From contig JAPJBO010000218.1 of the NCBI GenBank assembly GCA_030068145.1, forward strand, positions 1 through 64,000: 64,000 bases of DNA, in the 5' to 3' direction. The notes under the pieces are model-generated. The model ran no database searches and was not told the origin of the DNA. It saw nothing but the letters and a program-made list of their open reading frames with translations. The number at the start of each line of letters is the position of its first letter. Positions within the stretch are counted from its first letter, which is position 1. Made by a program: the position numbers and the translations under genes. The DNA comes from Diplonema papillatum. Its lineage: Eukaryota > Euglenozoa > Diplonemea > Diplonemida > Diplonemidae. Shown here piece by piece: positions 1-64,000 of this stretch.

Positions 1-60
<60 letters not shown>
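1..60. repeat. (TG)n microsatellite at 3' end of retrotransposon
   Basis: A pure TG dinucleotide run opens the window and may extend beyond it. Read on the minus strand it is a (CA)n tract about 60 bp past the stop codon of the retrotransposon ORF2. The same family has (CA)n tracts beside its other copy at 24729-24920 and 27717-27742. Confidence 0.95.
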
Positions 61-62
<2 letters not shown>

Positions 63-121
63 GCGGACCCGTTTTAACGTGGTGCCTTCCTGTACGAGAG
101 ACGTCCACGCTTCTTCCGGTT

Positions 122-3100
122 TCACGTTACTGCAGATGCTCCCCCAGGCTGTGCGTGGGGGTCTGTGTTTTTCTGTGGGTGATGCCTTTGGCAGCAATGC
201 ACGATCTCCAGGCCGCCCGCTGTGCAATCACCGCAGCGTCCCAATCTGTGGGCAGGGCAGAAGAGCATTCGTGGTCGCAGGCCGTCCCCCTCACGGTGGT
301 GCTGTTTGAACCGGCAACAGGTTTCCGCCGGCAAACGCTTCTTTGTACAGTCCTTGCAGCGTGGTTTCCGGTGTTGCACACATATTTCTCCAGGGCGGGA
401 TGTGTTCACCGCGTCTTCCGGTGCCTTCTTGGGTGGTGACCCTCTGCGAGGTCCAGCGCCTGTTACTCTCTCTACCATCTCCACTCTCTGTTTCCAGTTA
501 GTCTTTCCTTGTTCCCATCCTGCAGGGTAGGCTTTCTCCGGCAGATAGGTTGCCGCCCACGTCAGGTGCTGCGGGTACAAGTTGGTCTCCGCCTGCGCTG
601 TGCCCATCTTCTGCACATGTTCCCGTATGCCTAGGATCACCTCGTCCGTCTCATCCGAAAGTTGCGCCCGCCGCGACGCTCCCCTTACAACTGATCCTCC
701 GACGGCAGTTAAGATCGTTGTTGTTGCTTCGTGGCCACTGAACCACTGTCGTCCAGTTACCTTCTTGAATGCTGAGCCTAACTCAATTAGGCTCATCGCT
801 TTTCCGAGTGCGGAGGCACGGAAGGACTGCAGCTCCGCTTCCTGCTGCTCCCGCGTTGGTCGTTGGCCTTGCACGAGGTCCATTGCCGCGTTGCTCAGAG
901 CATCCGCATCGGTGTTTTGCTCGCGCTTCACGTGTTCTACCCGCAGGGAAAGCCGCTGTCGCAGGGCCACTATTTTTGCCACCGCTCGCGTCAGCAATGG
1001 CTTCAAGTCTTCTGAACACGCCAATTGCCGCGTGGTTTGCCCGACTACCAGCGCCGAGTCTCCGCGAATTACACACTGCGCTCCTTCCGTTCCTTCAGCA
1101 TCCTCCAGGAGCTGCAGCCCCGCGAGAAATCCCTCGTACTCGGCCACGTTGTTACTGCGCACGTTTGGCAGCGGGAGCACTATTTGTGCGTACTTGACGC
1201 CCTCCTTGTACAGTACCGCTCCTGCGCCCGCCACGGCAAAGGCAGTCCCGTTGGCCCTCGCTCCTCCGTCAAAGTAGATTGCAACATCGCAACTAGCTGC
1301 GGCGTCTTCTGGCAGAGTCTGTCGTGCTGTTGTGGCCTTCTTCGTGTGTTGTGGCACCGCCGTGTAGTATCTACTTTTGAGCGTTGGGAGGCGGCGTCCG
1401 GTGCGCAACTCGAAGTCCACCGCCAACTCCACAAAGCTTACCCCGAGTTCGTGCCCCGGCGGCGCCCATTTCAATTCCCTCAGCCAATCCGTGAACGCCA
1501 TCCACATCTCCGGGCCGTACTTCCACTGGGTGAGTACTGCCGAAGGCGCAACGTCCGGCACAGCCAGTTTGTGTGGTTCTGCTGGTTTCCATCGTCGCGG
1601 ATACTCAAGCGTTCGGTGGTGCCGTGTAGACCTGTCCAGCATGTCATCTGCCCCTTGACGTGCAGACAGCACCTCCACGAAGTAAAAGTGCAGTTTCTCA
1701 AGCAGCTGAAGCCTCTTTCCCTGTTCGGTGGGTAAGAGATTCGGGTCGTGGAAAGCGGGAGCCACCCCGCACAACCGTAAGCATGGCGGCCACCTGTGTT
1801 GCACGGTTCTTAGCTCCCCGTACTTTGAGCGTATTGTCTCCCAGGCGGGGCATTCCCAAAACAGGTGTTCCACCGTCTCCGGGACCTGTGTGTCACAGTA
1901 AGGGCACTCGCTTGCGTTTAGTCCTGTTCGTCCCGTGACCGGCGTGGCTCCTGCGATTACCGATCTCAGCAGACCGGCCTGGTACGCGGTGAGTGGTGAG
2001 TTCCGCATTTCCAAAACGTGCCTCGTTGCTGCGAAATCGACTCCGCCCTGGACGCCTCCATAGTCATTTCCCCTCCTTGTCGCCAGTCGCGCCATTTCCC
2101 GCAAACGCAGGGCATGTCTCAAGTCATGTTGCAGGAGGCGCGAATTACCCAGGACCGCTGCATCATGCACGACTCCTTCTCCTACCTCATTCACGTACGC
2201 GACGCTTGTCGGGGTCACCCACCTCCACTGGAGTACGTTGAGCGCTTCTTTCAGGAAAGCGAAGGGCCCATGTAGCCTTGCCAGTTCGTCGTTGTGGGCC
2301 CATGCTGTTTCCGCCAACGCTCGGGCGTAGTCCCACTTTTGGACCTGTTCGGCCCAGGTTGTGACTCTCCTGTAGGCCGGTACGACTCCCGGGTCCAGCC
2401 TGTGCCCGTGGTGTAGGATGTGTAGCACTGCTTCCTGAGCTCGTCGTGGCGGCCCCGTCCATACCGCCTCCGTAAATCCCCTTCTCAAGCGGTCGACTTC
2501 CCCTTTGCCAATCGCCGTTACGGCTGCACCGTAGAACCTCTTTGCCCCTGCTGTCATGCTTACGGCAAGGTCTCGCGCACTAGCCGGTAGCGGGAGGCAG
2601 GCCGCTCTCTTCAACACTGTCTCGGCCATCGCGTTTCGCTGCGCCACCCGCTTTGACGGTCGGAGCGGCTTGCTCGGTTCAACTTGCTTCGTCGTGAGCA
2701 TTACTCCAAGTACGTCAAAGGTTGTTCGCCTTGCTATCGTCTCCGGCTGTACGTCCGCCTCTTCGTTCCCTTTGCTCTCGGCGTACACTATCTGCTCCGG
2801 AGCGTCCCGCGCAGTTGTGAACCACAGGGACTTCGACTGCGTACACACCTTCATTCCTGTCAGCCCCGCAAATGTTCCTGACCTCTTGGCTGCCTCTTGC
2901 AGCTTCGCGAGGCTCTTCATCAACGCGTAAACGTCATCAACGTAAGACAACGGAATGGTCGCCTCGATGTCTGCTACGTGCCGCATCCAGACACTGATAA
3001 GAACGTTTATCAGTATCACGCTCAATGGACACCCCTGCATAATTCCATTAGTCGGTACGAAGCCTTCTCCGACCACGGCTCCAATTCGGAAATGGCGCTG

Positions 3101-6088
3101 CATGCTGGAGTAGGCCGCTCGCAGAGTTCTCAGCACTGTTGGGTGGAACCCGAGCTCCTCCGCTAGCCGGAAGGCGATATCTATCGGCACCGAGTCGAAG
3201 CACTTCTTAAAGTCCAGCCCAAGACCGTAGAGGGGATCCCCCGTCACGTGCGCCTGCTCTATGAGACCTGCGAGGTGCCAGACTAGGTCGTCCGTCCCAT
3301 GTTTCTTCCGGCACCCGTGCAGCCCGCTGGGCGCTACCTTATCCATCCATTCCAAGGCCTCTTGTGCACGGATCGCCGCCCAGACTCTGTACAGTACCGG
3401 TGTGACAGATATTGGCCGCTGCGATAGCGGGTCTCCTGTGCTCTCGGGCTTCGGCAAGAGGTGCAGAATCGCGTGCATCAGTTGTTCTGGCCATTGCCCC
3501 TCGCTCTCGACTCGGTTCATCGCTTCAGCCATTAGTTGCAGGACTTCGGCGGGTAGTTGTCGCAGCTCGAAGACACGCCACGCGTGCAGTCCGGGCGAAG
3601 AGGTCGTCTTCATTCGCTTGAGTGCTGCGCTAACGTCTGCCGCGCCGATGGTCTTGTGTTCCATTTGTTGGGGGGCCGGCAGGTACCGCGCGTAGTGCGT
3701 CTTAAAAGCCTCCCACTGCGGTTCCTGGATGTCGGTGTACCTCTGAAAGATACCACCCCATGCTTCGGGGCCCCTCAACATCTCGTCGATCTCTCCCGGA
3801 CACGCCGTCAGAGATCCGTCTCGTCGCCGCAGGAACACCGATGGGCTTTCTCGACTTCCCGCAAGAAACCGGTATATGTCGCCTTTGTCACCGCTGTTCC
3901 ACGCCTTCTGCATCTGGTCTTTCCACCGCCGCGTTCGCTGCTGCTTCAATGCGGAGACCGCTTCGCGCTGCGAACCTTCCAGCACCTCTACCATTTCCAA
4001 TAACCGCTCCAGCTCGTCGCGTCCGCCTTCGTCGTGGCTTGTAGGACCATTCTGCGGCAGGTACCCCCTGGATACCTTCTTTTGAAGTGCGCCTCTTGCA
4101 TTTCTCTCGGCCAAAGTCATCGCCCCGGGCTGCTCTCTTTCTAGCCTTTGACTCGCCTCGGCTACCACTGTTCGCAGCATTCCTAGTACCTTGTCCCGCT
4201 GCCTGGTGGTCCTATCAACAGCACCCCGCGCCGAGACCGCCTGTCGTGCAGAGACATGTGCGTCCCGAACGGAATATCCTTCGGCCCTGCCTTTGCAGCC
4301 GTCTGCGTCTTTCTGAGAAAGGCCCTTCTTGTGGAGCTCGAGCAGGTACATCTCCGCCACTTCTGATGCATTGCGCAGAGCTGCTTCTGCCCCATCTACC
4401 GAACGTTTCCGGCGTAGTGCCGCCTCGAGTGCGTCCTGCTCCTCCTTCTTCGTCGACAGCGGCACCTTCTTCGGAAAGGGAGCCGGTATCCAATGCGTCC
4501 GCTTCGGGTGTGAGGCTGCCCGCATGTCTAGGGTCACGAAAAGTGGACAGTGAGTCGGTATGTCGTACTCGTGCGGGTTCGCTGTCCGGGTGTCGACGAG
4601 TGCTTGCGACGCGTTTGCGTTTAGGAAACACATATCGATCCTTGTGCCTGCCGCTCCTGCCCAGCAGGTGGGTGGTGCGTCTCGCGACGTTTGATGTGCC
4701 GCGGCTGCTGCCGCGTCTGTCCACCCGCTCCGGCAGGCAGCCATTAGGGACACGCTCTCCTCTACTGGTGTGTTGAAATCTCCCAAGATGGCTACTGGTA
4801 CCTGCCCGAGCCCTGCCGCCATTTCAAATACGTCCGATATAAACTTTTCCCGTTCCCTGACAACCTCTGCTTCTCTCCCTACTTGCGCATAAATCGAGAT
4901 TACGTGCAAAACGCAACGAGCATTGCCTGTCGCTACGACGGCGTGAGCCACCCGTGTGCTTTTCGCCAGTCTAGTCTCCAGTTCAGTCTTCGGGCGTGCG
5001 TTTGCGGCGACCACGCTGTTGTTTATCACCACTGCGGAGCCGCCTGGTGCCCTCTGTCCTCTTCCGTTTGCCCCAACCACTGTCGGGACGTCTTCTCCCC
5101 AGCAGCACTTCTTGCCGTACGCTCCGAGAAACATCTCACACGTCCTCTTCCCCTCTGGGCCCACTCGGGTTTCCTGACAGGCCACAATGTCCGCGGGCAG
5201 CGTCGCGACAGTTCGATACTTTGTGCTCATGGAGCCAAGATTAACTGTTGCTAACACAATTGCGTCCTTAGGTGCGTGCTCCACGTCGGTGGGGTGCAAC
5301 ACGGCAGCAGACGTTAGCTCTCGTACGCTTACTCGGGACGTCTCGGGGGGCAAGGAAGCCAGTAACCGATACCCTGTGTGGGGAAGCATGAGCGCGTCAT
5401 AGTGCTGCGGGCGGTAGGTTAGCACGATTACCCGCGACGGGTTCTCAGCTCTCCCCGCTCGCCTTAGATGCTGCAGGTCCCCCGTTGAGAGCACCCATAT
5501 GCTCGCCTTTAGAACTACTGCGGCGGCCTGCAGCGTGATCTGGTCCCCGTATGTACCATCCTGTGCGACTGCAAAGAGGTATTCGGAGAATGGTTGGGTC
5601 TCGAATGCGGTTGGTGTTGAATTGCGAAGTTGCCACGTCACTTTCTGTCGCATGGAAGCCGCCGTGATGCTCAGCTTGCTCCCTCTTACCAGAGCTGCGA
5701 ATTGGCAATTCCCGTCCTTCTCCACCGACACGCGCTTTGCGGCCAGCGCCTCGGCCACACTATCAATATATTTGTCGTCGCTCTCCGCTCGCGTTAGCTG
5801 ATGACGTTGAGCGGCCTTGGACCCGGCCGACTGGGGTTTTGGATTGTCGCCGCGTCGGGCTGGCGTGGTTTGGTTGTCGGCTGGTGATGTTGGGAGTTGT
5901 CCAAGGCCAAGGGTGCCTTCCGGCGATGGGGCTTGTTGTGTCGCCCTTGTCGCACTTGGTTTGTTTGCCAGGTGTAGATCGGCGCCCCGGTCAGTGTGCA
6001 CAGTCTTCGGTCGTCGGTTGTTTGGATCTGATGATGATACTGATGCTGATGATGATGATTTTGTTGCCGACGGTTCTCGTTTACACAC
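122..6088 (-). CDS. Retrotransposon ORF2: OTU protease, APE endonuclease, reverse transcriptase, RNase H
   Basis: A 1988-aa polyprotein. Residues about 120-235 form an OTU-type cysteine protease domain with DGNC (Cys128) and a histidine in QHYDAL (His229). Residues about 277-505 are an APE-type endonuclease with CQETR, GDFNTP and THCPLF. The reverse transcriptase follows, with LDFKKCFDS, NGIMQGCPLS and the catalytic SYVDD near residue 1047. A CPYC...H...C zinc-binding motif lies near 1394. A segment with the motif ELAVDFEL comes next, then RNase H (about 1598-1730) with FDGGAR, AEYEG, GDSAL and DADALSN supplying the four acidic residues. The C-terminus is Cys/His-rich and ends SAVT. All active-site residues I can recognise are kept. 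The protein would nick target DNA and copy element RNA by target-primed reverse transcription. The OTU domain could process the polyprotein or remove ubiquitin; that role is inferred. Confidence 0.93.
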   Translation of the reverse strand: MCKREPSATKSSSSASVSSSDPNNRRPKTVHTDRGADLHLANKPSATRATQQAPSPEGTLGLGQLPTSPADNQTTPARRGDNPKPQSAGSKAAQRHQLTRAESDDKYIDSVAEALAAKRVSVEKDGNCQFAALVRGSKLSITAASMRQKVTWQLRNSTPTAFETQPFSEYLFAVAQDGTYGDQITLQAAAVVLKASIWVLSTGDLQHLRRAGRAENPSRVIVLTYRPQHYDALMLPHTGYRLLASLPPETSRVSVRELTSAAVLHPTDVEHAPKDAIVLATVNLGSMSTKYRTVATLPADIVACQETRVGPEGKRTCEMFLGAYGKKCCWGEDVPTVVGANGRGQRAPGGSAVVINNSVVAANARPKTELETRLAKSTRVAHAVVATGNARCVLHVISIYAQVGREAEVVREREKFISDVFEMAAGLGQVPVAILGDFNTPVEESVSLMAACRSGWTDAAAAAAHQTSRDAPPTCWAGAAGTRIDMCFLNANASQALVDTRTANPHEYDIPTHCPLFVTLDMRAASHPKRTHWIPAPFPKKVPLSTKKEEQDALEAALRRKRSVDGAEAALRNASEVAEMYLLELHKKGLSQKDADGCKGRAEGYSVRDAHVSARQAVSARGAVDRTTRQRDKVLGMLRTVVAEASQRLEREQPGAMTLAERNARGALQKKVSRGYLPQNGPTSHDEGGRDELERLLEMVEVLEGSQREAVSALKQQRTRRWKDQMQKAWNSGDKGDIYRFLAGSRESPSVFLRRRDGSLTACPGEIDEMLRGPEAWGGIFQRYTDIQEPQWEAFKTHYARYLPAPQQMEHKTIGAADVSAALKRMKTTSSPGLHAWRVFELRQLPAEVLQLMAEAMNRVESEGQWPEQLMHAILHLLPKPESTGDPLSQRPISVTPVLYRVWAAIRAQEALEWMDKVAPSGLHGCRKKHGTDDLVWHLAGLIEQAHVTGDPLYGLGLDFKKCFDSVPIDIAFRLAEELGFHPTVLRTLRAAYSSMQRHFRIGAVVGEGFVPTNGIMQGCPLSVILINVLISVWMRHVADIEATIPLSYVDDVYALMKSLAKLQEAAKRSGTFAGLTGMKVCTQSKSLWFTTARDAPEQIVYAESKGNEEADVQPETIARRTTFDVLGVMLTTKQVEPSKPLRPSKRVAQRNAMAETVLKRAACLPLPASARDLAVSMTAGAKRFYGAAVTAIGKGEVDRLRRGFTEAVWTGPPRRAQEAVLHILHHGHRLDPGVVPAYRRVTTWAEQVQKWDYARALAETAWAHNDELARLHGPFAFLKEALNVLQWRWVTPTSVAYVNEVGEGVVHDAAVLGNSRLLQHDLRHALRLREMARLATRRGNDYGGVQGGVDFAATRHVLEMRNSPLTAYQAGLLRSVIAGATPVTGRTGLNASECPYCDTQVPETVEHLFWECPAWETIRSKYGELRTVQHRWPPCLRLCGVAPAFHDPNLLPTEQGKRLQLLEKLHFYFVEVLSARQGADDMLDRSTRHHRTLEYPRRWKPAEPHKLAVPDVAPSAVLTQWKYGPEMWMAFTDWLRELKWAPPGHELGVSFVELAVDFELRTGRRLPTLKSRYYTAVPQHTKKATTARQTLPEDAAASCDVAIYFDGGARANGTAFAVAGAGAVLYKEGVKYAQIVLPLPNVRSNNVAEYEGFLAGLQLLEDAEGTEGAQCVIRGDSALVVGQTTRQLACSEDLKPLLTRAVAKIVALRQRLSLRVEHVKREQNTDADALSNAAMDLVQGQRPTREQQEAELQSFRASALGKAMSLIELGSAFKKVTGRQWFSGHEATTTILTAVGGSVVRGASRRAQLSDETDEVILGIREHVQKMGTAQAETNLYPQHLTWAATYLPEKAYPAGWEQGKTNWKQRVEMVERVTGAGPRRGSPPKKAPEDAVNTSRPGEICVQHRKPRCKDCTKKRLPAETCCRFKQHHREGDGLRPRMLFCPAHRLGRCGDCTAGGLEIVHCCQRHHPQKNTDPHAQPGGASAVT

Positions 6089-6121
6089 TTCTCCGACACC
6101 CTGTCCAGGACGCCCGGGGCC

Positions 6122-7315
6122 CTACTTCTCAATTGGACTGTATCGGTTGGCGCCGGTGGACATCATGTCCACAAGGGACTGCTGCTTCCCGCTTCCCTTG
6201 GCACCCTTGGCTTTCCCGGCCTTCTTTGTAACCTCGCTCATCTGCCGGAGCAGCTCGGCCTCTTGCTCTTCCGCTTCCTTCTTCGCTGCTTGTTTCTTCC
6301 CCTTCTTGCTCGTTTGCGACGATGTCTGGCTTGAAAGAGGCTGACGTGGAGGTTCGTCGTCAGGAGGTGAAACGGGTGCGGGCGCGGGATTGCCGATTGC
6401 TGGCGCTGGAGGCGCTTCACTCGGGATCCTGCGCATCGATTCGATTCGCGCGTTCGTTTCGTCTTCGAACGCGAGTAAGCGGCGTTCGACGTCCCCCATC
6501 CAGAGCAGCTGCTGTTTGTACGTTTCGTCGTACCGCTCCTTCGCTATCTGGGTCTGGGCTTCCGCCCACTTCAGAAACCGCTGCTCGTACGAGTGCTCCC
6601 ATGTCGCTCGCGCCACGGCCCGTTCCTTCTCCCACGCTTGGCGTTGCTGCTTCTGCTGTTGGGCCCAAGCTTCCCAGGCAACTGCGGTCTCCGCGCCGGT
6701 GGGTACTGCATCCTGCTGCATCTCGACGTCCGACTCGGCTTTGGCAGTCGGTTGCAACTCGTCAAGCTGCTGTTGGAGCCTCGCCACTTGCCTCTTCCTT
6801 GCCTCGGTGTGCGCTTTCACCGCCGTGCGCCACTCTCTCTCGCCCTCCTTCTTTCCGAACTCCGAGACAAACTCGGCCTTCGTGTACCTCGGCCCCCGAG
6901 GGATGTTGTTGTCAGGGAGGCGTAGCGGGTGTTCCGGCGCTGCGAGGCGCTCGATGTGGCCTTTGAGCCGCTGGACCTTCTCCCGCCTCAGCTCCTCTTG
7001 GCGCTGTTTTTCCCGCTCTTCCAGGTCGACCACGTCGGCCTCCTCGTCTCCCACCCGCACCCTCGTCACCGGCGGCGGGGTGGCGGCTTCGATGATAGCG
7101 ACACCGCGCCTCATCCTCACGCGCGCCCCCGCCCATCCGAGCTGTTCGATGACAGCCTCGTACGCCCCTGCCCTGCCTTTGAGTCCTCCCAAATGTAGAG
7201 AGAACTGCCTGAAGACAGGCAAGTGCACCACACGTACCACTGGCATGGGCTGTTGGTCACCCGAAGCTCTGGCACCGGGTTCCAGGGGAACCGCGTGGAG
7301 GTCGCCCGTGCTCAT
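6122..7315 (-). CDS. Retrotransposon ORF1, coiled-coil protein
   Basis: A 397-aa protein directly upstream of ORF2, whose start lies 33 bp beyond this stop. Residues about 95-290 are rich in Glu, Arg, Lys and Gln with few helix breakers, consistent with a long coiled coil. The tail is Pro/Ser-rich, then Lys-rich (KKGKKQAAKK), which would suit nucleic-acid binding. No zinc knuckle or RRM is evident. In LINE elements ORF1 packages the RNA; that role is inferred here from position and composition only. The start at 7315 was chosen because it is the first ATG after the (CA)n tract and keeps the reading frame open. Confidence 0.78.
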   Translation of the reverse strand: MSTGDLHAVPLEPGARASGDQQPMPVVRVVHLPVFRQFSLHLGGLKGRAGAYEAVIEQLGWAGARVRMRRGVAIIEAATPPPVTRVRVGDEEADVVDLEEREKQRQEELRREKVQRLKGHIERLAAPEHPLRLPDNNIPRGPRYTKAEFVSEFGKKEGEREWRTAVKAHTEARKRQVARLQQQLDELQPTAKAESDVEMQQDAVPTGAETAVAWEAWAQQQKQQRQAWEKERAVARATWEHSYEQRFLKWAEAQTQIAKERYDETYKQQLLWMGDVERRLLAFEDETNARIESMRRIPSEAPPAPAIGNPAPAPVSPPDDEPPRQPLSSQTSSQTSKKGKKQAAKKEAEEQEAELLRQMSEVTKKAGKAKGAKGSGKQQSLVDMMSTGANRYSPIEK

Positions 7316-7355
7316 CTTTTCGTTAGTGATTTTGTGTGTAGTGTGGATTTTTCCC

Positions 7356-7361
<6 letters not shown>

Positions 7362-7395
<34 letters not shown>

Positions 7396-7420
7396 CGTGT
7401 GTGTGTGTGTGTGTTTAAGT
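7362..7420. repeat. (TG)n tract at 5' boundary of retrotransposon
   Basis: TG dinucleotides with two GTGCG interruptions, just upstream (minus strand) of ORF1. With 1-60 it brackets the whole element. Confidence 0.9.
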
Positions 7421-7429
7421 TCAGGGCTT

Positions 7430-7600
7430 TGAGTGGGTAACGTCTGAAGCGAAGTCCACATGTTTATAGAGAGGGTTAACCATTGTCGCAAAGGTTCCTC
7501 TAAGGGATCGTATACAAGTCTCGGTAGTGGCAGTGTGCTTGTACGTGTGTCTTAATTGCGAACCCGTTTTAACGGGTGGCCTCCTAGAGAGAGTGTGCAC
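7430..7600 (-). mobile_element. 3' tail remnant of another copy of the same retrotransposon family
   Basis: On the minus strand this reads through a GTTAAAACGGGTTCGCAA segment, a short CA-rich run, then CTGCCACTACCGAGAC and a stretch ending in GGAACCTTTGCGACAA. The 3' tail of the copy at 27680-27835 has the same order: GTTAAAATGGGG, (CA)n, CTGCCACCACCGCAGA, then GGAACCTTTACCG. The sequence GACCCGTTTTAACG at 66-79, downstream of ORF2, belongs to the same block. So a second element's tail appears to lie immediately upstream of the complete one. Confidence 0.6.
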
Positions 7601-7804
7601 GCGTGGATGCATGTGTGCATCTGTTTCACCCTTTACAAACGGAGGGCGAGCGGGATTCTTTGGGTGGGAGGTTGGGTTGATTTACACTACCTCGGATTGG
7701 GTTGGGCAGAGGTTTTGGGTGTCTGTAGTGGGATTTATTTCTCCTATTCTGGCTGTGCTACAGAAGAAGGGTGAGACCTTTCATCAGAACAAGCGTCAGT
7801 AGGC

Positions 7805-8125
7805 TAGATGTCTTCTGGAGGAGAACACTGGCTGCAGAAGGTCCTGCCTTAGCCAGGATCTGAGGCACCATGTACCATACGTCTCCCAGGGGGCGGTGCC
7901 CCCTGGACCCCCCATAAACTATCTACAAGATTTCGAATTTTCGCCAGAGACCTGTTACCAGGCATCTGTTACAGGTTCCGAACAAGACAGAATCTGAAGT
8001 GCCATGTACCGTACCTCCCCCGGGGTCCGGTGCAGTACCCCCCCTGCATTAAGACTCACCAGAGAAAATGGGCTTGGTGTCTAGTCTGAAGGAGAAAAAT
8101 GGGCTGCATAAGGTCCTGGACCGAG
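7805..8125. repeat. GC-rich dispersed repeat, two partial copies
   Basis: ACTGGCTGCAGAAGGTCCTG at about 7830 and GGGCTGCATAAGGTCCTGG at 8101 are similar, as are the nearby blocks with TGCCATGTACC and GGGGCGGTGCCCCCTGGACC. A related block, GTACCGTACCGTTTGCC followed by GGGGGGCGGAGCCCCCC, occurs at 11353-11395. No coding potential was seen. Confidence 0.5.
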
Positions 8126-8139
8126 TTTGAAAAAAAAAG

Positions 8140-8614
8140 AAACGACAACATCATCAAAAGCATCACCGTACAGGACATCGTGACGGAGCAGAGCAGGGGC
8201 GAAAAGGGATTTTTGACGGCCAAACCGATGCACGTTGAGGTCGTCAGCGAGCAGACAGTCAAGTGCAAAAACCTGCTGTCGTGCCTGGAGAACGACATGG
8301 CCTGCCTGACCCTGATTCCGTGCATGCTCGGCATGTATTTCATCGAAGGGACGTACGCGACGTTCTTCCTCGACAGCCTCAAGTCGAAATTCTCTGTGGG
8401 CGTCATCGGAGGAAAACCGAACCACGCCCTTTACTTCATTGGCTGCAAGGGAAACCATCTCATCCACCTCGACCCTCACCGAGTGCAAGACGCCTACGTC
8501 AACCCTTCGACGAAGGGCGCGTTCACCGAACCGCGGAAGCACTCCGTGCCCATGACTGAAATCGACACCTGCTGCCTCATGACCTTCTACACCGCCGACA
8601 GGAAAGAACTGCTG
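8140..8614 (+). CDS. ATG4: ATG4 cysteine protease, internal exon with catalytic Asp and His
   Basis: ATG4 (peptidase family C54) processes ATG8 and removes it from lipid during autophagosome formation in the cytosol. This exon encodes the second half of the catalytic domain. It has IGGKPNHALYFIG followed by LIHLDPHRVQ, where the Asp and His of DPH complete the catalytic triad, and an ITVQDIV segment with a LIPCMLGM block preceding them. The catalytic Cys would lie in an exon left of this window. The exon ends at 8614 on a complete codon before a good donor, GTACGT. The start at 8140 after an A-rich AAAAG is a weaker guess. The frame stays open into the intron and runs into an unrelated RT, giving a false 372-aa ORF that should not be used. 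The partner exon is at 21173-21586. Confidence 0.85.
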
Positions 8615-8653
8615 GTACGTGCTTTTCTCCTTTCCTCCTTTACTTTGATCATA

Positions 8654-8745
8654 GGTGTCACGGCATTTTTTGGCAGCCGCTGCTTAACAGTGCATGCTAA
8701 TCCATGTGGTTCATGTACTTACAAAAGAACTCAATGCTTAACAAA
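8654..8745 (+). repeat. Dispersed repeat unit at retroelement 5' junction
   Basis: It begins GGTGTCACGG, contains CAGCCGCTGC, then TGCATGCTAATCCATGTGG and AAAAGAACTCAATGC. The same unit lies at 52922-53027, directly before another copy of the same retroelement family, and at 54451-54502 after it. A diverged relative is at 32520-32615. Confidence 0.8.
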
Positions 8746-10960
8746 GCCGCTTCCCCTGCTGGATGCACTAGCGGATGTCATGAACCTGGTCGAAGTGACT
8801 GGGGTTTGGCCGGCGAGCATGACAACTGCCTTGGTGTCGATGGTGCCGAAGGATGAGAGCCAAGACCCGCTGCACACGAGGCCAATAACCGTCACGTCCG
8901 CTGTGTACCGCCTATGGGCGTGCCGCAGGCTTGCGGACATAGTCCTGTGGCAGGAGAAGTGGATCGAAGAAGGACAGAAGGGCTTCCGACCGGGTCACCG
9001 TATCGAGGACGTCCTGATGGAGATAGGGCTCGAGATGGAGGACGCCTTGCTAGATGGAGAGCCGCTCTACGGGGTGGCGCTGGACTTCCGGAAATGTTTC
9101 GACATGGTCCCGCGAGAGATAGTGCTGCGCTTAGCCGAGGACTTAGGGTTGCACAATCGGGTTCTTAAGCCGCTGAGGGCGATCTACAGACTGCTCGCGA
9201 GACGCTTCGGAGTTTAGTGTGACCAATGGTATCCTTCAAGGGTGCCCTGTATCCGTCATCCTCATCAATGCCCTGCTGTCGGTAGTGATGAAGGCGGGCA
9301 AGAAAGAAGCGGAGGGGGTGAGCCCAAAGCCGTACGCGGACGATGCCACGCTGCTATCCAGGCTGTCGGAGGCCGCCCTGCAAAAGGGAGTGGACGTAGT
9401 AGACGAGTTCTGCACGCTCACCGGAATGGCGACCGTTTTCTGGAGGTTTAGCTCCTTCTCGACGAGGCGTAGGCATCAGTCGACGCTCAGACTCCGCAGC
9501 GTGGATGCGCTGGTGCGGTTTGGCAAATCTGTCACGTGCCTGGGGGTCCTAGTCTCGACGGCGAAGAATAGGACAGAAAGGTCCGACTCGGAGAGGGTGG
9601 AGAAGGCGGCTGCCCTGGCGGAAGGCCTCCGCCATGCGCCGTTCCGCGGGTCCGGATTGTACAGTCGAGATGATGGTTGAAATCCTTGCGGAACGGGCAG
9701 AGCTCGAAGCACGAGGCTGGGTAGCCAGGAACCCCACGACCCCCTGGTCGAGAGCGGATGCGATGCCTGCCGAGAAGCTCGACCACCCCTTTGCGCGCAT
9801 TGCCCCGGCATGGGCGTGGGAGCGGAACAAGGCCTGGGGACTACCGACGTTTTATGCGTTGGTAGCGTGGCTATCAGACATGGAGTGGACCGAGAACGGG
9901 CAGGCGTCAATGCTAGAGCTTGCCATCGACTTTGAACTCTTTTCAGGCCTCAGCATACCGCTGCGCGAGAAAGCACCGAAGGGGGTGAGGGAGCGAGGAA
10001 ACGTCCTGCGCTGCATGATCAGCGCGTTGGACAAGCTGGCGACACAGCAAGGGCTGGGGAGTTGCGAGAGAGGCGAGAGAGTATGCCCGACGACGTCGCT
10101 GTCGTTCATGGGCATCTCGGGGATATCGGGGGTGCGGCCCAGGCCCCGCTTTCGTGAGGCACACACGGGGACGAACCTCGAAGAGCAGGTGAAGGGAAGC
10201 GATGTAGGGACGCAGTGCCCGACGTACCCGGACTGGACGGCCGAGAGAGCGGCGAGGTGGGCCCTGCCTGTCCCACCACAGCTGCACCCCGACCCCGTGG
10301 CCGGGTGTCGGAGTAGAGAAAGCACTCGTCACCTGCGCGACCCACCACAAGGGGAAGTGTGAGGCGTGCCGAGCACTCGTCCGAAGGGACGTACCCACGG
10401 TAGAGATGTGCTGTCGGCACCATCACCACGCTGACGATGGGCAGCCGATCGCCGTGTGCGTGGAGCACAGCACGACGAAGTGCGGCGAGTGCAAGACGGC
10501 GGCGGCGTGCTGCCGCAGCGGGCATCATGCCTGCCGCACGCATGGCAGAGGAACCTGCCAAGAATGCAGGAGGCTCCCTACGTTGGCGCAGAGGAGACCG
10601 GCAGCGTGCTGCCGCCGCGGCCACCACCAACCCAACGAACCGAACGCCCCGGCAACCCCCGGACACAGCAAAAAGAAGAAGAGACCCCTCTCACCCACCC
10701 AGGTGGGCGTACAACGAGAAACGCCGGCGGGAAAGCGCGCGGCGCAGGCGCCGCCCGCCGTAGCGAAGCAGAAGAACGGCGACGACCGGACGGGCAGCCA
10801 AGAGGCCGCCACCAACGCCAGGGACCGGCGAACGACCAGCGTTGAAAAAGAGGTTGCTCGGCACCCCGAGGGAGAGCCCGATCGCCGGCCGCAAGCGGAA
10901 GAAGGCGAAGGCGACCACACCCGAGTCAGGGATGCAACGAAGAAAGAGGAAGGGGCGGTC
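8746..10960 (+). pseudogene. Decayed non-LTR retrotransposon (RT lacking RNase H, Cys/His-rich tail)
   Basis: The RT region is readable: RPITVTSAVYR, LDFRKCFDMV, then a frameshift near 9216, NGILQGCPVS and the catalytic PYADD near 9335. A deletion near 9650-9680 removes the thumb and zinc-motif region. Reading resumes with the shared domain ending ELAIDFELFSG (about 9915-9950), is frameshifted again near 10300, and finishes in a Cys/His-rich region (CCRHHHH, CRSGHHAC). The better-preserved copy at 53028-54448 shows how the tail should read. At least two frameshifts, a deletion and 5' truncation make this copy inactive. No RNase H was found between RT and tail, unlike the family at 1-7430. Confidence 0.85.
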
Positions 10961-11399
10961 AAGGGCTGGGCTGGCGGTCAGGGGCTGGCCATCGGTGGGT
11001 CGTCGCTGGGCATGGTGGGCTGGCTGGCAGAAGTTTGGGGCTGCCGCTGGTGCTGAGCCGAGTGAGAGAGTGGATGCTCAGAAGCAGCCCGGAATTCTTG
11101 ACAGATTCTCTCCGAGTTGACACAAGTGCCTTGTTCCGTGTGATCTCCGGTCTGCATCTACTCGTGCCAATGATTTACCAGCACACACTATCTGAGTGGT
11201 GGATGAATTTGAAATGGGCTGTTGGCTTCAGGAGTGCACACCAGGGGGGAGCGGGGCGAGGGTCACACAGATGGCAAACAGTGCCACCAGTACGTTGGTC
11301 GATGTTTAACGCGACAAACGGGCTGAGAAGTGCAAACCGTTTCTCCACCTGAATGTACCGTACCGTTTGCCGGGGGGCGGAGCCCCCCGGACCCCCCCT

Positions 11400-11690
11400 T
11401 TTGGAAGGTTCGGGTGGCGTAAACAAAGGCTTCTCGATTTCAGAGCGGGAAAAGCAAATTGGCCATTGAGACGGAATTTGGAAAAATGAGGAAAAATGAA
11501 GCTAATAGCCTGTCTGTATAACCCCCACGCAAAAATAAACGTTTATTTTTTTCGCAATACCTATCCCCCCCGTGTTTAAGATCGCGTTTTTCCGTGTTTA
11601 AGATCGCCCCCCAAAAAAACCGATCTTATACACGGGGGGGGACGATCTTAAACACGGGGGGGGACAAAAACACCCCAAATTTTTTTTTCC
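11400..11690. repeat. Inverted GTGTTTAAGATCG/CGATCTTATACAC repeats and ATAAACG palindrome
   Basis: AAAAATAAACGTTTATTTTT (about 11531) is a perfect palindrome and is one end of the ATAAACG repeat family best seen at 23030-23262. Next come direct and inverted copies of CCCGTGTTTAAGATCG and CGATCTTATACACGGGG. A second cluster of the same inverted block is at 12905-12992. Confidence 0.75.
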
Positions 11691-11699
11691 GCTGCGCGG

Positions 11700-11800
11700 G
11701 GCCTTGAACCCGTGTGTCCGTGGCTTAGAGGACCGAAACACGGCGCAGACGGGACCAGTGCGGTGTTGAGCACATACCCATTCCAAGCACGTTCTTGCAA
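11700..11800. repeat. Dispersed repeat (ACACGGCGCAGACGGGACC family), copy 1
   Basis: Shares GGACCGAAACACGGCGCAG and TGTTGAGCACATACCCATTC with 22600-22700 and, more weakly, with 39305-39375, where it lies just before the long host gene. The reverse strand has a weak B-box-like GGTTCAAGGCC but no convincing tRNA fold. Confidence 0.75.
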
Positions 11801-11916
11801 TCCCCCCACCCCCCAGTGCTGATGCTTAGGCCCCAAAACTCGGCATCGTTGTCAGCCGGACGGTAAGTGGGGTTTTGGGGCTGTTTTGGGGTGTCTCCCA
11901 GAGGGGTAAACGTTGC

Positions 11917-12437
11917 TTACGTTTGTTTGGGTTTTCTTTTGTGAATGTCAGGGTGCAAAGACGAGCCTGCCCACAGAGCACTTTTGAAGGCAGAATCTAT
12001 GTCTGCATCTGTGATTGCCAAGTATGAGTCCGCGAGCCACTTGCACACCTCGTCACGGGTTGGCGCACTGTTTTCTGCAACAAGCTGTTGCGAGGACCAG
12101 TCTATCCACTTGGAACGAAGAAGTCGTCGCACCTTCAGATTGCAGGCTCTGGTCGCCAACATTCAAGTGACCTGACGTGTTCGGAGGTATAATGAACACC
12201 AGCCAGCCCCGCGATCTCGCCTCCTTCACGACAGGAATGCTGTAGTGCGACTTGTACCCATCCACCATTACGAGAAGCCCATACTTCCCTGAGGGGAAGC
12301 TGGGTAATGTACAGATGTACTCGAGCATTACTTCGTAGTCGCATCGGATTGCCGAAAGGGAATGCGTGAACATTCCGCAACCCGGATGCAGAGATCTGAA
12401 GTGGTGACACATTGACGATCCTGTTGACCATGTCCAC
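11917..12437 (-). pseudogene. Pogo/Tigger-like DDE transposase remnant
   Basis: The minus strand encodes VMVDGYKSHYS followed by PPNTSGHLNVGDQ, the arrangement of the second and third acidic residues of DDE_1 transposases (pogo/Tigger group). After a frameshift near 12150 a further stretch (RLLRSKWIDWSSQQL to FKSALWAG) resembles the C-terminal helices of these enzymes. The N-terminal DNA-binding half and the first Asp are absent. It is a fragment within the ATG4 intron with no recognisable inverted repeats. Confidence 0.7.
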
Positions 12438-12714
12438 AGGCCCCGGATGATGCAGTCGTCTCTTTTTGAAGGAAGGGTTGACCCTTGAAACGCTTCACGC
12501 GGGGACAGGGTTAACTATCCTGGAAAGCTGCACTTTCTTCGTGTAGTAGGGTGTCTTGTGGATGTGCATGGAAAAAACAGGGGAGATCTCATTCTCTTGC
12601 ATCGGGCCGTACCGTTAACCGCAATAGGTCTCCTAGGCTAAAAGCCTCTGGCCGACAGAACAATGTAGGTAAGGGAAGTCGGCAAACTGGATCCGTAACT
12701 TCCCCCGCGGCAGC

Positions 12715-12992
12715 GTTTAAAAAAGACAAGGTTTTGACCCTGCATGGTATCTCCCAACTTGGGGGGTCCAAGAGATATTTTTCCCGCCAGAACCTCCCAG
12801 AGAAAAAGTACCCCAAAAAAGTTCCGCTGCGCGGGGCCAAAAAACCCCCCCACAGTAAAAATGCCCCAAAAAAAAACTTTCCCGCTGCGCGGGACCCCAC
12901 CCCACTCCCCCCCCGTGTATAAGATCGCCCTCATTTCTCAAAAAAACCGATCTTATACACGGGGGGGGAGAGCGCGATCTTAAACACGGGGA
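12715..12992. repeat. Half-MITE end plus inverted GTGTATAAGATCG repeat
   Basis: AAGACAAGGTTTTGACCCTG at about 12724 matches the right terminal repeat of the MITE at 55991-56200, but no left partner is visible. From 12905, CCCCCGTGTATAAGATCG and CCGATCTTATACACGGGGG form a stem-capable inverted pair matching 11570-11670. The GCTGCGCGGGGCC block near 12830 recurs near 11690. Confidence 0.6.
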
Positions 12993-13119
12993 GGGGGTAG
13001 GTACAAAATAAAATTCGTTTATTTTTTTCACCTGAAAATGGCTGGCGGCAAAAAAAATGCTGCCACACGAAATAAATTCCAAAAAGAAACTCGTTTATTT
13101 TTCCGGCCTGTGTAAACAC

Positions 13120-14252
13120 CAGGGGTTTATACGGGCCTTCGAAAAAATCCTGAGTTCCGGTCTGGGCGTGTTTTTTTTTTTGCTGCAACTGCATGCTGTA
13201 TGCCACCTTTGGCTTTCGCAACAGATGCTCTTGCTCTCCTCATGTGGTTCGTTGTGCACTGCTCTGGGATAGGAAAATGGTGAGAGCGGGTTCGGAAAGA
13301 AAGTTGCGGGTGAGGGGCCGTGAGTGAAAGCAGTGCACGAATACGAAAGGGACACAGTGTTGGATTAGTCGGTCTGCGTGCCCGTCGACACCTTTATCCT
13401 TGTTTCTCTGTTCTTTCTCCAGTGCAGGATTGCGCCTCGGGCCTTTTTGTACTGCTCGTAACTGGCATAGTGGTGTGCCCGGGGAACAGACAGGAACTCG
13501 GCTACTACTGCTTCCATGATGCCCTCGCTGAAGCCGTTCGTGCGGTCATAGTCCCCTTCCAAGGCAATGTTAACCAGCATTGCCATTTTGTCATCGTAAA
13601 TTCCCGCCCTCTGCCTCGTTTTGATCAGCTGCCAGCATGCCGCCAGACCAAGAATTCTTGCCGACTCGCTTTGTATCGGAGGGCCCTGAGCTGGCCCGGC
13701 TACATCAGGCAGTTGGGAAGGTTCAGCTGCTGCTGATTGGGCTTCTCCAAGGCGGATCGCTTGTTCTCGGAGGTGCTGCAGCTCCTTTCGAACACCAGGA
13801 GCCTTGCCGTCATCGGCGGTCACCAAAGCATCATATGTCTTCAGGATGCTGGTGAGGACGGCATTCTTCTTTTCTTGGTGTCTGGCGAAGCCGCGCAGGC
13901 TGCCTTGTCTGCAAAGAAAGTCGTGCAGGGAGTTGGCCTTCTCAACTTCTGAGTACGACTCCTTTGTCCACCGCTCGTACTCCGTGTTTGTCCCCTCTTT
14001 CGGGACGTTGGTCTGCCGTCCTGTTTGCCGAGATGCGAGCCCGAACATGCTTGCGATGTCCCGGGGAATCCCCTCCTTCTTTGGATCCACACGCTGTAGC
14101 TTCTTTGGTGGCATACTGGCCCTCCCGTTACCGCTCCCACCCGGTAAGCCCCAACCCGAACGCTATGTGGTTTTTTTTTTTTTTTCCCCCAGACCGGAAG
14201 AATTTGAGTTCCGGTCTCTCAGACCGCTAAACTAAGCCCGTATAATCCCCTG
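13120..14252 (-). mobile_element. hAT-like DNA element with perfect 8-bp target duplication
   Basis: The termini are CAGGGGTTTATACGGGC and GCCCGTATAATCCCCTG, imperfect inverted repeats starting CAGGG as in many hAT elements. GTAAACAC occurs at 13112-13119 and again at 14253-14260, an exact 8-bp target-site duplication, the hAT signature. The single-copy version of the target, GTGTTTAC, is at 23100-23107 inside the uninterrupted repeat. Internally (minus strand) it has subterminal CCGGAACTCA blocks, a poly-A run after the 5' end, one ORF, and another poly-A run near the 3' end. Confidence 0.88.
13365..14114 (-). CDS. ORF of hAT-like element, variant 1 (unknown function)
   Basis: A 249-aa ORF starting MPPKKLQRVDPKKEG. 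Residues 1-67 are identical to the start of the ORF at 19234-19905, after which the two proteins are unrelated. The N-terminus is basic with a PKK stretch, as in nuclear proteins. The C-terminal half includes LIKTRQR, a short sequence also present, out of frame, downstream of the variant 2 ORF. I recognise no catalytic DDE or RNase H-like motifs, so this is probably a deletion derivative or accessory protein and not a complete transposase. Confidence 0.5.
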   Translation of the reverse strand: MPPKKLQRVDPKKEGIPRDIASMFGLASRQTGRQTNVPKEGTNTEYERWTKESYSEVEKANSLHDFLCRQGSLRGFARHQEKKNAVLTSILKTYDALVTADDGKAPGVRKELQHLREQAIRLGEAQSAAAEPSQLPDVAGPAQGPPIQSESARILGLAACWQLIKTRQRAGIYDDKMAMLVNIALEGDYDRTNGFSEGIMEAVVAEFLSVPRAHHYASYEQYKKARGAILHWRKNRETRIKVSTGTQTD

Positions 14253-14739
14253 GTAAACACAACGGAATCCTGCCAAAAATAAACGAAATTTATCGTCACG
14301 CTCCGCAAGCCATTTCCACCAGAGGGAATTTATTTTTCCCAATAAAAGAATATAGCAAAACTACGCACTCCTTTCCTTTATTCATAGTAACCCACTGCAC
14401 GTCAAGGTGTCGCGGTCACGGGAGAAGCCGCACCACCACCTGACACTGTCATGCAATTGCACTTGAAAAAGGAAACGCTGGACGATCGGAAGCAAACCCA
14501 CCGGGCTTCGATACATAACAGCAAAATTCTACTGAAAAAATAATAGGTGTTTAATTCAGCTAGTCCCGAGCAAAGCCCCGGCAGGAACGTGGATCTCCAC
14601 CAAACCGGATCAGTCATGTGTTTCTGTTCAACTCGTTTGGCTGGAGAGCGCCCTGCCACTGCTCGCCGGGACTGAATACCCGTGTAGCAAAGCATGCGGG
14701 GGGGGGGGCATGCCAGGCTGATGCCTGAGGCGCGAGGCG

Positions 14740-15215
14740 CGGTCCACCTGAGGGGGGGTCGTCGCATGCCGATCGACGGTGCAGCTGCTCCACTTGAGGG
14801 GGGGTCGTCGCATGCCGATCGACGGTGCAGCTGTTCCACCTGAGATCCGTCCTGTCCAGTACTTGACGTGCAAGCCGTGGATATTCGTCTGGTGCCTGGC
14901 CAGCGCCTAATCATGACGAGACTCGCTTGGCTGAGGTCCGCCGCGCTTGGCGGCAGCTCGCCTGGTTGGGGTCCGCCTGGTCGCTGACGTGCAGCTCGCT
15001 CTGGCTGAGATTCGCCGTGCCACGTGCACGGCGTGCAGCTCGCTTGGTTTGAGATCCGTCTGGCCTCGATGACGTGCAGCTCGCTTTGGCTGAAATCCGC
15101 CGTGCCACGTGCACGGCGTGCAGCTCGCTTGGTTTGAGATCCGTCTGGCCTTGATGACGTGCAGCTCGCTTTGGCTGAGATCCGCCGTGCCATGTGCACG
15201 GCGTGCCGCGGTACT
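14740..15215. repeat. Minisatellite-like tandem repeats
   Basis: A block of about 57 bp containing GGGGGGGTCGTCGCATGCCG is duplicated at 14752-14850. From about 14985 a unit of roughly 90 bp (GTGCAGCTCGCTTGG, GAGATCCGTCTGGCC, GCCGTGCCACGTGCACGGCG) repeats about three times. The unit includes the palindrome CCGTGCACGG or close variants. Reading frames across it are repeat artefacts. Confidence 0.8.
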
Positions 15216-15524
15216 GGGGGTTCCAGTCGGCAAATCCTGGCTGTTGCTTACCGCCGCGACACCGGAGGTGGAGGCCGGAGAGGAGGCAGAGATGCGCAAC
15301 ACTAGCAGGTGAGCCCCCAAAGTGCAGAAACCGCTGAAAAAACAGTGAAAACGCAAAAAGCCGTTGGCAGTCCAAATTTGGAAAATGGGCCGGGGACCAA
15401 GCTAATGCCCTGGCTGTTGTCGACCAAAAAAAAATCTGGGGAGGAAACTGGTGTCACATCCTCTAGTCCACCTTGGAAAACGGAAAAATCCAAAAGAAAT
15501 ATGCGTTTTTTAGTACTAACAATC

Positions 15525-15660
15525 TTGTGGGTTGCCCTTCAATGTATTGTGCAGGCTAAAAAGACGTAGACAGCGTGGTGGTTGATCAGAATTCCTTACC
15601 TGAATATACACAGGGTAAGTACAAGTGGGAAAACGATCAACCGGCACACACAAACAAACC
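15525..15660 (+). repeat. Dispersed repeat (ACAATCTTGTGGGTTGCCC family), three copies
   Basis: ACTAACAATCTTGTGGGTTG and GGCTAAAAAGACGTAGACAG recur in diverged form at 36972-37115 on the plus strand and at 48105-48245 on the minus strand. All three continue to a segment containing GGTTGATC or GGTTGACC. The 15.2-15.5 kb flank has nothing further that I could identify. Confidence 0.7.
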
Positions 15661-16121
15661 CTGGAGCCAGCCCCGTGGTGTATGGGTCAACTGGGTCCAG
15701 CAACTGCTGGTGGGGCCTAGCTAAAGTCTTCATCAGGGGGGGACAGTCATAAACACGTCACCAAGAAACGTATTCAAAAAAAAGAATACGCCGCGCGGGG
15801 CCTGAGTCAACAAAAATAAGCCAAACCCGTTCTTGTACAAGACGGGAAGGACGCGACCTGAAACACGGGGGTACTCGGTGAAGCACCCTGGTGCAGTCAG
15901 CCGGGGTCCACCCCACTGCGCTGGGATGGGCACGGTGCAACAGCGAACAGAGGCTTTTCTTCCGCGCAAACTGCGCTTTTTCTGTAGAGCTTCTAGCCGA
16001 ACCCCTGTTTTTTACATTCTTCGAGACAAAAGGCCCCCCAACATAGCTTCCCCACCAGAAAATGGCTATCTCTCACATTATTTTCAGGTTGTACACGATT
16101 TTGAGGGTCACGCTAGTAAAC

Positions 16122-16963
16122 CAGTGATTTATAAGGGGGGTCTTACGTGGGGGTAACCCCCACGCTCCAAAAAAAAGAAAAACTGTCGGGGGGCCGCCGT
16201 GAGTGGCCAGCACTGGGGGACCAGCCACTAAAAGGGGCCGGGCCCGGGGAGCCAGCCTGGAGTGGGGGGCGGAGGGTTGGGGGTGGGCGCAGCCGGGCGA
16301 CTAGTTACCAGTAGGTCCATTATCGCAGACTCTGCTGAGGGAAGGCAAAACAAGCGAACTATCTGCAGCATTTCAAATGCTTCTCTTCTCTCTCGTAAAG
16401 TTGACGCGCACTTACCTGCGAAATAAATTGCTGGATGCCTCTGTACGCCGGTACTTGTTCTTGGCGTCCAGTTTTCAGTCGAATGAGCCAGTCACAGCGG
16501 ACTTCGTTGACTCTTTTATGAGGGAGTACTTGGTTGTGTCGACAGATGCCACATGTCATGAGAGTGATCACGACAATGATTCTGGAGATGACACTAATGC
16601 TACCGAGGAGGTTCGAACTCAGGAAGCAACAGTGACCTATGCAAATGTGCGCCCTACGCAGCTCAAGTTTGCAAGGGCTTCGTTATACTTTGATGCAGCA
16701 GCAGCTGTCCATACAAAAAGAACCCTGCAGCTTACGTTGTTTTGACTTAAAGTCCCCTGCCGTACCCCTGACACACCTTTTCCTTGATGATCGAGACACG
16801 AACGAGACACAAATCGTCTATGCTGCGCTGGGCTACACTGGGCTGGAATGGAGGGGCGGTCCTTGGGTGCAGCTCCGCAACCACACTTTCTTGGTAAAAA
16901 ATTAACCACCCCCACAGGCATGTGGAGGAACACAGAGGACCCAGCTTTCCATATAAACCCCTG
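16122..16963 (+). mobile_element. Candidate CAGTG...CCCTG element, first in the chain
   Basis: It starts CAGTGATTTATAAGG at 16122 and ends TATAAACCCCTG at 16963, resembling the termini of its neighbours. The left flank TAGTAAAC and right flank CGGTAAAC match at 6 of 8 positions, so the duplication is imperfect. Inside are a GTGGGGGTAACCCCCAC palindrome (about 16148) and an ORF of 122 aa at 16377-16745 with an acidic middle and no recognised domain. Confidence 0.5.
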
Positions 16964-17083
16964 CGGTAAACGCAGGGGATTATACGGGCTTAGTTTAGCG
17001 GTCTGAGAGACCGGAACTCAAATTCTTCCGGTCTGGGGAAAAAAAAAAAAAAAAACCATGCACGGGAGTGGCTGGAATCAGAG

Positions 17084-19012
17084 ATGGGTTCTGAGGAAGA
17101 CGACGAGCGCTTGCTGCTCCTGGTAGACGTCCGGGCCGCCTTCGACTCGATTCCGCACGGAAGGCTGATACAGACAGTAGAGAGGCTGCTTGGCCCCGAA
17201 TGGGTGAAGACAGTAGCAAGGGTAATCGAGGGCCAGGAGGTGACGATTGTTCACTACGACGGGTTTACCCCGCCGGTCGGCTTGGGGCGAGGCGTACTCC
17301 AAGGCTCACCCCTCAGCGTTCTCCTGTTCGTACTGTACACCTGCGAGCCCCCCCCGAGGGAAGAGACCCGGGCGTACGTCGATGATCTGGTGGCCCGAAC
17401 GACAAGGTCACGCCTCCCAGCTACTTTTGGGGCGCTCCAATCGTGGTCGGCGTCGAAAGGGTTGGAGCTGGCTGAAGACAAGATCCTTGTAGTGGCGAAG
17501 ACTCCCTTCGTGTGGAGCACTGAACCTCACCGCGAGACCGTGAACCGCGCAAAACTGCTGGGTGCCTGCCTGCACGCGGACAGACGAACGAGTGGGTGCG
17601 AGAATGACGCGAAGAACTTGGAAAGGCTGGCACGCCTGGTAGACTTCACCAACTCCCACGTCTACCGCTCGACAAGACGTAAGTGTGCCTTCTTCCGCAG
17701 CCACGTACTGCCCACCCTGTCCATGCACTGCCTATCCTCCTGCTTCGACCCAAGAGCACCCAAGCTGGTAGCTTCTCACGCAAGTCTCTTCCCGAAGCAT
17801 CGCCACAGTAGAGGGATTAAGGAATTTGCATGGTGCAAGGACGGCTTCGCGTGCCCGAACGTGGAACATTACGCGGCACTTCAACGAACGCGGGCGTACC
17901 TGGCTCACCGACCCAACGAAGAAAGGGACGCCCTCCCTGTAGCAGGCTTCCGTCGAAGGCCCCCCCGACAAACAGCCGTGGGAGAGGACATACTCTCGCA
18001 GATCGACGTGATGCTGGGCCGGGAATTCTTGTTGACGCATGATGTTGTGGTGGCGAGCGATGGGGGTTTTCTCGAGGACGAATCGCGCGGGTCCGCCGGA
18101 GTCAATTTCGGAACGATGTCCTTCGGCTGCCTGCTAAGCGGAACCGTGACCTCGAGCACGGAGACCGAACTGGCGGCAATGATGCTGTTGGCAACCGTGC
18201 TGAGACGGTGGGATGTCGCCCCCGAGAGGGTTTCGTGGTACAGCGACAGCGAAGCGGCCATCCTGCGAATCCGCCGAAAGGAGCCCGGTGACCCCGTGGC
18301 AGGCGTGGTCGGCGAGTATGTGCAGTGCCTCCGATGGGGTAAGGGACACGCCGACAACACCGACATCAACGGCGCAGATGAGGCGGCGACGCGGGCCCTC
18401 CAGGAGAGACTTCCGGTTCTGGACGTTGAGCTCCTGTATCGGAAGAACGGGGTAGGAGCTGTTTGCTGTTACGCCGCAGAGGACTTCCCGCAGCTGGAGA
18501 GCCCCATTCGGTACGTGAAGCGCGTGTGGCAGTACAGCCGGACAAAGACGGCGACGCGGAGCATACGGGAACTTGCGTCGGCGGAGACAACGAAGGGGAG
18601 TACGCTCCGCTCCCTCGAAGCACTGCCCGGCGCCGTGGACCTCTTGCAAGCGATTATCCGGCGAGCGGTGATGCCGCGAGCCACCCGGATCGCCTGCAAG
18701 CGGTGCGCGGCGCTGGCCAACGCGCAACACGTCCTGCTCGCAGATGATGCGACGCACAACGAAGTGTCCGACATCCGTCACGCATACCCCACCGACCCGC
18801 CACAACTGAAGGGACTGCTCGCGGACTTTGCAAAGAAACGAAGAGATCACGATCCGGCACGTGGCGAAACGCGTGAAGGTCCTGTGCGACGACCCGTTAG
18901 CGGCACGGTGGTCCTCGCTAGTTTTGAGATATCTCGAGTAAATCAGCACTGCGTCTTGTGTGGGGGGCAACGGAAGAGGAAGAAGTGGAAAGAGAAGGGA
19001 TCGGAGCGGTAG
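17084..19012 (+). pseudogene. 5'-truncated non-LTR retrotransposon: reverse transcriptase plus RNase H
   Basis: A 642-aa ORF that begins inside the RT domain. VDVRAAFDS (motif A, about residue 13), GVLQGSPLS and AYVDD (about residue 96) are present, but the fingers and any endonuclease are missing. RNase H (about 320-440) keeps ASDGG, STETE, SDSEA and GADEAA, the expected four acidic residues. The sequence is clearly different from the families at 1-7430 and 8746-10960, and lacks the ELAxDFEL segment and Cys/His-rich tail. A-runs lie on both sides (17038-17056 and 19054-19073). The ORF is open, but a protein starting here could not complete the retrotransposition cycle. Confidence 0.82.
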
Positions 19013-19233
19013 GGAAAAGGGAGAGTGAATGACTAACGATATCAACGGAAGGAGAAAAAAAAAAAAAAAAAAACGCTAACCCAAACAACTTCCGCCGGTA
19101 GAGAAACCTCGCCTAAAGAAATCAACTGCCTTCGGGTAGGCTAGTCTGACACTAGTTGTCGTCGGGAAAAAAAAAAACCACATAGCGTTCGGGTTGGGGC
19201 TTACCGGGTGGGAGCGGTAACGGGAGGGCCAGT

Positions 19234-19905
19234 ATGCCACCAAAGAAGCTACAGCGTGTGGATCCAAAGAAGGAGGGGATTCCCCGGGACATCGCAAGCA
19301 TGTTCGGGCTCGCATCTCGGCAAACAGGACGGCAGACCAACGTCCCGAAAGAGGGGACAAACACGGAGTACGAGCGGTGGACAAAGGAGTCGTACTCAGA
19401 AGTTGAGAAGGCCAACTCCCTGCACGACTTTCTGCACGAAAATCACCCGACCTACTTCCTTTGCGATGTCGTGATAAACCGCGCAACTGAAGGTTTAGCA
19501 GGCTTTACCCGCGTGACACCCCAGACAGTCCAGGCCTATCATGCCGAAGTGGCCACGCCCTACGTTAACGGGCTAATCTCTGACCTTCGTTCGGGTTTGA
19601 AGAGCAACCTGGGTGTCATGGAGGGATTCAGCCTTTTTGACCTGAGTGGGCCTGTGGCTGGAAACCAACCTGAGGCGGTCAGACTTGTTGATATTCTTGT
19701 CGCCCATTACGGCGAGGAAAAGGTCCGACCAACCCAGGAAGGCAGATCCGCACGTTCTCCTCCCTTTCTCAATGCCCGCTTCATTGCAGATTTCAGGAAT
19801 GAGGTTTTTCCCCGAGCCGACGACGAGCACAGATCTGTTCTCGAGGAGCTCAAAACCTTTCGACACCTCTCGGAACGGCATCGGTTGAAAGACTGTTCAG
19901 TTTGA
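19234..19905 (+). CDS. ORF of hAT-like element, variant 2 (unknown function)
   Basis: A 223-aa ORF in the same element type as 13365-14114, sharing the first 67 residues (MPPKKLQRVD to NSLHDFL) and then a different body (from HENHPTYFLCDVV to RHRLKDCSV). The untranslated 5' and 3' sequences are also nearly identical to the other copy. The two ORFs look like different internal-deletion products of one longer transposase gene, or alternative coding modules on one element backbone. No DDE motif could be assigned. Confidence 0.5.
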   Translation: MPPKKLQRVDPKKEGIPRDIASMFGLASRQTGRQTNVPKEGTNTEYERWTKESYSEVEKANSLHDFLHENHPTYFLCDVVINRATEGLAGFTRVTPQTVQAYHAEVATPYVNGLISDLRSGLKSNLGVMEGFSLFDLSGPVAGNQPEAVRLVDILVAHYGEEKVRPTQEGRSARSPPFLNARFIADFRNEVFPRADDEHRSVLEELKTFRHLSERHRLKDCSV

Positions 19906-20031
19906 TGAAGCTGATCAAAACGAGGCAAAGGTGGCATACAGCATGCAGTTGCAGCAAAAAAAAAAAAAACACGCCCAGACCGGAACTCAGGATTTTTTCG
20001 AAGCACCGTATAAACCCCTGTTACGGTAAAC

Positions 20032-21139
20032 CAGGGATTTATACGCCGGTCTAGATGGGCGGGTCACCCGTCCATCCTCAAAAAAAAAAAAAAAAAAAAG
20101 CCCACGGGCTGGCGGGTGTGGGTAGGCTACCACAGCAGGCATAGGGGGTCATGGGGGGGCCCATAGGGGGTCCATAGGGGGGTCCATAGGGGGTCCCAGG
20201 GGGGTCATAGGGGGGGGGGGGTCATGGAGGCGAGCAAGCGGCCCAACCCGGCGAGACACAGCCGAACTTCCAACCGCAGTGGTGGATTCTATCACGCCCA
20301 ACTCAGGATGGGGCCGGGACAATGCCGGGGAAAAGGAAGGACATGCTAGGGCAACATACGTTGTTCAGCTCCTGGAAGAGACAGTGCACGGCAACCCAGC
20401 CAGCCTCACGAAGCGAAACCCCACCGCCTCCATACACGAAGGACTACAGCCTATGGTGGTGCATAGTGATCCACAGTGGAGGACAGTGGTGGCACTAATT
20501 TTCGGGCCCTCAACGACTTTGCAGGGCTGGCTGGGGTGGCTGGACAGGCTGGACCACCACTGGGGGGGGGGGGTCAATGTTGGCACCCTACCTGTTTTTT
20601 TGTTTTTTTTGTTTTTTTGTTTTTTTGTTTTTTTGCTGTTTTTTTGCTCTGGAGGTTTGTGTTTTTTTGCCCTGGTGGTCTGCTGGTGCACTCTTGCTGG
20701 CTCGGGTGAGCCAGGGTCTTCCACATGCAGGCCAGCGGTCTGGTGAGGTGGCATTTCGAGTACTTATCAGAAGCTTTTGAAGCAGTCTGCAGAACTATCA
20801 GGATTGTTGAGCAGTAGCTGAATGGGCTTGGCAGGCAGAATGTGAAAAGCTGGGCGTTTTTTGGTGGCCTAGGTGCAGTGTAGCAAGGTTCGGCCGGGCG
20901 TGTGCACGAGTATTTGGGTTCACCAGGAGGGCCTTGTTTTTTGTTTTTTTGCGTTTTTTTGTTTTTTTGTTTTTTTTGTTTTTTTGCTGTTTTTTTGCTC
21001 CAGGATTCGTTTTTTTGCCTACATTGGGGGGGGTCTGGGGGGTCGACAAACACGTGCTCGGCACCCCGGTGCAAAAGACGGGTACCCGTCCATCTACATG
21101 GACTATTGCTCTAGGCCGAAATCCCCTTATAAATCCCTG
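20032..21139 (+). mobile_element. CAGGG...CCCTG non-autonomous element with exact 8-bp duplication
   Basis: It begins CAGGGATTTATACGCCGG and ends CCTTATAAATCCCTG. CGGTAAAC at 20024-20031 and 21140-21147 is an exact 8-bp duplication. Subterminal palindromes (GGGTCACCC near 20063, GACGGGTACCCGTC at about 21078) mark both ends. The interior is low complexity: runs of A, repeated GGGGGTCCATA blocks (20150-20235, G-quadruplex-prone), and (GTTTTTTT)n at 20595-20650 and 20937-21000. ORFs rich in Phe or Lys there are artefacts. Its right end lies 33 bp from the ATG4 acceptor. Confidence 0.85.
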
Positions 21140-21172
21140 CGGTAAACGCTAAAAAAAAAAAAAAAAAAACAG

Positions 21173-21586
21173 GAGCTGCTGGAGTTCCTGAACGGGATGC
21201 AGTTTGAGTACGGCGCCGCGACGTACCCAGCGTTCTTCCTCAGCGACTACGACACGCTCGTGAAGGGCGGGTCCGCGAAGAAGCGGCCGACCGCGAAGGG
21301 CAAGCAAAAACGCGGGGAAGCCTGCCGCCGCGCGAAGTGCAAAGCAAGGGACGGCGCCGAGCCCCGCGACGACAACAACCCGCCCGCGCCCCCGCAAGGA
21401 GAACCGGCGGCGGCCGCTGGCACCGGCGCTGAGCTCAATGAGAGCGGCGATGTCAACGGGCTCACCGACCACAACGAAGAAGAAGCAACGAACGCCGCGT
21501 CTGAGCTGCCGACGGAGGACGTCAAGGCTTGGGCAGACAAACAGAGCGGGCAGGCGTTGTCATCCAGCGAACCCGAAAGTGCTTGA
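21173..21586 (+). CDS. ATG4: ATG4, terminal exon
   Basis: It follows the acceptor ACAG at 21172 and ends with TGA at 21584-21586. In phase with the exon at 8140-8614 it gives FYTADRKELL then ELLEFLNGMQFEYG and AATYPAFFL. This resembles the end of the ATG4 catalytic domain, where a dehydrogenase-like tail is followed by a short hydrophobic segment such as LPMFEL in animal ATG4. After this the protein is Lys/Arg-rich and then acidic with low complexity, ending SSSEPESA. That variable extension is common in ATG4 C-termini. The assignment depends on the 12.56-kb intron being real; a cDNA would settle it. Confidence 0.7.
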   Translation, partial: ELLEFLNGMQFEYGAATYPAFFLSDYDTLVKGGSAKKRPTAKGKQKRGEACRRAKCKARDGAEPRDDNNPPAPPQGEPAAAAGTGAELNESGDVNGLTDHNEEEATNAASELPTEDVKAWADKQSGQALSSSEPESA

Positions 21587-22600
21587 ACACAGCCGCTTAT
21601 TGTGAAAAAGGGACCCTCTTCTTTTTTGAGCAGCACTTCCCCGGGGTTGAGAAGCGTGCCTGTGCGTGTGGCATGTCGAACCAAGGCGAATTCCGAGGAA
21701 TCTAGAAGGAGTCCTGGATAGCGTGAACCACTCATCCCTTGTGTGCAAAGCAAGAGACGGCAACCCGCCCCAGCGATCGACGGCCGAGCCCTGTACCGCT
21801 GAATGTCCGGTCGCAGGACTTCGTGCCATGCGATTGCGTGTTGCAGGCTTCGGGTGGTATTGACAAAGAGCCTCCGACCCCAGTGATCGTCGCCGCCTAC
21901 GGTCTTCGACGTCGTCCCCAGGACAGCGAGCGCCGGGAAGCGCCTTACACTCCCGGAAATAGCCTGATTGCTTATGCATCTTTGCCTGATTGTCTTATGC
22001 ACCTTTGGCTGGTCCGAAGTGTCACCGAGCTGAGCTCAAACTGGACCAGAGCCAGACGAGCCTCGGACGAAATAGCTGACGTCCAACGGCCCCGTTAAAA
22101 GCACAACCTGCAAAAGAACCAGCCCGGAGTCTCGCAGGGCAGATGAAAGCCACGCGAAAGCCAGTCTGACGTCAGACTCGAGGTCAGACTACCACCCGGA
22201 AGTCCGACGAGTCGACGCAAACCCGCTTCAAAGTCAGCCGAAGACTCCGACATACCGACATATTTCAACACAAATTCTTCCCGCCTTCCTAACCACGCGA
22301 CGATTGCGTCGCTGTTCCGTCTGTTTCTATATAAAAACCAAAGGAGCCACACACGATTGCTAGCCTCATTTTCTTTCTTTGCTCGTACCCCACTCCCCCC
22401 CCTCCCCACTCCAATCAGGGCGAGCGCCCTGAGTTTTTAACTGATTGCTCCGACACGGTTGTAGGGGCCCTCTCCCCGTGACGGATTCACCTAGCACGGG
22501 TGGTCCTGGCTGTGACGAGCTACGAACAGCCGCCTGACTAACCAGACTCACCGCAGTCCTGTCTGCAGACACTCAGGTTCCGCGGTGATGATGGTCCGCC
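21587..22600. other. Region downstream of ATG4, no gene recognised
   Basis: Near 21745 there is a short echo of the upstream exon (TGCAAAGCAAGAGACGGC against TGCAAAGCAAGGGACGGC at 21339), suggesting a local duplication. A TATAAAAACC motif is at about 22330. No convincing ORF was found on either strand. Confidence 0.4.
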
Positions 22601-22700
22601 TTATGTGTCCGTGGCTTAAAGGACCGAAACACGGCGCAGACGGGACCAGTGCGGTGTTGAGCACATACCCATTCAAGTACGTTCTTGCAATCCCCCCCTC
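22600..22700. repeat. Dispersed repeat (ACACGGCGCAGACGGGACC family), copy 2
   Basis: Nearly identical to 11725-11800 over GGACCGAAACACGGCGCAG through GCACATACCCATTC and TTCTTGCAATCCCCCC. The 22.7-23.0 kb flank holds nothing recognisable. Confidence 0.8.
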
Positions 22701-23029
22701 CCCACACATATCGAAAGAACCAAAAGGTAACATTTTTTGGTTGCTGATCATCGGTCACCCCAAGGGCAAAAAACTGAATTGAGCGCCCGGCCGTAGCAGA
22801 TTCGAAAGATGCTTCTCCTCATTGCGGACGGCCAACTTCTGCTCGTGTTTGATAGTGCCCGATGTTAGGCTTCCTTGGAGAACCAGGGTATTTCAAGGCT
22901 TTCCGGCCTTGCCGACGTGGTAGTGCGGCTGCCTTTTGTGGGCTCGTTGGACGAGTTACACTCCTTGTGTACAGGCTCCTTGCTGGCCTTGTCAGTCGAT
23001 GTGAATAATGCCTTTTATTGGGAAAAATA

Positions 23030-23262
23030 AATTCCCTCTGGTGGAAATGGCTTGCGGAGCGTGACGATAAATTTCGTGTATTTTTGGCAGGATTCCATTG
23101 TGTTTACACAGGCCGGAAAAATAAACGAGTTTATTTTTGGAATTTATATCGTGTGGCAGCATTTATTTTGTGCCGCCAGCCATTTTGTGAAAAAAATAAA
23201 CGAAATTTATTTTGTATCGCGAAAAAAATAAACGTTTATTTTTGCGTGGGGGTTATACAGAG
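23030..23262 (+). repeat. ATAAACG palindromic repeat, uninterrupted copy (empty target site)
   Basis: AT-rich unit with AAATAAACGAGTTTATTTT and AAATAAACGTTTATTTTTGC palindromes. GTGTTTAC at 23100-23107 is present once, where the related copy at 12990-14345 carries the hAT-like insertion. A further partial relative is at 23690-23930. Confidence 0.85.
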
Positions 23263-23740
23263 AAATCTGTAGGGGAGACCCCTCGCAAAATTTTCTTTCT
23301 CCCTGTGGTGAGAGAAATCGCGTGTTTTGAGCTCGTTTTGAGCCGAATTCATTGGTGTCTCATCCTCGGTGCTCAAAGGCCTGTGAAGAAAACCCCTCCC
23401 GTGAACACTCCAGCCCAGTACGTGTCAGATGAAGTTCACCGCCAGCGAACTCACCCATGCTGAATTCCAGGTCCAAGTGCGTAGAAAACTTGTACCAATT
23501 CAGTGTGCTTGAGTCTCGTTGCAAGAACATCTGTGGGTCTGTCTGAGTTCATCTGCTGATCGCCTGCTGTGCATGTGCAAGCGGCCGAGCACTCGCGTTG
23601 CAAACTAACACCACATCAACTCCCCGCGACTTATCAAAATTTCACGCCGTCCAAGCAACGATGTTTTGTTTCCACCCTCGGGAATTTAGTTTTCCCAATA
23701 AAATCATTTATTCGGCAATAATTTCCGCCAATTTTGCCTC

Positions 23741-23863
23741 GGTGTCGGTTTTAGTCCCTCGGGAGGCCCTCGGGGGGTTTGCAACCCCTCGCCACTCGCT
23801 CCGCTCGTGGCTCGGGGTTGCAAACCCCCCCTCGGGCCTCCCTCGGGACTAAAACCGACACCT
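23741..23863. repeat. Long near-perfect palindrome (hairpin)
   Basis: The left arm (GGTGTCGGTTTTAGTCCC to GGTTTGCAACCCC, 23741-23788) pairs with the right arm (GGGGTTGCAAACC to GGGACTAAAACCGACACC, about 23814-23863) with a few indels. The loop contains its own GCCAC...GTGGC stem. It sits within an ATAAACG-type repeat and could be a foldback element. Confidence 0.85.
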
Positions 23864-24059
23864 CGACAAAATAAACGGAAATTTTCTTGCCGAATAAATG
23901 CTTATTCTTTGTGTGAATAAACAACGGCTTGCCGGCGGCAGAAGCTCTCACGGGCTTGCACCGACTTGAAGTCGTATTCGGTCACTCTATTGACCGCTGC
24001 TGTTGCAATTGTATTCACCTCGACCCATCGGGTTTAAGGATCGTGGGGCTGAATCGACT

Positions 24060-24330
24060 TGGATGCTTCTAAAGTGTGGTGCTACTGGATTTTCTGTGCT
24101 CGCTGACAGCACGCAGAGTTTCAGCTAGACCCAGAGCCTGACGTTTCAACCCGTACGAGCTTCCCGTCTCCCTGTTAGGACAGCCAGAAACTGCAAGCAT
24201 ACATCCAACGTGTGGTGTTATTGGACCCTTCCGTGCTCGCTGAAAGCAAGCAGGGTTTCAGCTGAACCCAGGGCCTGACTTTTCAACCCGTACAGTTTCC
24301 CGTATTGAGAAACTGCAAGTAAAGCTGCTT
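24060..24330 (+). repeat. Two-copy tandem duplication of about 130 bp
   Basis: Two imperfect copies share GTGTGGTG, GTGCTCGCTGA, GTTTCAGCT and TTTCAACCCGTAC (about 24073-24180 and 24208-24310). The neighbouring 24.33-24.72 kb is unannotated. Confidence 0.7.
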
Positions 24331-24726
24331 TCTGTGCTGGTACTCTGATCAGCGACTCCCGTTCAAAAGCCTTTCTGTGCGGAAAGGCGGAAGCAGAAGT
24401 TGCTGGGAAGTACACTTCTTCGTACGTCGCTGCTTTGACTCCGAATGGAAGGGAGGAATATAAGGGTAGAGGGGCAAATACAATACAATCACAATATGAT
24501 TTGTTCTTCGCTTACACCACCGTGTGTTATTTTCTTTTCACTCAGGACTGTTTTCCCTGTTGTGTTTGTGTGTCTTGTCGTGTAGGGGTAGACCCGCATG
24601 GTCTACCTCGCACGTCCGATCAATGTGAACTCGGTGTCGGTCGCGAGAACTCCGGAAATGCCAAGGCACACAGGAAATGAGAGCGCGCTCTAAAAAATGT
24701 CGACTAGTCGGCAGCAGGCAACAAAG

Positions 24727-27835
<3,109 letters not shown>

Positions 27836-28139
27836 AATGCTAAAAAAGCACCAAAACTGCGGGAACCGACCGTGTCGTGTTTCTAGCGCTTGCACTAAAT
27901 TGCATCCATCGCCTTCGGAAGATCACTTTGTTGCTGGAAAACAGACGTCCTTCGATCTCGGCGGTACACACTTCTCCTCCCGCTGCGAAGTTGTTGCCTT
28001 CTTGCGCTTTGCAGTCGCTCTCACGACCGGCTGCGATGTACACACCCCAGCAGCACCTGAAACCGCTGCGCCTTCAGGAGCACCTGATACGTCTGCGCCG
28101 TCAACAGTACCCGATACCGCCAAAAGTCTTTTGGAGCCG

Positions 28140-28500
28140 CAACTGCTTTGTAGAAATACTTATGGAGGCTGCCAGGTGCGAAGTCTCAAAGGAGGTGAAT
28201 GCCCACACGAAACGCAGGCAAATCTGGGCTTAGTGGCATCAGCGTGTCAAAAGACCAAGCTTGTAATTGTTTTGTTTCAAACATAACGTGGGCGGCGCCG
28301 AAGCTTTACCAGCTTCGGCTGACACCATTTGCGCACTTAACCATGGTTAAGAAGACGACTGAAAGCACAGACACAAGGATAGCTCAAAGCATTTGCAAAA
28401 TAACACGAAAAGCCTCTAGGCAAGAACCCGTTTTCACATTTCTCCCCCTCTAGCCTCCGTCGAAATAAGCACAAGGCAGCCCCTCGAGCGTTTCTTTTGG
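28140..28500 (+). repeat. Dispersed repeat R1, interrupted by repeat R2
   Basis: R1 contains GTAGAAATACTTATGGAGG, GGCAAATCTGGGCTTAGTGG and later CCCCCTCTAGCCTCCGTCG. In other R1 copies (34869-35075, 51444-51652) these parts are about 70-80 bp apart. Here R2 (about 28280-28441, matching 54502-54664) lies between them. R2 carries the palindrome CTTAACCATGGTTAAG and ends TTTTCACATTTC. Confidence 0.8.
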
Positions 28501-28667
28501 CACGCGAGCGGCAGTGTAGTTCGAGGGGACAGGGAGTGAACCGGCCCAACAAATCGTTCTGCAAGTAGGCACTCCGAAGTTGGCTGGACCTCTTGTTTGT
28601 GCTGCTCATGAGCGCGAGCATCGGTGCATCGAACATCGTGCAACGAACGCAAGGAAATGCGTACCTA

Positions 28668-28693
28668 CCCCCCCCCCCCCCCCCCCCCCCCCC
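28668..28693. repeat. Poly-C run
   Basis: About 26 consecutive C residues abut the left end of the next element. The run complements the G run at its right end. Confidence 0.9.
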
Positions 28694-29190
28694 CTAGGGC
28701 AGCGTTGTTAGAAAACGGCGTTTTTTAAGGAAATCGATTCTTAAAATACGGAAAACGTTTTCTAAAGGAAAACGTTTTTTAAGGGAAAACGTTCGTGGTA
28801 ACGACGTGGTTCTACTCTTGTTCACCTATTTCACGCCTCTTTTGGTACGCATCGCTTCACGCTTCCTCCGGTGAGGAAGTGCTCACGCAATCGAGATGCA
28901 CTTCCAGAAAACTCGTGCTCGCAGAAGAGGCACTTCACTGCCTTCATGCTCTTCCCTTCGGTTTTCACCTCCACGCCCTGCCAGACAATGGTTTCGTGCG
29001 ATTGTTTCGCCATCTTTTTCCTTTTCCCGTTGTACCGTGTGTCCTTCCTATTGGAACGGGTGTACAGGTAAGGGTAACGCGCATTTCACTGTAACGTTTT
29101 CTAAGCGTTTTTTAACGGGCCCGCCGTTAAAATACGGAAAACGTTTTCTGAGGGAAAACGTTTTCTACGTATTTTAAAACGCTGCCCTAG
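28694..29190 (-). mobile_element. Non-autonomous hAT-like element with BED zinc finger
   Basis: The 13-bp terminal inverted repeats CTAGGGCAGCGTT are perfect at 28694-28706 and 29178-29190. They extend into complementary C and G runs. Subterminal AAAACGTTTTC motifs are repeated on both sides. No target duplication is clear because of the homopolymers. The interior encodes only a BED-type finger (next entry). Confidence 0.8.
28831..29013 (-). CDS. BED-type zinc finger ORF, hAT transposase N-terminus remnant
   Basis: A 60-aa ORF starting MAKQSHETIVW. CLFCEHEF followed by SRLREHFLTG and KRC gives the C-x2-C...H...C arrangement of BED fingers, which bind element ends in hAT transposases. It stops before any catalytic domain, so the element probably depends on a transposase supplied elsewhere or expresses only a DNA-binding peptide. 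Confidence 0.65.
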   Translation of the reverse strand: MAKQSHETIVWQGVEVKTEGKSMKAVKCLFCEHEFSGSASRLREHFLTGGSVKRCVPKEA

Positions 29191-31796
29191 GGGGGGTCAA
29201 AAGGTCTTTTTTTACGTCAAAATGGTGACATTTTCAACCTGTAGACTTAACGGCAGTTTAAGGCTAAAAAAACATGCAAACCGCCTCAGAAATGCCCGGA
29301 ATCGTGTTTTTGGGGGAAGTTTCATGGAAAATGGCCCAGGGGGGGGTGTATTCGTTGATGGTTTTAGGGTGGACACCGTTTGGTACCACCACGCAGCCTG
29401 TGTGTGCTTCATCACTCATAACACCCAACTACGACAGTACAACCACGTACGGGCAGCCATAAAAGGAAACAAAAATGGGCCGAACGACGCCCAGGAGCAA
29501 GGCAGCTACGAACGCTGCACGTGCGTATCTCCGCAAGCTCGTGCTCAGGAACGAACAGCTGTGCACAGTGCCAACGAAGGTTGTTCTTCAGTCGTGGCGC
29601 CGGCTGCGCGGCAGGGCACGTGCAGTAACTGCAGTGTCTGGGGAGGCCTTTCTGAAGGCCCTCGGAAAGCTATGGGTACGAAAGAGCCGTCAGCGAACTG
29701 GAGGTGGACAGCGACCGGTTGTGTGGTGTGTGGCTTGTGAGTGTTGTGAGCAGAAGAAGCAGAATCAGACTGGTAAAAACGATGACAGTGTCGACGACGA
29801 GGACAGCGACGCTGGTTGTGCCGACGATGATGACAGTGATGAAGGGGCTAGCGACTCTAACACTGACAATGATGACGATGACGATGACGATGACGATGAC
29901 ATTGCCAATGGCAATGACAATGACACCAGCAATATGTGGAAACGCCTGTACCAGCGGCTGTACAAACGGCATCAGCGCTTGAAGCGCAAGCCCACTATAC
30001 CTAGCTTTTATGCCAAAGATGGCAGTTACTCTGCCGGTATTGTGACCGCGCTGCAGATCCTTCGCAGCTACGGCATTGGTGCCGAGGCTGCCGGCAAAGC
30101 GCTCTCCGACGTATTGGAGTGCGTCATTGGCATGAGAGGGCGCGGACGGAACATCGCGCGTAATACTGTGCGCGACACCGATGCGTACAGCGGTCCGAGT
30201 ACGACTGTACGGTTTCTCCGCCGCCTGCGACAGCTGCGAGAAGATGCTGGAGAAGAGTTGACGGTGCAGGGGGCAGCAGACGCTTCGTCGGGCAGCAGAA
30301 AGCAGGCCGGCCTGAAGTACCACCAGGTCGCTCTCACAGCCAAGAACCCTTTCTCTGCAAATGGGCGCGTGCTGCAGGTGGTAGCAGACGCGACGGTCGG
30401 TGAAGGTGGCAGAGCAAGCGATAAAGCTCGGCAGATCGAACGTGTGCAAAACTTTGCGCGTGAGGAGGGCTTCAACACGCCCGACAGATTCGTAGTCGAC
30501 CACGAGAGCGCTGCCCTGGCAGGGTGCAATGAAGCGAATGTGAAGGCCACGGGATGTTCGTCGCACAAGCTGAAGCACATGATCGAGGCCACGATCATCC
30601 CGCAGCACATCGAAGCAGCGATCACCACCCTCCATACAGTTCTTCACAACCGCAACGCTTTCCTTACAGCAGTCAAACGGAAGGAGTTGCACGTCCCTGG
30701 TTCTGATGCAGTGAATGTGATTCTTTCGAGTGAGTCCTTGCCTATCCTTGTGTCGGCATCTTTGTGCTATGCTGCGTACAAAGCATGCCTCGTTTTGTTG
30801 AAACTTGACGAGAAGAAAGAAGGTGAACTTAACGTCACCGAAGCGCGTAAACTGTATCCTGCCTGTCGCGTGATACTCACCAAGCTTGCAAGAGTCAGAA
30901 GTGTGTTTCCCTCTTGGATTGTTGACAAAGTCCCAAAAAACTCTCTGGGCCTTGCACAAGCTGAGGTGCTGTTTACACCGCAAGCAGCGGCTCTTCTTCG
31001 AACTTCCGCGAACGCGATGCTCACGAAGTTCGACTCTTTTGTGGAAAAAGACAAAGAGATGACACCCAGCCGTAGTGGGGACCTCCCTCACTCCAATGAT
31101 TTCGTTGAAGGGGCGCACGCGACAGTATCGTTCATTCAAGATCGCCTTCCGTGTGCCAACCCCGAAAGGGTTGCTAGTATCGCACAAAGAAGACACAACA
31201 GCGGGTCACTGAAAGCCCTTGGCGTGTCTCTGGTTCCCAGCCCCACTACGCACGTCGAGCTTAAAAAAAAAAGAAAGCTTGACTCCAACGAGGAAGTACA
31301 GCGGCGTATTCACAGAACTGCTATGACGCAGCAGCTCAGGACGGGGTACCTGCAGCTTCCGGTGGGCACGATACGTGACAAGGCCACAGAAGCTGGCATT
31401 GACGTAAAGGACTCAAGAGGGCGGTACGTTACGAAGCCCGACCTCGTTGAGGCGCTTGTTGATGCCTCTTACGAAGCCCCTCCATCCCCAACTCGCCGGA
31501 GACTCTTTTGAGCATGGACCTGGACGGTGTCTTTTCCTTCTTCGTTTCATGCTTTCACCGTTTCACGGTGCATTTATTCTCACAGAACCACACCGGTACC
31601 AAACGGTGTCCACCCTGATTCCGAAAAATGAGCACTCCTCTAAGAGCCTTCTAGAGGCACTTCAGCGGCCAAAAAGTATGTTTTAGGCATTTCTACACGG
31701 TTCTGGGATGATTTAACGACTTTTATTGCCTTGCAGGGGCCCCTGAGGGGCTCCTAAATTTTTGACCCATTTTTGACAGCTTTTGACCCCCCCCAC
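29190..31796 (+). mobile_element. TIR DNA transposon with long imperfect inverted ends
   Basis: The outer ends match as inverted repeats (GGGGGGGTCAAAAG at 29190; CTTTTGACCCCCCC at 31780-31793). A perfect 22-bp inner inverted repeat lies at 29366-29387 and 31595-31616 (AGGGTGGACACCGTTTGG...). Between outer and inner blocks the arms have diverged. One intact ORF fills the interior. Poly-C follows the right end. The superfamily is uncertain; long inverted ends and the transposase layout suggest a Mutator-like group. Confidence 0.8.
29475..31511 (+). CDS. Transposase-like protein of the TIR element, 678 aa
   Basis: An uninterrupted ORF within the inverted repeats. The N-terminus is basic (MGRTTPRSKAA). 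Residues about 103-155 are almost wholly Asp/Glu/Asn. A putative catalytic core follows: QVVADATVG (about 302), VVDHESAAL (about 340) followed by CSSHKLKHM (about 361), and SNDFVEGAH (about 540). An acidic residue followed by C-x2-H, then N..EG, is the order seen in Mutator-like and hAT transposases, so I infer a DDE-type enzyme that cuts and joins element ends. A basic KKKRKL stretch near residue 598 could be a nuclear signal. The end may form a small SAP-like helix pair (TIRDKATEAGI to KPDLVEALV). A long minus-strand ORF over the same bases is a shadow. Confidence 0.65.
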   Translation: MGRTTPRSKAATNAARAYLRKLVLRNEQLCTVPTKVVLQSWRRLRGRARAVTAVSGEAFLKALGKLWVRKSRQRTGGGQRPVVWCVACECCEQKKQNQTGKNDDSVDDEDSDAGCADDDDSDEGASDSNTDNDDDDDDDDDDIANGNDNDTSNMWKRLYQRLYKRHQRLKRKPTIPSFYAKDGSYSAGIVTALQILRSYGIGAEAAGKALSDVLECVIGMRGRGRNIARNTVRDTDAYSGPSTTVRFLRRLRQLREDAGEELTVQGAADASSGSRKQAGLKYHQVALTAKNPFSANGRVLQVVADATVGEGGRASDKARQIERVQNFAREEGFNTPDRFVVDHESAALAGCNEANVKATGCSSHKLKHMIEATIIPQHIEAAITTLHTVLHNRNAFLTAVKRKELHVPGSDAVNVILSSESLPILVSASLCYAAYKACLVLLKLDEKKEGELNVTEARKLYPACRVILTKLARVRSVFPSWIVDKVPKNSLGLAQAEVLFTPQAAALLRTSANAMLTKFDSFVEKDKEMTPSRSGDLPHSNDFVEGAHATVSFIQDRLPCANPERVASIAQRRHNSGSLKALGVSLVPSPTTHVELKKKRKLDSNEEVQRRIHRTAMTQQLRTGYLQLPVGTIRDKATEAGIDVKDSRGRYVTKPDLVEALVDASYEAPPSPTRRRLF

Positions 31797-33420
31797 CCCC
31801 CCCCCCCCCCATGCTAGCATCAAACACATGAGAGGCAAGTAGCACCTGAACACGAAACTAAGATTTTCCCCCCATTGAATTGAGTACCTGATCCACAACA
31901 GACCGACCTCCCCTTTCGCGATGGCTAAAAAGGTTGGAACTGGGCTGTCACAGGAATCCCATATGGCCAGCCTATCGGTCTTTGTGTGAGGACTGTCCCC
32001 CGGGCCCAGTCTGTCCCCCGTCTATGAAGGAAAGGACAAAGTCCCACCACCGCCTCTTTGTTTTTTGTTACCTTGAAGTTTTTTTGCGTATGCACCGTGA
32101 ACTGCACTCTACGACTCAATCACAAAAAAGGAACCTGTCTATAAAGCTCTTGCTTCACCGTGACTCGTCTGTTTACCTTTCTCAATAAGCCGGCCATGGT
32201 CATGGCCATGCTATTCTTGACAGACCGTGTGGCGCTTGCCATTTTCTCGGTATCGAGGTCACACCTTGAGAAGAGTCGGAAAATCGGGCCTTGTCTGGCC
32301 TGAATGGGTATCGTGCCCAGGCTCTGTCAGCCAGGGCACCCACTGTAGTAGTCTTTCTGGTATCTGTGGTATTTCGATCGGCTTGGCATGGGCTTCGATG
32401 GGTTGGGTTAGCATGCACATATTCTGTGGCGATAATCTGCATCGCCAGCGGCGCGGTTATCTGCCAACGCTACTCGTTTCTATAATGTTGTCTATTCATG
32501 ACAACCAATTACATATAAAAGGTGTCACGGGATAAGCCGGCAGCCGCTGCATAACGGCGTAGTTCATGCAGATCCGTGTGGTCCGGGTACTTAAAAGTTC
32601 CCAATGCGTAGCAGCTTTATCACGTGGGCGGCCCTCAGGACACCCCTCAGGTGACACCACTTTATCTTTAGCCATACTTTCTTCACCCGCTCTCTTCGCC
32701 CGTGATGTGTCGTGCTTCCGCCTCTTCCGCTCGTCTTGATCGTCGCGCTCAGGCGCGTTGGGCGCTTCGATGGAGTGTGGCGACGAGGGCATATTCGGGT
32801 GGCTGTCGCTGGAGCACAGCCTGGCTTTGCGATACCAGTTCGTGGCCAATCTTGGGCAATCCGCTCGACCACCATACATTCTCATTTTCAGTACGGCATC
32901 CCCCTCCCGGCGAACATGAAGTGAACGAACTGAAAGGTTCGCAAAAGATCCGTTTTGCTCTCAGCATCCGCAAACAACAAAACACAAACGAAGGGGGGGT
33001 TCACGCCCCCTCTCTCGACCTCTTGTTTACGGCTACACCAAGCCGGGTTGTTGTCCTCAGGGGGCTCCGTCCATGTTTATTATTCTGAGCTCGGCAGCAA
33101 AGGGTTGGCTGCAATCTGGCACTCGTCTGGCTTTGGTCTGTAGGCTACGGCCAGGGTGACACACGGCGAGGTCCAGCCTCAGAAGCTGGCGTTAAAGAGG
33201 GTGTGACCTGAAAAGCTGGCGTGCTACAACCAAACGCGTGTAAATCCACACCCGAAAACAGTGGGGTGCGACACCCGTTTTTTTGTAGTAACAGTGCATT
33301 GTAAACACAAAAGAAAACGCTGGCAGCGTGTCTGGAAGAAGATTAGCCTAACGAGGATATTCACTCACTAACATCCACTAGCAGGCTAGTCCTCCCCCGG
33401 CACGTACAAACAAACACACG
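31797..33420. other. Interval without recognisable genes
   Basis: A diverged copy of the GGTGTCACGG repeat unit lies at 32520-32615, closed by an inverted GGTGACACC at about 32655. GGTTAGCATGC...GTGGCGATAATCTGCATC near 32406-32445 recurs at 46727-46762. No ORF here looks like a real gene. Confidence 0.4.
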
Positions 33421-33424
33421 CCTA

Positions 33425-33860
33425 TTCTTTTTTTTTTGGGATAATTAGCTTATAGCCACCAAGAAACTTTTTATTTAGCTTATAGCCACAAAAAACTTTT
33501 TATTTAGCTTATAGCCACAAAAAACTTTTTATTCAGCTTATAGCCACAAAAAACTTTTTTATTAGCTTCGAGCCACATTTTGCAAATTTTTGGTCATTTT
33601 TCTGAGTTGGCAAAAATTTGGCCGAAATTTTGGTCGAATTTTTGGTCAAATTTTTGGTCAAATTTTGGTCGATTTTTTGGTCGATTTTTTTTGGTCAAAA
33701 TTTTGGCCGAAATTTTGGTCAATTTTTTTGGTCTACAATTAGACTCCAATCCCGGAGAACACACCCATGGCGGGATTCGAACCATTTCCCCAGCCATTGA
33801 CTGTGACAACTGTGCGATTTGGATTCGAACTCAAGTTTCCAATTTCAAGTTTCAAGTTGC
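33425..33860 (-). mobile_element. SINE-like unit with tandem tail, minus orientation
   Basis: On the minus strand a B-box-like GGTTCGAATCCC (about 33771-33782) is followed by a tandem (TTGACCAAAATT)n tract, then three or four copies of a roughly 30-bp GGCTATAAGCTAAATAAAAAG unit, ending A-rich. The same order occurs in reverse orientation at 34440-34860. Trp/Phe-rich ORFs here are repeat artefacts. Confidence 0.6.
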
Positions 33861-34439
33861 AAGTTTTAAGCTTCAATGTGTGGGATACGTTTGGGGGAGT
33901 CAAGGTGTCTAATCTCATCCCATTTCAACTTTGCATAGGTCTCGTTTACTTGGACCCCCTTTCTGCCGATTTGCGACTGCCGACTTGCGGCGCAACACTT
34001 TGGCAACCATTGCGTTGTTAACTCTCTTCATCAGATTCCTGCAACCCGGCGGCATCTGGACGGCCGTAGTGGGAGCAAGGGGTGCAACACGCTAAAAGAC
34101 TGGAAGTACCGGGCATGAATGTTGCGAGCATACGGGTGCTGAAAGAGAAACCGGGAAACATGATACATAGCTCGCAGAGTTCAGACCAGGGTACTTTTCG
34201 GTGACACTCTCTTTAACGCAAACGGCGGCAAGCTCTTTGTGGACGATTTTTCAAGTCGGTTCTTATGTAGCCTTCGGGCGTAAACACACGTGGGTGACCC
34301 TATCTAGACTGTTTCGAGTATCAGACTCCAAAAATTCAAGCAATGATAAGATGATACGACTGTTTCGAGTGATGAGATGATAAGACGTGGAGAAGGTTGG
34401 ACTCGCTCCGGGTGGGCCCGAAAACCCCTACCTGCAGCG

Positions 34440-34860
34440 AAGATGAACGTGTGCAAATAGGTGTGGCCACTCCAGTAGCTGGCACAGCACGGCAAAGGGT
34501 TTTCTGGGTTCGAATTCCGTGTGTGATTTTTCTCAGATTGGCTAACAATTGACCAATTTTTTTGACCAAAAGTTTTGACCGATTTTTCTTGAACAAATTT
34601 TTTGGCCAAAAATTTTTGACCAAAAAAATTTGACCCAAAATCTTGACCATCGGTCAAAATTTTTTGACCGATTTTTTTTGACCAACATTTTTGGCCAAAA
34701 AATTTGACCGATTTTTTTTGACCGATTTTTTTTGACCAAATTTTTTGGCCAATTTTTTGACCAAATAATTTTGACCAAAATTTTCGACCAAGTTTTCACC
34801 AGGTGGCTATAAGCTAAATAAAAAGTTAGCAGGTGGCTATTAGATAAAAAGCCCTTTTTT
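34440..34860 (+). mobile_element. SINE-like unit with tandem tail, plus orientation
   Basis: GGGTTCGAATTCC (about 34506) is followed by (TTTGACCAAAATTT)n, then GGTGGCTATAAGCTAAATAAAAAG. It is the head-to-head partner of 33425-33860. The roughly 580 bp between them is unique and non-coding as far as I can see. Confidence 0.6.
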
Positions 34861-34868
34861 TTTTTTTT

Positions 34869-35075
34869 TGTACAAGCACCTGCTCTGTAGGAAATACTTG
34901 AGGAGGCTGCCAGCTGCAAAAGATCAAAGGAGGTAGCACACGAAACACGGTGAATCTGGGTTCAGTGGCGAGCGTAAGCGTTCACCAAAAAAGACCCACT
35001 CTGTTTGTTGTATTGTTTCTCCCCCCTCTAGCCTCCTTCGAAGTAAGCACAAGGCAGCCCCTCGAGTATTTTAGC
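34869..35075 (+). repeat. Dispersed repeat R1
   Basis: TGTACAAGCACCTGCTCTG, GGAAATACTTGAGGAGGC, AATCTGGGTTCAGTGGCG, then CCCCTCTAGCCTCCTTCG and GGCAGCCCCTCGAG. Partial R1 copies follow at 36171-36300 and 36440-36725. Confidence 0.8.
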
Positions 35076-35471
35076 ACCAGCTTTAACTCCAGCTCCTGCG
35101 CTGGGATCCACCGCGTACAGCCAAGCCGACTCAGACTGCCAGGCTGGCTAACCCCGCGAACACCCTGCCCTTCTTCGCTGAGAACCACCCGGAGACTTTA
35201 AACCCCCGGTGCCCCAAGTATAATAGTTCCTGAAAAGAAACCGAAACCTCGCACCGACCCCATAGTAGCCGCGAGGGAAGCCAGGACGGCGCGATGTAAA
35301 CCTGTGCTCTGGTGTCAGGTGTTCGACTTCGAAGTCGCATACCGCCGTCTTTGGTGGGGTTTACGGCCGCCAGACGCGTCCGTGCTAGTGTATCAGTCCT
35401 TCAGTCCTTCAGCCCACGACAAGACGAAAGCCAACTCCCTTCTCGCATTTAAATGAAAGCGTTTCAATAGG

Positions 35472-35715
35472 ATCTCTCGACGATTGCAATTATTCTCCTT
35501 GAATGAGGAAGGCCTAGTAGGCGCAAGTCATCAGCTTGCACTGATTACGTCCCTGCCATTTGTACACACCGCCCGTCGTTGCTACCGATTGGCTGTGGGA
35601 TAGAGTTCGGGAGAGGGAAGCTCGTTCTTGGCAACAAGTTCAGCGCCCGATCCAAGCAATGTTTCTCAGCTAGAGGAAGCAAAAGTCGCAGCAAGGAGCT
35701 ACAAGGACGTCCCGT
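35472..35715 (+). rRNA. 18S rRNA 3'-end fragment, diverged (probable pseudogene)
   Basis: GATTGCAATTATTCTCCTTG, GCGCAAGTCATCAGCTTGC, TGATTACGTCCCTGCC and TTGTACACACCGCCCGTCG are the well-known conserved blocks at the 3' end of small-subunit rRNA. Near the end, AGAGGAAGCAAAAGTCGCAG stands in place of AGAGGAAGGAGAAGTCGTAA. Changes at nearly invariant positions and loss of the final GGTTTCCGTAGG segment argue for a degenerate copy. No 5.8S follows. Confidence 0.85.
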
Positions 35716-36165
35716 TGTGTGTGTGTTCTGGCCGGCGCGTGTAAATCGGAGATGGGCAGATAGCCTCCAACGAATTGGCAACTAGCTTCTGGCCTCATCG
35801 CAGGCTTGGGTCATCGAGTTCACTCTTCATCATCAGAAAGGGAAAGAAGGAAAGAAGTCTGACAGAAGCCTGATAACTTGCTTACTAGCGAATGGGATAG
35901 AGTGTGCCTGTTGACCATGTCAATGGGCCAACCAGGCGAGAAGGAAAATTCAGTCTCAGAAGACCCACCTCAACCCACCTGAATTCTCCTGTTGTAGGCT
36001 CGGGTGGTGTGCTCATCCTGCCATGCGCTTTGCTCCAGTTCCTACCGTATACTAAAGTAGTTCGGCGACCGCGCGTACCGCACCTTCACCTTACCCGCAT
36101 GGACAAACCAACATAGAGCGCTGCTAGCCCAAGATGCTCGGCCCGAGTCCTGCCGCCCGAACTTT
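35716..36165. other. No recognisable feature
   Basis: I see no ORF, rRNA block or repeat here that I could identify. Confidence 0.4.
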
Positions 36166-36170
36166 TTTTT

Positions 36171-36725
36171 TGTATAAGCACCTGCTGTGTAGGAAATGCT
36201 TGAGGAGACTGCCAGTTGCGATAGATCAAAGGAGGTAAATGTGCTGTAGCCCACACGAAACACAGGTAAATCTGGGTTCAGTGGCGGGCGTAAGCAAAAC
36301 ACACAGTCTTTTATCGCCGAGGTTTTATTGTCCCGCAATCGAACCAGGTTGTAATACCTGAGCACATACACACCTTCTCCGGTAGCTCCCGGTTCAGCCG
36401 ACTTCCGCGGCTTTCTTAAAAGGACCTGGCTGTAGGCAGCACCTGGTTGTAGGAAATACTTGAGAAGGCTGCGAGTTGCGAAATCCTACAGGTTGCAACC
36501 GTCACGAGTTGCACCACGACGAAGGGCGCGGCAAGAGTGACCCATCCGGTGTCTTGCAGCGAGAGGCTGGCATAGTGTGGTACTCATCAGCATGCCGACG
36601 GCGGGCGTAAGCGTTCAACAAAGAAAGACCCACTTCGTTGTTGCAGTGTTTTCTCCCCCTCTAGCCTCCGTCGAAACAAATACAAGACATTCCCTCGCGT
36701 ATTTTTGAAAGTCTGCTGGTACTGC
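36171..36725 (+). repeat. Two partial R1 repeat copies
   Basis: 36171-36300 has the TGTATAAGCACCTGCTGTG to GGCGGGCGTAAGC half. The second copy starts near 36440 (GTAGGAAATACTTGAGAAGG), is interrupted, and resumes at 36600 (GGCGGGCGTAAGCGTTC) to 36725. The 36.73-36.97 kb flank is unannotated. A second-family repeat is at 36972-37115. Confidence 0.7.
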
Positions 36726-37115
36726 AGGGAATAGTTGACCAGACCTCTTGTGTTTGTGCCGCTCACGATTCGACCCCCTTAGCGTGAGAAAAAGCGAAGA
36801 ATAAAAAGCACCTTCTTTTTTTCCTATCCGCAGACTGCAACAGACTGTTTTTGTCGAGAGCTGCGACTCAACTATTCTCTTCTGCAAACACGTACATTAT
36901 GGTGCGGAAAAAGTGGAAGATAGGTCGACCCCTTGCCAAACTGACCGCCTACCCTCGACTGTTCTCTTTTCTAGCGCTAACAATCGTGCAGGTTGCCCTT
37001 TAATGCAGGCTTAAAAGACGTAAGTAGCGTGTTTTGGTGGTTGTTGGTTGATCGGAGATTCCTCAGCTGAAACCGACACAGGTAGATACAAAGTGCGGAA
37101 ACCGGCACGCACAAA

Positions 37116-37927
37116 CAAACTGCCTTCTTTTCGGAAACCTCTCGTGAGTCATCAGCTCCGTTGTTCGCCAGCAAGACAGCCCTTTCAGCCATGTAGGCTT
37201 ATCTTGAGACCAGGTATCGACCGTTGGTTGATGAACGGTCGATACCATCCCCTCCAGTTGCGGACGCGAATGCTCGCTGATGTAATCGACATAGAACGCG
37301 TTCGGCTGACATGGGTGGGACCTTCACGACCAAACGGGTTCCCTGTTGGCAATTTAGCGCAACGACGTTGCCCACCCCACGGGATGAGCCTGACCGTCCT
37401 CTGCGAGCTCGTCTGCTTCGCCGATACCAATATGTCAATAAGGGCTTCAGATCATTGCCAGCAGGAGTATACCGTGATCGCAATTTAACACAGAGGACAG
37501 AGGAGTATGAACTTGGGCGTTCGTCGGCAAGGCGTCGCAGGGGGCAGGTCACCCCCCCCGTTGCAGTTTCCCATCTTTTCAGCCCTCTGCTCCATCCTAT
37601 CCGGCTCCGTCCACCACCGCACTCACTCACACGCACACACGACCCCCAGAATGCTTCCTGATCCATAAGGTTGGTCCATTGCAAGATCGGCTCTCCACTT
37701 GCCTCTTCTCCCGCCCCGTCTTTTCGCCATACTACTGCTACTCTGGTTGTCCTTGCCTCTCCCCCCTTTTACTCGCCTTCAAACCTTCTGCTTTCTCCGC
37801 ACATTCTCCTTTTCCTTCATCTTCTTCCCCTTCTCGCGAATTACTGATTTGTTCAATAACCTCTTCGCGCATTTGTCTGCAGGCCTGCTGGCTGGGTTCT
37901 TCTTCTTGCATGGTGTGCCCGCAATGA
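37116..37927. other. No recognisable feature
   Basis: ORFs up to 161 aa exist on both strands but none shows a motif or conserved composition. ATCGACCGTTGGTTGATGAACGGTCGAT near 37207 is a small inverted repeat. Confidence 0.35.
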
Positions 37928-38082
37928 AGTGTCAGCTTGGAACTGTTGCGAACAAGAGGAATCCAACTGGGTAATTAAGCCACAGCATTTCGCTTCATCA
38001 CAGCGGTGGCGAGTGGAATGTTACTTCTGCCCAGTGCCCTGAATGTCAACGCTGAGAGATCAGGTCAAGCGCGGGTAAACGA

Positions 38083-38121
<39 letters not shown>

Positions 38122-38215
38122 TGTCTTCTAATTAAAGACGCGCATGAATGAACCAATGAGATTCCTTCTGTATCTGGCGAAACAGCAGTCAAGGGAACGG
38201 ACTCTTTGGAGCAAG
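37928..38215 (+). rRNA. 28S rRNA domain V fragment, diverged (probable pseudogene)
   Basis: The conserved LSU blocks TTCTGCCCAGTG, CTGAATGTCAA, CAAGCGCGGGTAAACG, GGGAGTAACTATGACTCTC and TTAAGGTAGCCAAATGCC occur in the right order, followed by GACGCGCATGAATG and AAGGGAACGG. This is the stretch leading into the peptidyl-transferase region. Similarity fades before 37928 and after 38215, and conserved positions are altered (CGACGGGAG for CGGCGGGAG). It is an isolated fragment about 2.2 kb from an 18S fragment, not a normal rDNA unit. Confidence 0.87.
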
Positions 38216-38324
38216 ACATTGTCCCGCTGCCTCCGTGAACGGGCTCCTCAAGTGATGAATCAAGTCCCATAAAACGACAAAAAAAGGATCTTCTACTGCA
38301 TACCTCCTCAAGCAGACTCTGATA

Positions 38325-38655
38325 ACCAGGTATCTATTGCGCAACCCATAGCGACTGTTGAAGCTCAGAGCTGCCGCGCAACACTACCACAATGCGGCAA
38401 CCGCGGTTGAGAGACTCGGATACCCCAACCAGGTATCTACCGCGTTGCCCCGTGTGACTATGGAAGCTCAGAGATTCTGATCCACCAGGTGTCTACCGCG
38501 CGAGCCCAATGCTATTGAAGCTCAGAGCTACCGTGCAACCCAATGCGACTGTTGAAGCTCAGAGCTACCGTACAACACAATGCGACAACCGCAGTTGAGA
38601 GACTCAGATACACCAGGTATCTACCGCGTAGCCCAATGCGACTACCGTAGAAACT
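38325..38655 (+). repeat. Tandem repeats of about 65 bp
   Basis: CCAGGTATCTACCGCG, CCCAATGCGACT and TGAAGCTCAGAG recur about four to five times with small changes. Confidence 0.8.
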
Positions 38656-38889
38656 CAGCGACCTCGACTTTAGCAAAGACGTCTTCCCACTTCTCCCTTT
38701 GCTGGCAGTTCTTGTCAAGAGAGACAGACAATACAGAGAGCGGAGACTCCAAACCAACTGGCTTGTACACACACAGGCGACAAGGCAGAAGGGGGGTGGC
38801 TGGGGGATGCGACGAGCCGCTTTGCGGTGATCAGCGGGGCTGAGGAGTGAGAGCTGGTCGTCGGTGTCAGCGATACTCAACCCTCTCCG

Positions 38890-39255
38890 CACGCAGTCCA
38901 CGGTACGTAAACCGGCAAGCAAGTTGGCTGCCACTGCGAGTTTCCGCACGCGGTGTTGTGTAGGTGGTATATACAGGACGCAGAAGGGTCTCTGGAGGGG
39001 CCATATTGGGGTCCAGAGGGTCGATACCCCGGATCCCAGGTCCCACCTCCAGAAACGCTTGTGTCTGCGGCCTACGCGCGCGCGCGTAGTATATATATCA
39101 GTCCACGGTAGCCGGGACTTCTGCACGTGCACCGGTAAGCAAGTTTCCGCTGCGAGTGTCCTCACGCAGGCCACGGTGGCCGGGACTTCTGCACGTGAAC
39201 CGGCAAGCAAGTTTCCGCTGCGAGTGTCAGTGCGCAGGCCACGGTAGCCGGCGGG
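38890..39255 (+). repeat. Tandem repeats upstream of the long host gene
   Basis: A unit of about 66 bp with CAGGCCACGGTGGCCGGGAC, TTCTGCACGTG and CAAGTTTCCGCTGCGAGTGT occurs in two full copies (39100-39240) and in a partial one (38893-38960). A TATATATA motif lies at about 39090. Confidence 0.75.
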
Positions 39256-39304
39256 TGAGCGCCTTGGCTGCCGCCCCCCACCTCCCCCTCCCGCTGCGAG
39301 TGTC

Positions 39305-39375
39305 CGTACCTTCAAGGACCGAACCACGGCGCAGACGGAGTGCGGCTGTGTTGAGCACATATCCATCCCAAGCAC
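39305..39375. repeat. Dispersed repeat (ACACGGCGCAGACGG family), copy 3, next to gene start
   Basis: GGACCGAACCACGGCGCAG and TTGAGCACATATCCATCCC match the copies at 11725 and 22610 and end only a few bases before the first ATG at 39382. It may supply promoter or 5'-leader sequence. Confidence 0.7.
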
Positions 39376-39381
39376 GTTCCT

Positions 39382-40325
39382 GTGAACCTGTTATCCCCCG
39401 TTCCCCTTCCTCACCTCCCCCGGCGAGTGGCCGCCTCGGGCGGGGCAATGGAAGGCCGCGCCCGCTTCGGCAGCGCGGTCGGGGTGTACAAGGAAACCGG
39501 CGAGGACGACGACGGCGGCGGCGGGCCGCAGCGCAACGGCCCGTCGGCAGCAGCGACAAGGAGCGGCGGCGGGCGCGGCAGCCGCGCCGCGTTCTCGAAC
39601 CCAAGCGTCGGGGACCGGGCGGATGCGCTGCAGAGCTGCTCCGGCGGCCCGGTGGTCGCGTGGCAGCGGCACGCCACCAAAGACGGGAGGACCTACTACC
39701 ACAACCCGGCCACGAACGAGACCTCGTGGCTGCCGCCGAAGGAGGGGGCGGGAAGTCCTGCAGACCGGGCGAAGCCGGCCCAGTCCACCCAGCAGCAGCC
39801 GGAGCGCGCGGTGGCGTCGTTCCAGCACACCAACCCCGGCTCCGTCGACCCTTCGCCCTTCGCGAGCGTACCGGTGCGCGGCGGCGCGGGACCCCAGCCG
39901 CAAGCCGGCGGCCGCGGGTACACCGTCACCACCGCCGCCACGCCGTCCTTCTCGACCCGAGGCGCCTCGTTCCCGCAACACCCGAGCGTCCGGGATGCTA
40001 CCGCTTTTTCCGCAACCGGAAACCGCCCCCAAAATCCCGCTTTCCCCGCGACCGGAAATCACCCCCAAAATCCCGTTTTCCCCGCGACCGGAAGCAACCG
40101 CCACCCCCAAAATCCGGGTGGGCGGGCCGGCCCGCAGCCGGCCGCGTTCCCCACCGCTTTTCGAGCCGGAAACCACCCCCAAAATCCGAGCGGGCGGGGC
40201 GTGGCCTTGGCGCCCTCCTTCCCTGGGGTCGCCTCGTTTCCGGGCGCTCCGTCCGCGTTCCCGACGGGGTGCAGCACCGCCACAGGCGCGGGGGTGGCTT
40301 CGTCGTCGGTCGCGCGTCCGGTGGT

Positions 40326-40358
<33 letters not shown>

Positions 40359-43300
40359 GCAGGGCCCAGCGTCCCGCACCCCCTCCAATGGGGTGGTAGC
40401 GCATCATCGTGTGAATCCGGCGTGGGCCCGGTACCACGACGAGAAGAGCAAGAGGGATTACTACGCGAATGCCGACACTGGGGAGAGCCGGTGGCACCGG
40501 CCGGAGAGCTTCGCGACGGAGTCTGCTGGAGATTCGTTTGATTTCGACGAAGAGGACGAGGAGGAGGAAGAAGACGAAGACGAAGAAGAAGCCGACGCCA
40601 CTGGGCAGCAGCACGGTAACGGGGGGCATCGCCCGCTCCGCTTTGCGGACTTGGAAGCCATGGATCGGACGGCGGGGGTGGTGATGCCACAGTCCATCCC
40701 GAGCAAAACGGGTTCGCAAAAGCGAGTCACGTTCGGCGTCTTGCCGTCGGCCAGCACCGCGCAGCAACCCGTCACGCCCGCCCACCTTCGTTTGCCGATC
40801 AGCTTCGCGCCCGAGGACAGCTGTTCGTCGATTGACGACTTCCTCAACAGCACCTGCACGTCCAGCCAGCAGCCGAAGCTGAACGGGCCGTCCACCCCCA
40901 CCGTGCCGCAAAGCGGCAACGGTGCCACCGCCAGCAGCCCGCCGGCGGGGAACGCTACCTGGCAGCCCCAGCTGGGAGGGACGTCTGCCCTCACGGCGTC
41001 GAGGGGCAGCGCCTACAACAACGACGGCACCAACGGTGGAAGCCCCCACCTGCCACAAGAAACGGAAACCGACGTCACCACGCATGCCGGCCGCCCCGCG
41101 ATATCCGATACGCAGTCCGCGCCTCCTCGCCCGGCCCCTGTTTACGTGCAGAGGCAGGACTCCGGCCAGCTCCGGCCAGCCCACGTCCGGGACGATGGCG
41201 GCGCGGCGCCTCAGCCGATCCCCACTCTCCTCGTGAGCAGCGGAGGGGCGGTTGGTGGCGGCGGACCCACGGAGGAGTCGGACGATGAAGCCGAAATTGA
41301 CCGGATTCTCGATGGGGAGAGCGAAGGCGCGCACGGGGACTTGTGCGTCGCCGACGCCGGCGCCGCGGTCTCGGTGACGAGCTCCGGGTTGCTGAAGACG
41401 GACGGGGGGGAGTCCCTCCGGATCGTGGCTTCGAACACGGGGGAAAGCTACGACAGCGAGCTCGAGCTGGACAAGGTCCTGTCGGGCTGCACGGCGGACG
41501 GTTTGGGTGGGGAAGAAGCGGAGGCGGCCGGGGAGGGCGACGGCGAGGCGCCGGAGCGGCACAACATCGTGGTCACGCCGCCCCTGGAAGGCTTCGGGTC
41601 CATGCACGCCTGGAGGGCCGCTTCCCGCGAGCGGAAGTTGCTGCAAACGAAGCAGGAGCAGGCCGCTGCGAAGGAGGTCCTGCGGAAGAACCAGAAACCC
41701 GGGGACTTGGACGTGTCGCTGGTGTCCGACGAGCAGCAGTTCCTCCGCGCGCGCGCCCTGCCGGCGACCTTCACCGTGAAGAAGCAGGCGCGGCGGCTCG
41801 GGAAGGAGTGGAAGAAGAAGTGGGTGACCATCACGCACTCCCACCTCACCTTCGCCGAAGACGACTCAGGCAGCGAGGAGCGAAAGATCGTGCCGCTGGC
41901 GCACGTCAAAAAACTGATCCTCGGAAATGGCGACGAGGTGGGCGCCGGGCACTCCTCGTCGAAGGCGTCATCCGTGCTCACGATCGTCGTTACCGGGCAG
42001 AAGGACAAGGTCTTTCTCTTCCCAGACCGCGAGTCGCTCGAAGCCTGCAGAGAAACGCTGTTAAAAGCAATCCGCAACCGGGGTGCTCCGAGCGCAGGGA
42101 CGCCCATGTCCGGCTCCGGATCCATGAGCCAGGCGCCATCGGATAGCCTGAAGGATCGACCTTTCAGCTTTGACGATGAAGGTGACACGTGGGAGGACCT
42201 GCCGGGGGAGTTCATGTATAAGCCGCCCGGCAAGCGAGCGGATGGCTCGCGGGGGCTGCAGAATAGCTTGGCGAAGCGGTTCAAAAACCCGTGGCCCGCC
42301 CGGTGGGTCTGGTCGGAGGGCATCTGCGTGAAGTACGCGAAAAAGCGCGGGGATCCACCCGACAAGACGATCGACCTGACGGAAGTTTCGTATTGCGGCC
42401 CGGTGGAGGGCCGCGTGATGAAGACGAAGGGGTCCCCGCTGCTTCTGCAGGACAGCGCGTTCGAGTTGGTCGCCGCCGACCGGCAGTACATCTTCGCGTG
42501 CGAGTCCGTTTTCTCGCGGGACCGCTGGGTGGCGTACGTGAACGACGTCATCTACAGCACGGGGTCCCCCACGCAGAAGATAGCCGTGTCGCGGCACGAC
42601 AAAACCGCGCTGGAAAAGGGAAAGCAGCGCGCGTGGATGGCCCCGTCGTGGGCGCAGGAGGACTGGGACGCGTGGGAGCAGGCCGCGGTGGAGTCGTGGA
42701 CCGAAGAAGTGTCGTACGAGATATCGCTGCTCACCGACGACATGCAGCTGGGGTTCGGGAACGAGGCGGAGGACGAGTGGCCGACTCCGCCCTTCTGGGT
42801 GCGCAGAAAGCGGGAAAAAGACCGGAAGCGGAGGGCGCAGTACGGCATCGAAGAAACCGATTCGGACCACCGGTTTTCCCTCCACGCGCTCACGGGCACG
42901 AGCACCATCATCGTCGAGAAGAACAAGGCGGGGCGGCTCGGTTTCGTGCTGAACGCGAACTCGCTGCGCATCGACGACATCCCGGACGACACCCGGCGGA
43001 GGATCACCGCGCTCGTCACCAATTCCGAGGGCGAAACGTGCGAAACCGAAATCCACCTGCGCACGGGCTGCCGGATCATCGCCATGGAGGACCACCGAGT
43101 CGTGAACGGCGACGACTACGAGCGCGCGCTGCAGGCGGCCGGGAACCGCGTGTCGCTTCAAATAGCGCTGCCGCCCATCTACGTCGAGTACTTCGAGTCC
43201 AGGCAGTACGACGTGGTCATCGGAATGCCCCTCAACCGAGGGCGTGTAGCCCCCGAACCCCTGCCCCCGAGCCTCGACTTTTCGCCGCAGGAGATGCGGG

Positions 43301-44028
43301 AGCTGATGAAAGACGAGCGGCAGAGGCTGAAGAAGGAGCGCAAGGAGGAGGTGGTGAAGGTGCAGGCAGCGCAGAAGATCCGCGCGAAGGAGGCGACGGA
43401 GCTGAAGGACAAGACCGAGGCCCGGCTGCGGTACTTCGGGACCACCGCTGCGCACTCTGTGAAGACGCTCTTCTCCGATGCTAAAGAGAAAGCGGGCGAA
43501 AAATTCGACGAGGCGCTGGCAGAGCGCATGGACAAACGCTTCCGCGAGAGGTTTCCCGAGCTAGCCGGCGAAACCGTTATCTGCAACTACAAGTGCTCTC
43601 TGCGGTTCCACGACCCCGCCGGCATTGCGGTGATCACGCCGCCGAACCAGGATACGCACATTATGATCACGAAAACGCACCTTGTATACGCTAGTGGCGG
43701 TCGCTCCAACATCGACTTCCGAGCATGGATTCCGCTCTCTGCTGTGGTGTCCCTGCAGTACGGTCGGTTGGTCACCGACACCGAAACTGGTGGGCAGTCG
43801 TTTGACACGGTGGACTGGACGCTGCACGACCCGACGGGCTGCGACTGCTTGCAGGTCTTCACCGCCGGGAACCACCGGTACGACTTCTTCAAAATCCGAC
43901 CCATCAGCCTCGAGAAGCACAAGGGGGTCGAGGGCGTTGGGGCCATCGACGGGCTGCTTACATACGTCGACAACTGCTGGAGGGACGGCACCGAGGTGCC
44001 CGCTCCGGACTACCGCTACAAGCCCTGA
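39382..44028 (+). CDS. WW-WW-PH-PH-PDZ-like scaffold protein, 1548 aa
   Basis: An intronless, GC-rich ORF, probably a membrane-associated adaptor. In order: a WW domain at about 91-120 (WQRHATKDGRTYYHNP, TSWLPP); repeated NPAFPATGN-type motifs (about 210-250); a glutamine run near 315; a second WW at 344-374 (WARYHDEKSKRDYY, RWHRP), whose second half is weaker; an acidic run (about 387-408); a PH domain at 793-895 (RLGKEWKKKWVTI); another PH at 960-1055 (PARWVWSEG, RDRWVAYV); a PDZ-like fold at 1172-1270 (GRLGFVL, GCRIIAMEDHRVVNG); a Lys/Glu coiled coil at 1300-1350; and a conserved-looking C-terminal domain (1400-1548) that may be GRAM/PH-like. WW domains bind proline motifs, PH domains bind phosphoinositides or proteins. 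The second ATG at 39448 is an equally good start. Large antisense ORFs are shadows of the GC-rich code. Confidence 0.85.
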
Positions 44029-44086
44029 ATCGTGGCAAACACCCTCAGCAGTTGAGTACTATGCAATCCGGTAGAATGCCAAATGG

Positions 44087-44345
44087 GTGTGCACCGGCCG
44101 TAAAGGGCATCCGACTGAACCTCCCATTGAAGTAGGTTGCGTGTGCGAATGGCACGGACTTGCGGCCTGTCGTTCTGCAGCCCTCGTTATCGGGAGCTGT
44201 TGCCGTTATTCTCCATGTCGACCACCGGGTCGTGGCGCGTGCACCTGCCGTCAAGGCCGTCCGTTTGAACCTCAACTCAGATTGGAGTTTGCGTGTGCGT
44301 TAGACACAGACTTGCGGCCTGTCGGTCTGCAGCCCACATCTTAGC
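44087..44345 (+). repeat. Two-copy tandem duplication
   Basis: GTGCACCGGCCGTAAAGGGC to ACTTGCGGCCTGTCGTTCTG (44087-44182) is repeated as GTGCACCTGCCGTCAAGGCC to ACTTGCGGCCTGTCGGTCTG (44238-44332). Confidence 0.75.
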
Positions 44346-45540
44346 GCGTCAGGCGTAGGTGCACACGTTGCGCGCGCTCGGCGAACGATGCGAGCATTTC
44401 CATCTTTGATCTGGTAGTCGATTACGCGTCGTTTTCAGCTGGGACGGGCGTGCAGACTGCTCTCCGTGGAGGAAAGCAGCCGTTCGCTCTTGGTTCCCAG
44501 CGATGATAAAGAGTGTGGCGCTCGTTGGAATGCCGATGGCTGCCCGTACCGACGAGTGCAATATCGGGGACAGCAACGAAGCTCGCTGTCGTGGTGATGC
44601 CCGTCGTCAAACAACCATCCAACGTCTGCACCACGCATCGTACAATGCCAGCGTTTCCCGACACAAGCGACATCCGCACCTGAAAGGTGAGACGAGAGTC
44701 TCCTCCCAAAGCAGCAGAAGCCCGATACAGATTCTGAGGACGTGATTCAAAATACGCAGACACTGCCTGAGTTACGGAAACGTGCTACCAGGGGTTACCT
44801 TTACTGGTCAGATATTAAGGGATAGTGAGAAATCACCTTGTCTTGTGTTGATGATGATGAACGACCTTTCGACCAAGTCTGCTTCGGATCTGGAATTTTT
44901 GCCTCCCCTCGGTGCACGACAGAAAAAGGTTAATGTGATATTATTATGATTCGCACGAGTCCTCCTTCTTGACGACAGCAATCCGCTTGTGCATCAAGAA
45001 GACATCGAGAAACTTTGCGCAACGCCAGAAATCTTTTGTGGCTGGTCGGACGGAGGAACCATTTTCTCTTTCGCCCTCCTTGTTTATTCACGCCTCTGAT
45101 ACCTCCGAGCGAAGGTTTTCATCTGGGGATCTGGGGTCCCACCAGCTGGGAAAGCGTATCCTCTCACGTGGCGGCTATCTCGTGGGGCTACCCCCGTCAT
45201 AGGTGAAAACATTCCCCCTATCTGCGCTACGAAACCGCAACAGCATTCTCGTGATGCGTCAGTAGCTGAGTGGGATATTTCGGAAACATGTTCCCAGGTG
45301 CACAAAGTTGCGTTTGTCTGTCGGATCGGTTACTAATCTGCATCGCCCGCACGCGATTTTCATAGGCGGACCTTGTAACATTACAAACGGAAGTAAACCA
45401 ACCAACCGCCATTTTGTTAATCAAAGCGGCGAACGACAAACCGAAATATCTGAAAGGCCGCCAGGGTCTTCCATGCCTGTTTTCTTTTTCTTTTTCCGCC
45501 TATTTTCATATATCGCCACCTGGTCCGGGCTCCTGGTAAG
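44346..45540. other. No recognisable feature
   Basis: ORFs up to 113 aa on both strands lack motifs. I could not identify repeats or RNA genes. Confidence 0.35.
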
Positions 45541-45645
45541 TTCCCTGAAACTCCCCGACACTTCCCCGAAACTCCCCGAAACTCCCCGAAACTCCCCGCA
45601 ACTCCCCGAAACTCCCCGAAACTCCCCGATACTCAGCCCGATTTT
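45541..45645 (+). repeat. (CCCCGAAACTC)n minisatellite, first array
   Basis: About eight units of 10-11 bp. It is flanked on the left by CGCCACCTGGTCCGGG. The second array (47717-47790) has the same units in the same orientation, but its flank GGACCAGGTGGTATCG is on the right and inverted. Confidence 0.85.
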
Positions 45646-46804
45646 TGTGGGAAAAAGTGGGGCTGCCGGTGGGTGGGCAGGTGTACAGGTTGGTAGTTGA
45701 GTGGACAGATGGGTGGATGGTGGTGGGCAGGTCGGTGGATGGGTGAACAGGTGGGTAGTTGGGTAGACGGGTGCGGGCAAGTGGGTGAGGTGTGCAGGTA
45801 GGTGTGCTAGTGTGCTTCGGACGCGGCTCTCTTGAGCCGTCCGTGTTCCTCCTCCTCCGATCCTCTTCCTCTACTAACCGGATGCATCTACCAACTGTAG
45901 CTTGGACTCCTGGGCAGTTGTTGAGGCACACCCTTCAGCCTGCGGATTCGGAGGGCCTCAAGGCGAACCAGCAGTTGCTGGAAAACCTGCAGGACCTGCC
46001 TTTGAGTCCTTGGACACAGGGAGGAGTCTGAACAGGACGCGTCGTGTGCATGTGCGCAGGTTCAACCATCATCTGACTCTTCTGTTTGCGGTTGCAACCT
46101 TCGGTACCACGAGTTTGCCATTCTTATGTCAAACTCTCCAATCCCCTCTTGGGTTTTGGTTTGGGCAAAAAGTATTCGCGCCCGCCATCTCCCGATGACC
46201 TTCCCACTTCTGACCACGCTGCAGCAGTCACGTGTAAACCGGGCAGACCCAGTCGTCCCCCATCTGGTCCCGAACGACGAGCACCGCTCCTGCACCCGAG
46301 TTTAGCCTTCGATGATTGGAAGCCGCATCGGAAACAGTGGGTCAACCCATCCCGGAATTCTGAATTCGTGCACCCGGTTGAAAGGAGTGTCCACTTCGGA
46401 GTCCACGTTCACTTATGTGGGAGGAACCGGAAATCTCCGGAAAGATGGTACCCGCATTCCAACTCGTCTCGGGAATGGTCAGTCGACGACCGTATGCAGG
46501 TGGGTGGAGGCCCTGGGACTGCGAAGGTGTGACCACCCCATAAGGAGGACTCTCTATCTTGCGTTATCTCTCTGTCCCAGTCGCCATAGCAACCGTATCC
46601 TGGCCAAGCATCATCCTGCAACCCTGCTTTCGGATGGCCATCGTGCCTCTCATTTTGGTTATCAACCTTACTCCTCGCTCGAATTGCCGTCTTCGACCGT
46701 AGCTGCCCCTGGTCCTGGTGGTTAGGGTTAGCATGCGAAGAGCCTGTGGCGATAATCTGCATCTGCTCTCTTTCGTGACTACCTCTTCGTGCTACCTCTC
46801 TTCG
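45646..46804. other. Non-coding interval with one short shared motif
   Basis: 45.66-45.81 kb is rich in GGTGGGTGG-type motifs. GGTTAGCATGCG...GTGGCGATAATCTGCATC at 46727-46762 matches 32406-32445. No gene was recognised. Confidence 0.35.
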
Positions 46805-47480
46805 TCACTGGTACCTTATCTTGACCTCTGCCCGCCGCGGAGTGCACGTCTCTGTCTTCGATGATGGCGAGTCCTTACGCCGCCGCTTCGTTGCCAGCGG
46901 CCGTCCTAGTGTCGTCGCCTTGTCTTCGGCGTTTCGATGGCGGTGTTGGCGCCGGCATCCGCCGCTTCCCTTGTGGCGCTTTGGGCCGATGGTCGCAGGC
47001 GCTTCCGTCTTTTGCCGCCGACTCCGCACATCGGCATATCGTGCTGCAGGCAGGCATCCGCGGTGTGAGTTCCTGCAGCATTCCGCGATCGTCTTGCACG
47101 TCCCGCACTGCGTCATCCTGTGCTTCTCGCAATACTTCACGGCGAGGCCGTCCCCTGTCGCGTGGTGTGCCTCGGCAGCAGCGCGCTACCGACGCTTGCC
47201 GATGCTTGCACTCTTCGCATTTCGCTTTGTGATGTCTCGTACACACTCTCTCGTCCTTGGTGGTGGCCTGGGCACGCCTACCTCCATGCACTGGGTCTCC
47301 GCCGCCCACTAAATTTACCCTCTTCTGCCCCTTCTTGCCGGAGGTGCCGTCTTCGAAGGCGTCCCACCAGCACGTCCGCCCATACGTGGAAAATACGTCC
47401 ATCCCCCAGACCTCATCATTGAAGGCGTGCCTGTTCGTCCCCAGCTGCGACTCGAGCACGAGCATTGTCTCTGTACCCGC
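46805..47480 (-). pseudogene. Retrotransposon C-terminal remnant, frameshifted
   Basis: On the minus strand VWGMDVFSTYG resembles VWGRDVFPQY of the element at 59786-61720. Next comes CTRHHKAKCEEC and, in another frame, CEKHRMTQCGTCKTIAECC. This is the Cys/His-rich tail seen in the elements at 8746-10960 and 53028-54448. Frameshifts separate these blocks. Nothing of RT remains. Confidence 0.7.
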
Positions 47481-47716
47481 ATGACCTCTGGTGGAACAGT
47501 TCCTGCTCTCCTTGCCGCAGCGGATCCTGTCGCTACCTGTGTCAAACCGTGCCAACCTGTACCTCCCAGTCTGTCCTTCCTTCTCAGCCTCTATCTTCGT
47601 CTTCGGGGCATAGCCAAACACGGGACCGCTCTGCGCAAGGTAGGGCCATAATAGCGTAGCCCCCTCCCCGCCTTCGCCAAGGCCGGCTGCAGGGAAAGTG
47701 GTCGCCACATAGGAAA

Positions 47717-47790
47717 TACCCCGAAACTCCCCGAGTTTCCCCGAAACTCCCCGAAACTCCCCGAAACTCCCCGATACTCCCCGATATTTT
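47717..47790 (+). repeat. (CCCCGAAACTC)n minisatellite, second array
   Basis: About six units, one of them inverted (CCGAGTTTCC), followed by GGACCAGGTGGTATCG. Confidence 0.85.
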
Positions 47791-48829
47791 TGTCTGGACC
47801 AGGTGGTATCGTCTGGCCTCCGGCACTTCACACACGCAAACAAAGCAGTAATTACGCAAAGAGGTGGTACTGTAGACCTCGTGCAGTGTCAGTACCTTTA
47901 GAACAGGCAGAAGGCGTTGCACCGTTTCAAGTAGCCTATCCGCGAGGAGGGGACAGGGGCACAAGGGCGTTCAGTGGGTTCAACGACAGCTGCCAATTCC
48001 ATTCCCTTGTTGCCCGCCTGCAGTACCAAGGAGGAGTGTCATCCCAGTCGGGTGTCCCATCGGTGATACTCGAGACGCCTCGATCGGTTTCTCGCCTGCG
48101 CTTTTTACCGTTTCTGTGTTTTTTCGGGTCAGGACTTCTGGTCAACCGCCACAGCATGCTGTGTCCACGTCTTTTAGCCTTCACAATACATGGTAGGGCA
48201 GCCCACAAGATTGTGAGTACTAAAACCAGAACAATACCGAAGCAACCCCGCCTTCCCTGGTTGAAGATGCCGTGTCTTTTGTGTCTCATTTGTTTGATTC
48301 ATCGTTTCATCCATAAGGGTGGTCCGAAGTTTGCTTGAGAGTCGAAGGACCACAAACCAAGCCTCGAGAAAAGGAGAATCGAACGTCATTCTTTTCGAAA
48401 GCGCCCGCTTTTGGGCGTTTCGTCGTATCGTAGATCCCGTCCCCTCGTTTTGACGCGCCTCGAGCTGGAGGCAGTGGGAAAACGATAGTGATTGGCCTAT
48501 ACAATAATACATTAGAAGCCGGAGGGTACGTCAGGGCCACTAACCAAGTAACCCAACCTCACGCCCATCCGATGTTCGAGGCTCGTGAACTCGTTCCTGC
48601 GGAGGCATGCTGGCCACTCAAACCAACCGGTTTTGAAGCGCGAAAAAGGATGAAAAAAAAAATAATGCGCCTTCTTCTTCCACTCGTACTCTAGCCCATC
48701 CCCCGATTCCGTGCGTCGTGTTACGTCTTTCTTGCCACATTCCTCTACTCCGTTCTGCTGACGTGTGGTGTTGCTGACTGCGTACTTATTTGCGCAACAG
48801 GGGCCGGAATACTGAAGCCGTCTAGTATA
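47791..48829. other. Non-coding interval with one dispersed repeat copy
   Basis: 48105-48245 is the minus-strand copy of the ACAATCTTGTGGG repeat. The rest shows no identifiable feature. Confidence 0.4.
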
Positions 48830-49035
48830 TACGGCAGTGAAGTACAGCCTGCTTGAGTGTCGGGTGAACACCTCGTCGAGTACGACGCGCGCCGTACAAT
48901 CACACCGGCATGACGGTGAGACAAGAGGAGTCGGAACACTGAAGACGTTTACTTCGTACGGCAATGCAGCACTGTGCCTGCTCGAGTGTCGGCGAACACC
49001 TGTTACGGCGTAGCCGTGTCGAAGGTGAGACAAAA
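48830..49035 (-). repeat. Two-copy tandem repeat next to rRNA fragment
   Basis: On the minus strand GGTGTTCGCCGACACTCGAGC and GGTGTTCACCCGACACTCAAG head two copies, each continuing through a CTGCCGTA...CTTCAGT.TTCC stretch. Confidence 0.65.
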
Positions 49036-49077
49036 GGCGCAGGAACAACCTGTCAAGTGCCAGCGCACGGAAGCGTG

Positions 49078-49128
49078 AGACAATCCTTGAACCAAGCATA
49101 ATATTTATGACTACTGGCAGGATCAACC
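49078..49128 (-). rRNA. 18S rRNA 5'-end fragment (probable pseudogene)
   Basis: The minus strand reads GGTTGATCCTGCCAGTAGTC, the nearly universal start of small-subunit rRNA, then ATGCTTGGTTCAAGGATT, a close match to the next block but with an inserted AAATATT. Similarity ends there. It is a short orphan fragment on the opposite strand to the other rRNA pieces. Confidence 0.8.
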
Positions 49129-49488
49129 CCATGCAGTGCTCCTGTGCAAATTGGGTCAGAGTTGGAGGTTTGGTGTCAGAGCGTGCAGACAGAAAGGCAA
49201 TCATTGCGAACTTACCCACCCTAGTGTCGCCTCCGTTTAGCCCTTGTCAGTGTCGCCTTTTTGTGTCTAACAAATGCAGTTTGTCAAGAACAAAATCAGA
49301 TCGATGGCAGCGTACTATCCTCCCTCCCGTTAGATGAACAAAACAGGGTTGAAGGAAGTGCGCACAAACAAAGGAAGCGCCAGATCCGTTTTTGCCTGAA
49401 AACGCGAGGCGACACGGGAAGACGGTTCTCAATAGGATTCCCTGTATTTGCATGAAGACTGTCTCATCCTCACCAACGGCTTCCCATG

Positions 49489-49538
49489 TTAGTGTCGCCT
49501 TTTAGGAAAAAGAATGTCATTAGTTAGGCGACACTAAC
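49489..49538. repeat. Inverted repeat GTTAGTGTCGCCT / AGGCGACACTAAC
   Basis: Perfect 13-bp arms at 49489-49501 and 49526-49538. Single arms of the same motif occur at about 49221 and 49246. These may be ends of small MITEs. Confidence 0.7.
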
Positions 49539-49601
49539 GGGGAGGGGTAGGTATCCGTCCAATACACTCCGTGGCAGGCGTCGTGGGAAAGGGGAGGGTG
49601 G

Positions 49602-49866
49602 GTGGGAGGTGAAAATTTGCCGGCCCTCCTGCGAAGAAGTCGCGGAGGTACTTCTCGCCTCGCCACATGCGCCGTGACACCTATGACGCCGTCTATCGAT
49701 GCCGAACGGGACACGACGGAGCTCAAGAAAAAGGGAAAGCGCAAACGGATCGCCCCATGCACGCCGGAGGCGCTGCTGGCGAAGTGGAAGGCCGTCCACC
49801 TGGCCAAGCACTCCATCAGCGGCGCGGTGCTGCGCTTCCATCAATATTACGAAGCGGTCTGTAAGG
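49602..49866 (+). CDS. Possible exon of unknown gene
   Basis: A GC-rich stretch reads openly from about 49602 through KKKGKRKRIAPCTPEALL and AKWKAVHLAKHSISG to FHQYYEAVC. It is followed by a plausible donor, GTAAGG, at 49860. No domain was recognised. Composition resembles the ATG4 and CLU exons, but the acceptor side is unclear. It could be an upstream exon of the CLU gene or a chance ORF. Confidence 0.25.
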
Positions 49867-49909
49867 TTTCGAGCCACCAACCGGCGGAAGAGCTGAACAG
49901 GTTTGCCCC

Positions 49910-50180
49910 TTTTTCGAGACTGGAGGTCCTATGAACATGCAATGTGAATAGCCTCTATTCGAGCCAACCCCACTTTTAAAAATGTACTGTTTTTGAACTA
50001 GATAATAGCGCGGAGCTAGCCTTTTCCGTTTTTCGGATTTCATGCCTGTATGGTCCACTTCAACAGTGCGACGGTCTCCGGACCCACAGGTCCGCGGTTC
50101 GATCCCCGCGCGGAGTGTTTTTTTCGGTTTGAAGTTTTTGAGAATTTTTCGAGACTGGAGGTCCTATGAACATGCAATGT
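49910..50180 (+). mobile_element. tRNA-like unit between exact 36-bp direct repeats
   Basis: The same 36 bases (starting TTTTTCGAGACTGGAGGTCC) occur at 49910-49945 and 50145-50180. Between them 50047-50117 resembles a tRNA-Arg(CCG): TGGTCCACTTCAACAGTGC (D-arm region), CGGTCTCCGGA (anticodon loop with T33 and CCG) and GCGGTTCGATCCCCGC (T arm), followed by a run of T. The anticodon stem is mismatched, so it is probably a decayed tRNA or a SINE head. Confidence 0.6.
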
Positions 50181-50185
50181 TCACC

Positions 50186-51075
50186 AGAACTTTGCTTCAC
50201 CCGAACTTCGCCCGAACTTTGCTTCACCAGAACTTTGCTTCACCCGAACTTAGCTTCACCCGAACTTAGCTTCGCCCGAACTTTGTTTCGCCCGATCTTA
50301 GCTTCACCAGAACTTTGCTTCACCCGAACTTTGCTTCCCCCAGAACTTAGCTTCGCCCGGACTTTGTTTCGCCCGAACTTAGCTTGACCCGAACTTTGCT
50401 TCGCCCGAACTTTGCTTCACCAGAACTTTGCTTCACCCGCGCCCGATCTTAGCTTCACCAGAACTTTGCTTCACCCGAACTTTGCTTCCCCAGAACTTAG
50501 CTTCGCCCGGACTTTGTTTCGCCCGAACTTAGCTTGACCCGAACTTTGCTTCGCCCGAACTTTGCTTCACCAGAACTTAGCTTCGCCCGAACTTTGCTTC
50601 GCCCGAACTTTGCTTCCCCCAGAACTTTGTTTCGCCCGAACTTTGCTTCACCAGAACTTTGCTTCATCCGAACTTAGCTTCGCCCAGAACTTTGCTTCGC
50701 CCGAACTTTGTTTCGCCCGAACTTTGTTTCGCCCGAACTTAGCTTCACCAGAACTTTGCTTCACCCGAACTTAGCTTCGCCCGAACTTTGCTTCACCCGA
50801 ACTTAGCTTCGCCCGAACTTTGCTTCGCCCGAATTTTGCTTCACCAGAACGTTTTGCTTCACCCAGAACTTAGCTTCGCCCGGACTTTGTTTCGCCCGAA
50901 CTTAGCTTCACCTTCGCCCGAACTTTGCTTCACCCGAACTTAGCTTCGCCCGAACTTTGCTTCGCCCGAACTTTGTTTCGCCCGAACTTAGCTTCACCCG
51001 AACTTTGCTTCACCAGAACTTAGCATTGCCCGAACTTAGCTTCGCCCGAACTTTGCTGTTCCCCGAACTTTAACT
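50186..51075 (+). repeat. Minisatellite of about 890 bp, 15-16-bp unit
   Basis: The unit is close to AACTTTGCTTCACCCG with variants AACTTAGCTTCGCCCG and AACTTTGTTTCGCCCG, repeated more than fifty times. It begins within a few bases of the second 36-bp repeat. ORFs across it (Leu/Ala-rich) are artefacts. Confidence 0.95.
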
Positions 51076-51443
51076 GCTGCCTCCAGTCTCGCCACGCGCC
51101 GGCCTTAGCCGAGCGCACGTACTTTTTTTTTGTCGTATAAGATCGAAGATCTTAGAAGATTAATACTATTCCGACGAGAACTAACACTTGTACAAAGGTT
51201 ATTACCCCGTCGCTCTCGAGAAGAACACCGTAATTTTACCCCTCGCTTGCCCACCCACCCTTGCCCATTTTTATCTTCTAGTCCAGTGTCCTGAGGCGTC
51301 ACGAAGAAGTTCGTGGCATACACACGAGAATCTCTGCATGACCTTTCTACGTTTGTTACGCACCATCAATCTGACATCACGCAGCAGCAAGGACGAGAGC
51401 AGCGAGTACGGAGCAGCGAGACGGGCGAGGAGGAGAGTATTAT

Positions 51444-51652
51444 TGTATATGCACCCACTTTGTAGGAAATGCTTGCCGGTTGCGATACATCAAGGGAGGT
51501 AGTTGTGCTGTAGCTAGCCCACACGAAACACAGGTAAATCTGGGTTTAGAGGCGGGCGTAAGCGCTCCAACAAAAAACGACCCACTTTGTAGTTTTCTCC
51601 CCCTCTAGCCTCCTTCGAAAATAGCACAAGGCAGTCCCTCGAGTATTTTGTT
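51444..51652 (+). repeat. Dispersed repeat R1
   Basis: TGTATATGCACCCACTTTG, GGTAAATCTGGGTTTAGAGG and CCCCTCTAGCCTCCTTCG identify R1. The flanks 51.1-51.44 and 51.65-52.1 kb have no recognised feature. Confidence 0.75.
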
Positions 51653-52094
51653 GCGGAAGGGTCTCGGGCCAGGGATTGTTCGATTCTTCAACGGCTTTCT
51701 GAGGCGCGAAGCTTTTGTACTTCGCCATTTTCTGACTATTTCTTGAGGTACGTGGTCGGGGGATTTTGAAGTCTCCGTTTGACCTCAGACAAGTCAACGC
51801 CCCAGCTCCACACAGGTCAGCTTTCAGCTGTGTTCACTGAAAGCTGTGGATTTGCGCGAAGCGAAGCGGGTTTGGGTAACCAAAGCGTTGACAAGTACAG
51901 GAAACCAATTAGGGTGTAACACGGTCTCATGCCTGTCTGTTCTTCGCGATAACGTTTCTCACAACTCTTCCAACCTTGTGTTGTCATCAAAGGTTTTTTG
52001 GGTAGGGTACCGTGTTCGTTTTCTGGCTGGCGCCGGGGCCCCACATTACCGGCGCGCCCAGAGCAAAACTAGTGCTCAGGCAAGCGACGGTACA

Positions 52095-52610
52095 AGCGCC
52101 CACCCCGTGTATGACGGATGTCAGCACATGTTGCAAAATGGCAGAACATTTACCAACGGAGGTGTCCAAGCGTTGAGTCTCATTGCTACTGTGTGCCCTC
52201 CTGCGTAAGACGGGCGTCAGCACAAGCTGCAAAGTGTCAGAACAATTACCAACGGAGGTGTCCAAGCGTTGAGTCTCAGTGCTACTGTGCGCCATCCTGC
52301 GTAAGACGGGCGTCAGCACAAGCTGCAAAGTGTCAGAACAATTGCCAACGGAGGTGTCCAAGCGTTGTGTCTCAGTGCCACACCCCGTGTATGAGTCAGC
52401 GCAAGTTGCAAAGTGTCAGAACAATTGCCACAGAGGTGTCCAAGCGTTGTGTCTCAGTGCCAGTGTGATCGCCACCCCGTGTATGAGTCAGCGCAAGTTG
52501 CAAAGTGTCAGAACAATTACCAACGGAGGTGTGCAATAAATTGAGTCTCAGCACCACTGTGAGCGCCACCCCGTTTATGACGGGCGTCAGCACACGCATA
52601 CACCGAAACC
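52095..52610 (+). repeat. Satellite-like tandem repeats, about 100-bp unit
   Basis: GTCAGCACAAGCTGCAAAG, TGTCAGAACAATTACCAACGG and AGGTGTCCAAGCGTTGAG recur four to five times. An inverted, diverged relative is at 57490-57765, so the array type occurs on both sides of the CLU exons. Confidence 0.85.
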
Positions 52611-52615
52611 CGCAG

Positions 52616-52771
52616 CACGTTTCAAGAGATACGGTCGCGGCGTGCGACGAGTCGAGAAGCACTCATCCAAAGAGAAGCGGACCTGCGGCAAGTGTACAAA
52701 GACGCCTTCAAGACGGTTGTTCCCACCGCGAAGCTCATCATCGACGAAATGCACCTTCCGGACGACAAAAA
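52616..52771 (+). CDS. CLU-family (clustered mitochondria) protein, exon with start of CLU domain
   Basis: After the acceptor CGCAG at 52611-52615 the frame reads FQEIRSRRATSREA, then READLRQVYKDAFKTVV and AKLIIDEMHL. This fits the opening of the CLU domain, where plant, amoebal and animal proteins have W-N-E-E-[IL]-Q, R-E-L, R-D-R-x-[LI]-x-K-V and D-F...A...I-D-G. The donor GTATGG at 52772 leaves 2 nt of a codon, matched by the single leading nucleotide at 55290; a second donor at 52802 gives the same phase. CLU proteins bind mRNAs for mitochondrial proteins in the cytosol and affect mitochondrial distribution. Upstream exons were not found. Confidence 0.65.
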
Positions 52772-52815
52772 GTATGGTCTTTTTCTTCACCTGGAGGGGC
52801 CGTACCAGGACGGGT

Positions 52816-52870
52816 GGTTGGAGTTTTGGATCTGTGCTGTATTTGCGCACCTTGTGTGAATCTGCATTCG
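52816..52870 (+). repeat. 45-bp repeat shared with 55068-55120
   Basis: GGTTGGAGTTTTGGATCTGTG and TTTGCGCACCTTGTGTGAA recur at 55068-55120 with few differences, so both ends of CLU intron 1 carry it. Confidence 0.75.
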
Positions 52871-52921
52871 CGTTCGGTTTCGTCGAACTCCTCTTCTTTT
52901 CCACCTTTTACCACCTTGCGC

Positions 52922-53027
52922 GGTGTCACGGGATGTTTGGCAGCCGCTGCTAAACAGTGCATGCTAATCCAAAAGAACTCAATGCTAATCCATGTGGTTC
53001 GTGTACTTAAAAGAACTCAATGCTAAA
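52922..53027 (+). repeat. GGTGTCACGG repeat unit before retroelement copy
   Basis: Same unit as 8654-8745, with an internal duplication (TGCTAATCC and AAAAGAACTCAATGC occur twice). The element begins right after ...AATGCTAAA at 53028. Confidence 0.8.
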
Positions 53028-54448
53028 CTGGTCGAGAGCGAATGCGATGCCTGCCGAGAAATTTGACCACCCCTTCGCGCGGATTGCCCCGGCATGGACG
53101 TGGGAGCGGAACAAGACCTGGGGACTACCGACGTTTTATGCGTTGGTAGCGTGGCTGTCGGACATGCAATGGACCGAGAACGGGCAGGTGTCAATGCTGG
53201 AGCTTGCGATCGACTTTGAACTCTTCTCGGGCCTCAGCATGCCGCTGCACGGGAATGCGCCGAAGGGGGTGAGAGAACGGGGAAACGTCCTGCGCTGCAT
53301 GATGAGCGCGTTGGACAAGCTGGCGGCACAGCAAGGGCTGGGAAGCTGCATGAGAGGAGAGAGGGTGTGCCCGACGACGTCGCTGTCGTTCATGGGCATC
53401 ACGGGGATATCGGGTATACGGCCCAGGCCACGCTTTCGCGAGGCACACACGGGGACGATACTTGAGGAACAAGTGAAAGGAAGCGAAGTAGGGACGCAGT
53501 GCCCGGCGTACCCTGACTGGGCGATCGGGAGAGCGGCGAGGTGGGCCCTGCCTGCCCCACCACAACTGCACCCAGACCCCGTGCATATGCCGGGTGTCGA
53601 TATAGAGAAGGCACTCGTCACGTGCGCGACCCATCACAAAGGGAAGTGTGAGGCGTGCAGAGCACTCGTCCGAAGGGACGTTCCCACGGTAGAGATGTGC
53701 TGCCGGCACCATCACCACGCGAACGATGGGCAGCCGATCGCGGTGTGCACAGAGCACAGCACGACGAAGTGCGGCGAGTGCAAGACGGCGGCGGCGTGTT
53801 GCCGCAGCGGGCATCATGCCTGCCGCACGCATGGCAGAGGAACCTGCCAAGAGTGCAAGAGGCTCCCTACGCTGACGCAGAGGCGACCGGCGGCATGTTG
53901 CCGCCGCGGCCACCACCAGTCCAACGAACCGAACGTCCAGTCAACCCCCGGACGCAACAAGAAGAAGAGGCCCTCCTCACCCACCCAGGTGGGCGTACAA
54001 CGGGGAACGCCAGTTGGAAAGCGAGCGGCGCAAGCGCCGCCCGCGGCAACGAAAAAGGAGACGGCGACGACCGGACGGGCGACCAAGAGGCCGCCACCAA
54101 CGCCAGGAACCAGCGAACGACCAGCGCTGAAGAAAAGGGTGCTAGGCACCCCGAAGGAAGGCCCGATCGCCGGCCGCAAGCGGAAGAAGACGAAGGCGAC
54201 CACCCCCGACTCAGGGGTGCATCGAAGGAAGAAGAAGGTTCCGAGGGCAAGCAGCTCTCAGAAACGACCGGGGACCACGGGCACGCCAATGCCCTCGAAA
54301 GTGAAAAACGGGCACACGTGCCCGCCCTCGTACTCGCCGACTCAGTCTCTGGAATCGCAAGAAAGCCAAACCCCGCTAGCTCCACAAATGCTCGACCTTG
54401 ACGACGCAATGGCAGGTGACGACGTCATCCGATAACCTGACTTTCAAG
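53028..54448 (+). pseudogene. 5'-truncated non-LTR retrotransposon, C-terminal region intact
   Basis: The ORF is open to 54435 but begins after the RT. It includes ELAIDFELFSG, a region with TTSLSFMGITG, and a long Cys/His-rich tail with four or five clusters (CATHHKGKCEAC, CCRHHHH, CTEHSTTKCGEC, CCRSGHHAC, CCRRGHH). A Lys/Arg/Pro-rich end finishes DDVIR. It is the better-preserved relative of 8746-10960. The repeat unit TGCATGCTAATCC...AATGCTAAAC flanks it on both sides. It lies inside CLU intron 1. The clusters probably bind nucleic acid; no enzyme domain remains. Confidence 0.85.
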
Positions 54449-54450
54449 GC

Positions 54451-54664
54451 AGTGCATGCTAATCCATGTGGTTCATGTACTTAAAAGAACTCAATGCTAA
54501 ACAAACATAACGTGGGCGGCGCCGAAGCTTTACCAGCTTCGGCTGACACCATTTGCGCACTTAACCATGGTTAAGAAGACGACTGAAAGCACAGACACGA
54601 AGATAGCTCAAAGCATTTGCAAAATAACACAAAAAGCCTCTAGGCAAAAACCCGTTTTCACATT
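54451..54664 (+). repeat. Flanking repeat unit followed by repeat R2
   Basis: 54451-54501 repeats the unit found before the element at 52955-53027. R2 follows (54502-54664), about 97 percent identical by eye to 28280-28441, with CTTAACCATGGTTAAG inside. A second, diverged R2 partial copy continues to about 54785. Confidence 0.8.
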
Positions 54665-54784
54665 TCTTCTTAACCATGGTTAAGAAGACGAACGAAAACA
54701 TATACACAGGCATACGTCAAAAGCATCTGCAGAATAACACGAAACGCCTCCAGGGGAAAACCCCGTTTTTTCACATTTCTTCAC

Positions 54785-55062
54785 CTGGATTGACGAAATT
54801 CTGCGAAAGCATTCGGCAAGAATGTCTTCATCAATCAAGAACGAGAGCGTGGGGATCCAAGATGATCAGATACCGTCGTCGTCCACTGCTGTAAACGATG
54901 CCGTCTCAGGATCGAGGGAAGTAATTTTGGCTCCCACGACACTCCCCGAACGAGAAATCGAAGATGATTGGTTCAGGGAGGAGTACATTCGCACGGCTAA
55001 AAATTAAAGGAATTGACGGGAATTGACGGAATGGCACCACCAGGCGTGGAGTATGCGACAGT
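54785..55062 (+). rRNA. 18S rRNA central-domain fragment, diverged (probable pseudogene)
   Basis: Conserved SSU blocks occur in order: TGCGAAAGCATTCGGCAAG, ATCAATCAAGAACGAGAGC, GATCAGATACCGTCGTCGTC, TGTAAACGATGCCG, CGAGAAATCGAAG, AAAGGAATTGACGG and GGCACCACCAGGCGTGGAG. GGAATTGAC is locally duplicated and many usually fixed bases differ. The fragment lies in an intron of the CLU gene on the same strand, directly after R2. It is therefore most likely an inserted, decaying copy. Confidence 0.88.
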
Positions 55063-55289
55063 GCGTCAGGAAGGGGAGGTTGGAGTTTCGGGTCTGTGCG
55101 CTGTGTTTGCGCACCTTGTGTGAAACCCGGCAAGAACCCGGAAAGCACCAGGCAAACCCCGCAGGAACCCGTCAAAAAAGCAAGTGCCATAGAAATGGCA
55201 AGACACGTGGGAAATAGGAGCGCGCGCTAAAATAAGTCGAATAGTCGGCAATAGGCAACAAAGACACACGCACAAGTACACCCCCGCAG

Positions 55290-55839
55290 AACGCTGAACA
55301 CAGTCGGGTTCGAGGACCCCGTGTACAAGAAGAAGGGCTTCGTGTTCATGCTGTGGGACGACGAAGTCAAAGCGCGGGCCGTCATGAAGAGCCTCGAAGC
55401 CGTTCTCTCCGCCCGCGTGGCCTGCGTCACGGTGCCGCTGACCGTGCTGGTTGAGCACAAGGGCCGATGCGTCACCGCGTCGTCGTGCGTGCCCGTGGCC
55501 AACGGCGATAGGACGGCGAGCCCAAGCGGCAAGCAAGCCTGCCCAGCTCACGCTTCGTTGGTCGGGAGAGTCGCGCGGCAGTCCGGGTTGGACCTGCCGG
55601 CCGACGGGAAGCACGCGGTGCGCCTCCTGCAGAGCAGCGACGGCAGCGCGTACCTGACCGCGCTCGAGGGCGCGCTGCCGACCATGGCGTACCCGCTGCC
55701 GCCGCTGCCGTTCTCGCGCGACAACGAAAGCGAAGCTTACTTCGACGGCGAGACGTACCCCGCGCGGCAGTCGGTCGTGTTCGTCCGCAGGGAGCTCGTC
55801 GGGGGCTGCAGGAAGCGCGGCGGTTCGGCGAAGAAACCG
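55290..55839 (+). CDS. CLU-family protein, second recognised exon (CLU domain core)
   Basis: Acceptor CCGCAG ends at 55289, and the donor GTGCGC follows a complete codon at 55839. The exon encodes TLNTVGFEDPVYKKKGF and VKARAVMKSLEAV. VPLTVLVEHKGRCVTASSCVP then matches the CLU pattern of a strand followed by YRG-x-R-V-x-A-Q-S-I-I-P. DGKHAVRLLQSSDGSAYLTAL corresponds to the segment with E-x-K-G-x-x-G-x-D-G-R-x-Y-x-L-D, and VFVRREL to the L-R-x-E-L end. Several consensus residues are changed, so the protein is a diverged family member. Lack of in-frame stops and matched phases on both sides support a real exon. Confidence 0.7.
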
Positions 55840-55990
55840 GTGCGCTTTTCTTGTGTTAACTACAATGCATCTGCACGTAGAGTCCGCCGCCGATAGTGTC
55901 AGATGTGTTGGTGGACCAAGGCTTCAGCACCGCTGGGCTCGTGTCCTTCCCGGTGGAGCCGTCTGCCCAGGCTATTCGGTAGGGTTAGCA

Positions 55991-56200
55991 TGCAGGGTCA
56001 AAACCTTGTGTCTTTTTGGTACATGGCCACCAATTTTCTTTCCGGAAAAAAATTGGGGTTTTTAAATTTTAAAATTTTGGAACAAACTCTGCAGTAATTT
56101 TTGATGAAGTTGGGCAAATTTCTTTTTTTTTCCAATTTTTTTTTGGGGTCCATCGGCTCCGCGGCAGCGTTTTAAAAAGACACAAGGTTTTGACCCTGCA
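55991..56200. mobile_element. MITE with perfect 27-bp terminal inverted repeats
   Basis: Arms at 55991-56017 and 56174-56200 are exact inverted copies (TGCAGGGTCAAAACC...). They start CAGGG after TG, which would suit a hAT-related MITE, but no 8-bp duplication is evident. It lies in CLU intron 2. A single right arm is at about 12720-12747. Confidence 0.85.
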
Positions 56201-57490
56201 TGTTAGGGCATCCAGCCTGGTCGACACCATTCTTCTGTTCATGGCCGGGTCCTTCGACCGTTTCTTCCCGAGCGTGCTGTTTACCGTCACCCCAGAAATA
56301 CTTCCTCAGGCGGCATTTCTCGGCTCCTGGCCTATCCTTCTTCTTCTTTATCGCCGCCGCTCCTTCTGTGGGCCATGGGTATGAAGCCTGCCAAAACGCT
56401 CGTCCTGATGCCGGCGGTAGCAGGGTTTGCATAATTTCAAGCAGCCCTGATGCGTGGCCTTCTTCACGCTCCGTCCTGCGACTCCGTGCCTGAAAAGCAG
56501 AACCTTGCAGGACAAACACAAGTTGCAGTGTCGCAATCAACCTCTGCAAGCAAGGCAGTCCGTCGTTCTTTTCGCTCTTTCGCCTTTGCTGCCCAGGGAC
56601 TGCAACTTAAGCGTCAAGTCGCATTTTTCGTGCTTGTAAATCCACGGTTCAGAGGTGAAATCGTTTACAGAGTCTCCTCAAGAACCGGTAGATGCTAGTC
56701 GTAAGCAGAGCTTGGCCCGCAAGCATCTCTCACTCCCTGACTGACCGTTGTTCGGGGACTTGTTGCCAAATTCGAAACTACACGTGGCTGGGACTGCCCG
56801 CTGGACAGCTTCTAGAAAAGGATCGGTGCCGCCCCACGTTTTATCGAGTGGCGGTGAACGCGCTCATCGCACGAGCGCTCTTCCTTGCCACATCGACATC
56901 ATCGGTCGTCATCTCAGGACTGGTGTATGACGCACCTTTTTCCTCGAGTTGGAGGTGGATGGCACCTCCGAATGACACACGTCGATCTCTGCCTTCGCTG
57001 TCGTCGCGTACCTCCCAGATACGCAGCACCCCCTTCTTGTTGCCATCCAACCACGTGGTGTAAAGTTCATCGCGGAATCGTGAACAGCGGATTACTGGGT
57101 GTCGGCAGAATATTAACCATCCGACGGCTCGTCCACCACAAACCCAGCAGAGGTGACCAGCCCCACGAAAGTATACGGAATAGGTGCCTGTACCGTCTTT
57201 ACTGCGGTTCGCCAAGTAATCGCACCCACTGCACCCCGTGCTTTGATTTGCTTTTATGTGCTCGAGCGCATAATAAGCAAATATAGGCAAATAAAAGCGA
57301 ATAATATGTAAATAAAGGCAAATCTAATTTGCTTTTTCTCAAAAAAGTTAATTTGCTCATTATTGGCTTTGCTAGCATACTATGTATGCTACACTGCACT
57401 TGCTTCATTTTTTTCGGAATTCCCGTGGCACCACGTCATCCGGTCAGCAGCAAGAACTGCATCTTTCTGGCTTCACCCTTACTTACGGAG
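56201..57490. other. CLU intron 2 interior: short ORFs, no recognised gene
   Basis: The minus strand has a Cys-rich stretch near 56480-56540 (CNLCLSCK, CLKLCKPCYRRH) and a 149-aa ORF at 57290-56841 with CWVCGG. These may be decayed transposon proteins. 57245-57360 is AT-rich with repeated GCAAAT and ATAAA. Confidence 0.35.
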
Positions 57491-57765
57491 CGCGCTCACA
57501 GTGGCACTGGGCTCAACGCTTGGACACCACCGTTGGTAAATGTTCTCGCGCTTGCGATAACGACCATTGAAACAACCGGCGGCCAAATGTAGTAGCTTCC
57601 GTGAAGCGAGCATGCACGGTAGCTCTACAGCACAGCGGTGTTCCGTGTTGGCGCTGGATGATTGGTCCTCACCTACGGTGGCAAGCGCGGCCCAGTTTGC
57701 TGGGTGTCAGCATCATCTGTTCAGGCCACTTTGCCACTTTGCAACTTGTGCTGACGCCGCACGCG
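57490..57765 (-). repeat. Inverted, diverged copies of the 52.1-52.6 kb satellite unit
   Basis: CAACGCTTGGACACCACCGTTGG and GCCACTTTGCAACTTGTGCTGAC are reverse complements of the AGGTGTCCAAGCGTTG and GTCAGCACAAGCTGCAAAG blocks. Confidence 0.75.
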
Positions 57766-57807
57766 GCAGGCAATTCGGTCTCTAAGCGAACTTACACTCT
57801 ATAACAG

Positions 57808-58285
57808 GCGGATTACCCAGCGGAGGCACCAGACGTTCGGCGGGTCACCGAAGAGTGGCTGGCGGACGAGCGCGAAGACAAGGCGTCGTGCGACTCGCTG
57901 GTGTCGTTTCTGCACGCGCGGGGCGTCAACCTCCGGAGCCTGAACGACGTCCGGTCGCATGCGGCAAAGCAGCAGGGCCGCGGCGCCGCGGTCGTGACCG
58001 CGACGAGCGAGGTCGTGGCGCGGGTGGCCGCGTCGGTGCTGAAGGCCGAGTTCGTCGCTCTGCAGTCGCCAGACCCGGACCTGTTCCTCATCAGCGCGGC
58101 GCGGCTGCTCAGCGCGGTGCTCGACGACACCCACGGCTACTGGGACGGGGTCGTGGAGCCGGTGATGCAGGTCATGTTCCCGACCAACGCGCGCATCGAA
58201 TATCTGCCCCTCGAGTCCGATCTCGTCGATCGCTCGAAGGTCTTCCACCGGTACTGCCAGCTCACGCGCTGCGTCGTGAAGCAAG
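57808..58285 (+). CDS. CLU-family protein, third recognised exon (LHxxGxNxR motif)
   Basis: It starts after AACAG at 57807 in phase 0, continuing the preceding exon, and ends before GTGTGC at 58286. FLHARGVNLRSLNDV matches the LH-x-x-G-[IV]-N-x-R-x-L-G motif that follows the CLU domain in CLUH, CLU1 and TIF31 proteins. The following helices (VTATSEVVARVAASVLKAEF, ARLLSAVLDD) fit the TIF31-like central region. YWDGVVEPVMQVMF resembles the W-x-x-I-x-x-x segment of that region. No TPR exons were found to the right, so the gene is either interrupted here or continues past 64000. Confidence 0.72.
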
Positions 58286-58584
58286 GTGTGCACAACGGAC
58301 ACTCGTTTCTCACTTTCGCACCTCCATCCATGACCTTTAGCGTCGTATGTACCTCCGCAGTGGAGTGAGGTGCAACCAGTCTTGTATGAAGGAAACAGAA
58401 AGGAGAATGGAGATAGACTGAAAGCGACGAATTTGGGGGCAGACCCTGTTTATTGGATTCACGGTTAAACGAAGCTAGCGCCCGGCAACGTGCATCAGTG
58501 TCACACCACGACCATCAATCGACCAACTCGACACTATGCGATGGATACTTTTAGCGGACCACACATTGTAAAACCACGCTTATA

Positions 58585-58690
58585 TACTACCTCCCCCTCG
58601 GGCCCGATCTCGTCCACCGCTCGAAGGTATTCCACCGGTGCTGACAGCGCACGTGCTGCGTCGTGAAGCAAGGTGCACAACGGAAGTCGA
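58585..58690 (+). pseudogene. Duplicated fragment of the CLU exon end
   Basis: CCCGATCTCGTCCACCGCTC, TTCCACCGGTGCTGACAGC and TGCGTCGTGAAGCAAGGTG closely repeat 58216-58290, including the splice junction, but with substitutions and an in-frame stop (TGC TGA). It is a partial local duplication. The rest of 58286-58900 has no recognised feature. Confidence 0.75.
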
Positions 58691-58904
58691 AGTCTTCCTT
58701 CCAACGCATCCCGAGCTTCCTCGCATGTTGCGCCGCTATCTTGCAGTTTACTGAGGAAATAGGAGCAAGACGCATGGCTGGATGAGCACGACCACCTCGA
58801 ATTGACACCAGGAGAATTCGGGTGGAGCTGGCTTCTACAACTAGTAATATTCCGGTAAAAGGTAGCACTTCCCCTTCGTTTGTTTGTAAGTATCCGCTTT
58901 GGTT

Positions 58905-59693
58905 TCACCTGTTGTTTGAGATGGTTGCACGAGCCGTACCGGAAGAAGGGGTCAACAAAAGCCCCATGGAGCCAGCAGTGCGTGAGGCCAAAAGACGCCA
59001 GCTCCAATTCCCCATTGGTCCCCACGCGCGGTTTCTGCTTCCGTACGCTCTTCGGACTACCGCGACGCGTGCCCTCCACACCGGCTTCTTCGGGCGCACT
59101 TCCGCGGTTATGCCGAGTGAACGGTACGGCAGCACGTTGTACGGTAGGTGTCTGCTTCTGGCATTTCGGCTGCACTGCATTTTGTATGGTCGCCGGCAAA
59201 CTTTTCCAGAAGTTTGCAGAAGTACGGGAAGGTCGGCGTATGTCACGTTGTCCTTCTGCAGCAGCCTCGAGAATCTTCGCAGTGTCGGGAGCAGAGTACT
59301 GAGGAGAATCAAAGTCGACAACATAGAGGGGGACGTAAGCACAGTTTTTAGCTGTTCTGCAGTCTGACTCATGTCAGTATTGCCATCGGCAATAATCTTG
59401 TTCGAGGTGACCATCACTTCCCGGTGAAGAACCAGCAAGTTTTTTGCGACCTTCTCATGGCTGATCACCGAGTGGAGCCTGGTTGAACCAGTTCGAGGGT
59501 CTGCTGTGTATAACACCCAGCTAACGCACGGCACTTTTTGCCACCCAGCACGGCACTTTTTGAAGTATTTCATTCGTTCGTTGCCGTGACCCCGATAGAT
59601 CAACGAGTACACCTTTCCAAGGGGTTGATACGCCTGTTCTGTGATGACGAAGTGTACCACCGGGCAAGGACCTCCAGAGTTCTTTCCCCGCAT
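58905..59693 (-). pseudogene. hAT-type transposase remnant
   Basis: A 262-aa minus-strand ORF. The order STRLHSVISHEKVAKNL, then LILLSTLLPTLRRFSRLLQK, then a short helix ending KVCRRPY resembles a region downstream of the CxxH motif in KIAA1586/ZNF862-like hAT transposases (TRW..., then L...Lp.L..LSk.LQ). No catalytic residues can be placed and no terminal repeats were seen. It may equally be a coincidental helical ORF, but the LLP-L-LLQ pattern is suggestive. Confidence 0.45.
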
Positions 59694-59785
59694 CGTCCTT
59701 CGTTGTCCACAGTATAAATTTGTTGCATTAGTGTGATTGTCAGGCCTCCGACTACCCTGAGCAACGCACTATGCACACTCCGTGT

Positions 59786-61720
59786 CTACGTCACAGCAGA
59801 TGGAACGCGTCTGTTACGTCGCCGCGGAGGCGGCCTACGAGTGGGTGTCATTGTGGCCTCCCGGCCGGAGCCATTGTTGGATGACCCTTCGCTCGTTTCT
59901 TCGCGTTTGCGTCGGTTCGCGCGTCGGATGGACGCAGCCGGGGGCTGCGCATTGGGCGGCGTTCGTCGGGCGGGGGTGTTGGCCCGGAGTTGCGGCGTTG
60001 GCAGTTGAGTGCGTCGGCGCCGCCGCGCTGGGGGGGTGCGTGGGACGGAAGGGTCCTCCGCAGCACGCCGCCGCAGCGGCGCAGCGCGATCGATCGTTGG
60101 TGAGTCTCCCTGGCCGGAGCCGGAGGATTCCTCGCTCGTCTCCCCGCGTTTGCGTCGGAGCCCGCGTCGGGGCGCTGCCGGTGCCGGTTGAGGTCCCGCC
60201 GGAGGTGCAGGTGCCTCGTTCTCGTCGTCGGCGTCGTCCGGCCGGTCTCCCGCCCGGTGGTGGCCACTCCGGCAGCACACGGAGGCATTGGCGCAGCCGC
60301 CGCAACGCGTCAGGTGGTGCGCTCCGCAGCATTGCGTGAGGACACCGTCACCGGGCTCGTGGTGGTCCCGGCAACACTGCTCCGGCGTGCGCTGTGAGCT
60401 CGAGGCGCACAACGGACACTTCTTCTTCGCGCACTTGTCGCAGACCTGAAAACGCCCTCGCGTCATGGCCTGCGACGCGGGCACCAGCACTGGGTGCGCA
60501 GAGCGTGTCAGCACCGGCCTCCGCACCTCCCACTGCTGAGCGCGCTCAGCGCGTAGAGCCGAGTCGTACTGCGGGAACACGTCCCTACCCCACACTTGGC
60601 TTGTCAGCCCACCGACGGGCAGGGCACGCGTGGCACAGGCCTCCAGGACAGCCGCCGTTTCCGCGCCCGCCGCGAAGACGGGACGTACTTGCAGCCCGCC
60701 AATCACCCGCGGCACACCGAGCGTGTGGAGGCTCTTCACCCTCTCCAGTCTCGCCGTCGGCAGCGGCGAGGGCAGCTTCAGAGTCTCGCATAGGCGGCAC
60801 AGCACTGCGAGCATCGCTCCTAGCCGCTGACCCCGTTCGGCCACCGATACGGGGCCAGCGGGGCGCTGAACCTTCGGCCTCTTGGGGCAGTGCTTGACAT
60901 CCATCCCTGTGAACAGCTCGAAGTCCAGAGCGAGCTCGATATTGGAGACCCCTTCAAAGGTGGTCCACCGCAGCGCCGCCAACCAGCCCTTCAGAGCGCG
61001 CATCATCGGGGCGCCAAAGTTCCATTTCCGCGGCGCATCCGGTAGGTCGTTGTACCGAAATCTGTGGGCGGTCGCCTGTGTGGAGGCGGCGAGCACCCAG
61101 GCGTGGGTCACCGGCGCGGACTTCCAGCGCGCAAGGCTCGCCCCAGTCCTGGCTGCAAGGATCGTTCCCATCATGCGATGCAGGGCCGTGGCATCAATAT
61201 CCAGTCCCACGGTGATGACACCGTGCACCCGGGTGCAGGAGGGCCAGCGCGAGCGGTCAGCCCGTACGAGGGCCGCGAAGCAGTCCATACTCCGGATGTT
61301 GTCGTACGCGGGGCATGCCCACCACAGGTGCTCCGCGGTGTCGGGGACCCGCAGCTCGCAGTCGGGGCAGTCACGGCCACGGGCCCGGGGAGCGCTTTCG
61401 CTGCTCGAGGTCACCTCGTCGAAAGCATCAGCTGATGCGGTCCGATCGTCTTCGCCGCCGGAGGAGGGCCCGGAGGACCCTTCAGCAGAGGAGGAGGAGG
61501 CGGCGGGGGACGCGGCCGAACCGTCACCGCCGTCGCCGGAGTCGCCCCGGCGGTCTCCGTTGCCGGCGCCGCGCCCCCAGCGCGTTGCAGTAAACGCCGC
61601 CGGCCAGGATGGTCGTGAGGGCCTTCCGCAGCGCAGCACTCGCCGTCGCTCGGCGGCGTTCCTCGTTGGTGCGAACGTAGTCTACACCGTATTGCACCCC
61701 GTCAAAGGACGGTCCACAGT
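59786..61720 (-). pseudogene. Non-LTR retrotransposon C-terminal fragment, third family
   Basis: A 617-aa minus-strand ORF without RT. It has CPDCELRVPDTAEHLWWACP (zinc motif that follows RT in these elements), a domain ending ELALDFELFTG, VWGRDVFPQY, and a Cys/His-rich tail (CDKCAKKKCPLC, CCRDHH, CCGAHHLTRCGGC, CCRSGHH). A long Arg/Pro/Ser tail ends SAVT, the same four residues as the OTU-containing family. No RNase H lies between these parts. A frame change near 61600 seems to join a more upstream piece (ALRKALTTILAGG) resembling the sequence before the zinc motif in the complete element. The copy is 5'-truncated. Confidence 0.8.
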
Positions 61721-64000
61721 ATGTATCCGGTGTGGTGGTCTTCTTGTGTCACAAACGTCTCACGCACACGAACGCGCCGACGCCATCTTGAGGCTTTGTT
61801 TTGGGGGGCATACCTCCCTTCGCCGCCTTTTTGATATTTTAGTTCAGCTGGGTGCCCCCGAACTGTGTTGTACCACTGACCAACGGCGCATTGCTGCATG
61901 GTACACTACGCACGACACGGACACATCACGTGACATACCGTGCGCATCATGTGACACACTGTGACGCGCCACGTGACTGCAGTACTGGAACCCGTACTGG
62001 AACGTGGCAGGTTGGTGATGAGCAAATGAGTTGGTCAATATATTTTAGCGCGTTCACCTTGCACATGCGTCGCTCAGCCTGCGAGATCACACGCTTTCGG
62101 TCTTCCGGATCCGGTCCCGCGTCCCTTCATGCCTTTCCGCGTCTTCCGGCGGCCGCACGGTCCCCTGCCTGGTGGCCTCCACCACCTGCTTCGCTGGGGA
62201 AAAAAAGAAAATTGGGAATTTAATGCCAGCTAATTTCGTGCAAAGCGCCGGCAGAGGACGAAATCCACCGAACAGGACACGTTTTCACATTTCTTCCCAC
62301 CCGCCCGCCCCAGAAAATAGACTGTGTAGCCCACTAGGTGAGTTCCTTCTCGGCCAACGAGTCGCGAGGTAATTGGGTACTTCCGGCACACGTCCCCAGC
62401 GGCGTGTTATTCGAGCGCCTGCAACGTCTTCTGAGGGTACGGGTTCGGAGAGAACCCGGACGGCTGGACGGGGAGCGGGGGGACGGGCAGCAGTGGACAC
62501 TGAAGCGCTCCCTCCAACAACCGAGGGAGCGAGATGTGCACCTCGCTCCCTCCGTGCGCGATGTAGATACCCCGCGAACGTCTCCTGTCGTCGGAGACGG
62601 CGGACGCCCTTGCTCTCGGACCACACCTGTAAATCACGGTGCTTGACTTGACCTGTACGTCCTCTTGGCCTTCTGGTCGTGGCTCAGTACAGGTAGTTTG
62701 GCCGATTTTGGGCGGTAGGCGCGTAGTCGTGTCGGGCCCTGCGCTCCTGGGGGCCTCCAGCAGCGATAAGGACAAGGAAGGGTGTCCAAGACACAGGGCA
62801 CGTGATGCAGATGCCTACAATGAGGGGATCTGGCCCCCGCCCCGTTGCATGAGTGGCAGCGTTCTGCCTAAGCATTGAACTAACCTGCGCCGCCCGGAGG
62901 CTCCCGAAGGTGCTCCGGGCGAGGTCAGGCGCTGTCCGGTCGTGGTCTTCGCTGCTGAAAGGTGTGGCCGGCGCCTGCTTTGCACGTATACTTCTTTCAG
63001 GGAGGCCCTTGACACTGCGGAGAAGCCAGGGGTCCTGTCGTGGCTCAACGGAAGCCGCTCCTCGGGGAGTAGAGTGGCCTTCGTCAGCCGCGCCAGGATA
63101 GGGGCTGCTGTTTCCTCCTCAAGGCGGATGAATGGCGCGGTCGGCCAGCAAACGCAAGCTTGCTCGCCGCCAGCTGAGCTCCGTCTGTTAGACTCACAGC
63201 CACGGTTGCGCACCTGTCGCCTCCGTCGCTTAGTCAGTCCCGCACAGGCCGCCCCTTCCTTTTGTGACCTACAGGCAGGGATTTAGAGCCGCAAATATTA
63301 ATAGTATTCTCGGCTGTTCCAGGCAACTTCCGTACAGATCACAGGTCGTCTCAATCGTGTTCTTCCCACGCATCTTGGACCAAGCACTTGTGATACCATC
63401 GATCGTCCCAGTGAATACTTCATAGACGTAGGAATCGGCGTTTGGAAAAAAACTCGGACCACCGTCCTGTCTCCTGTGCCCCTGTGTGATAAGCCGCAAG
63501 CTTTGGAGTCATGAAAGTACCACGGATGTGGACGATATTGTGGTCCCAGGTGGTATCGCACGCCATCAAAACGTAGCTCATCGCGGCAATGATGTGCTGT
63601 TGTAATACCTTCGTTGATTGGCGGTTGCCATGCCGTAATGAAAAAGGTCAGACCCAGGCAGGTTCTTCTCCGATTGGCCGACGTGACTGAAGTCAGCTTT
63701 GTCTTCAGATTTCACACCACCTGTTTTGAATGCTTGCTTGAGGAGGGGCCCAGGTGCCATCAGCAAGCATGGGGAGTCGAGAATTTTGGCACACTTGTAC
63801 CAGTAATCGCTGGTTGAGCAGAAGCCGAAGGTAGCTTCCTCCGGCGCGACGCGTGCGTGTTTTCGGCGCTCGAGCAGCTGTTGGCTCTCCAAGAGAGCGG
63901 CAAAGATGCCGGGAGCAACCCGTTGGCAAGCATCGGGCATGCCCTCTGCCGCGTGGGAGCGGGTGTCTGACACGCTGCGGCGCGCCGACGAAGCGCCGGG
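61721..64000. other. Right end of window: no gene recognised
   Basis: A perfect hairpin-capable sequence, GAGGGAGCGAG...CTCGCTCCCTC, lies at about 62523-62550. GTTTTCACATTTCTTC at about 62280 is the terminal sequence of R2. The minus strand from 63973 to 63260 has open stretches in alternating frames (for example FGFCSTSDYWYKCAKIL at about 63815), which may be a decayed gene, but no family was recognised. Confidence 0.35.

Follow-up and report, generated by a model that had tools for sequence, protein, structure and literature searches.

An OTU-encoding LINE of Diplonema papillatum with AC-repeat termini and a candidate read-through stop

In gammaretroviruses, the gag and pol genes are separated by a UAG stop codon that is read through, with an RNA structure about 8 nt downstream. 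Among non-LTR retrotransposons, the Chlamydomonas element Dualen was reportedly found, in a 2005 study, to encode a cysteine protease. An RNase H is named for Dualen/RandI (in a passage of PMC4640811), and passages of PMC3636483 and PMC4640811 give Dualen two endonucleases, an APE and one of the PD-(D/E)XK type. A cysteine protease located N-terminal to the reverse transcriptase (RT) is also described for NeSL/Utopia elements, and (TG)n microsatellite-specific insertion for the Togen LINEs of fish, which are listed among the NeSL-related families; OTU is unmentioned for Togen in the relevant passages of that source (PMC4640811). Mobile elements with an OTU domain, namely Helentrons and Ginger1 transposons, are described too (in passages of PMC2836005 and PMC4067079), yet these are DNA transposons and not retroelements.

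The element considered here lies in a window of 64,000 nt at the start of contig C218 (JAPJBO010000218.1) of Diplonema papillatum, whose assembly comprises 271,365,524 bases in 2910 contigs. It resembles Dualen/RandI in its APE, RT and RNase H and in the cysteine protease reported for Dualen. Dualen has the PD-(D/E)XK-type endonuclease in addition, and no RLE match was obtained for the window element with the R2-type proteins and the C-terminal profile compared. It resembles NeSL/Utopia in the position of its protease, whereas that protease is Ulp1-like and not OTU in NeSL/Utopia, and the endonuclease there is an RLE and not an APE. With gammaretroviral gag-pol it has in common structural and enzyme ORFs in one frame, a single stop and a candidate RNA structure about 8 nt on, but it is a LINE in which LTRs were not seen, it carries an OTU instead of a retroviral protease, and read-through is something that we infer. 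Fusion of an OTU ahead of a polymerase recalls the nairovirus L protein (vOTU), although the polymerase there is that of an RNA virus and common descent is claimed for the OTU family alone. In the parts of the open-access literature covered, neither a LINE with an OTU nor a LINE with such stop read-through was found, while OTUs in DNA transposons were. Given the cysteine protease reported for Dualen, an OTU-LINE as such is probably not wholly new; the surprise is the conserved stop layout.

Anatomy and domain content

On its minus strand the window contains what is, judging by the sequence, a full-length APE-type LINE made up of ORF1, an in-frame TAG and ORF2 (Table 1). It has the features of a non-LTR element, namely an RT with an APE-like endonuclease upstream, the existence of 5′-truncated copies and an absence of LTRs, no long direct repeat besides AC being found at its two ends. 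A second copy in the window, which starts near residue 1059 of ORF2 and shows 57% protein identity to the first (pS 0.73, pN 0.29), is a member of an older related family. The source DNA also holds pieces of eukaryotic rRNA, which like the LINEs speak for a eukaryote.

Table 1. Positions of the element's features and of a second copy in the 64,000-nt window
Feature	Position	Strand	Basis or remark
Whole element	62..7357	-	5′ end 7357, 3′ end 62, each +/- 1-2 bases (AC ambiguity)
(TG/AC)n microsatellite at 5′ end	7358..7414	.	Identical junction in 7 further copies
(TG/AC)n microsatellite at 3′ end, tract cut by window edge	1..61	.	In 7 further copies the 3′ end likewise meets AC
5′ UTR, ~42 nt	7316..7357	-	Termini read across copies
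ORF1, 397 codons + TAG	6122..7315	-	Pfam match: none
In-frame TAG, ORF1/ORF2 boundary, candidate read-through stop	6122..6124	-	TAG in 31/31 exact-flank genome matches
Candidate read-through helix, 5′ arm, starting 8 nt past stop	6105..6114	-	Helix search with shuffles
Candidate read-through helix, 3′ arm	5981..5990	-	Helix search with shuffles
ORF2 frame, 1999 codons + TGA	122..6121	-	Open-frame reading
OTU domain	5342..5809	-	Pfam, profile, family alignment
Catalytic Cys139 codon; His240 codon	5705..5707; 5402..5404	-	Within OTU domain
APE-type endonuclease domain	4532..5257	-	Pfam and family alignment
Reverse transcriptase, YVDD at residue 1060	2702..3451	-	Pfam, PDB search, alignment
zf-RVT-like zinc knuckle	1844..1924	-	Pfam, under cut-off
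RNase H, RVT_3 type	872..1288	-	Pfam and PDB search
Cys/His-rich C-terminal repeats	179..382	-	Motif reading
3′ UTR, 60 nt	62..121	-	Termini read across copies
Second copy, 5′-truncated, related family	24921..27717	+	5′ end adjoins (AC)96; (AC)15 after

The first-pass annotation had called an ORF at 122-6088 of the minus strand, and it is present as described; the GTG at 6088 is merely the first start codon accepted by a bacterial ORF finder, and the frame stays open to 6121, directly after the TAG that ends ORF1. With residue 1 set at the first codon past this TAG, the two motifs on which the OTU call had been based were located at residues 136-139 (DGNC) and 239-244 (QHYDAL). That annotation also read this one frame as OTU, APE, RT and RNase H followed by a Cys/His-rich tail, a claim now supported both by profile searches and by the purifying selection acting on the OTU.

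Searching the entire ORF2 frame with Pfam yielded RVT_1 (3.6e-18), Exo_endo_phos (2.2e-10) and RVT_3 (1.3e-8), with OTU at E 0.001 and 20 bits, under its 23.3-bit cut-off. The OTU profile search that had been proposed for this stretch gave a match: taken alone, it scored 1.9e-5 and 25.6 bits against Pfam OTU, exceeding the cut-off, while Otubain, a second OTU-clan model, covered the His motif at 6e-4, under its own cut-off. In phmmer the domain aligned with OTU1 and OTUD3 from the Cys motif through the His motif, at E values of just 0.08-0.14. Its relatives in the same genome are more telling. With each family named after its open-frame length, nine OTU domains from seven families, with identity to the window OTU as low as 32%, all display the OTU motif order of Asp-x-x-Cys followed by His-x-Asp, with these Asp, Cys, His and Asp residues invariant. 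PF02338 was matched by all nine at E <= 0.01 and Otubain by seven, and a profile built from the nine retrieved OTUD5 (5.5e-8), OTU1 (2.5e-7) and "RNA-directed RNA polymerase L" chains (3.3e-6) from the PDB; the last we take to be nairovirus-type L proteins, in which the OTU precedes the polymerase. A chance motif was considered and rejected on these conserved residues, the nine Pfam matches and the OTUD5/OTU1 hits. Between families, pS in the OTU was 0.52-0.84 against a pN of 0.10-0.24 (six pairs, silent sites near saturation), and since the changes fall mainly at silent sites the domain is under purifying selection between families. The assignment of the window OTU is thus secure when read together with its relatives. 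Families 2135 and 2130 carry two tandem OTUs, one window-like (67-68% identical) and one of a second type (32-35%); within the window, tblastn revealed no second OTU, the best other match having an E of 2.

The earlier statement that all active sites are kept holds for N294, E317, Y411, D448, N450, D496 and H524 of the APE, which are invariant across seven aligned families, but not for the residue before the last His. In the APE "SDH" motif an Asp is expected there, and all seven families have Thr (Thr523) instead. The best PDB scores of the RT, given as scores and not as a phylogeny, were 1.8e-13 for 8c8j and 3.8e-13 for LINE-1 ORF2p chains, with a weaker 6.3e-8 for 8gh6, presumably an R2-type protein. 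No RLE match was found either with R2-type PDB proteins, which align around the RT alone, or with a C-terminal profile, which returned RNases H and, at E 0.5, polyketide synthase chains. The best solved relatives of the RNase H were Rv2228c, an RNase H (3u3g) and ST0753, and we take this RVT_3-type enzyme to be of the archaeal-like type. The predicted Cys/His-rich tail does exist, as two C-x2-H-x4-C-x2-C...CC...HH units. OTU and APE occurred together in 6/6 other ORF2 5′ halves scanned, and RT and RNase H in 3/3 of the 3′ parts.

Copies, families and AC-repeat termini

What the first-pass annotation regarded as an uncommon arrangement is not so in the host genome, where a PF02338 search produced 656 candidates, of which 150 were scored and all 150 exceeded the cut-off. 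About two thirds of these 150, counted by eye, are in frames of ~1400-2130 codons; the 150 are not all LINEs, because some score groups represent another class of OTU gene. None of 14 control genomes gave a PF02338 match. With the window OTU as query, 848 candidates were obtained, and the 150 that were scored all had an E of 5.3e-55 or better; 28 of them, including the window, are identical over all 171 OTU residues. When the 27 other loci were compared with the window copy, 13 had no mismatch (12 over 3504 nt and one over 2920), six had one mismatch, three had two to five, and five were truncated, broken or otherwise different. These near-identical copies indicate that the window family was amplified very recently. 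The 271-Mb host genome harbors many OTU-LINE families. Outside the host, no relatives were found in viral contigs (one protein and two alignment searches) or genome contigs (two scans), and tblastn of the OTU against phages returned seven records, each at E 1 or worse. One viral contig (L001) carries an OTU.

Termini were read in eight copies, namely the window copy and those on C3, C5, C713, C831, C1792, C70 and C256. At the 5′ terminus an AC tract is followed by AGGGGGAAAAATCC in all eight; the flanks beyond this tract are visible and different in five of the eight, and on the 3′ side in six. Six copies end in GGGTCCGCAA-(CA)n, and those on C256 and C5 meet AC a few bases sooner, so AC repeats are present at both ends of all eight. 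The possibility that the 3′ AC tract forms part of the 3′ UTR, suggested by a score reached in 1/500 shuffles, was rejected because the eight copies show AC to be the junction. Neighboring elements were also encountered across the tracts. Briefly, the C70 copy has the 3′ end of one other family upstream and the 5′ end of another downstream, each across an AC tract; downstream of the C1792 copy lie another 3′ end and then a 5′ start; and the window copy, too, has a degenerate 3′ end upstream. AC tracts likewise precede ORF1 at L042, L043 and L045. The junctions and these neighbors point to insertion into AC repeats with head-to-tail stacking. As a target AC/TG is not new, given the (TG)n specificity described for fish Togen in the passage cited above; Togen is, however, NeSL-related.

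The ORF1/ORF2 boundary

In the window element just one stop separates ORF1 from ORF2, and the two are in the same frame. The first-pass annotation had overlooked this common frame, the lack of an AUG from the stop to the catalytic Cys in the window family, and the AC microsatellites around the copies. The one-stop layout recurs with TAG in the window, 1950 and 1945 families and with TGA in seven others (2135, 2130, 1876, 1972, 1966, 1938 and 1528, the last with ORF1 open for 146 codons only); these ten families represent perhaps six lineages. We viewed 19 LINE junctions; a contig end interrupts L065, which leaves 18 informative. In twelve the part that was read is clean (window, L006, L040-L043, L045, L067-L069, L074 and L077), and in three (L064, L066 and L071) the stop and flanking peptide are kept although ORF1 is short or broken. 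The other three (L044, L063 and L075) count against the layout, which they do not show; L044, with a 1950-family OTU, looks like a frameshifted 1950 copy. Four loci were left out as belonging to the other OTU gene class, L070, L072 and L073 on account of an RT-like stretch upstream and L076 by its score group and DGNCLF motif.

At junctions with exact flanks, where any codon was allowed at the stop position, TAG was kept in 31/31 matches of the window family and 62/62 of the 1945 family; since these are young copies of few masters, the counts reflect the layout of the masters and not long-term selection. Of the 28 loci with the window OTU, 27 reach the TAG in frame, and L013 retains the TAG with a linker ~10 nt shorter. 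From the last ATG of ORF1 to residue 157 of ORF2, a distance of 509 nt, all frames lack an ATG, whereas 2000 dinucleotide shuffles contained a mean of 7.4 and none had zero. The first in-frame ATG lies past the catalytic Cys in the window family and past the entire OTU in the 1950 and 1945 families, too late for an AUG start to yield a working OTU in any of the three. Against read-through, families 2135 and 2130 have an AUG five codons past the stop, where re-initiation is possible.

Peptide identity carries on beyond the stop both in the TAG families (GxGRxGQ) and in the 2135, 2130, 1876 and 1528 families ([LM]VGGG, with Leu for Met in 1876 and 1528), with third-position changes in both cases. 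Over the first 30 codons past the stop, the ORF2 frame gave the best protein alignment in 6/6 pairs, one of them by 96 versus 95. On the opposite side, the window's stop-to-OTU stretch has a non-coding codon-use score (-0.254) with another frame open too, and between TAG families the same stretch is under weak protein constraint (pS 0.32-0.70, pN 0.24-0.46).

A perfect helix, G-U pairs allowed, starts exactly 8 nt past the stop in all three TAG families. The helices contain 10, 11 and 13 pairs, as good a result being obtained in 1, 1 and 0 of 1000 shuffles that held the 5′ arm constant. The +8 position was first noticed in the 1950 and 1945 families, which makes the window family an independent test. 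Pair changes among the TAG families are compensatory and some are two-sided, the sixth pair, by eye, being C-G, A-U or G-U. Folding energy from +5 to +90 was low in the 1950 (z -3.5) and 1945 (z -2.4) families; from +5 to +150 the values were z -1.5 and z +0.5, respectively. Between these two families pS was 0.20 in the first 30 codons past the stop, while the end of ORF1 had 0.71 and the OTU 0.52, a pattern expected from an RNA signal. In two TGA families, 1966 and 1938, a helix of 13 pairs starts at +9, equaled in 6 and 5 of 1000 shuffles (best of nine offsets). Weighing against read-through, minimum-energy folding of the window junction was ordinary (z -0.8 to +2.0), and no helix was found near the stop in the five other TGA families (2135, 2130, 1876, 1528 and 1972). 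Taken together, the single stop, the common frame, the lack of an AUG before the Cys in the window family and, in the TAG families, the candidate +8 helix point to retrovirus-like read-through.

Competing readings and their meaning

We regard it as rather probable that this is a recently active, AC-microsatellite-specific LINE of the APE type that expresses ORF2 by stop read-through and carries an OTU deubiquitinase. Most ribosomes would halt at the UAG and release the ORF1 protein, while a minority, helped in the TAG families by the helix 8 nt on, would continue into an ORF1-OTU-APE-RT-RNase H fusion, so that the efficiency of the stop would set the ORF1:ORF2 ratio. The OTU, carried on the polymerase, would most likely act as a deubiquitinase and shield the RNP from ubiquitin-dependent turnover, with cleavage of the fusion as second choice. 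For integration, the APE may nick an AC repeat on its GT strand, with which the (CA)n end of the RNA would pair and prime cDNA; every insertion would leave AC at both ends, and elements would stack head to tail.

That ORF2 arises independently of read-through, from a non-AUG start, internal entry or re-initiation, seems to us improbable, though it has precedents: for LINEs, re-initiation or an unexplained initiation is described, and passages of PMC5972666 report unconventional initiation or termination-reinitiation for LINE-1 and another non-LTR element. The AUG shortly past the stop in two families and the codon use of the window's stop-to-OTU stretch would also suit it. In the window, 1950 and 1945 families, however, an AUG start loses the Cys or the entire OTU, and the GxGRxGQ and [LM]VGGG identities abut the stop ahead of any AUG, with the Met of the latter a Leu in two families; one frame common to ten families argues in the same direction. 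A nonsense mutation in a formerly fused ORF, passed on to dead copies, is conceivable because one master could propagate a broken junction into near-identical copies, but it is very unlikely, since amplified families, ten in all, have a stop at the corresponding place with differing stop codons, and both the end of ORF1 and the OTU are under constraint. Still further down we rank a reassignment of UAG and UGA in the host, which would leave no stop at all. Both codons do lie inside such long frames, but related ORF2s end in TAG (the second window copy, L060 and L061), TGA (the window element) or TAA (L062), and with terminators so varied neither TAG nor TGA can be plain sense.

As to what the OTU does once the fusion is made, the tymovirus PRO cuts its own polyprotein, and the OTU here lies precisely in the gap that separates the ORF1 stop from the enzymes, where a self-processing protease could separate ORF1 from the rest. 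LxGG is the site cut by ubiquitin and papain-like proteases, and the similar [LM]-x-G-G-G occurs between stop and OTU in 7/7 TGA families (LVGGG, MRGGG). The motif is nonetheless found in 0/3 TAG families, that of the window included, and the GGG may simply belong to the N-terminus of that OTU type, so we give self-processing a low probability. A deubiquitinase is favored, as the more likely role, because the best-scoring solved relatives are OTUD5, OTU1 and the RNA polymerase L chains, of which we take the first two to be deubiquitinases.

A bolder reading, tentative and somewhat doubtful, holds that an entire LINE clade independently arrived at a retrovirus-like layout, with a Gag-like ORF1, a conserved leaky stop followed by an RNA helix, and a Pol-like block headed by a cysteine protease of its own, that the OTU both matures the fusion (at [LM]xGGG, in the TGA families) and deubiquitinates, and that AC repeats serve as self-renewing landing pads. 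It is only partly understood how LINEs produce much ORF1 protein but little of ORF2 from a single RNA, and an in-frame stop that is conserved and, in three related families, has a helix close by would offer a testable, retrovirus-like answer outside LTR elements. An OTU maintained by selection before a LINE polymerase would link the ubiquitin system to the retrotransposition cycle, in parallel to nairoviruses, and the near-identical copies suggest very recent movement and hence an element that can be put to the test.

Terminal motifs of the ORF1 and ORF2 proteins

Motif comparison of the ten OTU-LINE families in which ORF1 and ORF2 share one frame split by a single stop revealed a PIP-box-like sequence, Q-x-x-[LIMV]-x-x-[FYM]-[FYMVI], close to the ORF1 C-terminus in seven, and it is a guess from this motif that ORF1 might bind PCNA through it. 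At the other end of the element, the ORF2 proteins of several families terminate in SAVT, while that of L062, a locus elsewhere in the genome, ends in PAAVK. Other LINE families also carry C-x2-H-x(n)-C-x2-C...CC...HH units, which matched no Pfam family in the parts scanned.

Positions of the motifs, repeats and gene fragments
Feature	Window positions	Loci elsewhere in the genome	Source
ORF2 ending in SAVT	122-140; 27649-27664; 59786-59800	L060, L061	
C-x2-H-x(n)-C-x2-C...CC...HH units, tandem	10208-11056; 53011-54435		
C-x2-H-x(n)-C-x2-C...CC...HH unit	59786-61681		
PIP-box-like motif	6125-6300	L040, L041, L042, L043, L006, L071	Motif comparison
Direct repeat flanking truncated second-family copy	52982-53028; 54456-54502		
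Near-identical sequence ahead of sister copy	8688-8745		
rRNA pieces	12289-12651; 37950-38166; 35569-35695; 54843-54972		Rfam
Partial ATG4-like gene with LINE RT fragment	8090-9217		Peptidase_C54 match

Other OTU genes and gene fragments

A different class of OTU gene is found at three loci (L070, L072, and L073), where a frame of 1109-1559 codons carries the OTU behind an upstream stretch judged by eye to be RT-like; no Pfam match was obtained in the stretches scanned. Within the window, four dispersed pieces of eukaryotic LSU and SSU rRNA exceeded Rfam's cut-off, with no complete rRNA gene reported by that search, and a LINE RT fragment continues in frame from a partial ATG4-like gene (Peptidase_C54, 2.3e-23).

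Copy spacing and a second LINE family

On contigs C957, C1760, C2450, and C99 of the host's own 271-Mb assembly, same-strand OTU-gene copies lie ~7550 or 6111 bases apart, a spacing consistent with elements stacked head to tail. A second LINE family includes a 5′-truncated copy with a near-perfect direct repeat of 47 nt on either side. Ahead of that copy's sister, at 8.7 kb, stands a sequence nearly identical to this repeat. This family is possibly another target-specific LINE.
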